From positions 62,001-126,000 of the forward strand of contig JAABSW010000005.1 in NCBI GenBank assembly GCA_011390155.1: DNA of 64,000 bases, written 5' to 3'. Position numbers and translations under genes: made by a program. This stretch comes from Clostridiaceae bacterium. GTDB taxonomy: Bacteria; Bacillota; Clostridia; Peptostreptococcales; Tindalliaceae. The first letter of the stretch is position 1. Each line of letters begins with the position of its first letter. The notes beneath the pieces were generated by a model that was not told the origin of the DNA, did no database searches, and saw only the letters and a program-made list of their open reading frames with translations. This document shows, piece after piece, positions 1 through 64,000 of this stretch.

Positions 1-117
1 GTCCGGTTTCATGGGCGTGATTGTCAGTACGTGATTTCCAAATAATTTTGCTTTCTTTTCCTGAAGTGTTTCCACACTCATCCCTCCATTTTCATTTGTA
101 AGGTAGTTCTTCGACAT
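1..117 (-). CDS. N-terminal fragment of an unidentified protein
   Basis: Open frame entering from the left edge, 39 codons visible, starting at an ATG whose first base is 117. It begins only 2 nt after the MFS stop codon on the same strand, and a GGAAGG sits about 12 nt upstream, inside the end of the MFS gene. The visible residues (MSKNYLTNENG..., then KLFGNHVLTITPMKPD) match no family I can name. Position suggests it is the third gene of the sigma-54-driven dehydrogenase/MFS operon. An internal ATG 12 codons later is an alternative start but has no spaced ribosome site. Confidence 0.6.
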   Translation of the reverse strand, partial: MSKNYLTNENGGMSVETLQEKKAKLFGNHVLTITPMKPD

Positions 118-119
118 TA

Positions 120-1412
120 TTATTTTTTTCCTTCCGCCATTAGCACGGCCTGGGGCAACCTGTTAAGCAACATCATGGCGATGGGTACCAGCAAGGCTCC
201 TGCTCCAAGCATGGCAAAGGGCAGCCCCCAGTGAACTGCCATGGTAGGGTCAGTAAGCCCTGGATTAATCACTTCCAGTAGTTTTCCAAAAATTGTTGGT
301 GATAAAATAGTCATGAAATAACCAAAAGCAGACTGGACTCCCAATGCAGTGGCTCGAATGGAAACATCCGTCATTTCCGTTAATCCCGCTTTAAAGATAC
401 CAGAATCAGCAACGACCCAGAACCCAATCCATAAACCCACTATTGTAACAAGTGAGAGGGGTTTCCCATAGAGATTTCCCAAAATGAACTGACCAACCAG
501 GCTGAAGAAAGCGCACACTGTGATGGTTTTGATTCGTCCGATTTTGTCTGCAACGATGCCGAATAAGTAGACGGCTGGTGCCCCCAGCATAATGATCATG
601 GCTGCCAGTCTTCCACCCAGGGCAACAGCCTCCATCTGGGGCATGCCTGTTGCTAAAGCACTGGCCACCATAAAGGGACCGATCCATCCCCAAAAGGCAT
701 AAAGTTCCCACATATGACCCATATAACCCAGGGTAATAATCGCTGGGCCTTTATAACCCCCGCCTGGAGAAGGTATAGCCCGGTTTGTGTTCATCTGTAA
801 TGTTTCTTTCGTTTCTTTTTCTTTTGGAGTTGTTGCAATTTGTTGATCAGCAGCTGGTTTTTCCTCCACTAAAGTAAACATTACCCAAGCAGCCAGAAAT
901 GCCGGCAAAGAGGTGGCCATCATGCCTGTCTTCCACCCATAGGTTGAAGCCAGAGGAGCTGCCACAAAATACCCCCCTGCATAAGCCAAGGTTAACGCTG
1001 CAGTGTAACCTCCAATGACCCGACCACGTCTTCCTGGTGGAAACCAGTTGGCCAAAATGGCCATACCAGGCACATAAATGGCACCTGCCGACAAACCGGT
1101 AAGCAACCTGAGCAACAGGATACTGGTAAAACCCTGGGCCAGCCAAACAAAAAGAGTGGCAGAAACAGCTGTTAACAACGTAGCCCAGGCAGCCACTTTT
1201 TTAGGTCCGATGATATCTGCCAGTTTTCCTGTGATCAACACCACCACCACGTATCCTGTCTGGAAAGCAGAAAGTATATAACCAGTTTGGCTGGAGGTCA
1301 GGTCAAATTCCCGGGCCAAATAGGGTAGCACCGCTGAAAAATTGTACCAGGGCAGGTACCCCAGGATCATTGCAAAAACCAACAGCCCGAATATTCGTTT
1401 TTCTCCCTTCAT
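120..1412 (-). CDS. Major facilitator superfamily transporter
   Basis: A 430-residue inner-membrane secondary transporter with about 12 hydrophobic segments split by a charged cytoplasmic loop near residues 185-220. The MFS motif A appears after helix 2 (GKLADIIGPKK, residues 62-72) and again in the second half (GIVADKIGRIK). Substrate cannot be read from sequence. Its ATG overlaps the TGA of the upstream dehydrogenase gene by 4 nt (ATGA), implying translational coupling, so an amino acid, its 2-oxo acid or a related carboxylate is the likeliest cargo. That assignment is contextual inference. Confidence 0.9.
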   Translation of the reverse strand: MKGEKRIFGLLVFAMILGYLPWYNFSAVLPYLAREFDLTSSQTGYILSAFQTGYVVVVLITGKLADIIGPKKVAAWATLLTAVSATLFVWLAQGFTSILLLRLLTGLSAGAIYVPGMAILANWFPPGRRGRVIGGYTAALTLAYAGGYFVAAPLASTYGWKTGMMATSLPAFLAAWVMFTLVEEKPAADQQIATTPKEKETKETLQMNTNRAIPSPGGGYKGPAIITLGYMGHMWELYAFWGWIGPFMVASALATGMPQMEAVALGGRLAAMIIMLGAPAVYLFGIVADKIGRIKTITVCAFFSLVGQFILGNLYGKPLSLVTIVGLWIGFWVVADSGIFKAGLTEMTDVSIRATALGVQSAFGYFMTILSPTIFGKLLEVINPGLTDPTMAVHWGLPFAMLGAGALLVPIAMMLLNRLPQAVLMAEGKK

Positions 1413-2485
1413 TTTTCCAGAAAGTAGCTCTTTCGTTTAATGGCGCTGTCAATACGCTGTTGTGCCAGCTTCATGGCCGCTTCCTGTGTGGTGATGTTTC
1501 CGGCAGCTGCCATTCGGAACACCTGGGTAATGGAGTTGCCAATTCCGGCTACCTGACCATAGGCTCTCTCCCGATGATACCCAATGAATTGATGAGAATT
1601 ATTGATGACACCGCCGGCACTCATGATAAAATCGACAGCGTAGGCGATACCAGCTTCTTTCAACATGGCTGCATGACGCTCTTCATCTGCCAGCTGGTTA
1701 TTGGCAGAACCTGCCACCAATTTGCATTTTAGCCGTGGAATGGTGTCATCATTCAAGATACCGCCCAGTGCACATGGTGAAAAGATATCTACGTCTTGGT
1801 CATAAATATCATCCGGTTTGACAACTTCCACGGGCAATTTATTGCTCAATGCTTTTACAGCATCTTCATTCACATCGGAGATAATCACCTGGACTCCTTC
1901 GTCCACCAGGTATTTGGCTAAAACAGAGCCGATGTTGCCGATACCCTGGATGGATACTTTTTTTCCTTTCAGAGACGCATCTTCAAAAACCTCCCGAACA
2001 GATGCCTTGATTCCTTCAAAACATCCAAAAGCTGTTGCTGCAGAAGTGCTTCCACCCCCGCCATAAGATTCCGGTAAAGCTACGTTGTATTTTGTTTCCT
2101 TGTGAACAATGATCATGTCATTCTCATCAGTGCCAATGTCTACACCTGTGACATACCGGCCTGCCAAACCTTCCACCATTCGGCCAAAAGCGCGAAGCAG
2201 GTCTTCTGTCTTCTCCGTCTTGGCATCACCAATGATCACTGCTTTGCCACCACCAAAATCAATGCCACAGGCAGCGTTTTTCCAAGTCATGGCTTTGCCC
2301 AGTTTCATCACATCCTGCATGGCATCTTCCTCTGTTGCATAGGGCATCATGCGGGTACCACCAAAGGCTGGTCCAAGGGCCGTGTTGTGAATTGAGATCA
2401 GCGCTTTCATACCCGAATTCTTGTCGTATCCGTAGACGATTTGTTCAAATTCATCTGCCTTCATAATGTCAAAAATAGGTTTCAT
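1409..2485 (-). CDS. Glu/Leu/Phe/Val dehydrogenase (leucine dehydrogenase-like)
   Basis: NAD-dependent oxidative deamination of a branched-chain or aromatic amino acid to the 2-oxo acid plus ammonium. The start chosen is the ATG at 2485, with AAGGAG 10 nt upstream, giving 358 residues; an extension to 2515 lacks a site. Visible signatures: GPAFGGTRM near residue 38, the substrate-binding/catalytic lysine region (K69 in MTWKNAA, K81 in GGGKAVIIGD), and a GxGxxG Rossmann turn (QGIGNIGSVLAK) near residue 180. Length and motifs are closest to leucine/valine/phenylalanine dehydrogenases rather than glutamate dehydrogenase. A sigma-54 promoter lies 64 nt upstream and the neighbouring activator is TyrR-like, so control by amino-acid supply is likely. 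Exact substrate is uncertain. Confidence 0.9.
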   Translation of the reverse strand: MKPIFDIMKADEFEQIVYGYDKNSGMKALISIHNTALGPAFGGTRMMPYATEEDAMQDVMKLGKAMTWKNAACGIDFGGGKAVIIGDAKTEKTEDLLRAFGRMVEGLAGRYVTGVDIGTDENDMIIVHKETKYNVALPESYGGGGSTSAATAFGCFEGIKASVREVFEDASLKGKKVSIQGIGNIGSVLAKYLVDEGVQVIISDVNEDAVKALSNKLPVEVVKPDDIYDQDVDIFSPCALGGILNDDTIPRLKCKLVAGSANNQLADEERHAAMLKEAGIAYAVDFIMSAGGVINNSHQFIGYHRERAYGQVAGIGNSITQVFRMAAAGNITTQEAAMKLAQQRIDSAIKRKSYFLEK

Positions 2486-2548
2486 TGGCAAACATCTCCT
2501 TTTTCTTGTACTCATTGATCGATGGAATTATCCTCCTCCTCTATTCGA

Positions 2549-2565
2549 TGCAATTCCTGTGCCAA
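2549..2565 (-). promoter_or_regulatory. Sigma-54 (-24/-12) promoter of the dehydrogenase operon
   Basis: On the minus strand the sequence reads TTGGCAC-AGGAA-TTGCAT, with GG and GC exactly 10 bases apart, matching the RpoN consensus at all key positions. The -12 element lies about 64 nt before the dehydrogenase ATG, placing transcription start near 2537. A sigma-54 activator gene lies immediately upstream on the same strand. Confidence 0.9.
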
Positions 2566-2688
2566 TCTATGGCCCTTGAAAACACACGATGATGAATCGT
2601 TTTTCATTTTATTTTGGAATGTTTCCGAACCACAATTCCGTTGATATTCCGTAAACCAGTGGTAAAGCCACGGATGAACGGATTAATT

Positions 2689-4245
2689 TTATTCCATTTG
2701 GTTTGATTTTATTCCATATTTTTTCATGCGATTAAGTAACAGTGTATGGGTAACCCCCAAAGCCTTTGCTGTCTTCCGTATACTTCGACGGCTGGACAAA
2801 GCCTCACCAATCAGTTCACGCTCTGTTTCTTCCATTGTTTCCTTCAGCGTCCTTCCAGCGAGTCGTACCTGTTGCTTTCCAGGCAACAAATTATACTGTA
2901 TGTGTTCCTGCTGAATTGTATGTCCCTCAGTAATAGCAATAGCTCTTTCAATCACGTTTTGAAGTTCACGCACATTACCAGGCCAGTGGTATGCTTCAAA
3001 ACTAGTAAGCACATCATGGTGCACCATCAAGTTGTTTTTACCATACTTCTTTCCATAATTCTTAACAAAAGCATCCACCAACACCCTTATATCTTCAGAA
3101 CGTTCCCGCAAGGGTGGAATAACAAGGGTGAATACATTGATTCGATAGAAGAGATCCAGTCGAAACTGACCGGCGGCTACCATGTTGGTCAAATCCCTGT
3201 TGGTGGCAGTCATAATGCGCACATTAATGGAGATCTCTTTTCCACTGCCCAATTTTCTGATTTTGTTTTCCTGGAGAACCCTCAATAATTTTGCCTGCAA
3301 GTGGGGCGGCATCTCTCCAATTTCATCCAAAAACACCGTGCCACCATTGGCAATTTCCAAAAGACCAGTTTTTCCACTCTTCTTTCCTCCGGTAAACGCA
3401 CCTTCTTCATAACCAAAAAGTTCGCTTTCCAGTAATTGATCTGGGATAGCCGCACAGTTTAAAGCTACAAAAAGTTTTGACGTTCGTGAACTGGCATTAT
3501 GCATGGCCCTGGCAAACAACTCTTTGCCAGTGCCGCTCTCACCCAGAATCAAGATAGGCGAATCTGATTGTGAATAGGCCATGGCCTGGCTTATGGTGGC
3601 TTTTAATTCATTGCTTACCCCATAGATATCATCAAAGGTAATGGGGTTATCATACCGCTTCACATTGAAGAGCTCACCAATACGGCTCATATCTTCAAAC
3701 GTAATCATATACGAAGATAATTTTTCATCATCGCTGATGATGGGAGTTGTACTGACCAGGAAATTTTTTCCCCTTATCATCATCTCTTCCCTGGGTGGAT
3801 CGCTTCGGTCGTCCCAGGATTCCATTAAACGTTGAATGGTCTTTGTCTTATCAAGAAAATCCAATGGTTTTCCAATGACTTCGCTCATTTTGGCTTGCAA
3901 AATCTGTTCAGCTGTATACTGATTCACATATTTAATACTGCCTGTTTTATCAATAATCACAATGCCCTGGGAAATACTATCCAACACAGCCCTAACTTCA
4001 AGCTCCTTCTCTTCCAAAACAATAAAATCAACTTCTTTCACTTCTTTCACACCAGAAATACACAAAAGTTCTTTTTTCATTTGTTGCCACAGGACAGCCG
4101 GCTGCTGCAGAAATTTCACATAAATCACATAGGTGTAAGCTTCCATCCAAATGATGTTAATGTCATGCTTTACGAAAACAGATGTTACATCGTGGGTCAT
4201 TTTAGGTCTGTCTACGGTAAGTATTTTAATCCTTGATACTTCCAA
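2689..4245 (-). CDS. Sigma-54-dependent activator, TyrR-like (ACT-PAS-AAA+-HTH)
   Basis: 518 residues starting at TTG (4245) with GGGAGG 8 nt upstream. Layout: ACT-like N-terminus (about 1-75), PAS domain (about 82-190), AAA+ sigma-54 interaction domain (about 205-435) with Walker A GESGTGKE (235-242), the sigma-54 contact loop GAFTG (282-286) and Walker B GGTVFLDEIGE (301-311), then a Fis/TyrR-type helix-turn-helix (about 487-511). This is the TyrR-type architecture, in which ACT and PAS modules sense amino acids or related ligands. The obvious target is the sigma-54 promoter 125 nt beyond its stop codon; that link is inferred from position. Confidence 0.94.
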   Translation of the reverse strand: MEVSRIKILTVDRPKMTHDVTSVFVKHDINIIWMEAYTYVIYVKFLQQPAVLWQQMKKELLCISGVKEVKEVDFIVLEEKELEVRAVLDSISQGIVIIDKTGSIKYVNQYTAEQILQAKMSEVIGKPLDFLDKTKTIQRLMESWDDRSDPPREEMMIRGKNFLVSTTPIISDDEKLSSYMITFEDMSRIGELFNVKRYDNPITFDDIYGVSNELKATISQAMAYSQSDSPILILGESGTGKELFARAMHNASSRTSKLFVALNCAAIPDQLLESELFGYEEGAFTGGKKSGKTGLLEIANGGTVFLDEIGEMPPHLQAKLLRVLQENKIRKLGSGKEISINVRIMTATNRDLTNMVAAGQFRLDLFYRINVFTLVIPPLRERSEDIRVLVDAFVKNYGKKYGKNNLMVHHDVLTSFEAYHWPGNVRELQNVIERAIAITEGHTIQQEHIQYNLLPGKQQVRLAGRTLKETMEETERELIGEALSSRRSIRKTAKALGVTHTLLLNRMKKYGIKSNQME

Positions 4246-4330
4246 TGCTGTCGCCTCCCGTTGTTACTCCTTTGTGGTTGTTGTTTCCATTATAATGCAA
4301 AAAGAGTGATTCTTATAGTGCAAATAAAAG

Positions 4331-4363
4331 AAAGACCCCAACGCAATAAACGTTGAGATCTTT
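4331..4363 (-). terminator. Intrinsic terminator after the DUF305 gene
   Basis: Minus-strand RNA forms a 13-bp stem (AAAGATCTCAACG with CGTTGGGGTCTTT, two G-U pairs, 7-nt loop) followed by CTTTTATTT. It lies about 55 nt past the DUF305 stop and before the promoter region of the sigma-54 activator. Confidence 0.8.
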
Positions 4364-4419
4364 ATTCTTATGTGTTAAATCCTATTCCTGCTGTTGTCAT
4401 TTTTATTCAATTCATCTAA

Positions 4420-4872
4420 TTATTCCTCATTTTCAAGATCTTCTATCAGTTTCTTCATTTCATCAATTTCTTTCCGTTGCGCCTCAATGATGGCATCGGC
4501 AAGCTCTCGAACCCGTGGATCTGATAGATTAGCGCGTTCACTGGTTAAAATAGCGATAGAATGATGTGGTATCATGGCTTTCATGTAAGAAGTATCATCT
4601 ATGGTCGTTTGGCTGCGCACCAAGAATAAGGATAGTGCAAAGACAACGATGCTTGCTACTACGATTCCTATGTTAATTCGACGATTCTTCAACATATGCA
4701 GCATAAACCCCAACATAATGAGAGCCATGGACGCTCCCATTAAAAATGCCATATACATCCTTGTCTCACTAAAAGTTGCGTGATCAGCCACATACGTGTT
4801 TAAATACGTAAAAATGAACATAACAACCGTTGATGTTGCAATCATTCCACCAAATTTTGCATAATTTTTCAT
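4420..4872 (-). CDS. DUF305 membrane protein
   Basis: 150 residues; ATG at 4872 with AAAGGAG 8 nt upstream. Three hydrophobic segments (about 7-27, 38-60, 68-87) are followed by a soluble tail carrying the DUF305 signature around SYMKAMIPHHSIAI (about 113-126), with two adjacent histidines and a charged C-terminal helix. DUF305 proteins are often near metal or copper genes and are thought to be metal-related, but no function is established here and neighbours give no clue. Single-gene transcript ending at the hairpin at 4331-4363. Confidence 0.85.
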   Translation of the reverse strand: MKNYAKFGGMIATSTVVMFIFTYLNTYVADHATFSETRMYMAFLMGASMALIMLGFMLHMLKNRRINIGIVVASIVVFALSLFLVRSQTTIDDTSYMKAMIPHHSIAILTSERANLSDPRVRELADAIIEAQRKEIDEMKKLIEDLENEE

Positions 4873-4986
4873 TCGAAACTCTCCTTTGATCTTTTTTAAG
4901 TCTGTGTTTTTTTATCTAACGTACGATCTTTTATCAAGCCTACTAATCGTATACCCTATTTAATTGAGGATATTCTATAGAAAAAA

Positions 4987-5007
4987 CCTCCGGATTATCT
5001 CCAGAGG
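4987..5007 (-). terminator. Intrinsic terminator of the iol operon
   Basis: On the minus strand CCTCTGG pairs with CCGGAGG (7 bp, one G-U, 7-nt loop), followed directly by six T residues. It lies 22 nt after the last gene of the inositol-type operon. Confidence 0.8.
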
Positions 5008-5028
5008 CCTTAATCTTAAAAATCCTGT

Positions 5029-5862
5029 TTATTTTTTAAAAACGTATTGATCAAGCAAACGACTTGTTTCATCGGCCACTTCCTGCGTATCCGCCTGCCA
5101 GTGCCGTGCACTGACCAGTTCATACGTCCACCAGCCATCATAGCCTGTGGCTTTTACTGCTGATACCCACTCCGGCACCGGAATATCACCATCGCCGACA
5201 TAGTGGCCGCGCAAGTCTGTTTCATCACAAACTGTGCCAGGATTATTTTTCTTACCATCTCCAAAATGGATGTGATAAATCAGATCTTTATTCATGTTGG
5301 CCACATCATCAGGAGTTGTTTTGCCTCCATACCACAAATGCCAGAAATCAATGACCATGCCAAAGTTGTCACGGCCAACCTCTTCAATCAGTTCAAGGCT
5401 TTGGGAAAGAGAGTGGATGGGCGACCAAGCCACCGGTTCCAACTGGAATTTAACACCATAGCGGGAGCCTACATCGGCAATACGTCGTATGTTTTGACCG
5501 GTCAAAGCCCTTATTTCTTCCCAAGGGCGGCCTTCCAAGGCGCAGAGAGGTACCAGCTGTATGCAGTCACAACCAACCTGCTGTGCAAAGGTTGCCAGGG
5601 TTTCTGTCTGTGCCAGCATGCGGCGTATGGATTCATCATCTGTCTGCTCAACATAAGCAACATCATTGATACTGATCATTTTCATATTATATTTTGCCAT
5701 CGTTTCTTTGACTTTATCAACCGACATGCCCGCAGCCAGGTAATCATGCACCTTGTCACCAGCCATTTCCACTGCATCAAAGCCAGCTTGGCGGGCAATC
5801 CGAATATCAGAAATCAGGTTGCTTTTCCAGATTGATTTGGTATGAAGTGCCTTTTTGTTCAT
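5029..5862 (-). CDS. Sugar isomerase/epimerase TIM barrel (IolI/IolE-like)
   Basis: 277 residues of the xylose-isomerase-like/AP-endonuclease-2 TIM-barrel family, the size of IolI (2-keto-myo-inositol isomerase). Four metal and active-site positions of that family are recognisable: E142 (QLEPVAW), D172 (MVIDFWH), H197/H199 (IYHIHF) and E248 (TYELVS). It lacks the N-terminal pattern of classical IolE (inosose dehydratase). It is the last gene of the operon after iolD; with no iolE present it may act as isomerase or stand in as the dehydratase. Ribosome site AGGGTG 5 nt before the ATG at 5862. Family assignment firm, reaction uncertain. Confidence 0.8.
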   Translation of the reverse strand: MNKKALHTKSIWKSNLISDIRIARQAGFDAVEMAGDKVHDYLAAGMSVDKVKETMAKYNMKMISINDVAYVEQTDDESIRRMLAQTETLATFAQQVGCDCIQLVPLCALEGRPWEEIRALTGQNIRRIADVGSRYGVKFQLEPVAWSPIHSLSQSLELIEEVGRDNFGMVIDFWHLWYGGKTTPDDVANMNKDLIYHIHFGDGKKNNPGTVCDETDLRGHYVGDGDIPVPEWVSAVKATGYDGWWTYELVSARHWQADTQEVADETSRLLDQYVFKK

Positions 5863-5875
5863 CTGATCACCCTTT

Positions 5876-7741
5876 TCAATATTTTCTCAATGATTTAACA
5901 GCGGACATCATTTCTTCGTGGGCCTCTTTCACAGTGTCTTTATGAGCACTGCCTGCAGTTCCCACTCTCCAAAAGTTTTCATAACCCTCTGTCATGGTTC
6001 CTGGTAACACATCAATTTGAATCAGGGTAGAAATTTGGTCTTGTCTGCTTTGCTCCAGGACTTCTTTCAGTTGCGATAAGTTGCTCACCCTGTAGGCTTT
6101 AGCACCGTAACCCTCCGCCACCTTGGTAAAATCGATGGGCAGGCATTCGCCGGACCATCCGTGTTCACCCGGTTCGCGGAATCTAAACTCTGTACCATAC
6201 GTATCAATGCCTTTACCATTCTGGAGCTGGCGAATGCATTGGTGACCACTGTTGTTAAAGAGCAACACATTGATTTTTTTTCGTTCCTGAAGGCTGGTCA
6301 CCAAATTAGAGTGCGTCATTAAAAAAGCACCGTCACCAACAAAAGCATACACCTCTGCCTCTGGTTCCGCCAGTTTAACACCGAAAGCACCTGCAGTTTC
6401 ATAGCCCATGCATGAGAATCCATATTCCAGATGATAAGTGCCTGGGTTTTTCACAGACCAAATACGTTCCAGGTCTGATGGCAAACTGCCAGAAGCGGAA
6501 ACAACAATGTCTGATGGAAGGAATAGCTGGTTCAACTCCATCAGTACTCGGGTTTGCGACATTCCCTCTTCAGGGTCAATTTGCATTAACCTCCCCAGTT
6601 CTGTGTTCCAAGCTTCCTGTGCTTTGTTTATTTCATCACTGAAATCAGTCTGATAGACTGCGTTTTCAAGCACTTCAGTCAATGCTGCAATACCTTCTCT
6701 GGCATCAGCTGTTATTGAAAGTGCATCCATTTTCATGGCATCCATGCGGCTCACATTAATTGAGACCAAAGGCACCTGATTATGCTGAAATCCTCCCTTG
6801 GAATGGGTGACAAAATCATTCAGTTTTGTTCCCACCGCAATAATCACATCTGCCTCTTTCATCAACCGGTTGGCAGACAAGGTGCCGCAAATGCCTGCAC
6901 AGCCGGTGTAATAGGGGTGATCCCCATTTATTTCTCCTTTTCCAGCCTGTGTTTCTGCCACAGGTATCCCAAATTTCTTCGAAAAAGCTGCCACTGCTTC
7001 GCCAGCATCACTGTACCGTACGCCACCACCAGAGATAATAAAAGGTTTTTTCTTTCCAGCTATGAGCTTTGATGCACGCTGAACAGCATCCATGGAAGGT
7101 GGCATTCTGTCCATATACCACATTCTTTTGGCAAAAAAGTCCTCCGGATAATCATATGCTTCTCCCTGAACATCCTGGGGCAGACAAAGGGTAACGGCCC
7201 CGGTGCGCTCCGGATCTGTCAACACCCGCATAGCGTTTAGGCAGGCAGTCATAAGTTGTTCAGGTCTGGTGATGCGGTCCCAGTATTTACTCACAGGTTT
7301 AAACGCATCGTTAACACTGACGGTATAATCAGACTCTACCTCTACCTGTTGCAAAACAGGGTCTGGCTGCCGGTCTGCAAAAGTATCTGAAGGTAGTAAT
7401 AACAAAGGAATTCTATTCACCGTAGCTGTGCCAGCCGCCGTCACCAGGTTTAGGGAGCCTGGACCAATAGAAGCAGTGCAGGCGTAGATAGCCCTTCTTC
7501 GTTTTTGTTTAGCATAGGCCATGCAAGCGTGGGCAATGTCCTGTTCATTTTTACCCTGTATAAAGGTTACCTGATCTTTGTATTGTTCCAGCGCCTGTCC
7601 TAACCCAACCACATTACCATGACCAAAAATACCCATAAAACCGTGAACAAAAGGGGTTTCTTCACCTTCGCAACTCAAATACTGGTTTTTCAAGAATTGT
7701 ACAAGTGCCTGAGCCATGGTTAATCTCACTGTTTGTCCCAT
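5876..7741 (-). CDS. iolD: 3D-(3,5/4)-trihydroxycyclohexane-1,2-dione hydrolase
   Basis: 621-residue thiamine-diphosphate enzyme that opens the ring of the inositol-derived diketone to 5-deoxy-glucuronate. ThDP-enzyme features: catalytic-glutamate region GKNEQDIAHACMA near residue 63, central nucleotide-like domain (about 205-340), and the Mg/ThDP motif GDGAFLMTHSN...NN near residues 480-505. The protein length is close to characterised IolD (about 640). It lies between iolB and the TIM-barrel gene, 13 nt before the latter. Ribosome site AGAGGG 5 nt upstream of the ATG at 7741. Confidence 0.93.
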   Translation of the reverse strand: MGQTVRLTMAQALVQFLKNQYLSCEGEETPFVHGFMGIFGHGNVVGLGQALEQYKDQVTFIQGKNEQDIAHACMAYAKQKRRRAIYACTASIGPGSLNLVTAAGTATVNRIPLLLLPSDTFADRQPDPVLQQVEVESDYTVSVNDAFKPVSKYWDRITRPEQLMTACLNAMRVLTDPERTGAVTLCLPQDVQGEAYDYPEDFFAKRMWYMDRMPPSMDAVQRASKLIAGKKKPFIISGGGVRYSDAGEAVAAFSKKFGIPVAETQAGKGEINGDHPYYTGCAGICGTLSANRLMKEADVIIAVGTKLNDFVTHSKGGFQHNQVPLVSINVSRMDAMKMDALSITADAREGIAALTEVLENAVYQTDFSDEINKAQEAWNTELGRLMQIDPEEGMSQTRVLMELNQLFLPSDIVVSASGSLPSDLERIWSVKNPGTYHLEYGFSCMGYETAGAFGVKLAEPEAEVYAFVGDGAFLMTHSNLVTSLQERKKINVLLFNNSGHQCIRQLQNGKGIDTYGTEFRFREPGEHGWSGECLPIDFTKVAEGYGAKAYRVSNLSQLKEVLEQSRQDQISTLIQIDVLPGTMTEGYENFWRVGTAGSAHKDTVKEAHEEMMSAVKSLRKY

Positions 7742-7783
7742 CGTTTCCCTCTTTTCTTTATAAACTGAGCCTTAACTAAACGA

Positions 7784-8575
7784 TCACTTTTCAGGCCAAA
7801 TTTTAGCATCAGGTTGTTCAACCCATACATGTTCATCTTCAAAGGTTGGTGCCAAATAAGGGTTGTTTTCCAAATGGCGAATCATCCAAAGAAAATACAT
7901 GGCATAACCGGGGGCCGCCACCTGGGGATGTACCAGATTAGGTGCTATTTTAACGGTATCGTTGTTTTCAAGTAAAACGGCTTCATCGCCAAGTTTCATG
8001 AGCCCAAATCCATTTTCCGGTTGCAGTTTGTAAAAATAGATTTCCGGTTGTTGGTGATGATGCGAGGGAAACCCTGCCCATTTACCAGGGTAGTGCACAT
8101 CTTCCCCAAACATGATGTTTGAATCCGGTGACAGATCAACGTTCTGAACAGTTCGAACAATCCGTGTGCCAGTTTCGTTCATGGTACCTTCGCCGCGCAC
8201 TTCTTTAATGACTGAGTCTTTTGTTCTGGCAACAGAAGTGAACACTTTGTCATTTTCTGTCCGGACAACAGCCAATTCACTGTCCTCTGCAATACCAACA
8301 ATTTTTACCGTTACATCTTTCGGCACGTTTAAACACCAAACATTGTCGTCTAAAAAACTTTCCCGGGATACCCGTTCATTACGACCTTCCCAATAAACGT
8401 CAATTTGTCCTGATAAAATCAGAAATATTCTTTCATACGGTAAGTTATCAACATAATGTTCATCCGGCATCAATTTTAAAATGCCAAAATCCATCATCAT
8501 GTCACTGTGTTCACCATCCATGGATGTGATGGCGTTGTAGCCAGCCTCAAAAGGTTTGTCCCGATGAATTCTCAT
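7784..8575 (-). CDS. iolB: 5-deoxy-glucuronate isomerase
   Basis: Converts 5-deoxy-D-glucuronate to 2-deoxy-5-keto-D-gluconate, the step after IolD. Bicupin protein of 263 residues using the ATG at 8575 (AGAGGTG 6 nt upstream); a 10-residue extension to 8605 has no better site. The second cupin carries a histidine-rich metal motif (SHHHQQPE, about residue 177) with a later H in LVHPQ, as in the KduI/IolB family. Co-directional with iolD (42 nt gap) and the upstream aldolase (50 nt gap). Confidence 0.92.
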   Translation of the reverse strand: MRIHRDKPFEAGYNAITSMDGEHSDMMMDFGILKLMPDEHYVDNLPYERIFLILSGQIDVYWEGRNERVSRESFLDDNVWCLNVPKDVTVKIVGIAEDSELAVVRTENDKVFTSVARTKDSVIKEVRGEGTMNETGTRIVRTVQNVDLSPDSNIMFGEDVHYPGKWAGFPSHHHQQPEIYFYKLQPENGFGLMKLGDEAVLLENNDTVKIAPNLVHPQVAAPGYAMYFLWMIRHLENNPYLAPTFEDEHVWVEQPDAKIWPEK

Positions 8576-8625
8576 TAACAGCACCTCTTTCTTATTTACA
8601 ATCATTTTATTTATAGAGCAACAAC

Positions 8626-9450
8626 TTATTCTTTTAATTGACAGATCAATGCATACGCTTTTTCTTCGTAAAGATTCATAGGGTTTTTCAACAGTGTAAT
8701 ACGGTCAAAAACTTCAGGAGAAGCCAGCATCTCACGGCGAAGAGATTGTCCAAACACTTGCCGCAAAGCTGTTCCAATGTTGACTTTTGCGACCTTTGAT
8801 TTCTTAAGTTGTTCCATGTCCTCATCCCGGATGCCTGATGCTCCGTGAATCACAAGGGGTACCTTCGTCGCATTTTCAATGGCCTGTAATGCCTGAAAGT
8901 CGATGGTTGATTTTCTGTCAGTCAACCGGTGAATATTTCCCACGGAAACTGCCAGCCAGTCCAACCCAGATTCTTCTACCAGACGTTTGGCTTCCTCCGG
9001 TGTGGTGAAATCTCCCAGTTTCTCTCCTAAGTCGTCATAAGGAACACTCCCTACTTCACCTTCCACCGCCACATCCCGGGAAGCCGCATACTTAACAACA
9101 AAACGGCTGTTCCTGATGTTTTCATCAAGGGATAATTTGGAGCCATCATACATCACAGAAGTAAAACCGCTTTCAATGGCTTCCTGAATTAAGTCCAAGT
9201 CGGTGCAATGATCAAGGTGAACACCAATGGGTACTTCAGCCATTTTTACTATGGAAGAAAAGAGAGCTCCCCAGTGTTTAATGGCCATGGCTTGTCTGGC
9301 ACTCCTGTTCACCATAAGAAGCACTGGTGTAGCCGCTCTTTCTGCTGCTTTAACCACTGCCAAAGCTTCTTCATGTCCAAAAATATTAAAGCCTGGAACG
9401 ATCATATTCCGAGAGGACGCCTCATTAATCATTTGATTAATTTCTTTCAT
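8626..9450 (-). CDS. iolJ: Class II aldolase, likely 2-deoxy-5-ketogluconate-6-P aldolase
   Basis: 274-residue class II (zinc) fructose-bisphosphate-aldolase family protein. Zinc ligands and signature are visible: HLDHCTD (about 80-86), E in VEGEVGS (about 130), H in IHGASG (about 203) and a phosphate-binding loop near VNIGTALR (about 228). The iol context between iolC and iolB argues for IolJ, which splits the phosphorylated ketodeoxygluconate to dihydroxyacetone phosphate and malonate semialdehyde. Its ATG overlaps the iolC stop by one base (TAATG). Confidence 0.87.
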   Translation of the reverse strand: MKEINQMINEASSRNMIVPGFNIFGHEEALAVVKAAERAATPVLLMVNRSARQAMAIKHWGALFSSIVKMAEVPIGVHLDHCTDLDLIQEAIESGFTSVMYDGSKLSLDENIRNSRFVVKYAASRDVAVEGEVGSVPYDDLGEKLGDFTTPEEAKRLVEESGLDWLAVSVGNIHRLTDRKSTIDFQALQAIENATKVPLVIHGASGIRDEDMEQLKKSKVAKVNIGTALRQVFGQSLRREMLASPEVFDRITLLKNPMNLYEEKAYALICQLKE

Positions 9451-10463
9451 TAGTCTTCATCCTCTCTATCATCATACGCCTTCAGTGGATGCTTGCGCAA
9501 GTGTTCTTGGGCTTCATCCAGCGTTGGTAACGCTCCGGCACAGCTGTCTCCTGCCAGCACAATGGATGCACAGGCAGAACCCAATTCCATGGCATCTTCC
9601 AATGGCCACTGGCGGAACAGTCCGTAAAGCAATCCTGCCGCATAGGCATCACCTGACCCAAAGGTCTTTTTGATGTTAGTGGGAATCACGCCCTTTTTGA
9701 TCACTTTTCCCTCTGGTAAATAGGCACTTGATCCTTTGGCGCCATCCTTGGCAATGACCAGCTTCACTCCTTTGGAAAACAAAGCCTCAGCTGAACGCTT
9801 GTCATCCCTGTTCTCCGGCATGGACAAATACTCCATGGCATTGAATTCTTCCCGGTTGCCGATCACCACGTCACAATACTCCGTTGCCAGGGAATAGTAG
9901 AGGGCTGTTTCTTCATGATTTCGCCATCCATAAGGCCGATAATCCAAGTCAAGCATCACCCTCGTTCCATGACGTCTGGCAAAGGTCATCAGGATAAGCA
10001 TGGCTTCCCTGGAGGGGCTCTCTGAAAAAGCCGTACCAGAAAGTAAAACAGCAGCTGAACGTTTAACGTAGGCTTCACTGATTTCTGCAGGCTCCAATAA
10101 TAAATCAGCTGTATTTTCACGATAGAGATATGATCCGCTGTTGGTGGGGCTGAGAATCTCTGTAATGGCCAGACAGTTGCGCGCACCTGTCTTGTCAGCC
10201 ATGACCCCCTCCACATTAATACCAGCTTTCTTAAATGTTTGGAAAATATAATCACCCATGCCGTCTCCAGATACTTTGCCAATAAAACCTGTTTTAAGTC
10301 CAAGTTTTGATGTGCCCTGGGCAATGTTGGCAGGCGATCCCCCCACGGTTTTGGTAAAGGAAGGTACTTCTGCAAAGGGACTATTATACCGGTCTGTATT
10401 CAAATCGATGCCTGCGCGACCCGCCAGAATTATGTCCATGTCGCGTCCTGTTGGAAAATTCAT
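9450..10463 (-). CDS. iolC: 5-dehydro-2-deoxygluconokinase
   Basis: PfkB-family sugar kinase phosphorylating 2-deoxy-5-keto-D-gluconate. The ATG at 10463 with AAGGAGG 8 nt upstream gives 337 residues; GTG (10472) and ATG (10469) starts crowd the site. PfkB signatures: GGSPANIAQG (about 40-49) and the anion-hole/catalytic-base motif GSGDAYAAGL (about 266-275, base D269). DLDYRPYGW near residue 175 is typical of IolC. First gene of the operon, transcribed from a near-consensus promoter at 10522-10550. Confidence 0.92.
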   Translation of the reverse strand: MNFPTGRDMDIILAGRAGIDLNTDRYNSPFAEVPSFTKTVGGSPANIAQGTSKLGLKTGFIGKVSGDGMGDYIFQTFKKAGINVEGVMADKTGARNCLAITEILSPTNSGSYLYRENTADLLLEPAEISEAYVKRSAAVLLSGTAFSESPSREAMLILMTFARRHGTRVMLDLDYRPYGWRNHEETALYYSLATEYCDVVIGNREEFNAMEYLSMPENRDDKRSAEALFSKGVKLVIAKDGAKGSSAYLPEGKVIKKGVIPTNIKKTFGSGDAYAAGLLYGLFRQWPLEDAMELGSACASIVLAGDSCAGALPTLDEAQEHLRKHPLKAYDDREDED

Positions 10464-10521
10464 CCTCATCACCTCCTTGGTTTCGTTTGTTTCGTTTTAT
10501 TTCCGTTGTTGTTATATTTAT

Positions 10522-10550
10522 AGAATAAACCTTTCACTGTGAATTGTCAA
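10522..10550 (-). promoter_or_regulatory. Sigma-A promoter of the iol operon
   Basis: Minus strand: TTGACA (10545-10550), 17-bp spacer, TATTCT (10522-10527). The spacer contains GTGAAAG, mirrored at the start of the divergent deoR-type transcript. Start of transcription should be near 10515, about 50 nt before iolC. Confidence 0.85.
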
Positions 10551-10577
10551 CTCGTATAACCATTCTCACACTTTCAA

Positions 10578-10607
10578 TTGACAGATCTTAAGCCTTTCGT
10601 TTATAAT
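10578..10607 (+). promoter_or_regulatory. Sigma-A promoter of the DeoR-type regulator
   Basis: TTGACA (10578-10583), 18-bp spacer, TATAAT (10602-10607): consensus at both hexamers. The -35 boxes of the two divergent promoters are 27 bp apart, and GTGAAAG at 10612-10618 lies at the expected start point. Confidence 0.88.
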
Positions 10608-10653
10608 CAGAGTGAAAGATTTTTGTTCTTTTATGATGCGAGGAGATGTCTTT

Positions 10654-11427
10654 ATGTCTGTTAAACGTATAGAAGAAATCAAAGCAATGCTCCAGCAACA
10701 AGGCAAAGTAATGGTCAATGACCTGAGCCAACAGTTTCGCGTTAGTACTGTGTCCATTCGTAAAGATTTAGCTTCCCTTGAAAAAGAGGGGTTGGCAAAG
10801 CGTTTTTATGGCGGCGCCCAGAGAGTGGAATCTCAAAAAAATAATCAACCACAAATACCTGATTTTTACCAGGATTCCCAACGGCAAGCCCTGGCGGAGA
10901 AAGCCTGCGAGGAAATCGAAGAGGGAGATTGTATTTTCTTAGGCTCTGGACGAACCTGTTGCATTCTCGCCAGAAAACTGGAACGTTTTCATCATTTGAC
11001 TGTCGTGACCAATAACATTACTGCCCTTCAGGACTTGCTCCACAGTGTTTCAAAAGTCTACCTGATTGGCGGCGAAGTCACGTCCACTGACGAGATTACT
11101 CTTTTTTCCAGCTGGGAGCAACCTCAAAAATTCACTGAATCCATTTATGTGAACAAAGCCTTCACCAGTATTTCCGGCATTGATGTCAAAGCAGGGTTAA
11201 CAGTGAATTCCGTCATCAGTACTTATGTCTTTCGCCATATTTCCACCATGGCTCACCAGTGGATTCTTATGGCAGATCGCTCAAAATATGATCGCATTGC
11301 CATTTACCCGGTGGCGGAGCTTAATAAGGTTCACACTGTCATATCCAATGATTTCCCCAGTCTTTATGCAGACTATTTCCGGCACCATCAAATCAGAACC
11401 GTCCTGACTAACTCGGAAGAAAACTAA
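10654..11427 (+). CDS. iolR: DeoR-family transcriptional regulator, probable iol repressor
   Basis: 257 residues from the ATG at 10654 (GGAG 8 nt upstream; an upstream extension to 10612 would begin at the transcription start). N-terminal DeoR helix-turn-helix: RIEEIKAMLQQQ, then RVSTVSIRKDL (about 30-40). The C-terminal DeoR sensor domain binds a phosphorylated sugar in this family; SGRTC near residue 93 is the phosphate loop. Divergent from iolC with overlapping control region, so repression of the iol operon and itself, relieved by a phosphorylated intermediate, is the natural reading. The name is by context. Confidence 0.82.
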   Translation: MSVKRIEEIKAMLQQQGKVMVNDLSQQFRVSTVSIRKDLASLEKEGLAKRFYGGAQRVESQKNNQPQIPDFYQDSQRQALAEKACEEIEEGDCIFLGSGRTCCILARKLERFHHLTVVTNNITALQDLLHSVSKVYLIGGEVTSTDEITLFSSWEQPQKFTESIYVNKAFTSISGIDVKAGLTVNSVISTYVFRHISTMAHQWILMADRSKYDRIAIYPVAELNKVHTVISNDFPSLYADYFRHHQIRTVLTNSEEN

Positions 11428-11455
11428 AACCTTACAGCTTCATTTCGTAAAAAAA

Positions 11456-11490
11456 TAAGCACAAGCATATGAAAACACCGCTTGTGCTTA
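11456..11490. terminator. Bidirectional terminator between iolR and the GGDEF gene
   Basis: Perfect 11-bp stem TAAGCACAAGC/GCTTGTGCTTA with a 13-nt loop. On the minus strand it is followed by seven T residues (strong terminator for the GGDEF gene); on the plus strand the tail CTCATTATTT is weaker and serves iolR. Confidence 0.88.
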
Positions 11491-11502
11491 CTCATTATTT
11501 CA

Positions 11503-14500
11503 CTACATATTATCCTGATGGTATCTTATCCGATTTCTTCCTTCTTTTTTCGCTTTATACAATGCTTTGTCTGCCTGTGATATCAATTCGGACGCCGCAT
11601 CTTCCCTTGCCGGCACCCGGCTGACAACACCCATACTTATATTAATCAGTTGCCTGTACTCCCTGTTTTCATGTTTCAGCACAATCGCCTCAGCTGCTTC
11701 TTTAATGTTTTTTGCCACTTTTGAAGCTCCCGTAAGATCCGTGTCGTACAATACCACCACATACTCGTCACCACCAAATCTGGCAATGAAGTCTGTTGAC
11801 CTGGGAAGGGTGGCAGCCGCTGCTGCCCCCACATGAATCAACACTTCATCTCCTGCCATATGCCCATAATGGTCGTTAATGTCCTTAAAGCGGTCAATAT
11901 CAAACATCACGACGGAAATGGGTCGTTGACTTCTTTTGGCCAGCAGAAAATGTTCTTCAAACACAGTATTGAAGTACCTGCGGTTATAAAGCCCTGTTAA
12001 GGGGTCACTGGTAGACAATGCTTCCAACTGCTGATTGGCATCTTCCAGTTTTAAATTGACAGCCTCCAGCACAGCATTCTGCCTGCTGATAAGCTGTCCT
12101 TCCCGTACCTTTAGCAACATGACAATGGCCAGTACAACGACTGCCATGTATAACAAATACGCAACATTGCTTTGATACCAGGGGGTGGCAATGGTAAATG
12201 ACACTTCAGCTGCTTCTGATTGAATGCCTTTGGCTGTCTCAGCCTTGACCATAAAACGATAATCCCCCGACGGCAGGTTGGAGTAGGTGGCGTAATCTCT
12301 GGTACCCGCATAAATCCACCCACTGTCAAAACCCTCTAAATAATAGGAGTATCTTGTTTTTTCTGGTGCATCATAATCCAGTGCCACAAAGTTAAAACTT
12401 AAAAAGTTTTCTTTGGCACCCAATTCCAGGCTCTCATTATTGAACACCATTCTGTGTGTCATCAATGGTTCCTGAAACAACTCTATCCCCTTAATATACA
12501 TTTGTGGCGGTTCCAGGTAATCATCAGAGGTTAACCCAGGGATCATAGTGATGCCATGAATACCTCCAAACAGTAAAGTACCATTATCATCCTGATAATA
12601 CCCACTATTAAACTCCCACCCTCCAATACCGTCATCAGGTGTCAGGTTAATAATTTCACCAGTTTCCGGGTCAAGGATGGAAAGACCATTGTGGGTGGCA
12701 GCCCAAATTTGTTTATTGGGACCTTCCAATAAACCGGTAACCACATTGCTGGCCATGCCGTCCTCTTCGGTGTAACTGTTAAACGTATCCGTCTCATCAT
12801 CGTACTGACTGATCCCGCCGCCAACCAGTCCAAACCAGATATTTCCCCGGCTGTCTTCCAGGATGGTACGTATGGTATTGCTGGCCAATTGGGAATAGTC
12901 CCCTGCTTTTCGATGATAGAAAGCAAAAGCATCTTCGCCCTTTCTCATTACATTAAGGCCATTGTTGGTGCCCACCCAAAGATTTCCATTGGAATCAGCC
13001 TCAATGTCATATACCAGGTTATCTGACAGTGTGCTCCTGCCATCGCTGCCATGCTTGTATTGCCTTAATTCTCCTGTTTCAACATTGTACCGGTATACAC
13101 CCTGGGTATAAGTGCCAATCCATAAATAATGGTCTTGTTGCTCAAGGGCATAAACAATGGACTCTTCTGGCAGTATATCCAGCGTGGTAAACCTGTCCAG
13201 TTCTTTTTCATATACCACTACACCAGCACCAGTGCCAAAATACAACGTACCATCATCTCCTAAATACAATGTGGCCACATTGTCCGAGGGCAAGGAACCT
13301 TCCACCTGGGAATCAAATCTGTATTTTGTGATGGTTTCTGTTTCCGGGTCGTATTTGTCAACACCCACATTATACACAGCAGTCCATAAATACCCTTCAT
13401 CATCACGCAAAATGGCGTTAATCTTGCCTGCACTTAAACTGTTATCTTCTTCCGGGTCATGGGATAACCTGACGTAATTGCTTTTCCGGGGATTCACCTT
13501 ACATAGTCCACCCCCATTGGTTCCAATCCACACGATTCCTGAGTGATCTTCCAGCAATGAGTAAACCACGGGATGAGGCAATGAACCATCCTTTCCGTCT
13601 CCCGGTTCATGATCTCTTGTTCCGTCAGGTTGGTCAATAAACAACCCGCCTCCCCAGGTACCCACCCATCGAGTACCATCCTCGGTTTCATGTATGGCAT
13701 AGACCCTGTTGTCTACATAGCTACTCGTATCCACTCTTCCTGTGACCAGGTCAACATCAGCCACCCCACCATCCCACAAGCCTAGTGTTAGCACACCAGG
13801 AGCAGGTTCTTTAATCACCATTACATAGGGCGATGGTAAGTCCAAATCAATTTTTTCAACGGTATTTGTCACTTCATTATAAAACAGTACTCCTTCGTAA
13901 CTTCCAATATAAAGCTTGCCTTCATCATCCACATGCAAAGCCCGCACCACTTGGCCAGGAATTTCATACTGCGTTATTTCCCCCGTTGTGGTGTCCAGTC
14001 GGTTTAACCCATTCATGGTACCCATCCAAACATATCCTGATGCATCAATGACAATGGCAATGACCACCGGATTCGTCAGGCCATCCTGATCCACTGTGTA
14101 ATTGATAAATGTGTTTTCGTCTATGAGCAGCCGGGAAACCCCTTGATAAGTACCAATCCATAATTCGTGGCTTTGCTCATCGTAATACATGGTCTGGATC
14201 AGGTTATGCACCAAGCCCTGGTCATCAAATGGGTTATGGCGAATTACATGCATGTTCCGACCATCATACCGGTTTAACCCACCTTGCGTTCCAAACCACA
14301 GAAAGCCATTGCGGTCTTGTATCATTGAGGAAACTGACAGGTTTGATAATCCACTGGCCCGGTCTATCACCTCAAAAGAAGGTACACTATCATCCCTCCA
14401 GAGTGCATTAACCTGCAGACTCCCTGAACAAAACACCAGTAATGTACAAAGTACGACAATATAATACAAGCTTGTTTTCCACTTTGTTGTTTTGCTATCC

Positions 14501-14505
14501 TTCAA
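11503..14505 (-). CDS. Propeller / Y_Y_Y sensor diguanylate cyclase
   Basis: 1000 residues, TTG start at 14505 with GGGAG 9 nt upstream. A signal-anchor helix (about 11-33) is followed by two-component-regulator-propeller repeats of the form NGFLWFGTQGGLNRYD through about residue 680, a Y_Y_Y domain (about 690-765, YSYYLEGFDSGWIYAG), a membrane helix (about 772-795), a short coiled coil and a GGDEF domain (about 835-1000). The signature is GGDEY with a preceding RSTD inhibitory I-site (RxxD five residues upstream), so product-inhibited c-di-GMP synthesis is likely. This layout resembles hybrid two-component sensors with the kinase replaced by a cyclase. Ligand unknown; an extracytoplasmic sugar or oligosaccharide is only a family-based guess. 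Confidence 0.93.
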   Translation of the reverse strand: MKDSKTTKWKTSLYYIVVLCTLLVFCSGSLQVNALWRDDSVPSFEVIDRASGLSNLSVSSMIQDRNGFLWFGTQGGLNRYDGRNMHVIRHNPFDDQGLVHNLIQTMYYDEQSHELWIGTYQGVSRLLIDENTFINYTVDQDGLTNPVVIAIVIDASGYVWMGTMNGLNRLDTTTGEITQYEIPGQVVRALHVDDEGKLYIGSYEGVLFYNEVTNTVEKIDLDLPSPYVMVIKEPAPGVLTLGLWDGGVADVDLVTGRVDTSSYVDNRVYAIHETEDGTRWVGTWGGGLFIDQPDGTRDHEPGDGKDGSLPHPVVYSLLEDHSGIVWIGTNGGGLCKVNPRKSNYVRLSHDPEEDNSLSAGKINAILRDDEGYLWTAVYNVGVDKYDPETETITKYRFDSQVEGSLPSDNVATLYLGDDGTLYFGTGAGVVVYEKELDRFTTLDILPEESIVYALEQQDHYLWIGTYTQGVYRYNVETGELRQYKHGSDGRSTLSDNLVYDIEADSNGNLWVGTNNGLNVMRKGEDAFAFYHRKAGDYSQLASNTIRTILEDSRGNIWFGLVGGGISQYDDETDTFNSYTEEDGMASNVVTGLLEGPNKQIWAATHNGLSILDPETGEIINLTPDDGIGGWEFNSGYYQDDNGTLLFGGIHGITMIPGLTSDDYLEPPQMYIKGIELFQEPLMTHRMVFNNESLELGAKENFLSFNFVALDYDAPEKTRYSYYLEGFDSGWIYAGTRDYATYSNLPSGDYRFMVKAETAKGIQSEAAEVSFTIATPWYQSNVAYLLYMAVVVLAIVMLLKVREGQLISRQNAVLEAVNLKLEDANQQLEALSTSDPLTGLYNRRYFNTVFEEHFLLAKRSQRPISVVMFDIDRFKDINDHYGHMAGDEVLIHVGAAAAATLPRSTDFIARFGGDEYVVVLYDTDLTGASKVAKNIKEAAEAIVLKHENREYRQLINISMGVVSRVPAREDAASELISQADKALYKAKKEGRNRIRYHQDNM

Positions 14506-14696
14506 TGCCTTCAGCTCCCAGTTTCTGTCATCACGTCATTCCTTTTATTATAATGCAAAACTACCCAATAACCTACCCTTTAATAATGACCTTTCGCATT
14601 TAACTCAGGGAATGAAAGCCTGGCATAATTTTGTCTTTCGCTGGGTATAGGATACGCATTGCATGCTGTAATGATGGAAACATCCCAATAATTACC

Positions 14697-14725
14697 TTGA
14701 CTGAGGGCATTAAACCCCTCATAAT
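14697..14725 (+). promoter_or_regulatory. Probable promoter of the M48/fetAB transcript
   Basis: TTGACT (14697-14702), 17-bp spacer, CATAAT (14720-14725), about 70 nt before the M48 start. A small GAGGG/CCCTC inverted repeat lies between the two hexamers and could be an operator. Nothing else recognisable in 14506-14796. Confidence 0.6.
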
Positions 14726-14796
14726 AAAAGGACTGATTTCATTATCAATCGTCATTAATTCAACTAACCATAATTCTTTTTCTAAAGGAGGAACAA

Positions 14797-16017
14797 ATGT
14801 TTACACTCACCCTAATAATTATTCTAACTGTTTTCCTGATAGACCTGATTTTGTCCACTTTAAATTTCAAACACCGTAACCAGCCTATCCCTTCGAATGT
14901 GGCAGATGTCTACGACCAAAGCGCCTACGACAAATGGTTAAACTATACAATGGAAAATCACCGGATATCCATCGTCGAAAAAGTATTGGACACAGTATTG
15001 CTTATACTGTTTTTATCTTTTGGATTATTCCCTGCTCTTGCAGAACTGGCTGATGGAATTACCCAGGAACCTGTTCTTCAGACCCTTTTGTTTCTGGGCT
15101 TTTATGGTACCATCAGCTTTGTTCTGGGCATTGGCTTTCAGTGGTACCGCACTTTCAGCATTGAAGAACGCTATGGTTTTAATCAAGCCACAGTCAAAAC
15201 CTTTCTGCTGGATCAGTTGAAATCCATTATTTTGGCAATCTTACTGGGCGGAGGTATTCTCTACACACTGCTTACATTGTACCTTCGTATGGGAAATCGC
15301 TTTATCCTCTACGCGTGGCTGCTGATGGTCAGTGTCGCTTTGCTGATCAACCTCCTGTATACCAAAGTATTTGTACGTCTTTTTAACAAATTGACCCCCT
15401 TACCTCCCAGTGAATTATATGACAAGATCCACGACCTGGCCATTTCAACGGGTTATGAGGTAAAAAAAATAAGCGTAATGGATGCCTCCAAACGTTCATC
15501 CAAATTAAACGCATATTTCTCTGGTTTTGGTAAATTTAAGCAGATCGTTCTTTTTGACACATTACTTGAAAAATGCAGCTCAGATGAAATTGTCAGTGTA
15601 CTGGCCCACGAAATAGGGCACGCCAAGCACAAGGATGTGCTGCGGCAATTTGTAATCTCTATGATCCATATGAGTGTGGTGCTGGTGCTGTTGACCTTTT
15701 TTCTCTCTTCTGATTCCCTGTCACAGGCATTTGGCTTTGGCGTTGCCCACATGGGGTTTGCCCTGATTCTTTTTGGCATTCTCATGGAGCCCGTGGGTAT
15801 TGTGGTGGGCATTCCATTATCCCATATTTCCAGAAAAGCTGAATATCGTGCTGATGCCTTTGCCGCTGACTCAGGATATCGTGACGCCATGATCAGTGCT
15901 TTAAAGGTGTTGGCCAGAGAAAACTTTGCCAACCTGACACCCCATCCATTGGTGGTGAAAATGACATATTCCCATCCACCCATCAGCCAAAGGGTTGAGG
16001 CTTTGACCATTAAATGA
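14797..16017 (+). CDS. M48 family membrane metalloprotease (CAAX protease/Ste24-like)
   Basis: 406-residue integral membrane zinc protease. Start ATG has AAAGGAGG 5 nt upstream. About five hydrophobic segments (residues 3-21, 64-84, 94-114, 142-162, 168-188) precede the catalytic HEIGH (271-275), two further segments follow, and the third zinc ligand is in SRKAEYRADAFAA (E about 349). The whole Ste24-type architecture is present, including the N-terminal M48 region. In bacteria such enzymes act in membrane-protein quality control. It is followed 28 nt later by fetA, suggesting a three-gene operon. Confidence 0.92.
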   Translation: MFTLTLIIILTVFLIDLILSTLNFKHRNQPIPSNVADVYDQSAYDKWLNYTMENHRISIVEKVLDTVLLILFLSFGLFPALAELADGITQEPVLQTLLFLGFYGTISFVLGIGFQWYRTFSIEERYGFNQATVKTFLLDQLKSIILAILLGGGILYTLLTLYLRMGNRFILYAWLLMVSVALLINLLYTKVFVRLFNKLTPLPPSELYDKIHDLAISTGYEVKKISVMDASKRSSKLNAYFSGFGKFKQIVLFDTLLEKCSSDEIVSVLAHEIGHAKHKDVLRQFVISMIHMSVVLVLLTFFLSSDSLSQAFGFGVAHMGFALILFGILMEPVGIVVGIPLSHISRKAEYRADAFAADSGYRDAMISALKVLARENFANLTPHPLVVKMTYSHPPISQRVEALTIK

Positions 16018-16045
16018 GTTGATCCCAAACGAAAGGAAGAATACT

Positions 16046-16687
16046 ATGTTTCAGTTGAAAAATATACGTCTCCATAAGATTCTTCACATACCAGACCTAA
16101 TCATCGAGGGCAACCGGATCACTTGCATCACCGGGGAAAGTGGCGGAGGCAAAACCACGTTGTTGAAGCTGTTAAACCGTATGAAAACCCCAGATGCAGG
16201 AACAATCACTTATCTTGGCCAGCCCCTGGAAAGCTATGATCCGGTACAACTGCGCCGCCAGGTGGTGATGATGGCCCAGGATTCTTTGGTTTTCCCGGGA
16301 AGCATCAGAGAAAACCTGTTGATAGGCCTTCGCTTTTCAGAAAAGCCCGGGGTTTCTGACGATGTTTTGAAATCAATGATGGAAATGGTTAAACTGCGAA
16401 AAACACTGGATGAAGACCCTTCCAACCTCTCCGGCGGAGAGAAACAAAGATTGGCCCTTGGAAGGGTGCTGTTAATGTACCCTGAAGTGCTGTTGCTGGA
16501 CGAACCCTCTTCTTCCCTGGATGAGGAAACGGAGTCTCTGGTGATCAGCCGCATAACTGATTATGTGCATAAAAGAGGAAAAACCCTGGTCATGGTCACC
16601 CACTCTAAAGCCTTGGCAGAATCCATTGGCGGCGATCACATCACTTTTGAAAATGGAAGTCCTAAACCAATGCCAGGAGGTGCCTAA
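16046..16687 (+). CDS. fetA: ABC transporter ATPase, FetA-like
   Basis: 213 residues from the ATG at 16046 (AAAGGAAG upstream; TTG at 16019 is an unlikely alternative). Walker A GESGGGKTT (about 28-36), Q-loop MMAQD (about 74), signature LSGGEKQR (about 127-134), Walker B VLLLDEPSSSLD (about 147-158) and H-loop MVTHSKA. Adjacent to a UPF0014 permease with no gap, matching the FetAB arrangement, an iron exporter that protects E. coli against oxidative stress. Function here is by homology. Confidence 0.85.
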   Translation: MFQLKNIRLHKILHIPDLIIEGNRITCITGESGGGKTTLLKLLNRMKTPDAGTITYLGQPLESYDPVQLRRQVVMMAQDSLVFPGSIRENLLIGLRFSEKPGVSDDVLKSMMEMVKLRKTLDEDPSNLSGGEKQRLALGRVLLMYPEVLLLDEPSSSLDEETESLVISRITDYVHKRGKTLVMVTHSKALAESIGGDHITFENGSPKPMPGGA

Positions 16688-17467
16688 GTGTCAGAGATCA
16701 TTGAACTGAGCTTTTCGCAGCTGGCGGCTGCTTATGTCTTTGTAATAGTATTGATCGTCATCGTTAAGGCCAAGGGAATCCCCCGGGAAAAGGACATATT
16801 ACTGGCCAGTGTCAGAATGACCCTTCAGCTGATGCTGACAGGCTATGTACTGGTACTTGTTTTTGAGAACCCCCACCCTGCCATCACATTGCTGGCGATC
16901 CTTTTGATGCAAACTTTCGCCGTCTTTAACATCTACAAACGGATTAAGTCACCCTTAAGCACAGCCATGAAGCAAATCATTGCCTTCGCCATGATCAGTG
17001 GTACAGCTTTGAGTTTGTTTTTTTTCATTCTGGTAGTCATCCGGCTGAACCCCTGGTACCATCCTCAGTATTTCATCCCTTTGGGTGGCATGATCATTGG
17101 CAACTCCATGACCGGTATTGCCCTGGGAGCCAGCAATCTGGTGGATGGCATCCATAAGCAGCGTCATATAATTGAAGGTTCCCTGATGCTGGGTGCCACA
17201 CCTCAGGAAGCGGTTCGCTCCCTGGCCAATGGTGCCTTTGATGCGGCTATTCTACCAACCATCAACTCAATGCTTGGCATGGGCATCGTTTTTCTTCCGG
17301 GAATGATGACAGGCCAGATTTTATCAGGTGTTTCTCCCACCACCGCCATAGAATACCAAATCGCTATCATGCTGGGGATTGCCGGCAGCGTTACCCTGAC
17401 GGTATTTCTTATGGTGCACCTAGGCGCAAAAAGTTTTTTTAATCAGCAGAAACAGTTAACACTTTAA
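16688..17467 (+). CDS. fetB: UPF0014 permease, FetB-like
   Basis: 259 residues; GTG start immediately after the fetA TAA, with GGAGG 7 nt upstream. Seven or so membrane segments; family-specific stretches include RMTLQLMLTGYVL (about 43-55), GGMIIGNSMTGIALGA (about 130-145) and PGMMTGQILSGVSP (about 205-218). FetB is the membrane partner of FetA in metal (iron) export. No Fur-type box was seen upstream of this operon. Confidence 0.88.
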   Translation: MSEIIELSFSQLAAAYVFVIVLIVIVKAKGIPREKDILLASVRMTLQLMLTGYVLVLVFENPHPAITLLAILLMQTFAVFNIYKRIKSPLSTAMKQIIAFAMISGTALSLFFFILVVIRLNPWYHPQYFIPLGGMIIGNSMTGIALGASNLVDGIHKQRHIIEGSLMLGATPQEAVRSLANGAFDAAILPTINSMLGMGIVFLPGMMTGQILSGVSPTTAIEYQIAIMLGIAGSVTLTVFLMVHLGAKSFFNQQKQLTL

Positions 17468-17474
17468 ATGAAAA

Positions 17475-17505
17475 GCCTCCAGGCAGTTTTTAACAGACTG
17501 AAGGC
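17475..17505. terminator. Bidirectional terminator between fetB and the flavoprotein gene
   Basis: Stem GCCTTCAG/CTGGAGGC on the minus strand (8 bp, one G-U) followed by TTTTC; on the plus strand one mismatch, followed by ATTTTAC. It lies between two convergent genes. Confidence 0.65.
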
Positions 17506-17527
17506 ATTTTACTTTCAATATCATCCC

Positions 17528-18064
17528 TTATGACAGATGCGTTCCCAGCTCTCTCGCTTGTCTGGGATAATCAGTGTTCTCAAGATCTTCCGGGACTCCG
17601 GCTCCCAGAGCCAGCACACCTTCTTGATAATCCCAGTTCAGGTAGCGACACATGGTCTTCATATGAGCTGTGATGCCATCCATAGCCCAGTCATCCACAT
17701 CCGCCCCGGCTGCCAGTAAGTAGGCTTTGGTTGGATTTTCTCTTAGCTTAAGGTTAATGGCATAAAACCTGTCAATGGCACTTTTTAACTGGGCTGTGAC
17801 TCCAAAATAGTACAGGGGAGAGACAAAAACCACAACTTCCGCTTCTTTCATTTTAGGATAAACCTGCAACATATCGTCCTTAAAAATACATGTTTCTTCC
17901 ACTTTTTTACACTGATCACACCCAGTGCAGGGGTGAATTTGCATTTGTGCGGTGTCAAAGCGCACCACTTCATGGCCAGCTTTCTGAGCAGCTGCCACAA
18001 ATTCATCCGCCAATACAGATGTCGTCCCTTTTAGATGAGGACTACCCGTCAACACAACGATTTT
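17528..18064 (-). CDS. Flavodoxin-fold NAD(P)H oxidoreductase / iron-sulfur flavoprotein
   Basis: 178 residues from the ATG at 18064 (AAAGGA 8 nt upstream); in-frame ATGs at 18076 and 18085 and TTG at 18112 also exist. N-terminal beta strand and FMN phosphate loop MKIVVLTGSPHLKGTTS, a cysteine cluster C-x2-C-x2-C-x6-C (CTGCDQCKKVEETC, about 47-60) that in this family can bind a 4Fe-4S cluster, and SPLYYFGVTAQLKSAIDRF (flavin contact). Probable FMN-dependent electron-transfer or quinone/nitro-reductase role. Monocistronic. The start is the uncertain part. Confidence 0.85.
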   Translation of the reverse strand, partial: KIVVLTGSPHLKGTTSVLADEFVAAAQKAGHEVVRFDTAQMQIHPCTGCDQCKKVEETCIFKDDMLQVYPKMKEAEVVVFVSPLYYFGVTAQLKSAIDRFYAINLKLRENPTKAYLLAAGADVDDWAMDGITAHMKTMCRYLNWDYQEGVLALGAGVPEDLENTDYPRQARELGTHLS

Positions 18065-18129
18065 CATCTCCTTCATCCTTTCCATGATCCTGGTTACTTT
18101 GGATGTGTCCAATGACTAAGTAGAAGTCT

Positions 18130-19044
18130 TTACTTTGAACGAAGGGTAAACATCGTTATTTCAGGAGAGCAGTTAATTCTCATTGGTACCAAACTCATTC
18201 CGATTCCTCTATTTACATACAACCTGTTAGAGTTGTCTTCCTGTTCTGGTTCAATCCATCCATCAACACGAATTTCCTTTTCTGACGTTAAATCCAAATA
18301 AGAATAAGTAGAAGAAAAGGGTACTCTGAATTGTCCTCCATGAGTATGTCCCGCTACTGCTATGGGAGCGGTATCTGGAGGGAGCAGTGTAAACGATTTT
18401 GGATTGTGAATCATTACAAATCTTGGGGCTTCTGTAGGGAAACTATTGAACGTCTTTTCTACATCCATTTCATTTGCCCAATAAGAACCTAACCCTGCTA
18501 TATACAAAGTATTATTCGCATTTTTATCATCGCTGACATTTCCATCTATCAAAGAAAGAGCTGCTGATTCATTATTCAACACGTCAATCCCAATTTCCTC
18601 TAACTTGGAAGTAACGCGCTGGGCAGTTTCCCTGTTTATGGGGTCATCCTTCTTGGCTAAAGAATAATCGTGGTTTCCTAACACAGCATACACTTTAAAA
18701 TTATTTTCAGTTAAAGGCCTTATGTGATCAATCGCTGTTTCCATCTGCGTCTTATGATCGTTAGCAGAGTGATATACAAAATCACCTAAGATGAGAACTA
18801 CTTTTGGTTCCATTTCAATCATTCTATCAACGACTCTGGGTATTACTGAGTCATTATCCATCCACATACCTATTTGAAAATCTGTAACGACTGCTATTCT
18901 TTCTCCTTCCCAATCTTCTGGGAGATTAGGGATCACAGCTTGCTCTTCTTCTACACTGAAGGTATAAGGCTCAATTAAACCCCACACCAGTAGGATAACT
19001 AGAAATACAGCTAATCCTATAAATAATATTTTAATTTTTTTCAT
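18130..19044 (-). CDS. Membrane-anchored metallophosphoesterase (YkuE-like)
   Basis: 304 residues from the ATG at 19044 (GGAGG 8 nt upstream; ATG at 19062 is poorer). An N-terminal signal anchor (residues 4-23) precedes a calcineurin-type metallophosphoesterase: DFQIGMW, GDFVYH, GNHDYS and AGHTHGGQF in order, giving the full two-metal set. Its place 22 nt downstream of a PAP2 phosphatase suggests co-transcription and a role in lipid or cell-wall phosphoester turnover. Sampled stretches are clearly richer in A/T than the flanking genes, hinting at separate origin. Confidence 0.88.
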   Translation of the reverse strand: MKKIKILFIGLAVFLVILLVWGLIEPYTFSVEEEQAVIPNLPEDWEGERIAVVTDFQIGMWMDNDSVIPRVVDRMIEMEPKVVLILGDFVYHSANDHKTQMETAIDHIRPLTENNFKVYAVLGNHDYSLAKKDDPINRETAQRVTSKLEEIGIDVLNNESAALSLIDGNVSDDKNANNTLYIAGLGSYWANEMDVEKTFNSFPTEAPRFVMIHNPKSFTLLPPDTAPIAVAGHTHGGQFRVPFSSTYSYLDLTSEKEIRVDGWIEPEQEDNSNRLYVNRGIGMSLVPMRINCSPEITMFTLRSK

Positions 19045-19065
19045 TTCATATGCCTCCTGCATTTA

Positions 19066-19791
19066 CTACTTTAACTGATTATATCTTTCAATCAAGTTCC
19101 CGATTAATTTAAGGGGCTGAAAATCATTACGCCTTTTTATCTTTACGACTTCTAAAGAGATGATGCAGGCCAATAGCCATGCGAGTCCACCTGCCTGTCC
19201 AGCGATCACGTCGCTTGGGAAATGAGCGTTTAAATAAACCCTGGAAATTGCTATAAGAATTATCAGTGAAATTAACACAGCAGAATAACTTATTTTTTTA
19301 GCCTTAGATAACTTGCTTCTTATTATGAGATAGACGATGAAACCATAGAGAATTAATGAACCCATAGCATGTCCACTGGGAAAACTATATCCTATTGCAT
19401 CAATTTGTTCATTTATAGACGGCCGCTCTATTTGATAGTAGCGCTTTAACGCCATAATAATTAAGCCACCACCACCAACTGATAGTGTTAAGAACAAAAT
19501 TCCCCATTTATCTCTTTTTTTAAACCAGAGAACCAAAGCAATAAAAAGACCAACTACAGCTATAAACCATACTGACCCCAGTTCAGTAATAAAAATCATC
19601 ACGTCATCGAATTGCGGAGAAAAAGTATATTGAAAAAAATCTATCACAAAATTATTAAACACGTTTATTTGTTGGTTTAACACATTTTCTGAAATTTCCC
19701 AAAATAACGCGATTGAAAGAGATATAACACCAAAACCCATCAGTATAAGTAGAAAGGGCAAGGCCACATTTTTCATTGTCTTTTTATTCAT
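19066..19791 (-). CDS. PAP2-family membrane phosphatase
   Basis: 241 residues, ATG at 19791 with GGAGTG 8 nt upstream. About six membrane segments. All three PAP2 motifs are present: KRYYQIERPS (about 121-130), SFPSGHAMGS (about 143-152) and SRVYLNAHFPSDVIAG (about 192-207). Such enzymes remove phosphate from phosphatidic acid, undecaprenyl pyrophosphate or similar lipids; the exact substrate cannot be told. A sampled line (19261-19320) has only 17 G/C in 60, against 33 in 60 in fetB (17101-17160). Confidence 0.9.
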   Translation of the reverse strand: MNKKTMKNVALPFLLILMGFGVISLSIALFWEISENVLNQQINVFNNFVIDFFQYTFSPQFDDVMIFITELGSVWFIAVVGLFIALVLWFKKRDKWGILFLTLSVGGGGLIIMALKRYYQIERPSINEQIDAIGYSFPSGHAMGSLILYGFIVYLIIRSKLSKAKKISYSAVLISLIILIAISRVYLNAHFPSDVIAGQAGGLAWLLACIISLEVVKIKRRNDFQPLKLIGNLIERYNQLK

Positions 19792-19987
19792 ATCAACTAC
19801 ACTCCGTTCAGACTTATCAAACGATATTATTAGATTACCCGATTATGGCACCGGGTTAACCGTATAACAAAGATAAATGAAATTAGTTCTGATAATTTGT
19901 TAATTATTTAACTAATTTTTTCTTTTTGATTCCAATTCAAATAGCTTCTTGTTTACGTCGCAGCGTTAAAAACAAGCAAAAATTCTG

Positions 19988-20029
19988 TTTATTCGATGTC
20001 TACCACCGCTAAGAATCCTGTTTATCCAG
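19988..20029 (-). repeat. Copy 1 of a 42-bp dispersed repeat (TAAACAGGA core)
   Basis: On the minus strand this 42-base stretch is identical at 37 positions to 61141-61182 on the plus strand. It contains the last six sense codons (LDKQDS) and stop of the gene at 20009. A second related unit (AATAAACAGAATTTTTGC) follows directly downstream. The 9-base core TAAACAGGA also occurs at 5023-5031 (-), 25954-25962 (+), 29864-29872 (-) and 32646-32654 (+). Confidence 0.75.
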
Positions 20030-20344
20030 GTTTTTTCCGAAACTGAAACTTTTGATGAATTGATACATCCCAAAGGGAATGAGTAATACCCCTACAATGG
20101 AAACAATCAAGCCAACCCAGAATAACTGGTGTAACAACCCTTCTACCTCAGGGTGTTTGAGTGCAAATTCAAAGCCTGTCAGGGAAAGGGCAAAAAACAG
20201 GCCCATGACCATGACCAGTAAACTTTTCCATTTACCGATCCCTCCTTCTTTTAGAACCTTTCTTTGCATGGTTGTATAACCCGCATTTTTCGAATCTTTT
20301 CCTTCAAATTCCCTTAATTCATTGGCTTTATCAAACAAACCCAT
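20009..20344 (-). CDS. Small two-helix membrane protein, unknown function
   Basis: 111 residues from the ATG at 20344 (GGAGG 7 nt upstream); a longer frame to 20458 has no ribosome site. A charged N-terminus (MGLFDKANELREFEGK) precedes two membrane helices (about 42-60 and 70-92) and a basic tail. No family recognised. The final residues LDKQDS and the stop codon lie inside a dispersed repeat, so the C-terminus may have been shaped by repeat insertion. Confidence 0.65.
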   Translation of the reverse strand: MGLFDKANELREFEGKDSKNAGYTTMQRKVLKEGGIGKWKSLLVMVMGLFFALSLTGFEFALKHPEVEGLLHQLFWVGLIVSIVGVLLIPFGMYQFIKSFSFGKNLDKQDS

Positions 20345-20505
20345 TTTTGTCCCTCCCAGGTTTTCATTCTTCGCTTTTATAGGGTTTTCGATTTCAAGAT
20401 ATATTATTCCCTGTTCTCCAGCTTTATATACGTAGAAGCTTGTCTCCTTACGTAACATTTTACACTATTATGATCAGATATTCTTTGTCCATGTACAATT
20501 TAGTC

Positions 20506-20535
20506 TTAAACATATACAACGGCATATATGTTTAA
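20506..20535. promoter_or_regulatory. Perfect 11-bp palindrome upstream of the small lipoprotein gene
   Basis: TTAAACATATA, 8-bp spacer, TATATGTTTAA, all arm bases complementary. AT-rich with no following T-tract, so an operator is more likely than a terminator. TATATGTTTAAA recurs at 56341-56352 in the aconitase promoter region. It is the main signal in the 313-bp gap 20345-20657; a second GGAGGTGAGG at 20584-20593 has no open frame behind it that I could support. Confidence 0.5.
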
Positions 20536-20657
20536 AATACATTTTATTCGGTTATGTAATAAATAGTATGGCTAAACTCATAAGGGAGGTGAGGGCTGCA
20601 ATTTCGACCTAAAGACACAATTCGCCACAACGAGACATTTTTTAGGAGGGAAATTAC

Positions 20658-20792
20658 ATGAAAAAAATGATAAGAATGATTGCATTGGTATTGATCGCTG
20701 TTATGCTTGCTACACCACTGGCAGGATGTGAAAGACCTGATACGATTCCTGAACCAGAGGCGCCCGAAGAACAAATTCCATCCGACGACTGA
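20658..20792 (+). CDS. Small lipoprotein of 44 residues
   Basis: ATG at 20658 with AGGAGGG 7 nt upstream, stop TGA at 20790-20792. A lipoprotein signal peptide is clear: MKKMIRMIALVLIAVML then lipobox LAGC with lipid-modified Cys24; the mature peptide is only 21 residues, acidic and proline-rich (CERPDTIPEPEAPEEQ). A strong terminator follows 10 nt later. No family recognised. Short mature lipopeptides of this kind may be structural, signalling or toxin-related; nothing visible decides. Confidence 0.8.
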   Translation: MKKMIRMIALVLIAVMLATPLAGCERPDTIPEPEAPEEQIPSDD

Positions 20793-20802
20793 TCCTTCTC
20801 AT

Positions 20803-20831
20803 AACTGGTTTCTCCCTACAGGAAACCAGTT
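20803..20831 (+). terminator. Intrinsic terminator of the small lipoprotein gene
   Basis: AACTGGTTTC pairs perfectly with GAAACCAGTT (10 bp, 9-nt loop), followed by CTTTTATTT. Confidence 0.9.
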
Positions 20832-20925
20832 CTTTTATTTAATGTTGTCATGTTTCGGTGGAACACACGGTGGTACTAATAGAACATGATGTTATCTATT
20901 TTGCTAAGGAATGGAGCTGGAAACG

Positions 20926-22398
20926 ATGTATGGTTTTGACCTGAAAAACAGCTACACACTTCTGCCGGACATTTTTTATACACACATTCAACCCACACCG
21001 GTCTCTTCTCCTAAAATAGTTGTTTTTAACCGTCCTTTATCGCAGGCATTAGGGTTAAACACAGATGAACTGGAAGGCAGTATTGGTGCTGAAATTTTTT
21101 CTGGTAATAAGCCTCCGGAAGAACTGAAAACCATTGCTCAGGCCTACGCCGGCCATCAGTTTGGTTATTTTACCATTCTGGGTGATGGCCGTGCACTGCT
21201 GCTGGGAGAGCAAATCACCCCCCATGGCAACCGGTTTGATCTACAACTAAAAGGTTCCGGACCCACCCCTTATTCCCGTGGTGGCGACGGCCGGGCAGCT
21301 CTGGGTCCAATGCTGAGGGAGTACATCATCAGTGAAGCCATGTTTGCTCTGGGAATTCCCACCACCCGCAGCCTGGCAGTGGTGGTCACCGCTGATCCTG
21401 TTTTTCGAGAAACACCCCTGACCGGCGCCATCCTCACCCGGGTTGCCGCCAGTCATCTTCGGGTAGGCACCTTTCAATTCGCTGCTCAAAAAGGAGACAT
21501 TACGGCTTTACAAGCATTGGCAGATTATGCCATCAGTAGGCATTTCCCACATATTGAGTTATCCGAAAGTGATAGAGAACATGGAATCGACACTGTTAAC
21601 ACCCAGGCATATCTGATGCTGCTTAGAGAAGTCATTCAACGCCAAGCGTCATTGATTTCAAAATGGCAGCTGGTGGGGTTTATTCACGGCGTCATGAACA
21701 CAGATAACATGACAATCAGCGGCGAAACCATTGACTACGGTCCCTGCGCTTTCATGGACACATACCATCCTCAAACGGTTTTTAGTTCAATCGATAGACA
21801 GGGTCGCTACGCCTATGGCAACCAACCCACCATCGGTGGCTGGAACCTCTCCCGTTTTGCGGAGACCCTGGTTCCGTTACTCCATTCAGAACAACCTATC
21901 GCCATTAAAATGGCCCAGGAAGAACTAAACAAATATACTGGTCTTTACCACCAGCATTGGCTTCAGGGAATGCGGTCTAAGTTGGGGCTTTTTAATCAGG
22001 ACCCTGAAGATGAAACGATGATCAAAGATTTGTTGCATTTAATGGAAGACCACCAACTTGATTTTACCAATACATTCATTCAATTAATGAATGAAACCTG
22101 TCCTGATGTTGATGGCTTTCATGATTGGCGACAACGGTGGCAACAAAGGACACAGAAACAGCCACAGTTGAAGGGTGAAGTTTTATCACTGATGAAGCAA
22201 TCGAACCCTGCTGTGATTCCCCGAAATCATCAAGTGGAAGCAGCTCTGGGATCAGCCGTAAACCAAAGTGATCTTGCACCGTTACATGCCTTGATGGAGG
22301 CCCTGGCAACACCTTATGACCATTCATCGAATAAAGAGCCTTATACCGCTCCGCCTCCACCATCAAATGTGCCGTACCGTACCTATTGCGGCACCTAA
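20926..22398 (+). CDS. selO: SelO/YdiU protein AMPylase
   Basis: 490 residues from the ATG at 20926 (GGAG 9 nt upstream; ATG 20911 has its AAGGA abutting). The pseudokinase-fold SelO family transfers AMP from ATP to protein hydroxyls in redox control. Family landmarks: [23 protein letters not shown] (about residues 72-94, broken here as AYAGHQFG and GDGRA), [17 protein letters not shown] core ([11 protein letters not shown]), VRVGTFQ-like LRVGTFQF, and GVMNTDNM with DYGPCAFMD for metal/nucleotide binding. It ends YRTYCGT, so a cysteine sits near the C-terminus where some homologues have selenocysteine. Confidence 0.94.
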
Positions 22399-22423
22399 AA
22401 ACACCGCCTGGTTGGCGGTGTTT
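22399..22423 (+). terminator. Intrinsic terminator of selO
   Basis: AAACACCGCC/GGCGGTGTTT, perfect 10-bp stem with 5-nt loop, followed by CTGTTTGTT. It starts at the base after the selO stop codon. Confidence 0.9.
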
Positions 22424-22438
22424 CTGTTTGTTGCATCC

Positions 22439-22858
22439 TTATTCTTCAATCACATAAGAAATCCCATTCGCTTCAATCATTTCTTCAATGGTTGTAAAAA
22501 GGGTATAATTGGCTTCTTCGTCCACCAATACGATCAAGATATTTTCTTGCAAAGAGACCAGGTACGCATCAAAGCCTTCCAGGGTAAACGGCATTTCATC
22601 CACCTGAATGGCATTGCCTGTTACCAATACCTTCACTTCCCTGTAAGCATCGCTGTCTTCAACGCTTGTGTCTTCAATTGTTTCCTCTTCCTGAGAAGGT
22701 GTCTCCTGCCTGCTAAACAGCCTCAATAAATCTCCCTGCCCTATGCCCCACTGCTCTCCAAACAAAAGTACCAGCAAGATCAACAGTATCACAATAAGCA
22801 GTGCCAGCCGAAAATAGCGTCCGCCTTTTCTTTTCTTTTTGTCTCGGTTTAGCAACAT
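22439..22858 (-). CDS. Membrane-anchored protein with ExbD-like C-terminal domain
   Basis: 139 residues. A basic N-terminus and one membrane helix (about 17-33) are followed by an acidic linker and a C-terminal domain resembling the extracytoplasmic part of ExbD/TolR: IQVDEMPFTLEGFDAYL...ILIVLVDEEANYTLF...EMIEANG. It lacks the aspartate-bearing LLDV helix of true ExbD. Third gene after the ExbB-like and ExbD-like genes, 57 nt downstream. Ribosome site AAAGGGTG 7 nt before the ATG at 22858. Specific function unknown. Confidence 0.7.
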   Translation of the reverse strand: MLLNRDKKKRKGGRYFRLALLIVILLILLVLLFGEQWGIGQGDLLRLFSRQETPSQEEETIEDTSVEDSDAYREVKVLVTGNAIQVDEMPFTLEGFDAYLVSLQENILIVLVDEEANYTLFTTIEEMIEANGISYVIEE

Positions 22859-22915
22859 GGCTTTTCACCCTTTCAATAGTTTTAACCTACCATCGATGTT
22901 TTCGTATCTGTGCTA

Positions 22916-23461
22916 TTAGCGAATCTGTAATACGTATGATGCTGGAAGCGGTCGCTCACGCACCCATTCCTGGGCAGCTTCCTGCATGATCAGGTAAGCG
23001 TAGCGATAGACTTGTTCATCGGTGTCCAGTGTGACCAGTAACAGGGTGCCCTTTCCACTTTGTCGCTGGAATTCCCGCACCAATTCCTGCTTAATTCTGC
23101 TTTTCTGGTTTTCCCGTCGTTCCTCGTTGTTCACCAGATAGATGGATGTGGGCTCTTCGTTAATCCATAACCTGTTTAACGTAGTTTTGATTTCCAGGTC
23201 GATGACAATAGCCTGTTCCTTCAAAAATTGATATTTAACCTGATCATCAAATCTATTAAGTGCACCTGAAGATTCCTGTTCTTCCAATTGTCTCAGAGCA
23301 ATATGAAGTTGGTTGTTTTGCCCAATTAAAGCTTCCACTTCAGCCGCATAGGTATTTTCCAGTTGATTTTCACTGATCTGCCTGTTGATCAACAGCACAA
23401 AGAGCAGTATCAGAAAAACATCCAGTAAGGGGGTAAAATCAAGCCATCTATTCCGTTCCAC
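22916..23461 (-). CDS. ExbD/TolR-like proton-channel subunit
   Basis: 181 residues from the GTG at 23461 (GGAGG 7 nt upstream), overlapping the ExbB-like gene by 14 nt. The N-terminus RWLDFTPLLDVFLILLFVLL matches the ExbD/TolR/MotB pattern in which the membrane-helix aspartate is the proton site. A coiled-coil segment (about 36-75) and a soluble domain follow. In diderms such subunits energise TonB or Tol; no tonB, tolB or outer-membrane gene is visible here. Confidence 0.78.
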   Translation of the reverse strand: MERNRWLDFTPLLDVFLILLFVLLINRQISENQLENTYAAEVEALIGQNNQLHIALRQLEEQESSGALNRFDDQVKYQFLKEQAIVIDLEIKTTLNRLWINEEPTSIYLVNNEERRENQKSRIKQELVREFQRQSGKGTLLLVTLDTDEQVYRYAYLIMQEAAQEWVRERPLPASYVLQIR

Positions 23462-23969
23462 GGGAAATCCTCCCATCGCTGTACAAATCAACCCTTTCAA
23501 GGAGCATTTTCAGGTTTTCCCTGTTTTGTTCCACCATGGGGTATAACGTGGCATCTACGGCCTTAAAGGCCAGTGCAAAAACCAGTCCCCAAAAAGTTGA
23601 TGTGAGAGCTACTGTGAAATTTAAAGTCACTGTCTGCTGAGACATTTCCACCATGCGCAGCAGCGAAAGAATGGTTCCAAGCATGCCCATCATTGGAAAG
23701 GCACTGTTGATAGCGGAAAAAATACTGTAATAATGAATCTCATCTGCTCGCATCCCTATCAATGCATTCAGGTCCAATTTGTATTCATCCCGGCCCTTCA
23801 CTCGGTCAATCAGCAAACTGACTGGTACATAAATTTTGGGTTGAAGCTGGTTTTTCAACAGAATACTGTATTGTTTAGTCCTTGGGTACACCACTGCTGC
23901 ATTCACAACTGCCAGAAGGATAATCAGCAGGTCATACCCCATGATGTTACGCAATAATATTCTTATCAT
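23448..23969 (-). CDS. MotA/TolQ/ExbB-like proton-channel protein
   Basis: 173 residues, ATG at 23969 with GGAGG 6 nt upstream. One N-terminal helix (about 11-29) and two later helices around MGMLGTILSLLRMVEM and VALTSTFWGLVFALAF match the TolQ/ExbB core (proline/glycine-rich helix and the T-S-x-x-G-L segment). Shorter than TolQ (about 230). First gene of a three-gene unit with two ExbD-like proteins; a plausible proton-driven motor or force-transducing complex of unknown purpose. Confidence 0.8.
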   Translation of the reverse strand: MIRILLRNIMGYDLLIILLAVVNAAVVYPRTKQYSILLKNQLQPKIYVPVSLLIDRVKGRDEYKLDLNALIGMRADEIHYYSIFSAINSAFPMMGMLGTILSLLRMVEMSQQTVTLNFTVALTSTFWGLVFALAFKAVDATLYPMVEQNRENLKMLLERVDLYSDGRISRGTE

Positions 23970-24132
23970 AGTCTGCCTCCATGGTTTATACTTTTATAAC
24001 CTAGTTTGTAGATCTACTATATCACTTTAAGGTATATCCTCAACCATACCCAACTTCCAATTGATTAATTGCCCTGCAGTGATTTTCTTGTTAAGATGAG
24101 GGGGAGATGTTGGATAGAGGGGAGATTTTATC

Positions 24133-24528
24133 ATGAAAGAATTTCCAAGTATCGACCAGGTGCATGAAATGCTGGAAACCATATCAGATGAAATACCTCA
24201 TGATTTCTACAAAGAGTTAAGTGGCGGTGTGGTATTGGTGGAACATGCCAAGAAACACGTTGAAACCAAGCCTGACTATCCGCTTTATATCATGGGGGAA
24301 TACCAACGCAGCGCCATGGGACGACAGATCATTCTTTATTATGGTTCCTTCAAGAAGGCTTATGGCAACCTGTCAGAAAAACGTTTGTATGAAAGGCTGA
24401 AAGAAACCTTGCTTCATGAGTTTACCCATCACCTTGAAAACCTTGCCGGTGAAAGGGGCTTGGAAAAGAAAGACGCCGAAAGAATTAACTCATATCGACG
24501 GGTCCGTTCATCCAAAGATAGCCGTTAG
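24133..24528 (+). CDS. Small zincin-like metallopeptidase (PF06262-type)
   Basis: 131 residues; ATG with GGGGAG 8 nt upstream. The HExxH zinc motif appears as LLHEFTHHLENLAG near residues 96-109, with the family's preceding LYYGSFKKAYG region. Proteins of this type are single-domain minimal zincins of poorly known function. Isolated gene convergent with the ADP-ribosylglycohydrolase gene. Confidence 0.8.
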   Translation: MKEFPSIDQVHEMLETISDEIPHDFYKELSGGVVLVEHAKKHVETKPDYPLYIMGEYQRSAMGRQIILYYGSFKKAYGNLSEKRLYERLKETLLHEFTHHLENLAGERGLEKKDAERINSYRRVRSSKDSR

Positions 24529-24542
24529 CTGTTTCCATCCAC

Positions 24543-25937
24543 TCAGTCTTCACTGGCGGCCCTTTGGGCCACTTCCACAGTCCATTCGGCCAAGCCCGTA
24601 ATGGACATTTTTTTCATGCTTCTCACATAAGTATCCAGGCCATCGCCAATGGGTTCCCTCCACTTGTTGCCGATGGCATCAAGGCCTCTTGCAATGCCCA
24701 ACATGGTGGCAATCTGTGCCGCGTTACAATCCACATCCTGTCCGGCCAGGGCAACGATGTTCATTGTCTCATTAAAATCATTCTCTCCGAACCACAAGGC
24801 CACCACCTGGGCAGCTGCGTTGGGGTAGACGTGAATCCAATTGTATCGCTTGTATTTTTCCTCACAGGACCGCCAGGCCACTTCCCAGTCATTTGATCGT
24901 TGACACTGGTTAAGTGCAAACTTGACCACGGTGGTATACTCTGCGTCCTGGGGCATCATATCCACCACTTCCTCCAACAGCAGCCGCATGTCTGAAGTGA
25001 CAAAAGCTCTGGCGGTGAGCACAGCGTTAAACACCTCTCCCAAGATGCCGTTGTTGGCGTGGGATATACTGCCATCCAACCATGCCAGTCGCGCTGCTTC
25101 CATGGCATTGCCAGGTACCACCATACCGCAAACAGCCCCTCTCATCTGGGCACCAATCCATTCAGAGAAAGGATTGTGAAGTCTGCCACTATCGGGAGGG
25201 TAAATGCCCAACTTCAAATTTCTCAGGGCAATGTCCTCAGCAGACCAGCCGAAGGGAATAAGTGCCAACCACTGGTCAGCGATGTCCTCAGCTGCCACTT
25301 TCAGCCCTTTTTCTTCAAAGGCCTTTAAAAATGCCAGTTCATATGTAATGTCATCGTTAAAGGTGTTGGGAGGCCTCACATAGTCATCCACCTTCCCGAA
25401 AGTTTCCTTCAGCTTCTCCGTAGTATACCCCTCCATGGCTGTGCCAATGGCACCCCCGATGATCTGGGCAAGCCAACCTGCATAGACCTGCTCTGCATAA
25501 CGTGGCGAAGTCAGGTCAACAGGTTTTGGTTCAGGAAAAGCAGCAGCTTCTTTTAGCTGTAACCAGCTTGTGTATCCTTTGTATTGCCAATAAAGAGATG
25601 ATTCATCGATTTCAGCCCGGTTCATCAGGTTAAAAATTTGCCCTGAAATGCGATGAAGAACTGGCATGTCATTCTCATTAAAGGCTTTTAACCCAGGTTC
25701 AATCAATTTTTCTGCTTCCTCCACTTGGTAACCCCTGTTTTCCATGGATTGAATGGCTGCGATGATCAATCGTTCCGGCGCACCGGAACCTGGCACTTCA
25801 CTGTACCACCAAAGTCTAATGCGTGCATCCTCCGCCTTCTCCAGAGGTTCAATCATGTTCCAGGTTTGCTCTTCTTCTGTCAATAACCTGGGAACTGCTT
25901 TTTCCATCAATTCCTTTTCCATTTTCCAGGCTTTCAT
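24543..25937 (-). CDS. ADP-ribosylglycohydrolase family protein
   Basis: 464 residues, ATG at 25937 with GGGAG 7 nt upstream. The DraG/ARH domain covers about 150-450: AGWLAQIIGGAIGTAMEG, the metal motif NDD (194-196 in FNDDITYE) and the C-terminal GQDVDCNAAQ metal motif near 400. The first 145 residues are an extra helical region not typical of minimal ARH proteins. It follows the D-aminoacylase gene by 25 nt and is probably co-transcribed. Substrate may be ADP-ribosyl-protein or another N-glycoside; undecided. Confidence 0.88.
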   Translation of the reverse strand: MKAWKMEKELMEKAVPRLLTEEEQTWNMIEPLEKAEDARIRLWWYSEVPGSGAPERLIIAAIQSMENRGYQVEEAEKLIEPGLKAFNENDMPVLHRISGQIFNLMNRAEIDESSLYWQYKGYTSWLQLKEAAAFPEPKPVDLTSPRYAEQVYAGWLAQIIGGAIGTAMEGYTTEKLKETFGKVDDYVRPPNTFNDDITYELAFLKAFEEKGLKVAAEDIADQWLALIPFGWSAEDIALRNLKLGIYPPDSGRLHNPFSEWIGAQMRGAVCGMVVPGNAMEAARLAWLDGSISHANNGILGEVFNAVLTARAFVTSDMRLLLEEVVDMMPQDAEYTTVVKFALNQCQRSNDWEVAWRSCEEKYKRYNWIHVYPNAAAQVVALWFGENDFNETMNIVALAGQDVDCNAAQIATMLGIARGLDAIGNKWREPIGDGLDTYVRSMKKMSITGLAEWTVEVAQRAASED

Positions 25938-25962
25938 GGCAAAGCTCCCTTCATAAACAGGA

Positions 25963-27312
25963 TTATCTTACTGATTTCCCTCCATGGGCCTGCATAATCG
26001 AACCGTCCCAAAGTGCCAGTTGACCCTTGACCCACACTCCTTTGATACCCACAGGCAGCGCAAGGGAGTCTTTAAACGTGGCCTTGTCTTCAATAGCGTC
26101 AGGGTTAAAGAGGGTAATGTCGGCGTCAGCACCCTTTTCCAGAGTGCCTTTTTTGATGCCAAACCGCCTGGCTGGCATTGCGGTCATTTTGTTAATCGCC
26201 TGGTAGAGGGTCATTAGCCTTCGTTTCCTGACATATTCTCCCAACACCCTGGGAAAGGTGCCTGCAGCTCTTGGGTGACCCTGCCTTCCATTGATCAGAC
26301 CGTCACTGGCAATCATAACCTCAGGATGCAGGATAGCCTTTTCAACGTCTTCACCCTTCATCACATGAGCAATGGTCAGAGTCTTCGGAGCAGTGTCTCT
26401 CAGAAAATGGTACAGTTCCTCCGTCAGTCGTTCTCCTCGGTATGGTCCTTCCGCCACTTCAATGGCTTCATATCCAACCTGATACCGTTCCAAAAATCCA
26501 TCATCATAGGTGGCCGTACCAATAAAGGTGCTGAAAGCTTCGTAAGGGTAGCAGTCAGCAGCGACATCGAAGCCCTCCCGTGTTTGTTGATCCATCCACT
26601 GAAGAAACATTTCCATCTGACCAAAACCTGCCATACTGTTCATATGCGAAAACTGTACAGGCAGGTCTAATTCTCTGCCAATTTTCATTAACTCTTCTGC
26701 AGACTTCATCACATGGTCTGCATCGTTCCGCAAATGAGCCGCAATGATGGCACTGTATTTTTGTGCCGTCGAACTTATTTCCATTAATTCAAGTTCTGTA
26801 ATACCTGGAATATATCGTATGCCAAAAGAGATTCCCAGACAGCCAGCCATCAGATAATCCGTAGCCAGGTATTTCATTTTTTCTATCTGAATCATCGAAG
26901 CAGTCTCATACCGGTTATCAACACCAGCCTGCAACCGAAGTGATTCATGGGGAACCAGCAATCCCACGTTCACTGGCAAACCTATCTGATCTGCTGCATC
27001 TAAATAAACTTTGGGATCCATGGTGCCAATACCGCAGTTACCGCCAATGGCCGTGGTGACACCCATTTGAAGTTCGCTCTCGAAAATTGATATTTGGAAC
27101 TTTCCTTCATCTGCCACAAAAGGATCTTCGTGCATGTGCACATCAATAAAACCCGGAGATACTACCAGGCCTGATGCATCGATTTCCACATCCCCATCCA
27201 ACGGATCCGTTGATATTTCTGCCACTTTTCCCTTCTCTATGGCAATATTCCATTTCGCATGAACTCCATTTCCAGGATCAATGAGGAAGCCATGATTGAT
27301 GACTGTTCGCAC
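25963..27312 (-). CDS. N-acyl-D-amino-acid deacylase family amidohydrolase
   Basis: 449 residues; GTG start at 27312 with GGGAG 10 nt upstream. Metal-dependent amidohydrolase: VHMH (H59, H61) after strand 1, NCGIG near 97 (bridging cysteine of D-aminoacylases), AAHLRND near 192, and ASDGLINGRQGHPRAAGTF with the catalytic aspartate near 350. This is the D-aminoacylase/dihydroorotase-like class that frees D-amino acids from N-acyl derivatives. The preceding gene on the other strand is divergent; the following ARH-family gene shares its direction. Confidence 0.88.
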   Translation of the reverse strand: MRTVINHGFLIDPGNGVHAKWNIAIEKGKVAEISTDPLDGDVEIDASGLVVSPGFIDVHMHEDPFVADEGKFQISIFESELQMGVTTAIGGNCGIGTMDPKVYLDAADQIGLPVNVGLLVPHESLRLQAGVDNRYETASMIQIEKMKYLATDYLMAGCLGISFGIRYIPGITELELMEISSTAQKYSAIIAAHLRNDADHVMKSAEELMKIGRELDLPVQFSHMNSMAGFGQMEMFLQWMDQQTREGFDVAADCYPYEAFSTFIGTATYDDGFLERYQVGYEAIEVAEGPYRGERLTEELYHFLRDTAPKTLTIAHVMKGEDVEKAILHPEVMIASDGLINGRQGHPRAAGTFPRVLGEYVRKRRLMTLYQAINKMTAMPARRFGIKKGTLEKGADADITLFNPDAIEDKATFKDSLALPVGIKGVWVKGQLALWDGSIMQAHGGKSVR

Positions 27313-27467
27313 CTGTAACCATCTCCCATTAGCAAGTGATAAACGTTAACTCCATCAGATTAACAAAAAAATGACCCTACCTTAACATAATGTATACGTT
27401 GCATGAGGCTATTGCTGATAAACTGTCAATGTAATCACATAAAAACATAAAAAAAGAGGGTATGAAC

Positions 27468-28574
27468 ATGAAAAAAACCGTCATAGTTACCGCATCCATT
27501 GGTGCTGGACACAATCAAGTGGCTTATGCCTTAAAAGAATCTCTTCTTGGCTTAAACAAAGAACAGGAAGTGAGCATCATCGATCTGCTTGAAGAAAAAT
27601 ATATTTATCAAATGGCAAACTCCCTCTATTTGAAAACAATAACGAGGATGCCAAGCGTTTTCTCTAAAGCATATGATTTCACGCAACACCTGCAACATGA
27701 CACAAATGTTACCTCCCTGTTGAACTATCACTGTTATAAGTATCTTCAACAAATTCAGCTTCGTTTAAACCCTGATTTATTCTTATTTACCCATCCCTTT
27801 CCTGCTGCCGCATATAAAAATAATTTAAACACACCTGCCTATGCTGTTCTAACAGATTTTGGCTACCATTCCTTTTGGCTTAACCCTCATTTGACAGGTT
27901 ACTTTATATCACGACATCGTCAAAAAAAGTCTTTGGTATCACGTGGTATTCCATCCAACCAAATAAAAATCACAGGCATTCCTATCAGGAAGGAATTTAT
28001 GACCAATACAACAGCTTCACATAAAACCAGGCAATTCCCCGACCAGCCACAGGTATTATTAATGGGCGGCGGTTTAGGTATTGGCCCTATGTTACACCTG
28101 GTAAATGCCATTATTGATGCTGGTATAGAGTCGCGATTTGTGATGGTCGCCGGCAACAATCAAACGTTGTATAAGGAAGTTGTCGGGAAGACAAAAGACC
28201 TTAAAAACTGGGAAGTACACGGTTTTACACATGATGTTCCCAAACTCATGCACTCTTCTACTCTTTTGGTTACCAAGGCCGGTGCTGTTACTTTGTCAGA
28301 AGCTTCCACATCAGGGCTCCCCACAATCATTCTTAACCCGCTCCCAGGACATGAGGTTGAAAACGCAGGAATAGCCGTAGCTGAAGGCTGGGCATCGTCT
28401 ACAAATTCAGTCGAGAAAACAGTTTATTCTTTAGGTGAACTCCTTTCCAACTCAGATCAACTATCTAAGATGCGAGACAATGCAATAGATTCATCTCATC
28501 CTGAGGCATCAAAGAGAGTTATATCCTGTCTCGAAAATAAGTTCACACTGGAAAGGAGGCAACAGGTTTGCTGA
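27468..28574 (+). CDS. Diacylglycerol glycosyltransferase-like (MGDG synthase/UgtP family)
   Basis: 368 residues from ATG 27468 (GAGGG 7 nt upstream; ATG 27462 also in frame). N-terminal MGDG-synthase motif TASIGAGHNQVAYAL (about 7-21), glycine-rich GGGLGIGPM (about 199-207) and the C-terminal GT-B nucleotide-sugar motif AGAVTLSEASTSGLPTI...PGHEVENA (about 270-305). Family members transfer galactose or glucose to diacylglycerol at the inner membrane face. The stop overlaps the next gene's TTG start by 7 nt, so the phospholipase C-like partner is translated with it. Sampled base composition is AT-richer than neighbours. Confidence 0.88.
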   Translation: MKKTVIVTASIGAGHNQVAYALKESLLGLNKEQEVSIIDLLEEKYIYQMANSLYLKTITRMPSVFSKAYDFTQHLQHDTNVTSLLNYHCYKYLQQIQLRLNPDLFLFTHPFPAAAYKNNLNTPAYAVLTDFGYHSFWLNPHLTGYFISRHRQKKSLVSRGIPSNQIKITGIPIRKEFMTNTTASHKTRQFPDQPQVLLMGGGLGIGPMLHLVNAIIDAGIESRFVMVAGNNQTLYKEVVGKTKDLKNWEVHGFTHDVPKLMHSSTLLVTKAGAVTLSEASTSGLPTIILNPLPGHEVENAGIAVAEGWASSTNSVEKTVYSLGELLSNSDQLSKMRDNAIDSSHPEASKRVISCLENKFTLERRQQVC

Positions 28575-29257
28575 AAATACGCCCCAAAGCCATGTTTGTG
28601 TTCCCCGTCATTCATAAAACCAGTACAGAACACTCATTGCATCTATTATCCCTTTCCGGAAAATTGAAAACAGCTTTTTTTCTCAAAAAGTTCATGCCAT
28701 TTATGCATCAAGGCAGCCACTGCACAGACCAAGGCCTTAAAAATCTGAGTCATTTTTATAACCCCATTACGAAAAAGGGGTTGCATGGTGCAAGGCATGC
28801 TTTAGACGAATTTCAATTAACTTATAAGCAAATGCAAAAGGCTTATCAATGTAATAATATTCCCCGCTATTTTCATTGTTTAGGCATATTATTGCATCTG
28901 ATTCAGGATCTTTGTGTACCACACCACGTATTCGGTTGTCTTTTGCAAGGTCATCATACATATGAAGCATGGGCTAATGAACACCACCATGATTATGTGG
29001 CCCAGGAACCATTGTTCATAAATTGCCAAGACCCCATTGCCCTTCTGAATCGAAATGCCCATATCTCAATGGGTTATGAAGAATTATTATGCCAACCTTC
29101 CGAAAATCAGATGCATGAAGCAACTGCAACATTATTACCTTTGGCCCAACAGACAAGTGCACTGTTTCTATCCACTCTCGAAGAGCAGATATTTGTTTTA
29201 CATCAGATTTATGAAACTCGAACCAACCATGCTTACCCAGTATTGAAGCAAGCTTAA
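28568..29257 (+). CDS. Zinc-dependent phospholipase C-like protein
   Basis: 229 residues; TTG start at 28568 with AGGAGG 8 nt upstream, inside the end of the glycosyltransferase gene. Order of motifs follows bacterial zinc phospholipase C/P1-nuclease fold: SHFYNPIT (like the HFWDP segment), then YFHCLGILLHLIQDLCVPHH (the HxxxD...H zinc motif) and HTYEAWANEHHHDY (H..E..). No signal peptide, so it probably acts in the cytoplasm, unlike secreted toxins. With the glycosyltransferase it could release diacylglycerol from phospholipids for glycolipid synthesis. Confidence 0.75.
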   Translation: MLKIRPKAMFVFPVIHKTSTEHSLHLLSLSGKLKTAFFLKKFMPFMHQGSHCTDQGLKNLSHFYNPITKKGLHGARHALDEFQLTYKQMQKAYQCNNIPRYFHCLGILLHLIQDLCVPHHVFGCLLQGHHTYEAWANEHHHDYVAQEPLFINCQDPIALLNRNAHISMGYEELLCQPSENQMHEATATLLPLAQQTSALFLSTLEEQIFVLHQIYETRTNHAYPVLKQA

Positions 29258-29306
29258 CAATGTTCTTTCTATACGTTATTTGCCCAATATGACCAATCAT
29301 ACCATC

Positions 29307-29789
29307 TTATTTAAACAAACTGGTGAACTCCGGGTATCCTTCATCCGCCAGATCTTCCGCAGGAATAAATCGGAGTGACGCAGAGTTAATGCAGTAACGG
29401 CGTCCCGACGGTGTTGGCCCATCGTCAAACAGATGCCCCAAATGGGAGTTTCCATAAAAGCTCCTGACTTCAATGCGCACCATCCAATGGCTTTTGTCTT
29501 CATGCTCAATAATAAGTTTCGGCAATAAAGGTTTTGAGAAGCTGGGCCATCCACTTCCTGATTCGAATTTGTCCAGAGAACTAAACAAAGGTTCTCCTGA
29601 AACTACGTCCACATATATGCCCGGCTCTTTATTATAATAGTATTCATTTTGGAAAGGCTTTTCAGTTCCATTTTCCTGTGTCACCTTGTATTGCAGGGGT
29701 GTTAACCGCTCACGCAAGGTTTCTTCATCCAGTTTCTTATAGTTTTTCCAAAAGCCTTCTTCTTTGGATCGTTTCTCATCTTTGCTCAT
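29307..29789 (-). CDS. msrB: Peptide-methionine (R)-S-oxide reductase
   Basis: 160 residues; ATG at 29789 with GGGAGG 7 nt upstream. Reduces methionine-R-sulfoxide in proteins. Visible: ESGSGWPSF (about 91-99), [13 protein letters not shown] (about 119-131) and the catalytic cysteine in [13 protein letters not shown] (about 139-151). The CxxC pairs that bind structural zinc in many MsrB proteins are absent, placing it in the zinc-free class. Monocistronic. Confidence 0.93.
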
Positions 29790-29926
29790 TTAGTAACCTC
29801 CCTATCCGAACCCTAAACACAACAGCTTTCATGTATTAGATACCCGAAATAAACTTTAACAAATCCTGTTTATTTTTCCAGAAAAAATTCTGCCCAATCA
29901 AGCATAAGTATGGGGCTTCAAACTGA

Positions 29927-31075
29927 TTACAGCATCTTCCACACTGAACCCGGCTCCTTTCCTCTTTTGAAGGTTTCAAACCTTCTACACAGTGGATAAC
30001 ATATGATCACTCCCAGCAGCCACATCGGAAGCATCTTTGGCAGTGTTAAGCTGTTAAACCCTGCAAACATCATGATGATATAAACAAAGTGGTGCACTAT
30101 GTAAAAAAACAATGGATTTCTGCCAAAGATCAGCAATGGATGAAAAAATGGAAACCAGGACGCCGGTAGACTTTCCAATGCATACAACAACGCCAGATTA
30201 ACACTCATCATCAACAAGGCAAAGGTCATGCTGGGTGGGTATTTGGTTAATTGTAAAAAGGCCATCCACCCCTTTTCTTCCATGGGTCTCAGATTCCCAA
30301 ACCCATTGCCTAAACGAAGTGCCAGAAATAGCCCCAAGGTAATGATGCTGACCAGCGGTAGCTTATGAATCGTTTTTTTATTGTCATAGCGCATATACCG
30401 TCCAAAGATCAGGCCAGCCAAGGTAAGTCCAAACCATGAGAGAAATGTATAGTAGACCATACTTCCACCCATTGGCCCTGGAACTGTGATCATTTGCAGC
30501 ACTGGATTGATGGATTGACCATACACCATGGGCCCCTTTAATAATAACTCTGGTATAAGAAAAGAAATAAAAACTAGGGAGGCCAACACTGGGATGGGAT
30601 ATGACAGCAACCATCCTCCGACTATCATGGACAGTCCAAGTATAAATAATACATTGAACACAATACCCCACTGCCCCTGGATCATTTCAGGCACAGCAAA
30701 GAGAAAACTGAGGGCAAAATGAATGATGATAATAAAGAACCCCCGCCGCAGAAACACGGCCTGTATCTGCTTGTCGCTCCAACCTTTTTCCTTTCTGGAA
30801 TGACTGAAATAGACCATTCCCACCCCCATGAGAAAAAAGAAACCCGGTGCACATAAATGGGTGACATACCGGACCCAAAATGCATCTAGGCCGGTAAAGC
30901 GGGGGAGTGGGCCACCCCAGAATTCACCGGAGGATCCATTGGAGAGGATCATGTTGGCATGGTCCAATGCCATGAAAATCATGATTAATCCCCGGAGAGC
31001 ATCGATTGACACAATCCGATGATGCTGTTGCTTTTCTGGTTTTGTGATGGTATGTTGTGTTACCGACGACGTCAC
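29927..31075 (-). CDS. DUF1624 / heparan-glucosaminide acetyltransferase-like membrane protein
   Basis: 382 residues; GTG start at 31075 with AGGAGG 7 nt upstream. Begins RIVSIDALRGLIMIFMALDH, the hallmark of the DUF1624/YeiB membrane acyltransferase group, followed by about ten membrane helices. Such proteins may transfer acyl groups across the membrane to sugars or other acceptors; substrate unknown. Followed at 29790-29926 by non-coding sequence with one copy of the TAAACAGGA core. Confidence 0.82.
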   Translation of the reverse strand: MTSSVTQHTITKPEKQQHHRIVSIDALRGLIMIFMALDHANMILSNGSSGEFWGGPLPRFTGLDAFWVRYVTHLCAPGFFFLMGVGMVYFSHSRKEKGWSDKQIQAVFLRRGFFIIIIHFALSFLFAVPEMIQGQWGIVFNVLFILGLSMIVGGWLLSYPIPVLASLVFISFLIPELLLKGPMVYGQSINPVLQMITVPGPMGGSMVYYTFLSWFGLTLAGLIFGRYMRYDNKKTIHKLPLVSIITLGLFLALRLGNGFGNLRPMEEKGWMAFLQLTKYPPSMTFALLMMSVNLALLYALESLPASWFPFFHPLLIFGRNPLFFYIVHHFVYIIMMFAGFNSLTLPKMLPMWLLGVIICYPLCRRFETFKRGKEPGSVWKML

Positions 31076-31113
31076 ACGACAGCCTCCTTTCCGTCAACTG
31101 AGTTGATTCATAA

Positions 31114-31440
31114 TTGATACTGTTCTACCAAGTGCTGCATTTTTCCACAATGAATGATAAACTAGGTGTGTGTATAATGAACCCCAGCACCTTTTCCTTT
31201 CCTTCCGGCCACACTGCTTCTTCATTTGGAGCGACCACAACCCTATACCGTTATCATATACCAGGTTTATCCAGAAAAACTTTAAAATCCATTATCTATT
31301 TTGTTGCTGGGACCATCGCCTTTTCCCGTTTGTACCTCGGCCTTCATTATTTCACCGACCTTATGGGTGGTGCATCACTTGGAATTCTTTGCAGTTTATG
31401 GGTGATGCAAAAAGTAAAGCCCGTTCTGGAAAATAAATGA
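31114..31440 (+). pseudogene. PAP2-family phosphatase remnant (C-terminal half)
   Basis: About 97 residues with PAP2 motif 2 (STFSFPSGHTAS) and motif 3 (FSRLYLGLHYFTDLMGG) plus the last helices. The N-terminal helices and the KxxxxxxRP motif are missing, and no convincing ribosome site precedes TTG 31114, ATG 31150 or ATG 31177. Probably a truncated gene; a functional short protein is less likely. Confidence 0.7.
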
Positions 31441-31469
31441 CCAGTACAGGCTTACTTCTATGATCGTGA

Positions 31470-32588
31470 TTATCCCCGTTCCACCAATCCTTTAAACAAA
31501 TCCACTGCTGTTTCAATGATGCTGTCGGGGAAATCATACTCATTGGTGTGAATTTGGGGGGAATTTTCCCCGTTGCCAATGTAGCACATGGCTCCTTTGG
31601 TTTCTTTCAGATAGTGACCAAAATCTTCGGAACCACGAACGCCTTGTTCCATTTCCATAAGCTGGAAGCCTTTGTTCTGGCATACTTGTCTTATTTTATC
31701 TGTGCTTTCTTTGTGATTGGACGTAACAGGAAACACATCATGGTACTCAAAACTGACATCGATGCCGTCAGCCTGGCCTTTTTCAAGGGCCAGGTTTTCC
31801 AGGTTTTCCTGCAGCTGATCCAATTCCTCTTCAAATTCAGCACGAATGGTCAGGAGTAAATCTCCCTTGCTGGCAGCCACACCAAAGGCCCGTTCTCCCA
31901 GATCTATTTGGATCACAGTGCAGAGTACCAGCCCTTTGTTCTTATCTTCAGAAGTGTAACCTGGAATGGCATTGATTACCTGAGCAATGGCATAGGCCGG
32001 GTTTTTACCGTATTCCGGCATACTGGCATGTGTAGGAGAACCTTCCATGTGAATCACCATTCCCCGGGAAGCGAACATGAGGGTGCCGTCTTTGACAATT
32101 ACTGCTTTTTCAGGCCATTCACTCATGTTATGGTAAGCAAAGATCTCGTGTATGTTATTTTCTTTGATAAACACTGCTGCTTCAGCTCCACCATCGCCAG
32201 TTTCCTCTGCATGCTGGAATAAAAAGAACACATTCTCATCGGCACCCTCCTGGTCAATTTCAAGGGCAAAGCCAACCAGACTGGCAGAATGGCCATCGTG
32301 GCCACATTTATGTGAAACCCCCGGATTTTGTGACACATAGGGCAGATCTGTTTTTTCATTTAATAGAATGGCATCAAAATCTGCTCTGAAAGCAATGTTT
32401 CTTTTTCCTTCACCGGACCGGTAGACTGCATAGAACCATTTGCCACGGTCCACAATCTCAAGACTGGTGTGCTCCTTCAAAAATTCAATCAATCGTTTCT
32501 TCGTCCACACTTCCTTATTTGAAGGCTCAGGATGTTTGTGGAGTTCATGACGCAACGCCGTTACCAGCGCCAAATTTTCTTTTTTCAT
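31470..32588 (-). CDS. M20-family amidohydrolase (amidase/aminoacylase)
   Basis: 372 residues from the ATG at 32588 (GGGGG 8 nt upstream). Co-catalytic metal-peptidase pattern: FRADFDA (about 66-72), SHKCGHDGHSA (about 85-95), HAEETGDGG (about 120-128, catalytic glutamates) and a late SEDFGH. The M20D subfamily hydrolyses N-acyl amino acids or hippurate-like amides. Single gene; a TAAACAGGA core lies 58 nt upstream of its start. Confidence 0.87.
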   Translation of the reverse strand: MKKENLALVTALRHELHKHPEPSNKEVWTKKRLIEFLKEHTSLEIVDRGKWFYAVYRSGEGKRNIAFRADFDAILLNEKTDLPYVSQNPGVSHKCGHDGHSASLVGFALEIDQEGADENVFFLFQHAEETGDGGAEAAVFIKENNIHEIFAYHNMSEWPEKAVIVKDGTLMFASRGMVIHMEGSPTHASMPEYGKNPAYAIAQVINAIPGYTSEDKNKGLVLCTVIQIDLGERAFGVAASKGDLLLTIRAEFEEELDQLQENLENLALEKGQADGIDVSFEYHDVFPVTSNHKESTDKIRQVCQNKGFQLMEMEQGVRGSEDFGHYLKETKGAMCYIGNGENSPQIHTNEYDFPDSIIETAVDLFKGLVERG

Positions 32589-32668
32589 CAGCTCATCCCC
32601 CTTGTATCTATATGATTGGTATTCGTTTACCACTTTATTGTATCATAAACAGGACTGCGAAAACGAAA

Positions 32669-32698
32669 AACTCATCACCCTGTTAAGGGCAATGAGTT
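32669..32698 (-). terminator. Intrinsic terminator of htpG
   Basis: Minus strand: AACTCATTGCCCT pairs with AGGGTGATGAGTT (13 bp including two G-U, 4-nt loop), followed by TTTCGTTTTC. It lies about 25 nt after the htpG stop. Confidence 0.85.
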
Positions 32699-32721
32699 CT
32701 GTGTTTAACTTTTTCCTTATC

Positions 32722-34599
32722 CTACTTCATCAGCTGACACATCTTATTGGTCAGGTCTACCGGGTCATCCACAGACAGTCCCTCAATAAGGCGTGCCTGT
32801 TGATACAAAATTTCAGTATAGAGCTTAAATTTCTCCTGGTCATCCTGGAAGGCCTGTTGAAGTGATGTGAACACATCGTGATGGGTGTTCACTTCCAGTA
32901 CCTTATCTGCCTTCACTTCTTCCTCTTGGGGCATGCTGTTCAATACTTTTTCCATTTCAATGGATATATCTCCTTCGTTCACCAGGCAAACGGGATGATG
33001 CTTCAGACGCTTGGAAGCTCTGACTTCCTTAATTTGGCCAGACAACACTTCTTTCATCTGGGTGAACAGGTCTTTGTTTTCCTTCTCTGCTTCCTCAGTT
33101 TCCTTGGCGACTTCTTCATCCAAATCCAGGTCACCACTGGAGACAGATTTAAACTCTTTCCCCTTATATTCCCGCAACATTTTAATGGCAAATTCATCCA
33201 CGTCATCAGTGAAATACAGAATTTCATAGCCCTTTTCCTTTACCATTTCTGTTTGAGGCATTTTTTCGATGCGGTCAACAGAGTCACCAGTGGCATAATA
33301 TATAACCTTTTGGTCCTCTGGCATCCCTTCAGCGTATTCTGCCAGACTCAGCAGTTTGTTTTCCTTGGAGGAATGGAAAAGTATCAGGTCTTGCAGATCG
33401 TCCCTGTGGCTGCCAAAATCACTGTATAACCCATATTTTAATTGGCGTCCAAAAGCTTTATAAAAAGTTTCATAGGCTTCCCTGTCAATTTCCATAGCGT
33501 CCAGCAGTTCTTTCTGAATTTTGCTTTTGATGCTCTTGGCAATCACCTTCAACTGGCGGTCCTGCTGTAGTACTTCTCGGGAAATGTTCAGGGAAAGGTC
33601 TTCCGAATCCACCACACCTTTAACAAAGCTAAAGTAATCTGGCAACAGGTCCGGGCATTTGTCCATGATCAGAACACCGTTGGAATATAATTCCAGGCCC
33701 TTTTCGTAATCCTTGGTGTAAAAGTCGTAGGGAGCTTTTTCTGGAATAAAGAGCACGGCCTTATAGGAAACGGTACCTTCTGTGGTAATGTGCATGTGAC
33801 GCAAAGGTTTATCAAAGCCAAAATGTTTTTCAAAATAGAATTCCTGGTAATCTTCGTCCTTCAGTTCATTTTTGTTCTTCTTCCAGATGGGCACCATGCT
33901 GTTGATGGTTTGCTCTTCCACCACTTCTTCGTATTCGTCTTCAGTACCTTCCTTTTTCTGTGAACGGGTGATGTCCATTTTAATGGGGTAGCGGATAAAG
34001 TCAGAATACTTTTTAATCAGAGAGCGTAGTTTGTATTCTTCCAGATACTGGTCGTAATCATCATCTTCAGTACTTTCCTTTATGGTTAGAATGATTTCAG
34101 TCCCAGTTTCCGCTTTCTCGCAGGGTTCTATGGTATAACCATCAGCCCCTTGGGATTGCCAACGATGGGCCTGGTCACTACCGAAGGCTTTGCTAATGAT
34201 GGTCACTTCATCCGACACCATAAAAGCAGAATAGAAACCTACACCAAATTGACCAATGATGTCGTGGCCGTCTTTCAGTTCATTTTCGCTTTTAAACGTC
34301 AGAGAACCACTCTTGGCGATGGTGCCGATGTGTTCTTGCAGTTCCTCTGCAGTCATCCCAATGCCTGTGTCAGCGACGACCAACTGACGCTTTTCTTTAT
34401 CTGCGCTCACTTTAATGTAATAGTCATCCTGGTTGAAGACGATGGCATTGTCTGTCAAGGCCTTGTAGTACACCTTGTCAATGGCATCACTGGCATTTGA
34501 AATCAGTTCCCGTAAAAAAATGTCTTTGTTGGTATAGATGGAATTGATGACAATTTCCAGCAGTCTTTTTGTTTCAGCCTGAAATTCCTTCGTTTGCAT
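32722..34599 (-). CDS. htpG: Hsp90-family chaperone
   Basis: 625 residues from the ATG at 34599 (AAGGAGG 8 nt upstream; upstream ATG at 34620 lies inside the ribosome-site region). ATP-dependent cytosolic chaperone. N-terminal GHKL motifs: [14 protein letters not shown] (catalytic E and nucleotide-binding N), [16 protein letters not shown] and [12 protein letters not shown]. Middle and C-terminal domains are full length. Sigma-A promoter at 34656-34684; no CIRCE element seen. Confidence 0.96.
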
Positions 34600-34655
34600 C
34601 GATGAATCCTCCTTCGACATACGATTTATGACTTTCTTTAACCTTTACCACTAAA

Positions 34656-34684
34656 GTTATACCAAAACTTTTTTACTGTGTCAA
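34656..34684 (-). promoter_or_regulatory. Sigma-A promoter of htpG
   Basis: Minus strand TTGACA (34679-34684), 17-bp spacer, TATAAC (34656-34661). It overlaps no coding sequence and separates htpG from the UvrA-like gene upstream. Confidence 0.8.
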
Positions 34685-34694
34685 CCCAACAAAC

Positions 34695-37169
34695 CTATTG
34701 CAAAATGGAGTTTACACATAGGAATTGTCCTGTAACAGAATTAGGGTTTCTTTTTATTGTAAGGGGAGTTCCTGTTGCAATCACCCGGCCTCCGTGAATT
34801 CCTCCACCTGGGCCCAAGTCAACAATCCAATCAGAAGCTTCAATTATCTGCTGGTTATGTTCAATAACAATCACCGTATTCCCGGCATCCACCATGCGGT
34901 GTAATAGTTTAAGAAAGTGTTCTACGTCCAAAGGGTGAAGTCCTGTGGTAGGTTCATCGATCAGGTAAAGATTCTGACGGCTGCTGCTTGTCAGCAGTTC
35001 TTTGGCTAATTTCAACCGCTGTCCTTCTCCACCTGAGAGGGTGGTTAATGTTTGTCCCAGTTCCAGGTACCCAAGGCCTACATCTAACAATAATTGCAGG
35101 ATTTTCACAATTTTTTGTTGTTCTTTGAACACCTCTAAGGCCGCATCCACCGAAAGGCTTAGTACTTCTTTAATTGAATACCCTCGGTAGTCAACAGATA
35201 ACACCAAGTCATCGAACTGCTTTCCACCACAGACAGGGCACAACACGTCTACGTTTTCAAAAAAGAGCATGTTGCTGGTAACATAGCCCAAGCCTTCACA
35301 GTGTTCACAACGTCCTCCTTTTGTGTTGAAGGAAAAATGCCGTGTCGTTAGTTTTTTACGTTTAGCCTCAGGAAGATTTCCAAATATTTTACGAATTTCT
35401 GCATACATGCCAGAATAAGTGGCCACATTGGAACGCTTCATTCTGGTGAGAGGCGACTGCTCCACGGTAATCACCTGATGGAACACCTCTGTACCCAGCA
35501 CCTGGTTACATCCCTGGTACTCCGCCTCTCCCAACTTGGCCAATATGTCAAGCACCAAAGTGGATTTTCCTGATCCTGAAACACCAGTGACACTGGTGAG
35601 ACACCCAACAGGAAAGGCTACATCTGTGTGTTTCAAGTTATGCATTGTGGCATTTTTTATCCAAATTTTCTTGTCGGAGACTTTCCGGTAGTTCCTGCTC
35701 TGCCTGAACGGCGCTTTTAGATAAGCCCCTGTTACAGAAAATGCCATGTTCATCAGCTGATCCAGTGATCCTTCTCCAATAACCTGGCCACCAAATTTTC
35801 CGGATCCCGGTCCTATATCGATGATGTGGTCAGCTTGTCGCATTACGTCAGTGTCATGTTCAATCACCAGTATAGTGTTACCCAGATCCCGCAAATCTTT
35901 CAGAATTTTGATGATTCCATGGGTATCCTTGGGGTGAAGGCCGATGGTGGGTTCATCCAGAATATAAAGGATACCCGTTAAAGTGGAATCCAGGGTTGCT
36001 GCCAGCTTAATACGTTGGGCTTCCCCACCGGACAGGGTCATTGTTTGTCTGTCCAGGGTCAAATACCCTAATCCAAGCTTGACGATCCGGTGAATTTTTG
36101 TTTTCACGTCTAATACATAGGGTGTCACCATGACCTGCTTTGGCCCTTCCAGGGATGATTCCAACGCTGTCATCCAGTCCAGTAGTTCTTCCAGGGATAA
36201 CAGCACCAGTTCCGGAAGCCGTGTTTCCTGTACAACAACGCTTCGGCTCAATTGATTAAGCCGCTCACCCTGGCAGGCAGGGCATTTTTCCGATACGAAA
36301 TAGTCTTCCAGCTGTTTGGTAATGCCCCCTTTTTCAGAAAGCCTCCGCCATAAGGTGGCGTATACTCCTTCAAATCGCCCTGAAGCCACCATTTTAGGAG
36401 GCACCACATCTGGAAAAAGATTCTTCACTTCTGCACTGTCAAACCCATGGAGCAACATGGCTCGCTGCTCCCGGTTAAAATCCTTAACAGGTTTACCCGG
36501 TTCATAGTCAATCCTGTAATGGGTAAAGGTTTTATACAAAATGCCAATCTGATAATCTTTGTAAGCATGATCCCAATAAGCCACAGCCCCCTCTTCCAGG
36601 GACAGCGTTTCATCAATCACCTCCACTGGGTTAATGTTCAGCACTTCCCCCAACCCCTGGCAGGTTGAGCAGGCACCTTCACGGGTATTAGCGGAAAAAT
36701 GAGAGCGTGTCAATTTATCCATTTTATGCCCGCAGTGGGGGCAGTGTTGAAACACCTTGAACTGCCCCTCAGCTTTTTCCACTTCTTCCCTGCAGTCTGC
36801 CGCCACAATCTCCTCATGACAATTGGGACAACTTCGCAGGCTAAGCTTTTCATAAATCATTCGTAAATCCGTGTAGATGTCAGTGACAGTCCCCACAGAA
36901 GACCTGGCATTTTTGGCATAGGCTGTCTGGGTAATGATGATGGCTGGCGACACATGCTGGATTGTGTCTACCTCCGGTTTTTGGATTCCCTGATACCCCA
37001 TGGCTTCCAGGTATTGCCGCTGGCATTCCTGGTACAATACATCCTTTGCTAAAGTGGATTTTCCTGAGCCGGAAACACCTGTCAACACCACCAGCTGATT
37101 CCTGGGTATTTCAAGTGAAACATTCTTTAAATTTCCTTCCCTCGCCCCTGTTATGATGATGTTGTTCAT
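34695..37169 (-). CDS. UvrA-like excinuclease ATPase (short, UvrA2/DrrC type)
   Basis: 824 residues from the ATG at 37169 (AAGGAG 7 nt upstream). Two ABC cassettes: Walker A GVSGSGKST in each half, signatures LSGGEAQR and LSGGEGQR, Walker B ILDEPTIGLHP and LIDEPTTGLHP, and zinc-finger cysteine groups (CPNC...CPHCGHK...CSTCQG; CEHCEG...CPVCGG). About 110 residues shorter than canonical UvrA, with the inter-motif region of the first cassette reduced, as in UvrA2 and drug-resistance DrrC proteins. Third gene behind tetR and a hydrolase, 26 nt after the latter, so inducible protection of DNA from a small molecule is plausible. Confidence 0.9.
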   Translation of the reverse strand: MNNIIITGAREGNLKNVSLEIPRNQLVVLTGVSGSGKSTLAKDVLYQECQRQYLEAMGYQGIQKPEVDTIQHVSPAIIITQTAYAKNARSSVGTVTDIYTDLRMIYEKLSLRSCPNCHEEIVAADCREEVEKAEGQFKVFQHCPHCGHKMDKLTRSHFSANTREGACSTCQGLGEVLNINPVEVIDETLSLEEGAVAYWDHAYKDYQIGILYKTFTHYRIDYEPGKPVKDFNREQRAMLLHGFDSAEVKNLFPDVVPPKMVASGRFEGVYATLWRRLSEKGGITKQLEDYFVSEKCPACQGERLNQLSRSVVVQETRLPELVLLSLEELLDWMTALESSLEGPKQVMVTPYVLDVKTKIHRIVKLGLGYLTLDRQTMTLSGGEAQRIKLAATLDSTLTGILYILDEPTIGLHPKDTHGIIKILKDLRDLGNTILVIEHDTDVMRQADHIIDIGPGSGKFGGQVIGEGSLDQLMNMAFSVTGAYLKAPFRQSRNYRKVSDKKIWIKNATMHNLKHTDVAFPVGCLTSVTGVSGSGKSTLVLDILAKLGEAEYQGCNQVLGTEVFHQVITVEQSPLTRMKRSNVATYSGMYAEIRKIFGNLPEAKRKKLTTRHFSFNTKGGRCEHCEGLGYVTSNMLFFENVDVLCPVCGGKQFDDLVLSVDYRGYSIKEVLSLSVDAALEVFKEQQKIVKILQLLLDVGLGYLELGQTLTTLSGGEGQRLKLAKELLTSSSRQNLYLIDEPTTGLHPLDVEHFLKLLHRMVDAGNTVIVIEHNQQIIEASDWIVDLGPGGGIHGGRVIATGTPLTIKRNPNSVTGQFLCVNSILQ

Positions 37170-37195
37170 GATCCAGCTCCTTTTCATGTTTATTG

Positions 37196-38074
37196 CTACA
37201 GCACTTTCCCCAGCATGTGATCCCGCAGTGCTTCGTAAGACAAGGCACCTGTAGTATGGCCCTTTTCAATGGTTTCCACCTCAAGGCCTGCGTAGGAATC
37301 ACGTTGAACTTCAAACCTTATAATAGCATCGTGCCTGCCAAGCAACGGAAATACATTGTTGTGCTGATGACCACTCTGTTCAAAGGCTGGCTGGAAATCA
37401 AAAAGCTTCGTCATCAGCTCTGGCTGAGATTTGGGAAACTGGTCCACGGCTTTACGATACACCGAATTAAGGAAAGTGTCATGCATGGCCAATCCTGCCA
37501 ACAGCGGGGTATACACATCTGCTGTGTTAAAGTGTATGTGATGCAGGTTAGTGATATACCCTCCCAGACTGGTCCCACCCATTAGAATTTTTTCATCGGA
37601 TTTGGACCGAATTTGCCCGATGACCTGGTCGATGACATGAGTCGACACTGCCATCATGGCCAGCCAGTTTTCAGTGGCCACCATGCCCTTCATGAAAGAC
37701 TTCCGCTGTGTATGAAAAGGGGCCCTGATTAAAAACAGGTTCACTGGCACTTCCATTTTATCCACTGGAAATATATTTTTAAATCCATAATCATAAGGTA
37801 TTTCCATGGCGCCATGATGGTAGATTACCGTCGGATAATCTTCTCCCTTCCATTGGGCCATTCTAACGGCTGCATCAAGTTCGCCCACCAGGGTTGAGGC
37901 AGTAACGTTATATTCCTTTTCTTCTTTCAACTCCGGCACATTTACTGAAACACCCTGAAGATGTTCTTCGAAAGAAGCGCTCTCCACCTTATTTCTGAAA
38001 TATCCCGGGAAAAACAAAGCCCCTGCACTGATGGCCACTGTATCAATCAGTTTATGACGATTTATTCCACTCAT
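37196..38074 (-). CDS. Alpha/beta hydrolase
   Basis: 292 residues; ATG at 38074 with GGGAGG 8 nt upstream. Nucleophile elbow MGGTSLGGY (GxSxG, about residue 168), acid candidate in LLGRHDAIIR (about 249) and histidine in EKGHTTGA (about 273) form a credible triad. N-terminal 30 residues include a hydrophobic stretch (IDTVAISAGALFF) but no clear signal cleavage site. Lies 25 nt after tetR and 26 nt before the UvrA-like gene; substrate unknown, perhaps the inducer of the operon. Confidence 0.82.
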   Translation of the reverse strand: MSGINRHKLIDTVAISAGALFFPGYFRNKVESASFEEHLQGVSVNVPELKEEKEYNVTASTLVGELDAAVRMAQWKGEDYPTVIYHHGAMEIPYDYGFKNIFPVDKMEVPVNLFLIRAPFHTQRKSFMKGMVATENWLAMMAVSTHVIDQVIGQIRSKSDEKILMGGTSLGGYITNLHHIHFNTADVYTPLLAGLAMHDTFLNSVYRKAVDQFPKSQPELMTKLFDFQPAFEQSGHQHNNVFPLLGRHDAIIRFEVQRDSYAGLEVETIEKGHTTGALSYEALRDHMLGKVL

Positions 38075-38099
38075 TTTACACGCCTCCCATTCATCTTTA

Positions 38100-38699
38100 T
38101 CAACTCATGCCCTTAATAAGGAAATCAACGATTTTTACCAATGCAGATAAGGCATCATCACCCTCGCTGTAATCAAAATGTTCCAGACTGCTTATACTCA
38201 TAACTGTTACATAAGCGCCTATATTGCTATCCAGTCCTTTTTGAAACTCCCCCTTTTCAACGTACGCTTCAATTACTTTCTTAAAGGTGTTCATAGACTT
38301 AGGCATTTCTGTTTTCAAAATTTGTTTTTTGATTTCCTGGGGGCATTCATTGAGGAATTCGTGTTTCAGCTTCGTCATCTGGTCATCGGAGGCACCCAGT
38401 TTTTTCAGTTCTCCAATATAATGCATCATGTATTCTTTGAAAGTCAGCTGGGGGATCAGTTCCCATAGACTGTTAAATAATTCGATCTTAGAATCACTCA
38501 CCTGGGTGAACAGGTGAATGTATACATCATCTTTGTTCTCAAAATACTGGTAGAAACTTCCCTTTGGAATGTCAGCCCGTTTAATAATGCCATTAATGGA
38601 CACCTGGCTGTAATGTCGCTGCGAGAACTCATCAACCGCTGCTCTAATAATCCGTTGTTGCTTTACATGAGGCAAGTTGAAAAATGTTTCTTTTGGCAT
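38100..38699 (-). CDS. TetR-family transcriptional regulator
   Basis: 199 residues; ATG at 38699 with AAGGTG 7 nt upstream. N-terminal TetR helix-turn-helix: IIRAAVDEFSQRHYSQVSI then GIIKRADIPKGSFYQYFENKDD (about 17-60, shown in parts). The C-terminal ligand domain is not similar to a well-known subtype. First gene of the operon with the hydrolase and UvrA-like ATPase; the palindrome at 38721-38748 is its probable operator, giving autorepression. Confidence 0.92.
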   Translation of the reverse strand: MPKETFFNLPHVKQQRIIRAAVDEFSQRHYSQVSINGIIKRADIPKGSFYQYFENKDDVYIHLFTQVSDSKIELFNSLWELIPQLTFKEYMMHYIGELKKLGASDDQMTKLKHEFLNECPQEIKKQILKTEMPKSMNTFKKVIEAYVEKGEFQKGLDSNIGAYVTVMSISSLEHFDYSEGDDALSALVKIVDFLIKGMS

Positions 38700-38720
38700 G
38701 TGTTTACACCTTCCTTAATG

Positions 38721-38748
38721 TGACCATCGGTCATATGACTGTTGGTCA
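38721..38748. promoter_or_regulatory. TetR operator palindrome
   Basis: 28-bp inverted repeat, TGACCA at one end and TGGTCA at the other, around a central GTCATATGAC; 24 of 28 positions are symmetric. It begins two bases downstream of the -10 box of the tetR promoter, an ideal repression site. Confidence 0.8.
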
Positions 38749-38749
38749 C

Positions 38750-38778
38750 ATTATCTCACCTTACACTAAATTTGTCAA
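38750..38778 (-). promoter_or_regulatory. Sigma-A promoter of the tetR/hydrolase/uvrA-like operon
   Basis: Minus strand TTGACA (38773-38778), 17-bp spacer, GATAAT (38750-38755). Confidence 0.85.
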
Positions 38779-38832
38779 TCATTTCACAAAAATAATTTTA
38801 AGGATCTTTTCAACCATTTTCACCACACAAAA

Positions 38833-38861
38833 ACCCTGCCAGAGGATATTTCTGACAGGGT
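38833..38861 (-). terminator. Terminator of the alkD/pentapeptide/GNAT transcript
   Basis: ACCCTGTCAGA pairs with TCTGGCAGGGT (11 bp, one G-U, 7-nt loop) followed by TTTTGTG on the minus strand, 51 nt after the GNAT stop. Confidence 0.87.
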
Positions 38862-38912
38862 GAATCTGCAAGTAAACTTTACTACGCTAATGATGCATGT
38901 TAAGAGGCCTGC

Positions 38913-39455
38913 TTATTCATCGATGTGGAGTCCCATGCACAGTACATCATGAAATTCACCATCCACATAATATTCCCTGGACATTCTGCCTTCTTGAAAA
39001 AAACCATATTTCTCATACAAGTGGATAGCGCTTAGGTTGTCGGCTCTCACTTTTAGGTTCACCTTCCGGATGGATTTCTGTTGCCGAATCCACTCAAGTA
39101 AAACATCCATCATAGCCGTACCCAACCCCTTCCCCCAGTGTGCTTTAAGAATACTGATCCCGAATTCACCTGCGTGTCTGGTACGTGGCAAGGTTCCTGC
39201 CATAAAATGGGTAGTACCAACAAGCTCATCCTTCTCATTCAATGCCACCAGAAAGATGGCACCTTCTTTACTGGCCATACTTTCCAGAAAGGTTTCCTCC
39301 TGTTCCAGCGTTAGAGGCATTTCCCCAGGCCCAAAGGTCAGGTTGTTAGTTTCAGCACAAACCTTATCCAAAAACCCCAGTAGCGGTTTGGCGTCATCTT
39401 TTATTGCTTCCCTGATCATTACCTTCTCCCCATTTTTGAGTGTGCTGGTTGCCAT
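38913..39455 (-). CDS. GNAT-family N-acetyltransferase
   Basis: About 180 residues from ATG 39455; TTG 39461 has AAGGAG at 5 nt and is an alternative. RimI/RimJ-like fold: LKNGEKVMIREAIKDDA (start strand), FGISILKAHWGKGLGTAMMDVLLEW with acetyl-CoA loop (WGKGLGTA, about 111-118), and NLSAIHLYEKYGFFQEGR near 146-163. Acetylates an amine of unknown acceptor, protein or small molecule. It is the last gene of a unit with a pentapeptide-repeat protein and AlkD (26 nt gap). Confidence 0.88.
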   Translation of the reverse strand: MATSTLKNGEKVMIREAIKDDAKPLLGFLDKVCAETNNLTFGPGEMPLTLEQEETFLESMASKEGAIFLVALNEKDELVGTTHFMAGTLPRTRHAGEFGISILKAHWGKGLGTAMMDVLLEWIRQQKSIRKVNLKVRADNLSAIHLYEKYGFFQEGRMSREYYVDGEFHDVLCMGLHIDE

Positions 39456-39487
39456 GAGCAACTACTCTCCTTTCCAATAATCCGCTT

Positions 39488-40360
39488 TTATTCATCTTCA
39501 TTCCATCGAGAGGGTCTCTCCAGGTAATCGGGCAGTTTTGTTGAATCGTCACCCAGTGCTGCATTGATTTGCGCCTGTGTCAGAAAAAGGCTTTGTGAAA
39601 GATTGGCGCCTTTAATGATTGTATCCCTCATATCGGCTCCTATCACATCAGCTCCAGACAAATCTGAACCCTGGAGGTTGGCTGCAATTAATAGCGCACC
39701 CCGAAGATTGGCGCCTTTCAATTCAACGTTACGCAAGTCTTTTCCAGCCAGGTCAGCTCCCCTTTTTGGCAGTTTTATTTGCCTCTTCCCAAATGTTTGT
39801 TTTCTCACAGCTTCTTGTCGCACCAATTCACTGATTTGGAGCAAAACCTCATTCACTTTCATGCGGTATTCATCCATGTTGATGCTGAGAATGGATTCGG
39901 GTTGGCTGTTGGTCAGGGCCAGTGTTTCATTGATGCTGTTCACAATCAGTTCATCCTTTGGCTGTGTAACGGAATGTACCCTGGCGGTGAACAGGTACCA
40001 CAGCAGTTCGTGGAACTGTCGCATCACCTGAAAAACTTGAAACATCTGTTGTGCCTTTTCCTTTGTATCACGCCAGCTTTTTCCATCAAACGTAATGGCA
40101 GATACCTGTTGTCCGGCACCAAAGCAGTCAAAAATTAAGCATCCCGAATAGCCAAGCTTCTTTAACTGTAGGTATTTTTCACATCTGAAATCCTGCTGAA
40201 GGTGTATACAAGGATCAGAAGCTTCTTTATCCATGGGAAAACCATCTCGCTTAAAAAAGTGTAAGGCAACACAACACAGTCCAAAGCAGTTTTGACAGTC
40301 AATTTTCAGGTGTTCTGTTGTCATGTCTGATGCATTGGTGATTTTCTTTTTTATGACCAT
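39488..40360 (-). CDS. Pentapeptide-repeat protein with N-terminal cysteine-rich domain
   Basis: 290 residues; ATG at 40360 with GGAG 8 nt upstream. The N-terminus carries a cysteine cluster (NCFGLCCVAL, then DPCIHLQ, FRCEKY, GCLIFDCFGAG) likely to bind metal. A helical middle precedes about 12 pentapeptide repeats (ADLAG, ANLRG, ANLQG, SDLSG, ADVIG, ANLSQ and others) around residues 205-265. The repeat block is much shorter than Qnr gyrase-protection proteins, so that role is not supported. Flanked by AlkD and GNAT genes in the same direction. Confidence 0.85.
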   Translation of the reverse strand: MVIKKKITNASDMTTEHLKIDCQNCFGLCCVALHFFKRDGFPMDKEASDPCIHLQQDFRCEKYLQLKKLGYSGCLIFDCFGAGQQVSAITFDGKSWRDTKEKAQQMFQVFQVMRQFHELLWYLFTARVHSVTQPKDELIVNSINETLALTNSQPESILSINMDEYRMKVNEVLLQISELVRQEAVRKQTFGKRQIKLPKRGADLAGKDLRNVELKGANLRGALLIAANLQGSDLSGADVIGADMRDTIIKGANLSQSLFLTQAQINAALGDDSTKLPDYLERPSRWNEDE

Positions 40361-40417
40361 TCTGATCGCTCCAATTCCACATTCTATAGATTCTCTTTAC
40401 TCATTTATGATTTTCTT

Positions 40418-41131
40418 TTATATGGTACCTTTTAGAAATTTTTCCCGCAACGTGGGTTCAAATTTTTCGATGGCATAGCGCAACATAGTTCGCGGCATGC
40501 AATGGTAGTGCTTGTTGAGAAAAGCCAGCTCACTGTCCAGGTTGCGATTCCCCACTTCACGCAACATCCATCCAACAGCCTTGTGGATCAGATCGTGAGG
40601 ATGATGTAGAAGGGATTCTGCCAAGGCCAGGGTGTCATCAAAGTCATGTTTGCGAATAAAATAGAGGGTAGAGATAATAGCAATACGCTGCCGCCAAAGC
40701 TCATTAGATGAAGCCAGCTCATAAAGCACCTCTCTGTTACGGTGCTCCAGGTATGGGCCCAACAGCTTGTAAGCTGATGAATCCACCAAATCCCAGTTGT
40801 TCACATAGTCCAAATTATTCAGGTAAAGGTCTATCATAGCCTGTTTCTTTGTTTCGTCTTTGGAACGCTCATATAGGTTCACCATCATGAACAAAGCCGT
40901 GAGCCTGCATTCATGGAATGGGTCCTGCAATAACGTTGGCAGTTCATTCAGGGACACTTGTCTGTAAAACTGTTTAGCCACCTTCCGCTGGTTTGGCACG
41001 GTTATACCTAAGAAAAGATCGCCCTCACCGTAACCTCCTGGGACTGCATTGAAAAATTTTGGAAGGTATTCAGCTTTTTCATCATCAATATGTACTGAAA
41101 GCTCTTTTTTGACTTGTTCAACCAGGTTCAT
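40418..41131 (-). CDS. alkD: AlkD-family DNA alkylation repair glycosylase
   Basis: 237 residues; ATG at 41131 with AAGGAGG 6 nt upstream. All-helical HEAT-like repeat protein of the AlkC/AlkD superfamily, excising alkylated bases without flipping them. Landmarks: YLPKFFNAVPGGYGEGD, VNNWDLVDSSAYKLLG (active-site WDLVD, about 112-116), RQRIAIISTLYFIR (about 147-160) and HKAVGWMLREVG (about 184-195). Followed 57 nt later by the pentapeptide gene. Confidence 0.93.
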   Translation of the reverse strand: MNLVEQVKKELSVHIDDEKAEYLPKFFNAVPGGYGEGDLFLGITVPNQRKVAKQFYRQVSLNELPTLLQDPFHECRLTALFMMVNLYERSKDETKKQAMIDLYLNNLDYVNNWDLVDSSAYKLLGPYLEHRNREVLYELASSNELWRQRIAIISTLYFIRKHDFDDTLALAESLLHHPHDLIHKAVGWMLREVGNRNLDSELAFLNKHYHCMPRTMLRYAIEKFEPTLREKFLKGTI

Positions 41132-41683
41132 AGGTTGCCTCCTTGAATAGTATTTAACAGCAAATACTTGACGTCACTCTGTCGTAATTTACTTGAATGA
41201 TTGCTGTAAATAGGATTCTTAGCTTCTGGTAGAGTTTTACTTCCATCAGAAGGGAAGAATGCGTTATCCAAAAGCAGATGACCCAAATGTATCATTTGAT
41301 GGCAGATACTTAGTTTGTTCACCCAGGGACGTAACAGACTCCCTACACATATTATATAGGTTTTTGATTGTAGCCACCATATCCTCTTCCTCGTTTAAAG
41401 AAATCTATGATTCTTACAATATGTAACGAATGTACTTGATCGAAATCTTCCATGTCTTTAGCCTTACTATTATATACTAATAAAAAGCCAAGGTTTGAGA
41501 ATATCCATTCTCAAACCTTGGCTAAATATTTAATGCAACTTTGTGATTTTTCTGTTTGCATAAAGCAAAGAGAACCGGGCCCTGTGAACTTACATACATT
41601 CATTGACCATACCTTCATTCCAACCTGAAGTGAAAATATATAAATGAGCCCATGTTCTCTTTCCTATCAACATAGTATAGCGT
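41132..41683. other. Non-coding 552-bp gap between alkD and the TRAP genes
   Basis: Contains a strong terminator (41486-41523), a possible minus-strand TATAAT (41351-41356) about 220 nt before alkD without a good -35, and ACAGCAA/TTGCTGT arms flanking about 41150-41215. A 64-codon frame at 41128-41322 has no ribosome site or family. Nothing else recognised. Confidence 0.6.
41486..41523 (-). terminator. Terminator of the TRAP transporter operon
   Basis: Perfect 17-bp stem (arms AGCCAAGGTTTGAGAAT and its complement) with a 4-nt loop; on the minus strand TTTTATT follows the stem. It lies about 160 nt after the dctP stop. Confidence 0.88.
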
Positions 41684-42754
41684 TTATCTTTGTGTGATTT
41701 CGTCAAAGAGTTCTGCACCATAATCGTCTTTGATTTCAGGCCAAACTTCTGCTCGAACCTTGTCAGCCATGGCTTGGTATTCTTCATCTGTGAATTCAAT
41801 GATCACTGCGCCATTTTCTTCCAGCAGATTTTCATAGTATTCTTCTTCATCAGGCGCAACTTCCCATCGGGCATCTTCAAAGTTCTTGGCAGCTGCTTCC
41901 ACCACTGCTTTTTCATCAGGGGATAAATCATTCCATACATCCATACTCATTTGGATCCACCAGATTTCAAACTGTGAATTTACTGGCAGGTAGTACTCAG
42001 TCACATCACGAAAACTGTTCCAGTAACCTTCACCACCAGATCCTATGGCTCCATCCACGATCCCTGTCTGGATTGACGTAAAAGCTTCGGAAAACGCAAT
42101 GGGGGTGGCCTGATATCCCAATGCTTGTGCGGTCAGCTCAAAGGATTTGATACCTGGAACCCTTATTTTGAGGCCCTTTGAAACATTGGGATCGCCAGGT
42201 GCCTCAGGTTCTTTTGTGGTAATAATGCTGCCAAAATACTTAGGATAACCCGCCAACATCTTTATATTTTCTTCGGCAAACATATCGGATATAGCGTTAT
42301 AAAGTTGGCCATCTCGGGCGAAAACAACCTTGGCTTCATCCCAGGTGCTGGCCAGGTAGGGTGCGCTCGGCAGTACGATAGCTTCATTCATATTGGGGGC
42401 TGCTGGTGCCAGTTGCATTTCTACGTCACCAATACCAATTCGCTCCTGAACAAGTGAATAATCGCCAAGCTGACTGTTAGGATACACTTCGAAGGTAAAA
42501 TTGCCGTCGGTGTTTTGTGTTATTTCGTCAATAAAAGCTTTCGTGTCTTCATCTGTAGAGGTTCCTTCAGGTCGTACATGGCCGATTTTAATGTTTCGTT
42601 CACTAAATCCGCCACCAGTGGCTGGTTCCTCAGCGTCACCGGAAGGTTCAGCTGGTGCAGGATCTTCTCCCCCGCCGCATCCAGTCAATACTGCTGTCAA
42701 CAAGAGAGCAAGAACCAATAACATCGATAGATTTCTTCTGGTCATTTTTTTCAT
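41684..42754 (-). CDS. dctP: TRAP transporter substrate-binding lipoprotein
   Basis: 356 residues; ATG at 42754 with AAGGAGG 7 nt upstream. Lipoprotein signal with lipobox LTGC (Cys26) and a low-complexity acidic linker, then a DctP-family solute receptor with the typical LKIRVPGIKSFELTAQALG (about 170-188, conserved carboxylate-binding arginine), and SIQTGIVDGAIGSG. Captures organic acids for sodium-driven uptake. Unusually it is the last gene, after dctQ and dctM. The linked opine-dehydrogenase-like gene suggests an amino-carboxylic or keto-acid ligand. Confidence 0.93.
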   Translation of the reverse strand: MKKMTRRNLSMLLVLALLLTAVLTGCGGGEDPAPAEPSGDAEEPATGGGFSERNIKIGHVRPEGTSTDEDTKAFIDEITQNTDGNFTFEVYPNSQLGDYSLVQERIGIGDVEMQLAPAAPNMNEAIVLPSAPYLASTWDEAKVVFARDGQLYNAISDMFAEENIKMLAGYPKYFGSIITTKEPEAPGDPNVSKGLKIRVPGIKSFELTAQALGYQATPIAFSEAFTSIQTGIVDGAIGSGGEGYWNSFRDVTEYYLPVNSQFEIWWIQMSMDVWNDLSPDEKAVVEAAAKNFEDARWEVAPDEEEYYENLLEENGAVIIEFTDEEYQAMADKVRAEVWPEIKDDYGAELFDEITQR

Positions 42755-42824
42755 TTTGAATCCTCCTTTGTTTTATTTCATGGTTTTATGTTTTATTTCA
42801 TTGATGTTTAGTCTAATTCCATAG

Positions 42825-44138
42825 CTATTTGACAAATCCCATCAAAGTGGGCAAGAACATGGAGAGGGGTGCCCAAAAGGTGGTAAGAAACACAACTGGC
42901 AGGTATCCCAACAGGAGAAAAATCATGGTTGGTTTCAGGATCTCGGAAAATTCGCACTTACCAATCCGCATACCCAAGTAGAGAATGCTGGCATAAGGAG
43001 GTGTCACACCACCCATGGCCAGGTTGACGCCCATAATTGCCGCAAAATGGATGGGACTGATTCCCAATTCTGTGACCAGTGGCAGTAAAAGCGGTGCGAT
43101 GAGAATCATTCCAGTCACATCATTTACAATCATCCCTACCAGGAACAGGAATATATTGATCACAATCAGAAGTAAAATTCTATTAGTTGAAATATTAAAA
43201 ACTATTTCAATAAGTGCCTGTGGTACCCGTAATAATACATAGGTCTGGCTCAGCATCAAGGTGAACATGATCATGGTCATGATGGCACCAATAGATACTG
43301 AAGATTCATTAACAACTTTTAGAAAGCTTCCAAATGTCATCTCACGGTAAATCCAAAACCCGATGGGCACCGACACAACAGCTGCCACCGCAGCGGCTTC
43401 AGAAGGGGTAAAGACCCCACCGTAGATACCGCCAAGAATGATCACAGGAAGTGAGAGACCCGGCAATGCCCGTATCGAACGCTGAATGTTCTGTTTTCTC
43501 ATTTCGATGGCAGGCAGTTTTTCTTCCAACACAATGTTGGGCATTCTTCGTACCCATATCATGTTAATCACCGAAAAAGAGATCACGATGGTCAGTCCTG
43601 GACCAACGGTGGAAAGAAAGGCTGCCAGTATGGATGTCTCCGTTACCCATCCATAAATTATCATAATAACACTGGGTGGAATCAGAAGTCCCAACACAGA
43701 AGACACTGTCACTAGGGCAGTTGCATATCCCCGTGGATAACCCTTCTCCACCATTCGCGGAATAAGGACCGGTCCTGTCGCTGCCACACCAGTGAAGCCA
43801 CTTCCTGAAATCGCACCGATAATGGCACAGGTGGTCACTGCCACCACGCCGATACCGCCTTTAATGCGGCCAACAAAGATATCGGCAAAGTTGAGAAGGT
43901 GTTTGGCCACACCACTATTTGCCATGATCATACCGGCCAAAATAAACAAGGGACTGGCCAGCAAAATAGGGCTGATCATCTGGGTGAATCCCCAGAGCAT
44001 CATGCTGCGCATGGAAGCGCCTCCGGCGATGGCCATGAAGGCAAGTGCTCCTCCGAAACAGTATGGCAGTGGAATGCTGAACATCAAGAGTAAGACCAAC
44101 AGAATGACATCAATAAGTACGATGGTGAGCATATCCAT
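42825..44138 (-). CDS. dctM: TRAP transporter large permease
   Basis: 437 residues with about 12 helices; ATG at 44138 overlaps the dctQ TAA by one base and has AGGAGG 7 nt upstream. DctM landmarks: PLFILAGMIMANSG (about 60-73), GAISGSGFTGVAATGPVLIP, PPSVIMIIYGW (about 152-162), and GGVTPPYASILYLG in the second half. Forms the sodium-coupled translocation unit with DctQ. Confidence 0.95.
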   Translation of the reverse strand: MDMLTIVLIDVILLVLLLMFSIPLPYCFGGALAFMAIAGGASMRSMMLWGFTQMISPILLASPLFILAGMIMANSGVAKHLLNFADIFVGRIKGGIGVVAVTTCAIIGAISGSGFTGVAATGPVLIPRMVEKGYPRGYATALVTVSSVLGLLIPPSVIMIIYGWVTETSILAAFLSTVGPGLTIVISFSVINMIWVRRMPNIVLEEKLPAIEMRKQNIQRSIRALPGLSLPVIILGGIYGGVFTPSEAAAVAAVVSVPIGFWIYREMTFGSFLKVVNESSVSIGAIMTMIMFTLMLSQTYVLLRVPQALIEIVFNISTNRILLLIVINIFLFLVGMIVNDVTGMILIAPLLLPLVTELGISPIHFAAIMGVNLAMGGVTPPYASILYLGMRIGKCEFSEILKPTMIFLLLGYLPVVFLTTFWAPLSMFLPTLMGFVK

Positions 44139-44665
44139 TACAGCACCTCCTGTTTAGGTTCTTTAAATGTGTCAAAAGATTTTCTATACACTTCCACCAG
44201 TTCAATAAGCGTGTAAAACGTCATCAATACCAATCCGATAAAAACCATCATTTCTGCGAAAAACATGGGGTAACGCAGCAATGGACTTAGTTTCCAGGAA
44301 CGAAGTGAATACGTAAAGTACCAGTAAGCCCAGTATGTCAACCAGCAGCTGACCACAAAAGAAATGGTGATTCTGATGATGTTGAAAAGTGCTCTGCTGC
44401 GACCACGCTTAATGTAGAGAGTCAGAATACCACACTCAATATGGGCGCGGGTGCGTGACGCGTTGGCCCCTCCGATCATGTACAGCCAGATGATGGGAAA
44501 CAACATTAATTCCTCAATTCCCATTAACGGCATCTGGAACACATAACGGAGCAGAACCTGAACGAATACCAGTACCGGAAGTGCGATGGCCAGTAACATG
44601 GTGATAATCTCCTGCGTTTTTGCCAGAAATGACAAGGCCCTTTTCCAGGGTGAACCGCCTTTCAT
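44138..44665 (-). CDS. dctQ: TRAP transporter small permease
   Basis: 175 residues from the ATG at 44665 (GGAGG 7 nt upstream); the frame extends to 44698 without a site. Four membrane helices and the DctQ pattern VLLRYVFQMPLMGIEELMLFPIIW near 40-63 (here in parts: VLLRYVF, IEELMLF). Partner of DctM and first gene of the QMP operon. The upstream region holds a putative GntR operator. Confidence 0.92.
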   Translation of the reverse strand: MKGGSPWKRALSFLAKTQEIITMLLAIALPVLVFVQVLLRYVFQMPLMGIEELMLFPIIWLYMIGGANASRTRAHIECGILTLYIKRGRSRALFNIIRITISFVVSCWLTYWAYWYFTYSLRSWKLSPLLRYPMFFAEMMVFIGLVLMTFYTLIELVEVYRKSFDTFKEPKQEVL

Positions 44666-44753
44666 ATTTCCACCTCCATCAATAATAGGTACTCTCATAA
44701 TTTTCGATAGGTAAAGATTTCCTAGGACAAGCCTGTTTAATTTTATTACTGTC

Positions 44754-44778
44754 CAGCTGTACTACAACCATACTACCA
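44754..44778. promoter_or_regulatory. Putative GntR operator upstream of dctQMP
   Basis: The 25-base element starts CAGCTGT and holds core TGTACTACA (44758-44766), fitting the FCD-GntR half-site pattern GT-N3-AC. Twenty-one of 25 bases match the element at 46973-46997 upstream of the opine-dehydrogenase-like gene. Confidence 0.7.
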
Positions 44779-44830
44779 TACTTTTAACTGAATTGCACGT
44801 TTTTTTTGATGAATTCCAAAAAAACAAAAA

Positions 44831-44882
44831 ACGGCCAGTTTGAATCTTTCAACCAGTGATTCTGACCGTGAAATCACTGGTT
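44831..44882 (-). terminator. Overlapping alternative hairpins after the GntR gene
   Basis: Hairpin A: AACCAGTGATT/AATCACTGGTT (11 bp, 44851-44882). Hairpin B: ACGGTCAG/CTGGCCGT (44831-44869, one G-U) followed by TTTTTTGTTTTT on the minus strand. They share bases, so only one can form. Simplest reading is the gntR terminator. Confidence 0.7.
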
Positions 44883-44946
44883 TGTGACTGATGCCTGTGA
44901 AAAACATTGATATGCCTTTCTCAATAATCCGGAATCAGCTCCGTGA

Positions 44947-45663
44947 TTACATGTCGCTTTCAATTTTGTCACTTTCCTTGATCAGGTTCAGTGAATTTTC
45001 AATATGACGCTGCATTAAATTCTTCGCCAGCACTGCATCCTTGCGGCGAATGCACTCCAGCATTGTCATATGTTCGTCCAGCTCGGAATTAACAATATAC
45101 TCGCTCAAATGCTGAAAAAAAACAGTACCCCGTGTGACAATCAGGCTGCCGGTGATGCTGTCCAGCAAATTGATCAAAATTCGGTTACGGGACATGGCAA
45201 AGATTTTTTTATGGAATTCAAACCCCATATCAAAGGTGTAATTTTTATCGATCAGTGCCTGTTTACCTTTACGAATGATACTTTCCAACTCTACCATGTC
45301 TTCTTCCGTAGCATACTTCACAGCCAGATAAGTTAATCCCGGCTCAACAATGAGCCGTGTTTCCATCAATTCCACCAGAGTGCTTTCTTCATCAATCAGG
45401 TTAGATAACAGCATACTGTTGATATTTAAAAGCGCCTGATCGGATACAAAAGTACCGATGCCTGTTCGCGACTCCAGTATTCCAACTAACTCCAGCGCTT
45501 TTATGGATTCACGGATAGAGTTGCGACTTACCTGAAACTGCCGGGAAAGCTCCAGTTCACCCATAATTCTCTCACCGGGCTTCCATTGTCCACTGCTGAT
45601 CATCTCAATAATCTGCCTGGATACTTCTTCGTACAAATTTTGTTTTTTAGCCGGCGTAATCAT
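44947..45663 (-). CDS. FCD-type GntR transcriptional regulator
   Basis: 238 residues from the ATG at 45663 (GAGGTGG 7 nt upstream). Winged helix at the N-terminus: ISSGQWKPGERIMGELELS, QVSRNSIRESIKALELVGIL (in parts; about 18-62). The C-terminal all-helical FCD domain (about 85-225) has the metal/ligand histidines, for example in FEFHKKIF and QRHIENS. Members bind organic acids. Placed between the TRAP operon and the dehydrogenase, both with matching operator-like motifs, and with a related motif in its own promoter. Confidence 0.92.
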   Translation of the reverse strand: MITPAKKQNLYEEVSRQIIEMISSGQWKPGERIMGELELSRQFQVSRNSIRESIKALELVGILESRTGIGTFVSDQALLNINSMLLSNLIDEESTLVELMETRLIVEPGLTYLAVKYATEEDMVELESIIRKGKQALIDKNYTFDMGFEFHKKIFAMSRNRILINLLDSITGSLIVTRGTVFFQHLSEYIVNSELDEHMTMLECIRRKDAVLAKNLMQRHIENSLNLIKESDKIESDM

Positions 45664-45700
45664 GCACCCACCACCTCTCATTAACTGATTAGATGTCTAA

Positions 45701-45720
45701 TTGTACCACATTTATACAAG
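45701..45720. promoter_or_regulatory. Putative GntR auto-operator
   Basis: Core TGTACCACA (45702-45710) within a TTGTA...TACAA inverted repeat spanning 45701-45719, 38 bp upstream of the gntR start. Shares the TGTnCyACA core with the TRAP and dehydrogenase elements. Confidence 0.6.
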
Positions 45721-45813
45721 TTTGTGAATAAAAAGATAATCTGGTGGACAACAGCTTATCTTTTAGACTCTCGATGATGGCAATGCGCCGGCATTTTCAT
45801 CCGTCCATTTCTA

Positions 45814-46929
45814 TCAATCTTTCTGTCGCCATTTCCCTGTTTCCGCATAGGCAACTATTTCATCTGCCGTTAACCCTTCAAATCCGAGTTTTTTCATGGT
45901 GCGGCCTCCACTGATCAAATCTTGGTCCAACACGAAACTACCCATTTTACAAATGCTTTCCATCATTTCATAAGGTGATCCCAACTGCTTTGCAAGTGAG
46001 ACAAAGGGTACCAGACTCATTGGGACATCTTCCAACACATACCTGGTGTCAACACGCTTTTGCCCCATCACTTCTTCATAAGCCATGGTCTGCTTCACGG
46101 CATCCGTCAGATTCTCTGCTTTTGCATCGTATAAGATTTCGTACATTTTCAATACTGGTTGCACTTCGAGACCCAGTAAAGCCCCCAGCGCAATTCTCTC
46201 CTTGTCCATGTTTACAATAAACCGGCCGATACTGGGGGTTATTCCATCCCAGTAATAGCGCCAATCATAGGGAGATTCAATCATCGATACATTTAAAATC
46301 GTGGGGCCCGGGTGCATCACAGCATTCAGATTTCCCAAACTGGTATCCAATACGTTTTTACCTGCGATCATGCCCGGGAAGGCTTCCTGAAGTTTTTCAA
46401 CTACTTCTGCTGTCTTGTTGGCAGGGATTGCCGCCACCATTAAATTGTTTTTCACGCCCTTAATGGAGGCATACCCTGGTTTATTGAGTCGGCATGCATA
46501 GAGTAGAGATTGGGCTTCCGCAACCACAACCTTTTCAGCATATCCTTCTTCCCGGAATACTTGTTTGAATTCAAAGGCACCAAAAGTAGCACCTGGATGA
46601 ATGAAGACAATCTGGTCTTCTTTGAGATGTGGTGCCAAATTTTTAGCCACACTGCGATGATAAAGAGCCGGCAAAATCACCATGATGATTTCAGCGTTTT
46701 CAATGGCTTTTGAAATATCGGTAGTAGCCAGCTCCACTTTTCCAAAGCCTTTCACCGCACCGTCCACATGAATACCCCCCTGGTGGTTAATGGCATCCAC
46801 AGTTTCCTGCATCACATCATAAAGAGTGACCGGAAATCCCATTATTCCAAGATGTCCGGCAGCGGACTGACCACCATTTCCTCCGCCTATAACTGCCCAT
46901 CGTCGCTTGTTTGCTACTTCATCAATCAT
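45814..46929 (-). CDS. NAD/NADP octopine/opine dehydrogenase-family protein
   Basis: 371 residues; ATG at 46929 with GGAGGG 6 nt upstream. N-terminal Rossmann fold (WAVIGGGNGGQSAAGHLG, residues 11-28) and the opine-dehydrogenase C-terminal domain beginning near NLNAVMHPGPTILNV (about 199-213), containing the catalytic-type histidine. The family interconverts amino acid plus 2-oxo acid with N-(carboxyalkyl)amino acids using NAD(P)H. Next to a TRAP importer and GntR regulator, a catabolic role on an imported opine-like compound is plausible but unproven. Confidence 0.88.
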   Translation of the reverse strand: MIDEVANKRRWAVIGGGNGGQSAAGHLGIMGFPVTLYDVMQETVDAINHQGGIHVDGAVKGFGKVELATTDISKAIENAEIIMVILPALYHRSVAKNLAPHLKEDQIVFIHPGATFGAFEFKQVFREEGYAEKVVVAEAQSLLYACRLNKPGYASIKGVKNNLMVAAIPANKTAEVVEKLQEAFPGMIAGKNVLDTSLGNLNAVMHPGPTILNVSMIESPYDWRYYWDGITPSIGRFIVNMDKERIALGALLGLEVQPVLKMYEILYDAKAENLTDAVKQTMAYEEVMGQKRVDTRYVLEDVPMSLVPFVSLAKQLGSPYEMMESICKMGSFVLDQDLISGGRTMKKLGFEGLTADEIVAYAETGKWRQKD

Positions 46930-46972
46930 GTTATACCCTCCTTAATATAATTTGTTCATATATTCTAATGTA

Positions 46973-46997
46973 CAGCTGTCCTACAATCATAATACAA
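46973..46997. promoter_or_regulatory. Putative GntR operator upstream of the opine-dehydrogenase-like gene
   Basis: Element with core TGTCCTACA (46977-46985) flanked by CAGC and ATCATAATACAA, aligned base for base with 44754-44778. It lies 44-68 bp before the ATG and would overlap a plausible -35 region. Confidence 0.7.
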
Positions 46998-47094
46998 CGA
47001 CTTTTCTGATAAATCAATGTTTATTTGAAAACCAATCTAGATTAACCTCATAAAAATCTCACTTTCCTTGAAAACAGAACTATAAAAAGAAAAA

Positions 47095-47125
47095 ACACCA
47101 CTTCCCGTATTTGGGTAGCAGTGCT
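47095..47125 (-). terminator. Terminator of the iclR-type gene
   Basis: Minus-strand hairpin GCACTGCTACCC/GGGAAGTGGTGT (one mismatch, G-U pairs, 6-nt loop) followed by TTTTTCTTTTT. Confidence 0.8.
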
Positions 47126-47158
47126 AAAACAGATTTATTCTTTTATTGTTCTAAGAAT

Positions 47159-47911
47159 TTAAAACTGAAATTTCATCGAAATTTCTTCTGTTACTGCCTT
47201 AACCATCGCCACAATTCGTTCCCTATCGCCCAGCCGGAAGGTGGGAACCGAGACACTCACGGCGGCAATGCAGTTGCCCAGGTGATCAAAAATGGGGGCA
47301 CCGATACAAGTTAGCCCTTCTTCCACTTCTTCCTTGTCAGTGGCATAACCCTGTTTTCGTATTACTTCCAAGGTTTGTAGCACAACTGATTTATCTGTAA
47401 TAGTGTTTTTTGTGTAAGCATGCAAGGACCCCTGAAAACTGACAAACTGGTCAAAGCATCCGTTGTTATTAAATGCCAGCAAACATTTACCTACAGAAGT
47501 GGCATGAAGGTGGCCTTTATCCCCCACATGTGGTACCGCCGAAAACTGTCGGTCCGAATCTGCCTTTAACACGGTCACAGAAAACAACCCCTGGGCAACG
47601 GATACATTCACACTTTCATTCAGCGTCTGTGATAATTTCTTGATTGGTGCCTGGGCTTGCTTTTTCAACAGGCTCACAATCTTTGTCCTGCTACCGATCA
47701 GATAGGTTTTGATGGTCAGGAAATATTTCTTCGACTCATGGTCACGGTATAAATACCCTGCTTCTTCGAGGGTCATCACCAGTCTGTGGGTGGTACTTGT
47801 GGGATACCCAAGCTCCTTGCTAATTTCAGTTAAACTCCAACCCGGTTCCTCTGCAAAAAGTTCCAATACCTGCAGGGCTTTCAAAACAGATTGTATACTG
47901 CCGTCGCTCAT
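47159..47911 (-). CDS. IclR-family transcriptional regulator
   Basis: 250 residues; ATG at 47911 with GAGGTG upstream. N-terminal winged helix (SVLKALQVLELF, ELGYPTSTTHRLVMTLEEAGYL in parts, about 6-52) and C-terminal IclR effector domain with HVGDKGHLHATSVGKCLLA (about 123-141) and GLTCIGAPIFDHLGNCIAAVS (about 195-215, in parts). It follows tnaA by 81 nt but with a terminator in between, so it is probably expressed at a lower level by read-through or from its own promoter. A role in controlling tnaA is inferred. Confidence 0.9.
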   Translation of the reverse strand: MSDGSIQSVLKALQVLELFAEEPGWSLTEISKELGYPTSTTHRLVMTLEEAGYLYRDHESKKYFLTIKTYLIGSRTKIVSLLKKQAQAPIKKLSQTLNESVNVSVAQGLFSVTVLKADSDRQFSAVPHVGDKGHLHATSVGKCLLAFNNNGCFDQFVSFQGSLHAYTKNTITDKSVVLQTLEVIRKQGYATDKEEVEEGLTCIGAPIFDHLGNCIAAVSVSVPTFRLGDRERIVAMVKAVTEEISMKFQF

Positions 47912-47933
47912 GCCAACACCTCATTTCAAAAAG

Positions 47934-47958
47934 TCCCCCTCCCAGATCGGGAGAGGGA
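47934..47958 (-). terminator. Terminator between tnaA and the iclR gene
   Basis: TCCCTCTCCC pairs with GGGAGGGGGA on the minus strand (10 bp with one G-U, 5-nt loop) followed by CTTTTTG, 23 nt before the iclR start. Confidence 0.82.
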
Positions 47959-47992
47959 TTATGATTCAGATTGTTACAAATTTGCGCCCATT

Positions 47993-49372
47993 TTACTCCA
48001 AAGGCTTTAATTTTGCTGTAAAGTGACGCAAAATAGCAGGTTCCCAGGTTACCTTATACCCTTTTAAACCGGATGCACGCTCTTTAATAGCTTTCAGTGC
48101 CTCCACAATCACGTCCAGGTGAGACTGGGTATACACCCGGCGAGGCACTGCCAGTCGTGTGAACTCGAATTCTGACTCAATCTGCTCTCCTGTGTCAGGG
48201 TTATTGCCCATCATGTAGGAACCGATGTCGCAGGAACGTATGCCCGCTTCAATATAAAGCTCCAGGGCCAGGGTTTGGGCTGGGAACTCGTAATAAGGAA
48301 CATGGGGTAACATCTTCTTGGCGTCAATGAACAGAGCGTGGCCTCCTGCTGGAGACTGGAAAGCAATACCAGCTTCTTCCAGTTTCGCTGCCAGGTATTC
48401 AATCTGACCAACACGGTATTGAAGGTAATCAAAATCTGTTCCTTCCTGCAGCCCTATTCCCATGGCCTCAATGTCTCTGCCCGCTAATCCGCCATAGGAG
48501 ATAAAACCTTCCAGCGGAATTGTTCTGGCTTTAACCGTTTCAAAAAGATCTGCGTCGTTCTTCACGCCAATCAGGCCACCCATGTTGATGATGGCGTCTT
48601 TTTTAGCACTCATGGTAAACATGTCGGCATAACTGAACATTTCACTGGCAATTTCTTTGATGGATTTATCTTCATATCCCGCTTCACGCTTCTTAATGAA
48701 ATAAGCATTTTCAGCGTAACGCGCTGCGTCAATGCACACTGGAATATTGTATGATTTGGCAATTTCCCGGGTTTTTTTGATGTTTTCCATGGAAACTGGC
48801 TGACCGCCGGCACTGTTGTTGGTGACAGTGATGATGATCAATCCAACATTTTTAGGGCCATGTTCTTCGATAAGCTTTACCAGGCGTTCGTTATCCATGT
48901 TGCCCTTGAATGGATGGTAATTGACAGTGTCCAGCGCTTCCCGTATCACACAATCAACAGCCCTTGCACCCGCCAGCTCCACATGAGCACGGGTGGTATC
49001 AAAATGCATGTTGGAAATGGCTACTTTGCCTTTCTCAAGAAAAATGGGCATTACCACTTTTTCAGCAGCACGGCCTTGGTGCACTGGTTGGAAATACTCA
49101 TAACCAAAGATATCTTTTGCAGATTCAATCAGGTTTCTAAAACTACGCGAACCTGAATATGCCTCGTCGCCCACCATGATACCAGCCCATTGTTTGTCAC
49201 TCATGGCGCCGGTGCCGCTGTCTGTGAGTAAATCGATGTACACGTCATCAGATTTAAGGCCAAACACGTTGTAATTGGCTTCTTTTATCTTTTCAATCCG
49301 CTCTTCCCTCGTCAACATTTTAATAGGTTCCACCATTTTGATTTTAAAAGGTTCTGCGTAATACTTTGTCAT
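47993..49372 (-). CDS. tnaA: Tryptophanase
   Basis: 459 residues; ATG at 49372 with AGGAGG 7 nt upstream. PLP-dependent cleavage of L-tryptophan to indole, pyruvate and ammonia. Seen: [13 protein letters not shown] (46-58), [11 protein letters not shown] (68-78), HQGRAAE (98-104), [11 protein letters not shown] (184-194), the PLP lysine in SAKKDA (K258) and C-terminal LRHFTAKLK. At the position where tyrosine phenol-lyase has an arginine in GVRSMERG, this protein reads GIRSCDIG, matching tryptophanases. Promoter at 49522-49550 with a 140-nt leader. Confidence 0.94.
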
Positions 49373-49404
49373 TTCTCCGCCTCCTGGTTCAATTTGGTTG
49401 ATGA

Positions 49405-49476
49405 TTATCTATTCTGTGTGGTACTTGAACTGTCGGTTTTCCCGCATTGTGGAAAAGCTTCCCACAATAAGGTCAT
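49405..49476 (-). CDS. Possible 23-residue leader peptide upstream of tnaA
   Basis: Minus-strand frame ATG (49474-49476) to TAA (49405-49407), encoding [10 protein letters not shown]... with a single tryptophan at position 5, ending 32 nt before tnaA. The tryptophan codon lies in a hairpin stem (TTGTGGGAA/TTTCCACAA). No Shine-Dalgarno is visible and it lacks the TnaC pattern of a Trp 12 residues before a terminal Pro, so this is only a candidate tryptophan-sensing leader. Confidence 0.3.
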
Positions 49477-49483
49477 TTAATTG

Positions 49484-49514
49484 CCGAAACGACGTCGGTC
49501 AGATTCCGTTTCGG
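49484..49514 (-). promoter_or_regulatory. 5' leader hairpin of the tnaA transcript
   Basis: CCGAAACG/CGTTTCGG, 8-bp stem with 15-nt loop, placed at the expected 5' end of the tnaA RNA. No T-tract follows, so stability or regulation rather than termination. Confidence 0.55.
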
Positions 49515-49521
49515 TAACTAA

Positions 49522-49550
49522 ATTTTATCGGATTACGCCACAAAGTGCAA
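49522..49550 (-). promoter_or_regulatory. Sigma-A promoter of tnaA
   Basis: Minus strand TTGCAC (49545-49550), 17-bp spacer, TAAAAT (49522-49527). The 427-bp gap 49373-49799 holds this promoter, the leader elements, and the divergent chemoreceptor promoters. Confidence 0.7.
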
Positions 49551-49671
49551 GCAGATTTACAATTTTTTTTGAAGGTGTAACATATTTTTAAATTTCCTTC
49601 CTGAAAACAATGCAATTTCTCTTAATATTTCCTTACATTTCCCGATAGTGATATATAGCTAACGCTATTGA

Positions 49672-49742
49672 TTGACATAAATCACATTCTGGTACTATAA
49701 TATATTTTATTGCACGCAAAACTTGTCTATTCATATCGATAA
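49672..49742 (+). promoter_or_regulatory. Tandem promoters of the chemoreceptor gene (sigma-A and possible sigma-28/D)
   Basis: TTGACA (49672-49677), 18-bp spacer, TATAAT (49696-49701) is a consensus sigma-A promoter. CAAA (49717-49720), 14 bp, ATCGATAA (49735-49742) resembles the motility sigma consensus TAAA-N15-GCCGATAA with mismatches. Confidence 0.65.
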
Positions 49743-49799
49743 GCAATTTAAATTAAGCAATTAATTTATGCGCCTATCAATATCAAGGGAGGAAACACA

Positions 49800-51797
49800 T
49801 TGTCAATTAAACGAAAAATACCATTACTCATCATTGTCATCTTAATAGGAAGTATCCTATTACTCAGCCTGTTCACTTCACGAATGGTCAGGGGCTTTGT
49901 TACCGAAAACCAGGAAAACCTATCGGAAGGCTTTGCCACGTCAGTCGTTCTGGACATAAACGATTTTGTCACACAGCAAATGACCGAAGTAGACCAAATG
50001 GCAGCAGCTGTTAAAACACTGGAAGAAAACGGTATCGATCCACTTCCATACATTGAAGAAAGAACTGCCGAAAACCAGTTTGCTTCTTCCATATACCTTG
50101 GCTATGATGACAAATCAGCTTTTCTCGCAGGTGATGGCTGGGTTCCAGACGTTGGTTGGGACTGGACCGGGCGACCCTGGTACATCGAAGCCAGTCAAAC
50201 TGAAGAAACCATCTTTACTTCTCCATACATTGATGCCACCACAGGTGGTATGGTTGTTACAGCCGCTAAAGCAGTGAGATCGTCCAACGGCAGCTTAATT
50301 GGTGTAATTGGCACTGACCTCTTAATTAACACCATTACTGAGATTGTTCAGGAAGCTAACCAGAATGATTATTCCACCATCTTTCTGGCTGAGTCCAATG
50401 GTTCTCTAGTCGCTCACCCAGATCCAACCCTGGTCACTACAGAACACATAACCCATGTGTCCGAACTATATGGCGAAGGGTTTGACCTGACATCCAATCA
50501 GGAAAACGGCCCTGCGACTGTTATTGAAAGCGGTGATGAGCGGTTTGTCCTGGTCAATGACGTAGCTCACATTGACTGGAACCTGGTGACCAGTGTCAGC
50601 CAGACTATCATCGCCAGCGAAGTTAATGCAGCAGTAATGAGCTTGATAGGCATCATTCTGGTAGTGTTGGCCATCTCTGTTATTATTGCACTCTTTGTGG
50701 GCAAATCGATTGCAACACCCATTGTGGAATTGTCTTCTATCATTGAACGACTGTCAAACTACGACCTTTCCTTTGATGAAAACAGCAAAGCTGTGTCTTA
50801 CCTAAACAGAAAAGACGAAATTGGTGTCATCACCAAGTCACTGGCCACCATGCAGCAAAACTTCACAAAACTGATCAGTCATATATCAGAAAATGCCCAA
50901 CTGGTAGCAGCTTCTTCCGAAGAACTAACTGCCACCAGCCTTCAATCTGCCACAGCGGCAAATGAAGTGGCCCGCACTATTGAAGAAATTGCCAAGGGGG
51001 CTACTGATCAGGCCAAAGAAACTGAAATCGGCGCAACGCGGATTAACGAAATGGGACGAATTATCGACCGTGATCAGGAATATGTGAAAGAGCTTACCAA
51101 GTCTGCCGATCAGATGAGCACTATGAAAGACGAAGGACTTGCTGCCCTAAACTATGCCATTGAAAAGTACCAGCAAAGCTCTGAAGCTGCAGAGGAAATT
51201 GCAGGAATCATTGTGGAAACCAATGAAAGCGCTCTAAATATTAAGAAAGCCAGCGAGATGATTAAAAGCATCGCTGAACAGACAAATTTGCTTGCTTTAA
51301 ACGCAGCCATTGAATCTGCACGGGCTGGCGAAGCCGGCAAGGGGTTTGCCGTGGTGGCGGACGAAATCCGAAAACTCGCAGAGCAGTCCAGCCGCTTTAC
51401 CGCAGAAATTGAATCAGTTATTGGTGAATTGAACAACAAAACCAATGGAGCAGTAAAAACCATGGACCAGGTAGCCGCCATTGATGAAGAACAGGCTAAA
51501 GGCATCAAAGAAACCGAGGAAAAATTCAACCGAATTAACCTGGCCATTCAGCAGGTGCAACGGGTCATCGAAAGCTTGAATGTATCCGGAAAAGAAATGG
51601 CAGAGAAGAAAGATGAAATCATCTCCGTCATAGAAAACCTGTCAGCCATCTCCCAGGAAAATGCCGCCGGTACTGAGGAAGCCTCTGCTTCTGTGGAAGA
51701 ACAAACAGCAGCCATCGATGAAATTGCCCAGTCCAGCGATACCTTATCTTCTCTGGCTGAAGAAATGCAAAAGAGCGTCTCACAATTTAAATACTAA
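49800..51797 (+). CDS. Methyl-accepting chemotaxis protein with dCache sensor
   Basis: 665 residues; TTG start with GGGAGG 7 nt upstream. Membrane helix 1 (about 9-28), extracellular dCache domain (about 35-275), helix 2 (about 279-300), HAMP (about 301-355) and cytoplasmic signalling hairpin with the tip [21 protein letters not shown] (in parts, near 500). The sensor has TGRPWY (R-x-W-Y), SPYID and GVIGTDLL, in line with the amino-acid-binding motif described for dCache_1 domains. Divergent from tnaA, so attraction to amino acids such as those fermented here is likely. Confidence 0.93.
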
Positions 51798-51826
51798 CGC
51801 ATCACAGCCACGTAACCTCACAACAA

Positions 51827-51862
51827 TAACACAGCCCTGTTCCTCGGAACAGGGCTGTGTTA
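51827..51862. terminator. Bidirectional terminator between chemoreceptor and citrate synthase genes
   Basis: Perfect 15-bp inverted repeat, arms TAACACAGCCCTGTT and AACAGGGCTGTGTTA, 6-nt loop, between convergent genes. T-tracts are poor on both sides, but stem strength is high. Confidence 0.8.
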
Positions 51863-51886
51863 CTAACTTGATTCCAAATTTACTTC

Positions 51887-53353
51887 TTATTCCATTACCG
51901 CTGTGATACCTCTTTGTGCCTGGGGCACATAATCTGTCAAAGGGCACACGCTTTTATAAGCGGGCCGCATGATTCTGTTATCACTGATGATCTGTTCAAT
52001 ACGGTGTGCACACCATCCGGCAATACGAGCTGTTGCAAACAAGGGTGTATACAATTCCTGGGGAATATTCATCAGTTCATACACGAACCCTGAATATAGG
52101 TCCACATTGGCACAAATTGTGAAATCAGGCCCTCTCATTTCTTTAAAGATCTCTTTTGTCAATCTTTCAATGTTGGCGTATAACTGAAACTTTTCTTCAG
52201 CATTTTTTTCCTTGGCCAGCTCAAGGGCTTTGTCCCTCAATAATTCTGCCCGGGGATCAGACAGGGTGTAGACTGCATGGCCCATGCCATAAATTAAACC
52301 TTCCCCGCTGAAAGCTTCTTTTTTCAAAATTTTCACCAAGTACTCCTTCAATTTTTCCGGGTTTTCCCAGTTTAAACAGTTCTCTTCAATGTCTTTCACC
52401 ATGGCTCTCACTTTGATGTTGGCACCACCATGCTTGGGGCCTTTCAGAGATCCAACAGCTGCGGCAATGGCCGAATAGGTATCCGTTCCACTGGAGGACA
52501 CAACCCGATTGGTAAAGGCTGAGTTGTTGCCGCCTCCATGCTCAGCATGGATCACCAAACATAGGTCAAGGATTTCTGCTTCAGTCTGGCTGTACTGGTT
52601 GTCTTTCCGGATCATATGAAGCACATTTTCTGCAGTGCCAATTCCTGGCTGTGGCGAATGAATGTACAGGCTTTTACCGTCATAATAATGAGCTTTTGCC
52701 TGATACCCATAGGAAATAACCGTGGGAAAACGGGCTATCAGTTCGATGCTTTGGCGAAGTACATTAAACACACTGGTATCATCCGGATTGTCATCGCAGG
52801 AATAGAAGGCCAGTATACTGCGTTGCAGCTTGTTCATAATGTCTTTGCTGGGAGATTTAAGAATCATGTTTTCAGTGAAATCCCTGGGCAGAGACCTGTT
52901 TACATCCAGTAGGTCACCGAAGGATTTCAATTGGTTTGCTGTAGGTAATTCACCAAAAAGAAGCAGATGTGTCGTTTCTTCAAAACCATGACGTCCCTCT
53001 TGCTGACAGTGTTTCATCAGTTCTGTCATGTCGATGCCCCGGTAGAATAACTGCCCTTCCACCGGCACCTTTTCATTGTCCAACATGGTATACCCATGCA
53101 CATCAGCAATGTCGGTAAGGCCCACCAACACACCGGTTCCGTTACTATGCCTTAATCCCCTCATCACCTGGTAATCGTCGTAACAGCGAGGGTCAATCAC
53201 GTTGTTTGACTCAGCTTTTGCAACCAGATCTTTAAAGATATCTGTTTCGTGAAAAACCGCCTCATTTTTTTTGTTTAGATGAATAACGGAACCAGCAGCA
53301 GTTTTTTTAGATTTATCTTCCACTGTTTCATCAACTGCCAAATTATAAAGCAT
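51887..53353 (-). CDS. citZ: Citrate synthase
   Basis: 488 residues from the ATG at 53353 (GGAGGTG 7 nt upstream), overlapping the icd end by 11 nt. Condenses acetyl-CoA and oxaloacetate. Catalytic set: H in IHAEHGGGNNSAFT (about 278), H in YGMGHAVYTLSDPRA (about 345) and D in CANVDLYSGF (about 402). Longer than simple bacterial enzymes owing to an N-terminal extension of about 80 residues that reads through into VGLTDIADVHGY. Last gene of the acn-icd-citZ unit, supplying 2-oxoglutarate. Confidence 0.93.
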   Translation of the reverse strand: MLYNLAVDETVEDKSKKTAAGSVIHLNKKNEAVFHETDIFKDLVAKAESNNVIDPRCYDDYQVMRGLRHSNGTGVLVGLTDIADVHGYTMLDNEKVPVEGQLFYRGIDMTELMKHCQQEGRHGFEETTHLLLFGELPTANQLKSFGDLLDVNRSLPRDFTENMILKSPSKDIMNKLQRSILAFYSCDDNPDDTSVFNVLRQSIELIARFPTVISYGYQAKAHYYDGKSLYIHSPQPGIGTAENVLHMIRKDNQYSQTEAEILDLCLVIHAEHGGGNNSAFTNRVVSSSGTDTYSAIAAAVGSLKGPKHGGANIKVRAMVKDIEENCLNWENPEKLKEYLVKILKKEAFSGEGLIYGMGHAVYTLSDPRAELLRDKALELAKEKNAEEKFQLYANIERLTKEIFKEMRGPDFTICANVDLYSGFVYELMNIPQELYTPLFATARIAGWCAHRIEQIISDNRIMRPAYKSVCPLTDYVPQAQRGITAVME

Positions 53354-54341
53354 GGATAACCACCTCCGTGAATGTGTGTGTGTTTGAATTGCCACCCAGA
53401 TCGAGAGTCAATGACTCCTTCTTTTCCAGCACTTCCCAAATTGCCTTACGGATACGTTGGGCAGATTCTTTTTCGTCCAGGTAATCCAGCATCATGGCTG
53501 CACTGAGAATAAGGGCTGTTGGGTTGGCAATACCTTGTCCGGCAATGTCTGGAGCGCTGCCGTGGACCGCTTCAAAGATGGCGCAATCGTCGCCAATGTT
53601 TGCTCCCGGCACCAACCCCAATCCACCCACTAAACCAGCTGCCAGGTCTGACAGGATGTCTCCATAGAGGTTTTCAGTGACAATAACATCATATTTTTCT
53701 GGATACATAACCAATTGCATACACATGTTATCCACGATCACCTCTGAATAGTCAATGTCTTGGTAGTCTGTTGCCACTTCCCGGACTGTTTCAAGAAACA
53801 ATCCATCCGCCTGTTTCATGATGTTGGCTTTATGAACAGCAGAAACCTTTTTCCTTCCCATTTGACGAGCGTAGGCGAAAGCTTCCTGAGCAATTCGTTT
53901 TGAAGCCTGTCGGGTAATCACTTTTATGCCATGCACCTCATTTTCAGAAATTCTGTTTTCCAGTCCGGCATACAGGTCTTCCGTGTTTTCTCTGAAAATC
54001 ACCAAGTCTACATCGCTGTAGCGTCCAATACCCGGATAACTTTTTACAGGACGTACATTGGCAAATAGATTGTATTTTTGACGCAAGGCCACGTTAATGC
54101 TTTTGAATCCGGTACCCACCGGTGTTGTGATGGGGCCTTTCAGTGCAACGCCATGTCTTTCGATCGCATCATAAACACTACGTGGCACCAGTTCTCCAGT
54201 GGTTTCAAGCATATGAGCTCCCGCTTCTTCAACGATCCAGTCGACCTTTACTCCGGTTGCCTCCACAATGCGACGAGTGGCTTCCGCTACTTCCGGGCCT
54301 ATACCGTCTCCTGGAATCAATACCACCTTATGATGCATCAT
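53343..54341 (-). CDS. icd: Isocitrate dehydrogenase (NAD type, IMDH/IDH family)
   Basis: 332 residues; ATG at 54341 inside the end of the aconitase gene (14-nt overlap). Beta-decarboxylating dehydrogenase: [13 protein letters not shown] (4-16), [13 protein letters not shown] (about 114-126, phosphorylation-loop serine position replaced by Thr), [10 protein letters not shown] (catalytic lysine about 168), [14 protein letters not shown] (metal aspartates about 225) and [15 protein letters not shown], the NAD-preferring pattern. Context with aconitase and citrate synthase favours isocitrate over isopropylmalate. Confidence 0.9.
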
Positions 54342-56262
54342 TAACGTCTCCTTTCACCGCGTAATGTAAAGCTCCTCCAGCTTTCAACATAGCCACATCT
54401 CTGACAGAACCCTGGAAGTTCACTTGAAAACTTACTTTTGTATTGTTATTAACTACTGTAACCAATTCTTTATCATCCAAAGCTGAAAGGTTTTCAATGC
54501 GTAGTGAATCCCCTTCATTGACCATTCCATAGTCCTCATCTTTGACAAAGACCAAGGGTAAAATACCGGCATTGATCAAATTAGCCTGATGAATCCGTGC
54601 AAAAGATTTAGCAATCACAACTTTTACACCCAGGTAAAGAGGCACTAAGGCAGCATGTTCTCTGCTGGAGCCTTGCCCATAATTGTTACCACCTATTACA
54701 ATCCCCTGACCAGCCCGAAGGGCACGGTCACTGAAATCATCGACGATTGTGCTAAAACAATGTTTGGACAGTTCTGGTATGTTTGATCGGAAGGGTAACA
54801 ATGAAGCATTGGAGGGCATAATATCGTCCGTGGTGATGTTATCCTCTGTTTTAAGTAACACTTCAGCTTCCAATTCGTTTTCCATGAGAGTGCCCTGAGG
54901 CACAGGTTTGATGTTTGGTCCCATTTCAATTGTCATCTGGGGTTCAGGTGAATTAGCAATCCAATAGCCATCATCATTGGCATATACTTTCGGTTCTTCA
55001 ATATTCATTGCCTCTCCCAGTGACCGGGGATCCGTCAGATAACCTGCTATCGCTGAGGCCGCTGCTGTCTCAGGACTGACGAGAAAGACATCCGCGTCCA
55101 CCGTACCACAACGCCCTTTAAAGTTTCGGTTAAAGGTTCTCAGTGACACTGCACCACTTTTGGGTGCCTGTCCCATGCCAATGCAAGGACCACATCCCGC
55201 TTCCAGCAGCCTTGCCCCTGCGCCGATGAGATCGGCCATGGCACCATTCTCGGCCAACATCTTCAGCACATTGCTGCTGCCTGGGCTCAGGGTAAGGCTA
55301 ACCCGCGGATGAACCTTTTTACCTTTTAAAATCCCAGCCACCTTCATAAAATCAGCATAGGACCCATTGGTACAACTGCCGATGTTCACCTGGTCTACAT
55401 CGATAGCGCCGATATCTGCAATGGTTGCCACCTTGTCAGGACTGTGGGGCATAGCCGCACAAGGCTCCACTTCATCCAGGTAAATGATGATGGTTTCATC
55501 ATAATCAGCCTCTTCATCTGCCGACAATGGTTTATAGGCTTCCCCACGACCCTGTCGTTTCAAAAAGTCATACGTGATTTCATCGCTGGGAAACAACGAG
55601 GTGGTTGCTCCCAGTTCAGCTCCCATGTTTGTAATGGTAGCTCGTTCAGGTACCGTTAACTGTTTCAACCCATCTCCCGAATATTCAAGGATAGCGTTAA
55701 CGCCTCCCTTAACAGAGAGTTTCCCCAGGATGTGCAAAATGATGTCCTTGGCACTGACCCAGGGTTTTCGCTGCCCTGTCAGGCAGATATTCACGATCCG
55801 AGGCATTTTAAGATAATAGTTTCCTTTCGCCATGGCCACTGCCACGTCCAGGCCTCCCGCTCCAATGGCCAGCATACCCATACCCCCACTGGTGGGTGTG
55901 TGGCTGTCAGAGCCAATCAGCACATCCCCAGGCTTGGAAAAACGTTCCAAGTGCAGTTGATGACAGATCCCATTTCCTGGTTTGGAGAAAACAATACCGT
56001 ATTTTGCTGCCACCGATTGAATAAAGGCATGGTCATCCGCGTTTTCAAAACCAGCTTGCAGCATGTTATGGTCTATGTAGGCAACAGAAAGATCTGTTTT
56101 CAATTCTTTAATGCCCATGGCTTCCAGTTGTAAGTAAACCATGGTACCCGTGGAATCCTGGGTAAGTGTTTGATTAACTTTAATGGCAATTTCGTGACCT
56201 TGTTGCAATTCACCTTCCAGCAAATGTGATTTCAGAATTTTGACAGTTAAATTTGTCGACAT
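54328..56262 (-). CDS. acnA: Aconitate hydratase
   Basis: 644 residues from the ATG at 56262 (GGAGG 5 nt upstream); a longer frame to 56367 covers the promoter. [4Fe-4S] enzyme isomerising citrate to isocitrate. Iron-sulfur cysteines are in IGSCTNGSYADF (about 320) and AGCGPCIGMGQAP (about 382-394). Swivelling domain 4 contains GGNNYGQGSSREHAAL (about 537-552). Of the shorter single-chain type found in Clostridia. First gene of the operon, behind a consensus promoter and a long inverted repeat. Confidence 0.94.
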   Translation of the reverse strand: MSTNLTVKILKSHLLEGELQQGHEIAIKVNQTLTQDSTGTMVYLQLEAMGIKELKTDLSVAYIDHNMLQAGFENADDHAFIQSVAAKYGIVFSKPGNGICHQLHLERFSKPGDVLIGSDSHTPTSGGMGMLAIGAGGLDVAVAMAKGNYYLKMPRIVNICLTGQRKPWVSAKDIILHILGKLSVKGGVNAILEYSGDGLKQLTVPERATITNMGAELGATTSLFPSDEITYDFLKRQGRGEAYKPLSADEEADYDETIIIYLDEVEPCAAMPHSPDKVATIADIGAIDVDQVNIGSCTNGSYADFMKVAGILKGKKVHPRVSLTLSPGSSNVLKMLAENGAMADLIGAGARLLEAGCGPCIGMGQAPKSGAVSLRTFNRNFKGRCGTVDADVFLVSPETAAASAIAGYLTDPRSLGEAMNIEEPKVYANDDGYWIANSPEPQMTIEMGPNIKPVPQGTLMENELEAEVLLKTEDNITTDDIMPSNASLLPFRSNIPELSKHCFSTIVDDFSDRALRAGQGIVIGGNNYGQGSSREHAALVPLYLGVKVVIAKSFARIHQANLINAGILPLVFVKDEDYGMVNEGDSLRIENLSALDDKELVTVVNNNTKVSFQVNFQGSVRDVAMLKAGGALHYAVKGDVNDAS

Positions 56263-56330
56263 GGCAACCTCCATTGTTTTACCTTTACAGTAACGGACAA
56301 AATAGAAATAATTGCAATTTAATTTCGTAA

Positions 56331-56369
56331 ACTTGCATTTTATATGTTTAAACCAGATTATATGCAAGT
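56331..56369. promoter_or_regulatory. Inverted repeat over the aconitase promoter
   Basis: ACTTGCAT (56331-56338) and ATGCAAGT (56362-56369), perfect 8-bp arms 23 bp apart. The upstream arm abuts the -10 box and the other lies just inside the transcript, so a dimeric repressor site or DNA loop is possible. Confidence 0.55.
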
Positions 56370-56385
56370 AGAGTCAATTTGTCAA
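56357..56385 (-). promoter_or_regulatory. Consensus sigma-A promoter of the acn-icd-citZ operon
   Basis: Minus strand TTGACA (56380-56385), 17-bp spacer, TATAAT (56357-56362): full match to consensus. The rest of the 376-bp gap 56263-56638 is AT-rich with repeated TTTTGC/TGCAA words and, for the plus strand, TTTAAA-N17-TATAGT (about 56550-56580) as a weak megL promoter. No SAM or T-box riboswitch was recognised. Confidence 0.9.
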
Positions 56386-56638
56386 GCATTTTGGAGGTTT
56401 TTATTGCGTTTTTATGCATATTTTTGCAATATTTTGCTACGTGTACGTCATTTTTATTTTTATAGTAATTGTGTCTGATTTCTTTTTGATGATATTATTC
56501 ACCACTTCATTTGTTCAAGACAACGTTATTTCACAATGTCATTTAAGTGGTTTAAACCTTCCCATTTTAATGTTATAGTGAAATAGCGGTTAGTTAATTA
56601 AATCGCAAGCAACATTATAAAACCAGGGAGGTCATAAA

Positions 56639-57838
56639 ATGAACAAAGAATCACTGGCTAAAATGGGCTTTGCCACACAAAGTATCCATGGCGGCCACAA
56701 AAAAAACGACATGGGCGCATTGGCAACACCTATTTACCAAACATCCACCTTCACTTTCGAAAACGCTGACCAGGGCGGTCATTGTTTTGCAGGCGAAGCG
56801 TCTGGCTATATTTATTCCCGCATTGGTAACCCATCCTGCACAGAAGTGGAAGAAAAGCTGGCTCTCCTTGAAGAAGGGGAAGCGGCTGTTGCCACAGCCT
56901 CTGGTATGGGCGCCATCACCTCTGCCATGTGGTCTATTGTTAAAGCAGGTGACCATATCGTCTCTTCCGAAACCATCTATGGGTGTACCTTTGCATTATT
57001 AAGCCACGGTGTCACACGTTTTGGCGTTGAAGTAACCTTTGTCGACCCGAAGGATCCTGAAAATGTACGAAAAGCCATGAAACCCAACACCAAGTTAGTC
57101 TATTTAGAAACTCCAGCTAATCCCACTCTTGACCTGACAGACCTGGAAGCCATTTCTAAGATCGCTCACGAACAGGAAGGCTGTCTGGTAATGGTGGACA
57201 ACACTTTCTGCACACCCTATCTGCAAAAACCCCTGACCATGGGTGCAGACGTGGTGGTTCACTCAGCCACCAAATACCTGAATGGACACGGCGATGTGAT
57301 TGCAGGATTTGTTGTGGGCACCCAGGAGCTAATGGATGAAGTGCGATTCTTTGGACTGAAAGACATGACAGGCGCTGCTCTAAGCCCTTTCAACGCTTTC
57401 CTTATCACTCGGGGCATGAAGACCCTTGATATCCGCATGGAACGACACTGTGCCAATGCTAAGGTGGTTGCCACGTTTTTAAGGGATCACCCTGCTGTGG
57501 AAAAAATGTACTACCCAGGGTTCGAAGATTTTCCTCAATATGAGCTGGCAAAACGTCAGATGAAATTACCTGGTGCCATGATCGCTTTTGAGGTAACCGG
57601 AGGGCTGGAAGGCGGCAAAAAAGTCATGGACAATGTACACCTGTGCAGTCTTGCCGTCAGTCTGGGTGATGCCGAAACTCTGATACAACATCCAGCCTCC
57701 ATGACTCACTCCACCTATACACCTGAAGAACTGGCAGACGCCGGCATCAGCGAAGGCTTGGTACGTTTATCTGTGGGGTTGGAAGATCCGGAAGATATCA
57801 TTGCAGACCTGAAACAAGTATTGGACGCTTTACTTTAA
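56639..57838 (+). CDS. megL: Methionine gamma-lyase
   Basis: 399 residues; ATG with GGGAGG 7 nt upstream. PLP enzyme splitting methionine to methanethiol, 2-oxobutyrate and ammonia. Y114 and C116 in [10 protein letters not shown] match the key residues that separate this enzyme from cystathionine lyases; PLP lysine K212 is in [21 protein letters not shown] (59-67) is the phosphate-binding YxR motif. Followed 24 nt later by an SLC13-type transporter, likely co-transcribed. Confidence 0.93.
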
Positions 57839-57862
57839 TTGAAATAAAAGGATTGAACCAAC

Positions 57863-59641
57863 ATGTCCATCGATCAATACATGATTTTCACACTTATTTT
57901 TATCATGTTACTGTTTTTCATCTGGGGAAAATGGCGTTATGATCTGATAGCTCTGGTTACACTGCTCATCGCCACTTTCCTTGGACTTGTGCCTTTTGAA
58001 AAAGCCTTTGCAGGTTTTGGTCATCCGGCTGTTATTACTGTGGCCGCTGTTTTAGTGGTGAGTAAAGGGCTGATGAATGCAGGTATCGTTGATTTTATTG
58101 CAAAAAACATAATGAAAATGGGCGAACACACCATGGTCCAATTGACATTGCTGGTGTTGGCCGTGACTGTGAGTTCCGCTTTTATGAATAACATTGGGGC
58201 CCTGGCGCTTATGATGCCTGTTGCCATCAAAATGGCACGCAGGAGCAACAAATCACCTTCCTTATTTTTAATGCCCCTTGCTTTTGGTTCTCTTCTTGGA
58301 GGTATGATGACATTGGTGGGAACACCTCCCAATATAATCATCTCCACCTTTCGGGCTGACGCCCTGGATGGAGAACCATTTCGGATGTTTGATTTTGCCC
58401 CTGTGGGTGCTGCGGTTGCTTTTGCCGGGATTGTGTTTATCCTGTTGATTGGATGGCGCTTGATTCCCGAGCGCAAAGCAGGTGTTTCCCGGGAAGATTT
58501 ATTTGAAATCAATGATTATATCAGCGAACTAATCATCCCAGAAGGTTCTTCTCTGGCCGGCAAAACCGTTGGAGAACTGGAAGCCTCCATTAAAGGAGAA
58601 TTAAAAGTGCTGGGCCTGGTGAAAAATGACAAGAACTATCCAGCTCCTTCCGCTTTTCGCATTCTCAGCGAAGGAAACTCAGTTATTGTGGAAGCAGCAA
58701 CAGATGAAATACAGGAACTGTTGGATGCAACAGACTTGGTGCTGGCAGATTCTGATAAGCTTTCGGAAAAAGACATTAGTTCAGAAGATGTGAGTATTGT
58801 TGAAGCAGTGATTATGAACAATTCATTCATCATTGGAAAGACCGCCAAATTTCTCCAGCTGCGCACCCGGTATGGTATTAATTTATTGGGAGTGGCACGA
58901 GAAGGCGTACGGATCAACGAAATTCCAGACAACGTCCGCTTTCAAATCGGCGATATACTTTTGCTTCAGGGTGATGCCAACACCATGACAGAATCACTGA
59001 CTTCCCTGGGGTGTCTTCCCCTGGCTGAACGAGGTATCAGCCTTGGAAAACCCCGAAGACTGTTGCTAAGTGTTGCTATCTTTGTCACATCACTGGCCCT
59101 ATCTGCAACAGGCGTCCTGCCTGTACAAGTGGCTTTTGCATCAGCAGCCGCTGTCATGGTGCTCACAAGGTTTATCACCTTAAAAGAGGTCTATGACAGT
59201 ATTGACTGGCCAATCATCATTCTATTGGGAGCTATTATCCCCGTTAGTCAAGTGTTGGAAACTTCTGGAGGCGCACAGCTCATCGCAGGAAAAATACTTT
59301 TAGTAGCTGACCGCGTTCCCCCATGGGGAACAGTAGCAATGATCCTTATCACTGCGATGATGTTGTCAGATGTAGTCAATAATGCGGCTGCAGTACTGAT
59401 CATGGCACCTATTGCCATTGAGATAGCCTTGGGACTGGCAATTTCACCTGATCCTCTCCTTATGAGTGTCGCCATCGGGGCTTCCTGCTCATTCCTAACA
59501 CCCATAGGCCATCAATCCAATACACTGGTAATGGGACCAGGCGGCTATAGATTTGGTGATTACTGGAAACTGGGTTTGCCACTGGAAATCATTGTGGTGG
59601 CAGTGGCTGTACCATTAATTCTTATCGTGTGGCCTTTGTAG
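57863..59641 (+). CDS. SLC13/DASS-type permease with RCK_C (TrkA-C) domains
   Basis: 592 residues; ATG with AAAGGA 10 nt upstream. N-terminal transport half with FMNNIGALALMMPVA (about 110-124) and GGMMTLVGTPPNIIIS (about 152-167), two soluble TrkA-C-like domains (about 215-300 and 308-390), then the second transport half with DVVNNAAAVLIMAPIAI and CSFLTPIGHQSNTLVMGPGG. This arrangement is the sulfate/anion permease group. Substrate unknown; linkage to methionine gamma-lyase suggests a sulfur compound or 2-oxo acid. Confidence 0.88.
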   Translation: MSIDQYMIFTLIFIMLLFFIWGKWRYDLIALVTLLIATFLGLVPFEKAFAGFGHPAVITVAAVLVVSKGLMNAGIVDFIAKNIMKMGEHTMVQLTLLVLAVTVSSAFMNNIGALALMMPVAIKMARRSNKSPSLFLMPLAFGSLLGGMMTLVGTPPNIIISTFRADALDGEPFRMFDFAPVGAAVAFAGIVFILLIGWRLIPERKAGVSREDLFEINDYISELIIPEGSSLAGKTVGELEASIKGELKVLGLVKNDKNYPAPSAFRILSEGNSVIVEAATDEIQELLDATDLVLADSDKLSEKDISSEDVSIVEAVIMNNSFIIGKTAKFLQLRTRYGINLLGVAREGVRINEIPDNVRFQIGDILLLQGDANTMTESLTSLGCLPLAERGISLGKPRRLLLSVAIFVTSLALSATGVLPVQVAFASAAAVMVLTRFITLKEVYDSIDWPIIILLGAIIPVSQVLETSGGAQLIAGKILLVADRVPPWGTVAMILITAMMLSDVVNNAAAVLIMAPIAIEIALGLAISPDPLLMSVAIGASCSFLTPIGHQSNTLVMGPGGYRFGDYWKLGLPLEIIVVAVAVPLILIVWPL

Positions 59642-59677
59642 CATCTCATCCGTCGTAGATATACGCTTTCACCCAAA

Positions 59678-59716
59678 CAACAGGCCCTATGCAGACTTTC
59701 TGCATAGGGCCTGTTG
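59678..59716. terminator. Bidirectional terminator between permease and SDR genes
   Basis: Perfect 18-bp inverted repeat with arms beginning CAACAGGCCCTATG and a 3-nt loop; CTATTT follows on the plus strand, TTTGGG on the minus. Confidence 0.88.
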
Positions 59717-59720
59717 CTAT

Positions 59721-60497
59721 TTAGTAGCCTGACGTTAAACCAAAATCAATGGATAAACAGGCTCCTGTTATTGCCTTCACTTTATTGGACGAAAGGAACA
59801 TAATGGCCTCTGCCACCTCTTCCGGTTGGGTGAAACGGGCACTATTACCCTGAGGATAGTTTGCCAACAAGGATGCTTCATAAGCCTTTCGGTCATCAAA
59901 TTCTGATTGAAGAAAAGCTTTGTCCAACATAGGTGTTTCCACATCTCCCGGACAAACAGCATTGACCCGAATGCCACGTTCTGCCAGCTCCACTGCCAGG
60001 GCTTTGGTCATCAGGGTCACTGCCCCTTTTGACGCACAATATATGGCAGCTTCCTTGTTACCAATCAATCCGGAATCAGAACTGACGTTTACAATTGCAC
60101 CCTCACAAGCTTCCAGCAAGGGGATCGCAAAGCGGCACATGAAGAAGGTGCCTTTGGCATTAATATCCATGACTTCATCCCATATTTCCTCCGACATAGT
60201 ATCACTTGGCCCGTCTCTCCAGATACCTGCAGCGTTTACCAGCACATCAAGTACATCACCCACCTCTTCCACCATTTGAATGATCCGTTGACACTCTGAA
60301 ACCTCAGACACATCTCCAGGAAGTGAAATAGCCTTCCCCGGCAAATGTCGAAAACTCTCCAAGGCTTTGTTCAGCTTTTCTTCACTGCGGCCGACACAAT
60401 ATACTTTGCATCCCCTCTCCAAAAAAAGCTTTGCCGTTGAAAAACCAATGCCGCTGGAAGCGCCTGTCACTAACACTCTCCTCTGCTCATTGTTCAT
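59721..60497 (-). CDS. Short-chain dehydrogenase/reductase
   Basis: 258 residues; ATG at 60497 with AGGAGG 7 nt upstream. Classical SDR: TGASSGIGFSTAK (cofactor motif TGxxxGIG, about 11-23), NAAGIW (about 88-93), catalytic S near 140 and YCASK (about 153-157). The R at the end of strand 2 (YCVGRSEE) suggests NADP preference. Substrate unknown. Divergent from the YdeI-like gene; its stop is 4 nt from the shared terminator. Confidence 0.92.
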   Translation of the reverse strand: MNNEQRRVLVTGASSGIGFSTAKLFLERGCKVYCVGRSEEKLNKALESFRHLPGKAISLPGDVSEVSECQRIIQMVEEVGDVLDVLVNAAGIWRDGPSDTMSEEIWDEVMDINAKGTFFMCRFAIPLLEACEGAIVNVSSDSGLIGNKEAAIYCASKGAVTLMTKALAVELAERGIRVNAVCPGDVETPMLDKAFLQSEFDDRKAYEASLLANYPQGNSARFTQPEEVAEAIMFLSSNKVKAITGACLSIDFGLTSGY

Positions 60498-60627
60498 TTG
60501 TTAGCCTCCTATTCTAAGTTTTTAATACCCAGTATACAGTACACACTCCTTATCCTCTTCCACGGAATATTAAGATTTGTTTGGGGTATGATTTACTCAT
60601 ATTATACATGGAACAGGAGCAATGATC

Positions 60628-61161
60628 ATGGCAACAATACAATTTGAAACAAAAATTCTTGACATAAACGGTTGGAAAATCATCCGATTCCCCCAAAATG
60701 CCAGCGAAGCCCTTTCTTCAAGGGGTATGGTCATGGTTAAGGGTGCCATGAATGAAATTGATTTCGAAACGATCCTTGAACCTGACGGTGCCGGGAGTCA
60801 TTGGTTTCGTGTTAGTGATGGTTTATCTAAAGAGGCGCAGGCTGGCGCTGGTGATACGGTGACTTTGACAGTTAATCAGTCAGATGTCTGGATTGAACCC
60901 GACATTCCCCCTGATTTATTAAGCTCCCTTGCATCCTCTGATCTGCAAACTCAATGGGATCAACTGACAACTAAAGCCCGTTGGGAGTGGATTCGCTGGA
61001 TTCGGTTTACCAAAAACCCTTCAACCCGCAATAAGAGGATTAAGGCTTTATGTTCAATGCTCAAAGCTGGAAAAAGAAGACCCTGTTGCTTTGACTACAG
61101 TCGTTGTACCGAAACAGCTGTGTCGAAAAGCGGTGTGCTGCTGGATAAACAGGAGTCTTAG
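60628..61161 (+). CDS. DUF1905 / YdeI-like (OmdA) protein
   Basis: 177 residues from the ATG at 60628 (GGAG 8 nt upstream; ATG 60622 is too close to it). N-terminal beta-barrel DUF1905 domain (FETKILDINGWKIIRFP...GMVMVKGAMNE, in parts) and a C-terminal YdeI/OmdA helical domain (ARWEWIRWIRFTKNP, NKRIKALCSMLKAGKRRPC). YdeI relatives are described as bacteriocin or antimicrobial-peptide protection proteins. The last six residues (LDKQES) and the stop lie in copy 2 of a dispersed repeat. Confidence 0.8.
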   Translation: MATIQFETKILDINGWKIIRFPQNASEALSSRGMVMVKGAMNEIDFETILEPDGAGSHWFRVSDGLSKEAQAGAGDTVTLTVNQSDVWIEPDIPPDLLSSLASSDLQTQWDQLTTKARWEWIRWIRFTKNPSTRNKRIKALCSMLKAGKRRPCCFDYSRCTETAVSKSGVLLDKQES

Positions 61162-61182
61162 CGGTGGTAACCATTGGATAAA
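61141..61182 (+). repeat. Copy 2 of the 42-bp dispersed repeat
   Basis: 37 of 42 positions match 19988-20029 (opposite strand). As in copy 1, the first 21 bases encode LDKQ(D/E)S-stop, ending an unrelated gene, and the remainder is non-coding. Confidence 0.75.
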
Positions 61183-61209
61183 TAATTGTTTTATGAAAGG
61201 AGAACACCC

Positions 61210-61629
61210 ATGTACCAGGCAAAAACAAAGGAAAATGAGCAGGACGTTTTAGCGCTTATCCAACAAGTGGAATCCGATAAAAAAAGAGAAGATGCCCTGA
61301 CGCTGCTGAACATTTTCACAGAAACCTCAGGGCACCCTCCGAAGATGTGGGGTGACAGCATTATTGGATTTGGACATTATCATTACACATATGCCTCTGG
61401 TCATGAAGGCGATGCCCCATTGGTGGGATTTTCTCCCCGCAAGGCCAAAACCAGCCTTTACTTTGCCACTGGCGACTCTGAACGGGAAAAACTGTTGAAA
61501 AAACTGGGCAAACACACCTCTGGAAAAGCCTGTGTCTACATTAATAAGTTGGATGACATCGATGTTGATGTATTAAAACAGCTGATCACCCAGTCCATTA
61601 ACTTTCTTAAAACCCTTTATCCAGAATAA
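61210..61629 (+). CDS. DUF1801 protein
   Basis: 139 residues from the ATG at 61210 (AAAGGAG 7 nt upstream). DUF1801 features: P-P-K-M-W-G-D near residue 37 followed by GFGHYHY and LYFATGDSEREKLLKKLGKHTSGKACVYI (in parts), then DVLKQLI. A YdhG/Fra-like fold of unknown function, sometimes next to YdeI-type proteins, as here (48-nt gap). Confidence 0.85.
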   Translation: MYQAKTKENEQDVLALIQQVESDKKREDALTLLNIFTETSGHPPKMWGDSIIGFGHYHYTYASGHEGDAPLVGFSPRKAKTSLYFATGDSEREKLLKKLGKHTSGKACVYINKLDDIDVDVLKQLITQSINFLKTLYPE

Positions 61630-61645
61630 ACATTTCTTTAAGAAA

Positions 61646-61674
61646 AAAGCAAGGGCTTCATCCACCCTTGCTTT
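61646..61674. terminator. Bidirectional terminator between DUF1801 and rhodanese genes
   Basis: AAAGCAAGGG/CCCTTGCTTT perfect 10-bp stem, 9-nt loop; on the minus strand followed by TTTCTT, on the plus by CGTCATG. Confidence 0.8.
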
Positions 61675-61689
61675 CGTCATGCTAACTGT

Positions 61690-62091
61690 TTATTGTTCAA
61701 CCTCATAAGGCCAGTCGATGATTCCACCCAGGTCATACACTTGTGTATAGCCCAGTTCTACAAGTATATCTGCAGCTTCAAGGCTTCGGCTTCCACTTCG
61801 ACAATAAACAAAGATGGGCACATCCTTGTCCGTCAATTGAAGGGGCGCTTCTTCCTCCAATGTCTGTAATGGGATTAACTGACTTCCAGGAATGTGACCC
61901 TCTGCATATTCTTCTGGTGTTCGCACATCCAATAGAATGATCTCCTCTTCACTTTCCAGCCGCTGCATTGCTTCTTCTGGTGCTATGCTTTGAAACCTGA
62001 TGGCCTCCGGAGCTTCAACTGCATCACCACAACCTGCCAATATAATGACAATGGCACTCATGATTATGAATAACCATACTTTTCGCTTCAT
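61690..62091 (-). CDS. Rhodanese-domain lipoprotein
   Basis: 133 residues; ATG at 62091 with AGGGTG 5 nt upstream. Lipoprotein signal with LAGC lipobox (Cys21), then a single rhodanese domain: LLDVRTPEEYAEGHIPGS (about 53-70) and the active loop VYCRSGSRS (Cys about 96). An extracytoplasmic sulfurtransferase or sulfur carrier. No partner gene is obvious; M20 hydrolase lies 133 nt upstream on the same strand. Confidence 0.9.
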   Translation of the reverse strand: MKRKVWLFIIMSAIVIILAGCGDAVEAPEAIRFQSIAPEEAMQRLESEEEIILLDVRTPEEYAEGHIPGSQLIPLQTLEEEAPLQLTDKDVPIFVYCRSGSRSLEAADILVELGYTQVYDLGGIIDWPYEVEQ

Positions 62092-62224
62092 ATTATCACC
62101 CTTTCCACCATTTCCTGACTTACATAATATGATTACCCATGATGAAAAGATTCTATCATTTGATTTTCATTCTCGAAAAAATTTCCACCTTATCCAGTAA
62201 GTCAGCATCCACCAATAAACTGTA

Positions 62225-63409
62225 TCAGTTATTTTCCAGCCAGTCCATTGCCCCTTGAACTAACAGTGACGTTCCCGTGGCAAAAACGCTTTCATCCAAC
62301 ATAAAACGGCTGTTGTGGTGAGGGTATTGCACATCTTCCAGCTTCATAATCGACCCCAGGAAGAAATAGGTACCAGGCACTTGTTCCAAGAAATAAGCCA
62401 TGTCTTCCCCACCCATGACCGGTATTTTCACTTCCACAATGTCCTCTTCCGCTACCACCTTTTTAGCAGACTGTAGGAACTCCCTGGTAAAATTCGGATC
62501 ATTTACAAGTGGTGGGTACCCATAAAAGAATTCATATTCCACCTCACCCCGCATGCCATGGGCAATGCTTTCGGTTAGGTCTCCGATCCGCTTGGCCAGC
62601 CATTCACGCACCTGATAATCCGTTGACCTGACAGTACCCTCAAATTCCACCGCATCAGGGATGATGTTAAAGGCGGTACCCCCATGAATTTTACCCACTG
62701 TCACCACCGCCGGCTCCGTGGCCTGTAGCTCACGGCTCACCAATGTTTGCAAAGCGGTAATTATTTGCGCCGCCATTACGATGGGATCTACCCCTTTTTC
62801 CGGGTATGCTCCGTGACACCCTTTACCTATCACTTTAATCACAAAACGGTCCATAGCCGCCATCATTTTTCCGAAGCAAACACCCACCTGACCATTTTGA
62901 ATATTGCCTCCCACAGCACCCGTGTGAAGCCCCAGCACAGCCTCCACTTTTGGGTTCTCAAAAGCTCCCTCTTCCAACATAAGCTTGGCGCCGCCGGGCC
63001 CTTCCTCTGCTGCCTGGAAAAGTAGTTTAACATTGCCCTTTAAGAGATGCTGGTTGTCCTTTAAAACTCTGGCAGCACCCAACAGCATGGCCGTATGGGC
63101 ATCATGGCCACAGGCATGCATGTTTTCAGTGGTGGAAGCGTACGCCAGCTCTGTTTCTTCCCTAATGGCCAGCGCGTCCATATCTGCCCTGAGTGCAATG
63201 GTTTTGCCTGGTGTATTCCCTTCAATCAAGGCAACAATACCGCTGCCTCCCACATTTTCCCGATGGGGAATACCCATCATTTTCAATTCACCTGCCACAT
63301 AAGCGGCGGTTTTAGGCAGGTACAGGCCCACTTCAGGTATCTGGTGCAAATCCCTGCGCCACCGAATGATTTGTTGTTCATATGCCTTTACCTGATCCCC
63401 TAGCTCCAT
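62225..63409 (-). CDS. M20D amidohydrolase (N-acyl-L-amino acid/hippurate hydrolase type)
   Basis: 394 residues; ATG at 63409 with GGGAG 10 nt upstream. Metal-peptidase pattern: LRADMDAL (about 75-82), HACGHDAHTAM (about 99-109), FQAAEEGPGGA (catalytic E pair, about 131-141), GLHTG and a late PVMGGEDMAYF with a C-terminal HHNSRF ligand. Releases amino acids from N-acyl or peptide-like amides. About 24 residues longer than the related protein at 31470-32588. Confidence 0.9.
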   Translation of the reverse strand: MELGDQVKAYEQQIIRWRRDLHQIPEVGLYLPKTAAYVAGELKMMGIPHRENVGGSGIVALIEGNTPGKTIALRADMDALAIREETELAYASTTENMHACGHDAHTAMLLGAARVLKDNQHLLKGNVKLLFQAAEEGPGGAKLMLEEGAFENPKVEAVLGLHTGAVGGNIQNGQVGVCFGKMMAAMDRFVIKVIGKGCHGAYPEKGVDPIVMAAQIITALQTLVSRELQATEPAVVTVGKIHGGTAFNIIPDAVEFEGTVRSTDYQVREWLAKRIGDLTESIAHGMRGEVEYEFFYGYPPLVNDPNFTREFLQSAKKVVAEEDIVEVKIPVMGGEDMAYFLEQVPGTYFFLGSIMKLEDVQYPHHNSRFMLDESVFATGTSLLVQGAMDWLENN

Positions 63410-63461
63410 GTTTTCATCACTCCCATCAAATAGTCTTTATCGTTAGTAAATACACATTATA

Positions 63462-63490
63462 TTGACAATCATTCTCAGCCATGTTATGCT
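63462..63490 (+). promoter_or_regulatory. Sigma-A promoter overlapped by a Fur-type box
   Basis: TTGACA (63462-63467), 17-bp spacer, TATGCT (63485-63490). TGACAATCATTCTCA (63463-63477) matches the 7-1-7 Fur-family consensus TGATAATNATTATCA at all but two defined positions and covers the -35 box, an arrangement expected for metal-dependent repression. Confidence 0.8.
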
Positions 63491-63518
63491 TTTATAAATT
63501 TTGGAGAGGATGTGTCTT

Positions 63519-64000
63519 ATGCTTCTACAGCGGAATCGATCTTTGCTAATAATTTTTGCCCTTTTGGCAGTACTCATCTTCAGCGGATGTGCAAGCCAAC
63601 AACCAACAGATGAAACATCTGCAGAACTTGAGAAAGTTCAAGAAGTTGAGGAAGTTGTCTCCCTCATCAGTGCATTCGAGGTTCTTCAATCTGATGATAG
63701 AGAATTGCTCACCTATGTTCATGGAGACCACTGGGACGGAGCCATGCCCTTCATACAGGAAGGGGATCATTTGGAAGTCAATGTACGGGTTGAAGACAGT
63801 GCCGGAAAAGTCATTTATCCTGATGACACCGCATTATCCCTGGACGTCCAAATCGTTGACGACGCAGAGGACATTGTCAGTTTTGATTTTACTGGAGACC
63901 ATTTTCTGATTGAAGGTAATAAGCCTGGCGAAACCCGTATTCTCTTTTCTCTTCAGCAAGATGGCGAAGTTGTTTTCCAGACGCCTCCTCTTCCTGTACA
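63519..64000 (+). CDS. Fur-box-controlled lipoprotein, 3' end outside window
   Basis: 160 residues visible, open at the right edge. The ATG at 63519 has GGAG with a rather long spacer (about 14 nt); GAGG is nearer. Lipoprotein signal: LLIIFALLAVLIF then FSGC (Cys24). After an acidic/Glu-Val-rich linker the mature part has TYVHGDHWDGAMPFIQEGDHLEV, a His/Asp/Trp cluster that looks metal-binding, and beta-rich repeats (two 'EVNVRVED', 'LSLDVQIVDD' strands). A surface metal-binding or delivery protein induced by metal starvation is the best guess. Confidence 0.8.
   Translation, partial: MLLQRNRSLLIIFALLAVLIFSGCASQQPTDETSAELEKVQEVEEVVSLISAFEVLQSDDRELLTYVHGDHWDGAMPFIQEGDHLEVNVRVEDSAGKVIYPDDTALSLDVQIVDDAEDIVSFDFTGDHFLIEGNKPGETRILFSLQQDGEVVFQTPPLPV

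Follow-up and report, generated by a model that had tools for sequence, protein, structure and literature searches.

The closest described systems are regulators of the GntR/FadR family and one bacterial dehydrogenase. DgoR of E. coli is a GntR/FadR repressor of the D-galactonate operon, and its operators IR1 and IR2 overlap the promoter (PMC12288454). Dyads of the FadR subfamily follow the consensus GTM-N0-1-KAC, with an additional half-site 7–12 nt from the centre (PMC4494728). NanR, a GntR protein with an FCD domain that controls the sialic acid regulon of E. coli, recognises GGTATA direct repeats, three NanR dimers assembling on (GGTATA)3 (PMC8012715). On the enzyme side, the comparison is with Arthrobacter N-(1-D-carboxyethyl)-L-norvaline dehydrogenase (PDB entry 1bg6), and the catalytic role of the His/Asp dyad of opine dehydrogenases has been described (PMC10787698).

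The window, by which we mean the whole 64-kb stretch of DNA that was analysed, carries five genes on the minus strand that bring such components together. These are odh (45814–46929; Pfam Octopine_DH, 1.7e-37), which encodes an opine-dehydrogenase-like protein of the CENDH/ArODH type; gntR (44947–45681; GntR 3.9e-15, FCD 1.7e-19), encoding a GntR-FCD regulator; and the genes of a TRAP transporter, namely dctQ for the small permease (44138–44698; DctQ, 1.6e-19), dctM for the large permease (42825–44138; DctM, 3.3e-74) and dctP for the solute-binding protein (41684–42754; DctP, 1.5e-39). Two of the starts may need to be moved. For gntR, position 45663 is probably the start rather than 45681, given that the conserved MITPAKK of the orthologue alignment begins there and a ribosome-binding site precedes it, while dctQ possibly begins at 44665 (MKGGSP), where its orthologue in the congeneric genome G001 begins. 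Our conclusion from the analysis is that three elements upstream of gntR, odh and dctQMP are very likely the operators of the adjacent GntR-FCD protein, which would make these genes a three-promoter regulon.

By its domains, the regulator is a member of the GntR family, FadR/FCD subfamily: an N-terminal GntR winged helix (PF00392), whose first residue is residue 16 of the long open reading frame, and a C-terminal FCD domain (PF07729) both score above the gathering threshold. A metal-ligand set of the form D-x3-H...H...H is found in many FCD domains but not all, and does not strictly define them; nor is metal binding universal among FCD proteins. In the regulator the set is incomplete: the three His are kept, but at the position of the Asp in DVEFH (6az6) and DVDFH (NanR) it has Gly, as have nearly all orthologues. 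Since not every FCD protein binds metal, the missing Asp is no bar to membership. The nearest named NCBIfam models are NanR, LldR and PdhR, all far under their cut-offs. NanR is the best of them (112 bits against a cut-off of 260) and is also among the top PDB matches (6on4, E 6e-16), yet NanR has GGTATA direct repeats and an N-terminal extension, whereas here the site has a dyad core, the regulator lacks the extension and no GGTATA repeats occur at the cluster promoters. Identification of the regulator as NanR was rejected on the score, the extension and the repeats.

ODH has a Rossmann domain and an Octopine_DH domain (PF02317), and it resembles the Arthrobacter enzyme in sequence over the full length (E 2.2e-76), with the catalytic pair H202/D297 kept as H206/D301. 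It differs from that enzyme in that its gene is linked to those of an importer and a regulator, an arrangement that suggests the oxidative direction.

The sequence-only reading had reported two 25-bp elements, one upstream of dctQMP and one upstream of odh, and a shorter relative at gntR. All three are there. CAGCTGTACTACAACCATACTACCA (44754–44778) and CAGCTGTCCTACAATCATAATACAA (46973–46997) are identical at 21 of 25 positions, a likeness beyond that of shuffled dctQ and odh intergenic regions, in which the best ungapped 25-bp match never exceeded 19 (60 trials, first-order Markov); TTGTACCACATTTATACAA lies at 45701–45719. What did not stand is the extent of the element. An operator core does lie inside it, but ATACTA (44770–44775) and ATAATA (46989–46994) are the reversed -10 hexamers of leftward promoters, and an accessory half-site had been overlooked: with 4 bp more on the left, the pair has 24 identities in 29 and gains a conserved TGT, found at 44750–44752 (dctQ), 46969–46971 (odh) and 45694–45696 (gntR). 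On the window strand, this TGT is the accessory half-site of the family-wide logo. Judged by these positions, the 25-bp element is an operator plus a -10 hexamer, not an operator alone. A palindrome centred on CAGCTG, seen in the window pair, was dropped because it is lost in most other genera while TGTAGKACA is kept.

Read in the direction of the genes, the site is TTGTAG(G/T)ACA-nnTnn-ACA, that is, an 11-bp GT-N3-AC dyad with an additional ACA half-site. The cores thus fit the dyad of FCD-type GntR proteins, as had been claimed, and the regulator carries both domains. The dctQMP operator TTGTAGTACAGCTGGACA (44750–44767, minus strand) comprises the dyad at 44757–44767 and the accessory ACA at 44750–44752, and is conserved at dctQ in L072, L073, L074 and L134. 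The -10 hexamer of the dctQ promoter, TAGTAT (44770–44775, minus strand), is 2 bp upstream of this operator, and the -35 is weak (GTGCAA). At odh, the operator TTGTAGGACAGCTGTACA (46969–46986, minus strand; dyad 46976–46986, accessory ACA 46969–46971) is conserved in the majority of clusters that include a GntR orthologue. It begins 2 bp past the -10 of the promoter TTGATT-17-TATTAT (46989–47017, minus strand), over the expected start point, as it does in L072 and L073. The gntR operator ATGTGGTACAATTAGACA (45694–45711, minus strand), whose register is conserved across relatives, includes TGGTACAAT, a possible extended -10; the best promoter match there is TTCACA-17-TACAAT with TG preceding the -10, so that the operator overlaps the -10. 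TGTGGTACA, the form at gntR, recurs in L072, L073, L134 and L137, and our guess is that the overlap explains why it stands there while TGTAGGACA stands at odh in several genera. It is important to note that sigma-70-type promoter matches are no commoner in the region than in shuffles, and their weight comes from their fixed position beside the operator in relatives.

Resemblance between promoters of the same sigma factor, or a recent promoter duplication, could in principle produce such elements with no regulator involved, and the -10 hexamer does form part of the 25 bp. We consider this explanation extremely unlikely. In the family logo, which aligns the window sites with those of relatives (32 in all), the TGTAGKACA core and the accessory ACA carry the most information; the -10, a TAGTAT-like stretch at -9 to -4 from TGT, carries less. 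The core also outlasts flanks that have diverged in other genera, and the site is found in reversed orientation at dctQ in L079 and at odh in L083.

The same logo bears on how the regulator would sit on its sites. It shows a core TGTAG(G/T)ACA followed by a preference for A or G. A further ACA, at +14 to +16 counted from the first T of the core, is present in 24–30 of the 32 sites at each position, and a similar but weaker tendency is seen at +22 to +24. Such 8-bp spacing might reflect several dimers cooperating in a NanR-like array instead of a single dimer per dyad. Some promoters do repeat ACA every 8 bp (for example GGACAgttGAACAacaGAACAgcaGAACA at dctQ in L134), and NanR, with its three dimers on one repeat array, is the nearest model. 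The third repeat, however, is weak and absent from most sites; cooperativity in NanR requires a 32-residue N-terminal extension (PMC8012715) that the regulator here is without; and single extra half-sites 7–12 nt from GntR-family dyads are common (PMC4494728). We regard this variant of the operator reading as unlikely overall, and where ACA is repeated three or four times in a promoter a NanR-type array is possible though not favoured. Runs of 8-bp-spaced NNACA repeats, up to four in succession, are seen downstream of the operator in the dctQ leader of Acidaminobacter hydrogenoformans (L134, 9459–9495), and in L073 and L074.

A single dimer on each dyad, our preferred reading, agrees with the described FadR-subfamily sites. 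These share the consensus, the half-site here lies 10–12 nt from the dyad centre, and the difference is in sequence detail only. The likeness to DgoR is by family and by core sequence: its IR1 has TTGTAGTACAA, which is the dctQ core TTGTAGTACA plus one base (PMC12288454), and both systems combine a GntR/FadR-family regulator, catabolic genes and an operator overlapping the promoter. They differ in their target genes and expected inducer, and in that the accessory half-site here is one-sided, whereas DgoR has two inverted repeats. DgoR is a direct precedent for the proposed repression.

How specific the motif is depends on the form in which it is searched. TGTNCTACA alone gives 5 matches in the window against 1.5 expected and was set aside as weak evidence, being too short, and TTGTNNNACANCTGNACA with three mismatches allowed occurs at background level. 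A matrix built from other genera only, by contrast with these short patterns, ranks the window sites first (odh), second (gntR) and third (dctQ) in the 64 kb, with scores of 23.9, 21.6 and 20.9; in 100 simulated windows the mean maximum was 13.8, and two reached the third-site score of 20.9. Genome-wide scans were pattern searches of G000 (2.7 Mb). The strict motif TGTRGKACANNTNNACA has four exact matches there, at the three promoters and in one coding frame resembling cysteine synthase, while TTGTAGKACA has six, two at this cluster and four inside genes. The search proposed in the sequence-only reading, with TGTnCyACA-N3-ATA, returned eight exact matches: the three promoters, four within genes and one outside called open reading frames. 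In the genome, then, the motif is not frequent in unrelated intergenic regions. Sites at the promoters of regulator, transporter and enzyme that are rare elsewhere in the genome are the pattern of an autoregulated catabolic regulon. A match with one mismatch (G000 C1:93477), lying upstream of a gene for a sigma-54-type activator, was excluded, support being lacking.

The cluster odh-gntR-dctQMP is conserved across several genera and families. It is found in G001 (same genus), in G005 (same family), in A. hydrogenoformans DSM 2784 (L070/L134) and in G148; in G016, G057 and G028 its genes are rearranged or lie on separate contigs. Its distribution is patchy: of the 394 genomes of the order, just 13 contain a GntR match at E ≤ 1e-40. 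The core was defined from the window first and the relatives were scanned after; free of that choice is the count of 9-mers, in which TGTAGGACA is the most frequent in the promoters of odh, gntR and dctQ homologues outside the genus (18 of 48 regions; shuffles at most 12). TGT(A/G)G(G/T)ACA occurs in 23 of these 48 regions and in 9 of 723 control windows of the same size from the same loci (Fisher 9e-24), counts in which the related sequences are not fully independent. TTGTAGKACA is present at every orthologous promoter that has a site, and fits the dyad NyGTM-N0-1-KACNy. Of 15 gntR regions outside the genus, 11 gave no match to the strict core, some of them having degenerate sites; the core is also missing from odh/GntR pairs that are more distant (L140, for example) and at odh in L142–L144.

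Whose operators these are is addressed by the same comparison. The sites might belong to another regulator, such as the adjacent IclR-type protein (47159–47911), with GntR acting elsewhere, and the IclR gene is directly upstream of odh in both the window and G001. We judge this very improbable. No IclR homologue was found in the other cluster loci compared, yet the motif is still there, and TTGTAG-K-ACAA is a dyad of the GntR/FadR type with a core as in the DgoR operator. Furthermore, over 98 relatives the motif follows the GntR orthologue: 7 of the 8 genomes with an orthologue carry the operator TGTAGKACARNTNNACA, in every case at odh or dctQ, and of the 90 that lack one 2 carry it, both inside genes (Fisher 2e-8; p-values here are indicative, since some of these genomes had served to refine the consensus). 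The recurrence of the motif at these genes in other genera, and its co-occurrence with the GntR orthologue, strongly support the GntR regulon first proposed for the TRAP transporter, odh and gntR itself. The promoters of the IclR and tryptophanase genes have no site, and these genes were therefore kept out of the regulon. The tryptophanase / tyrosine phenol-lyase family gene and the IclR-type regulator gene stand side by side at 47159–49372, without an operator, and of the clusters examined only those of this genus have the pair next to them.

In the mechanism that we propose, a GntR dimer would bind the 11-bp dyad TTGTAG(G/T)ACAA, and the ACA half-site 8 bp further on would make that binding stronger. 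The dyad starts 2 bp past the -10 at odh and dctQ and covers the expected start point, and at gntR it overlaps the -10 itself; in these positions the bound protein is expected to block RNA polymerase, giving repression and, at gntR, autorepression. All three promoters would be repressed until an opine-like inducer is imported, this being either the compound taken up by the TRAP transporter or its oxidation product. The likeliest class of compound is that of the N-(1-carboxyalkyl) amino acids (opines), whose oxidation by ODH would yield an amino acid, a keto acid and NADH. The binding, sign of regulation and ligand we infer from the family, and the whole is very probably a small self-regulated circuit for uptake and breakdown of an opine-like compound. 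The regulatory logic is ordinary, that of one more FCD-GntR regulon.

The importer itself is exchangeable. In L138 (G241) a sodium:solute symporter gene takes the place of the TRAP genes, and symporter, odh and gntR each have an upstream site. In L081 and L136 odh is likewise paired with a symporter, with a site at odh in the former and a degenerate site (TGTAGGATAGCTGAACA) in the latter. Retention of the predicted switch while the importer is swapped is what a substrate-specific regulon predicts. An enolase-superfamily (MR/MLE) enzyme is encoded beside the odh homologue in L136 (5430–6551), L140 (1346–2470) and L075 (4397–5209), and these enzymes are possibly epimerases for opine-like compounds.

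A broader reading, which we offer tentatively and hold at a little under even confidence, is that these clusters form an undescribed opine-fermentation regulon of anaerobic Clostridia, in which one GntR-FCD regulator and a stable operator would preside over opine dehydrogenases and over importers that can replace each other (TRAP or sodium symporter, with an enolase-superfamily enzyme in some clusters), and 8-bp-spaced half-sites would tune cooperative repression. Our literature search, whose coverage left out most subscription journals, returned nothing on an opine dehydrogenase with a TRAP transporter or with Acidaminobacter. A shared switch gives some bacterial opine dehydrogenases a testable role, and the tie between enzyme and importer points to uptake and oxidation of opines rather than synthesis in these anaerobes. 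The motif is specific enough for finding more members of the regulon in other genomes.

Two further observations concern individual genomes. G028 (L075, L077, L078), a genome of 1.9 Mb, contains five or more closely related opine-dehydrogenase paralogues, and the operator core lies upstream of most of them. Between the window and G001 (L072), the TRAP proteins (41684–44698) are 98–99% identical, while ODH, GntR and IclR are 88–91% identical, an excess that suggests that the TRAP genes either were exchanged recently or are under strong constraint.
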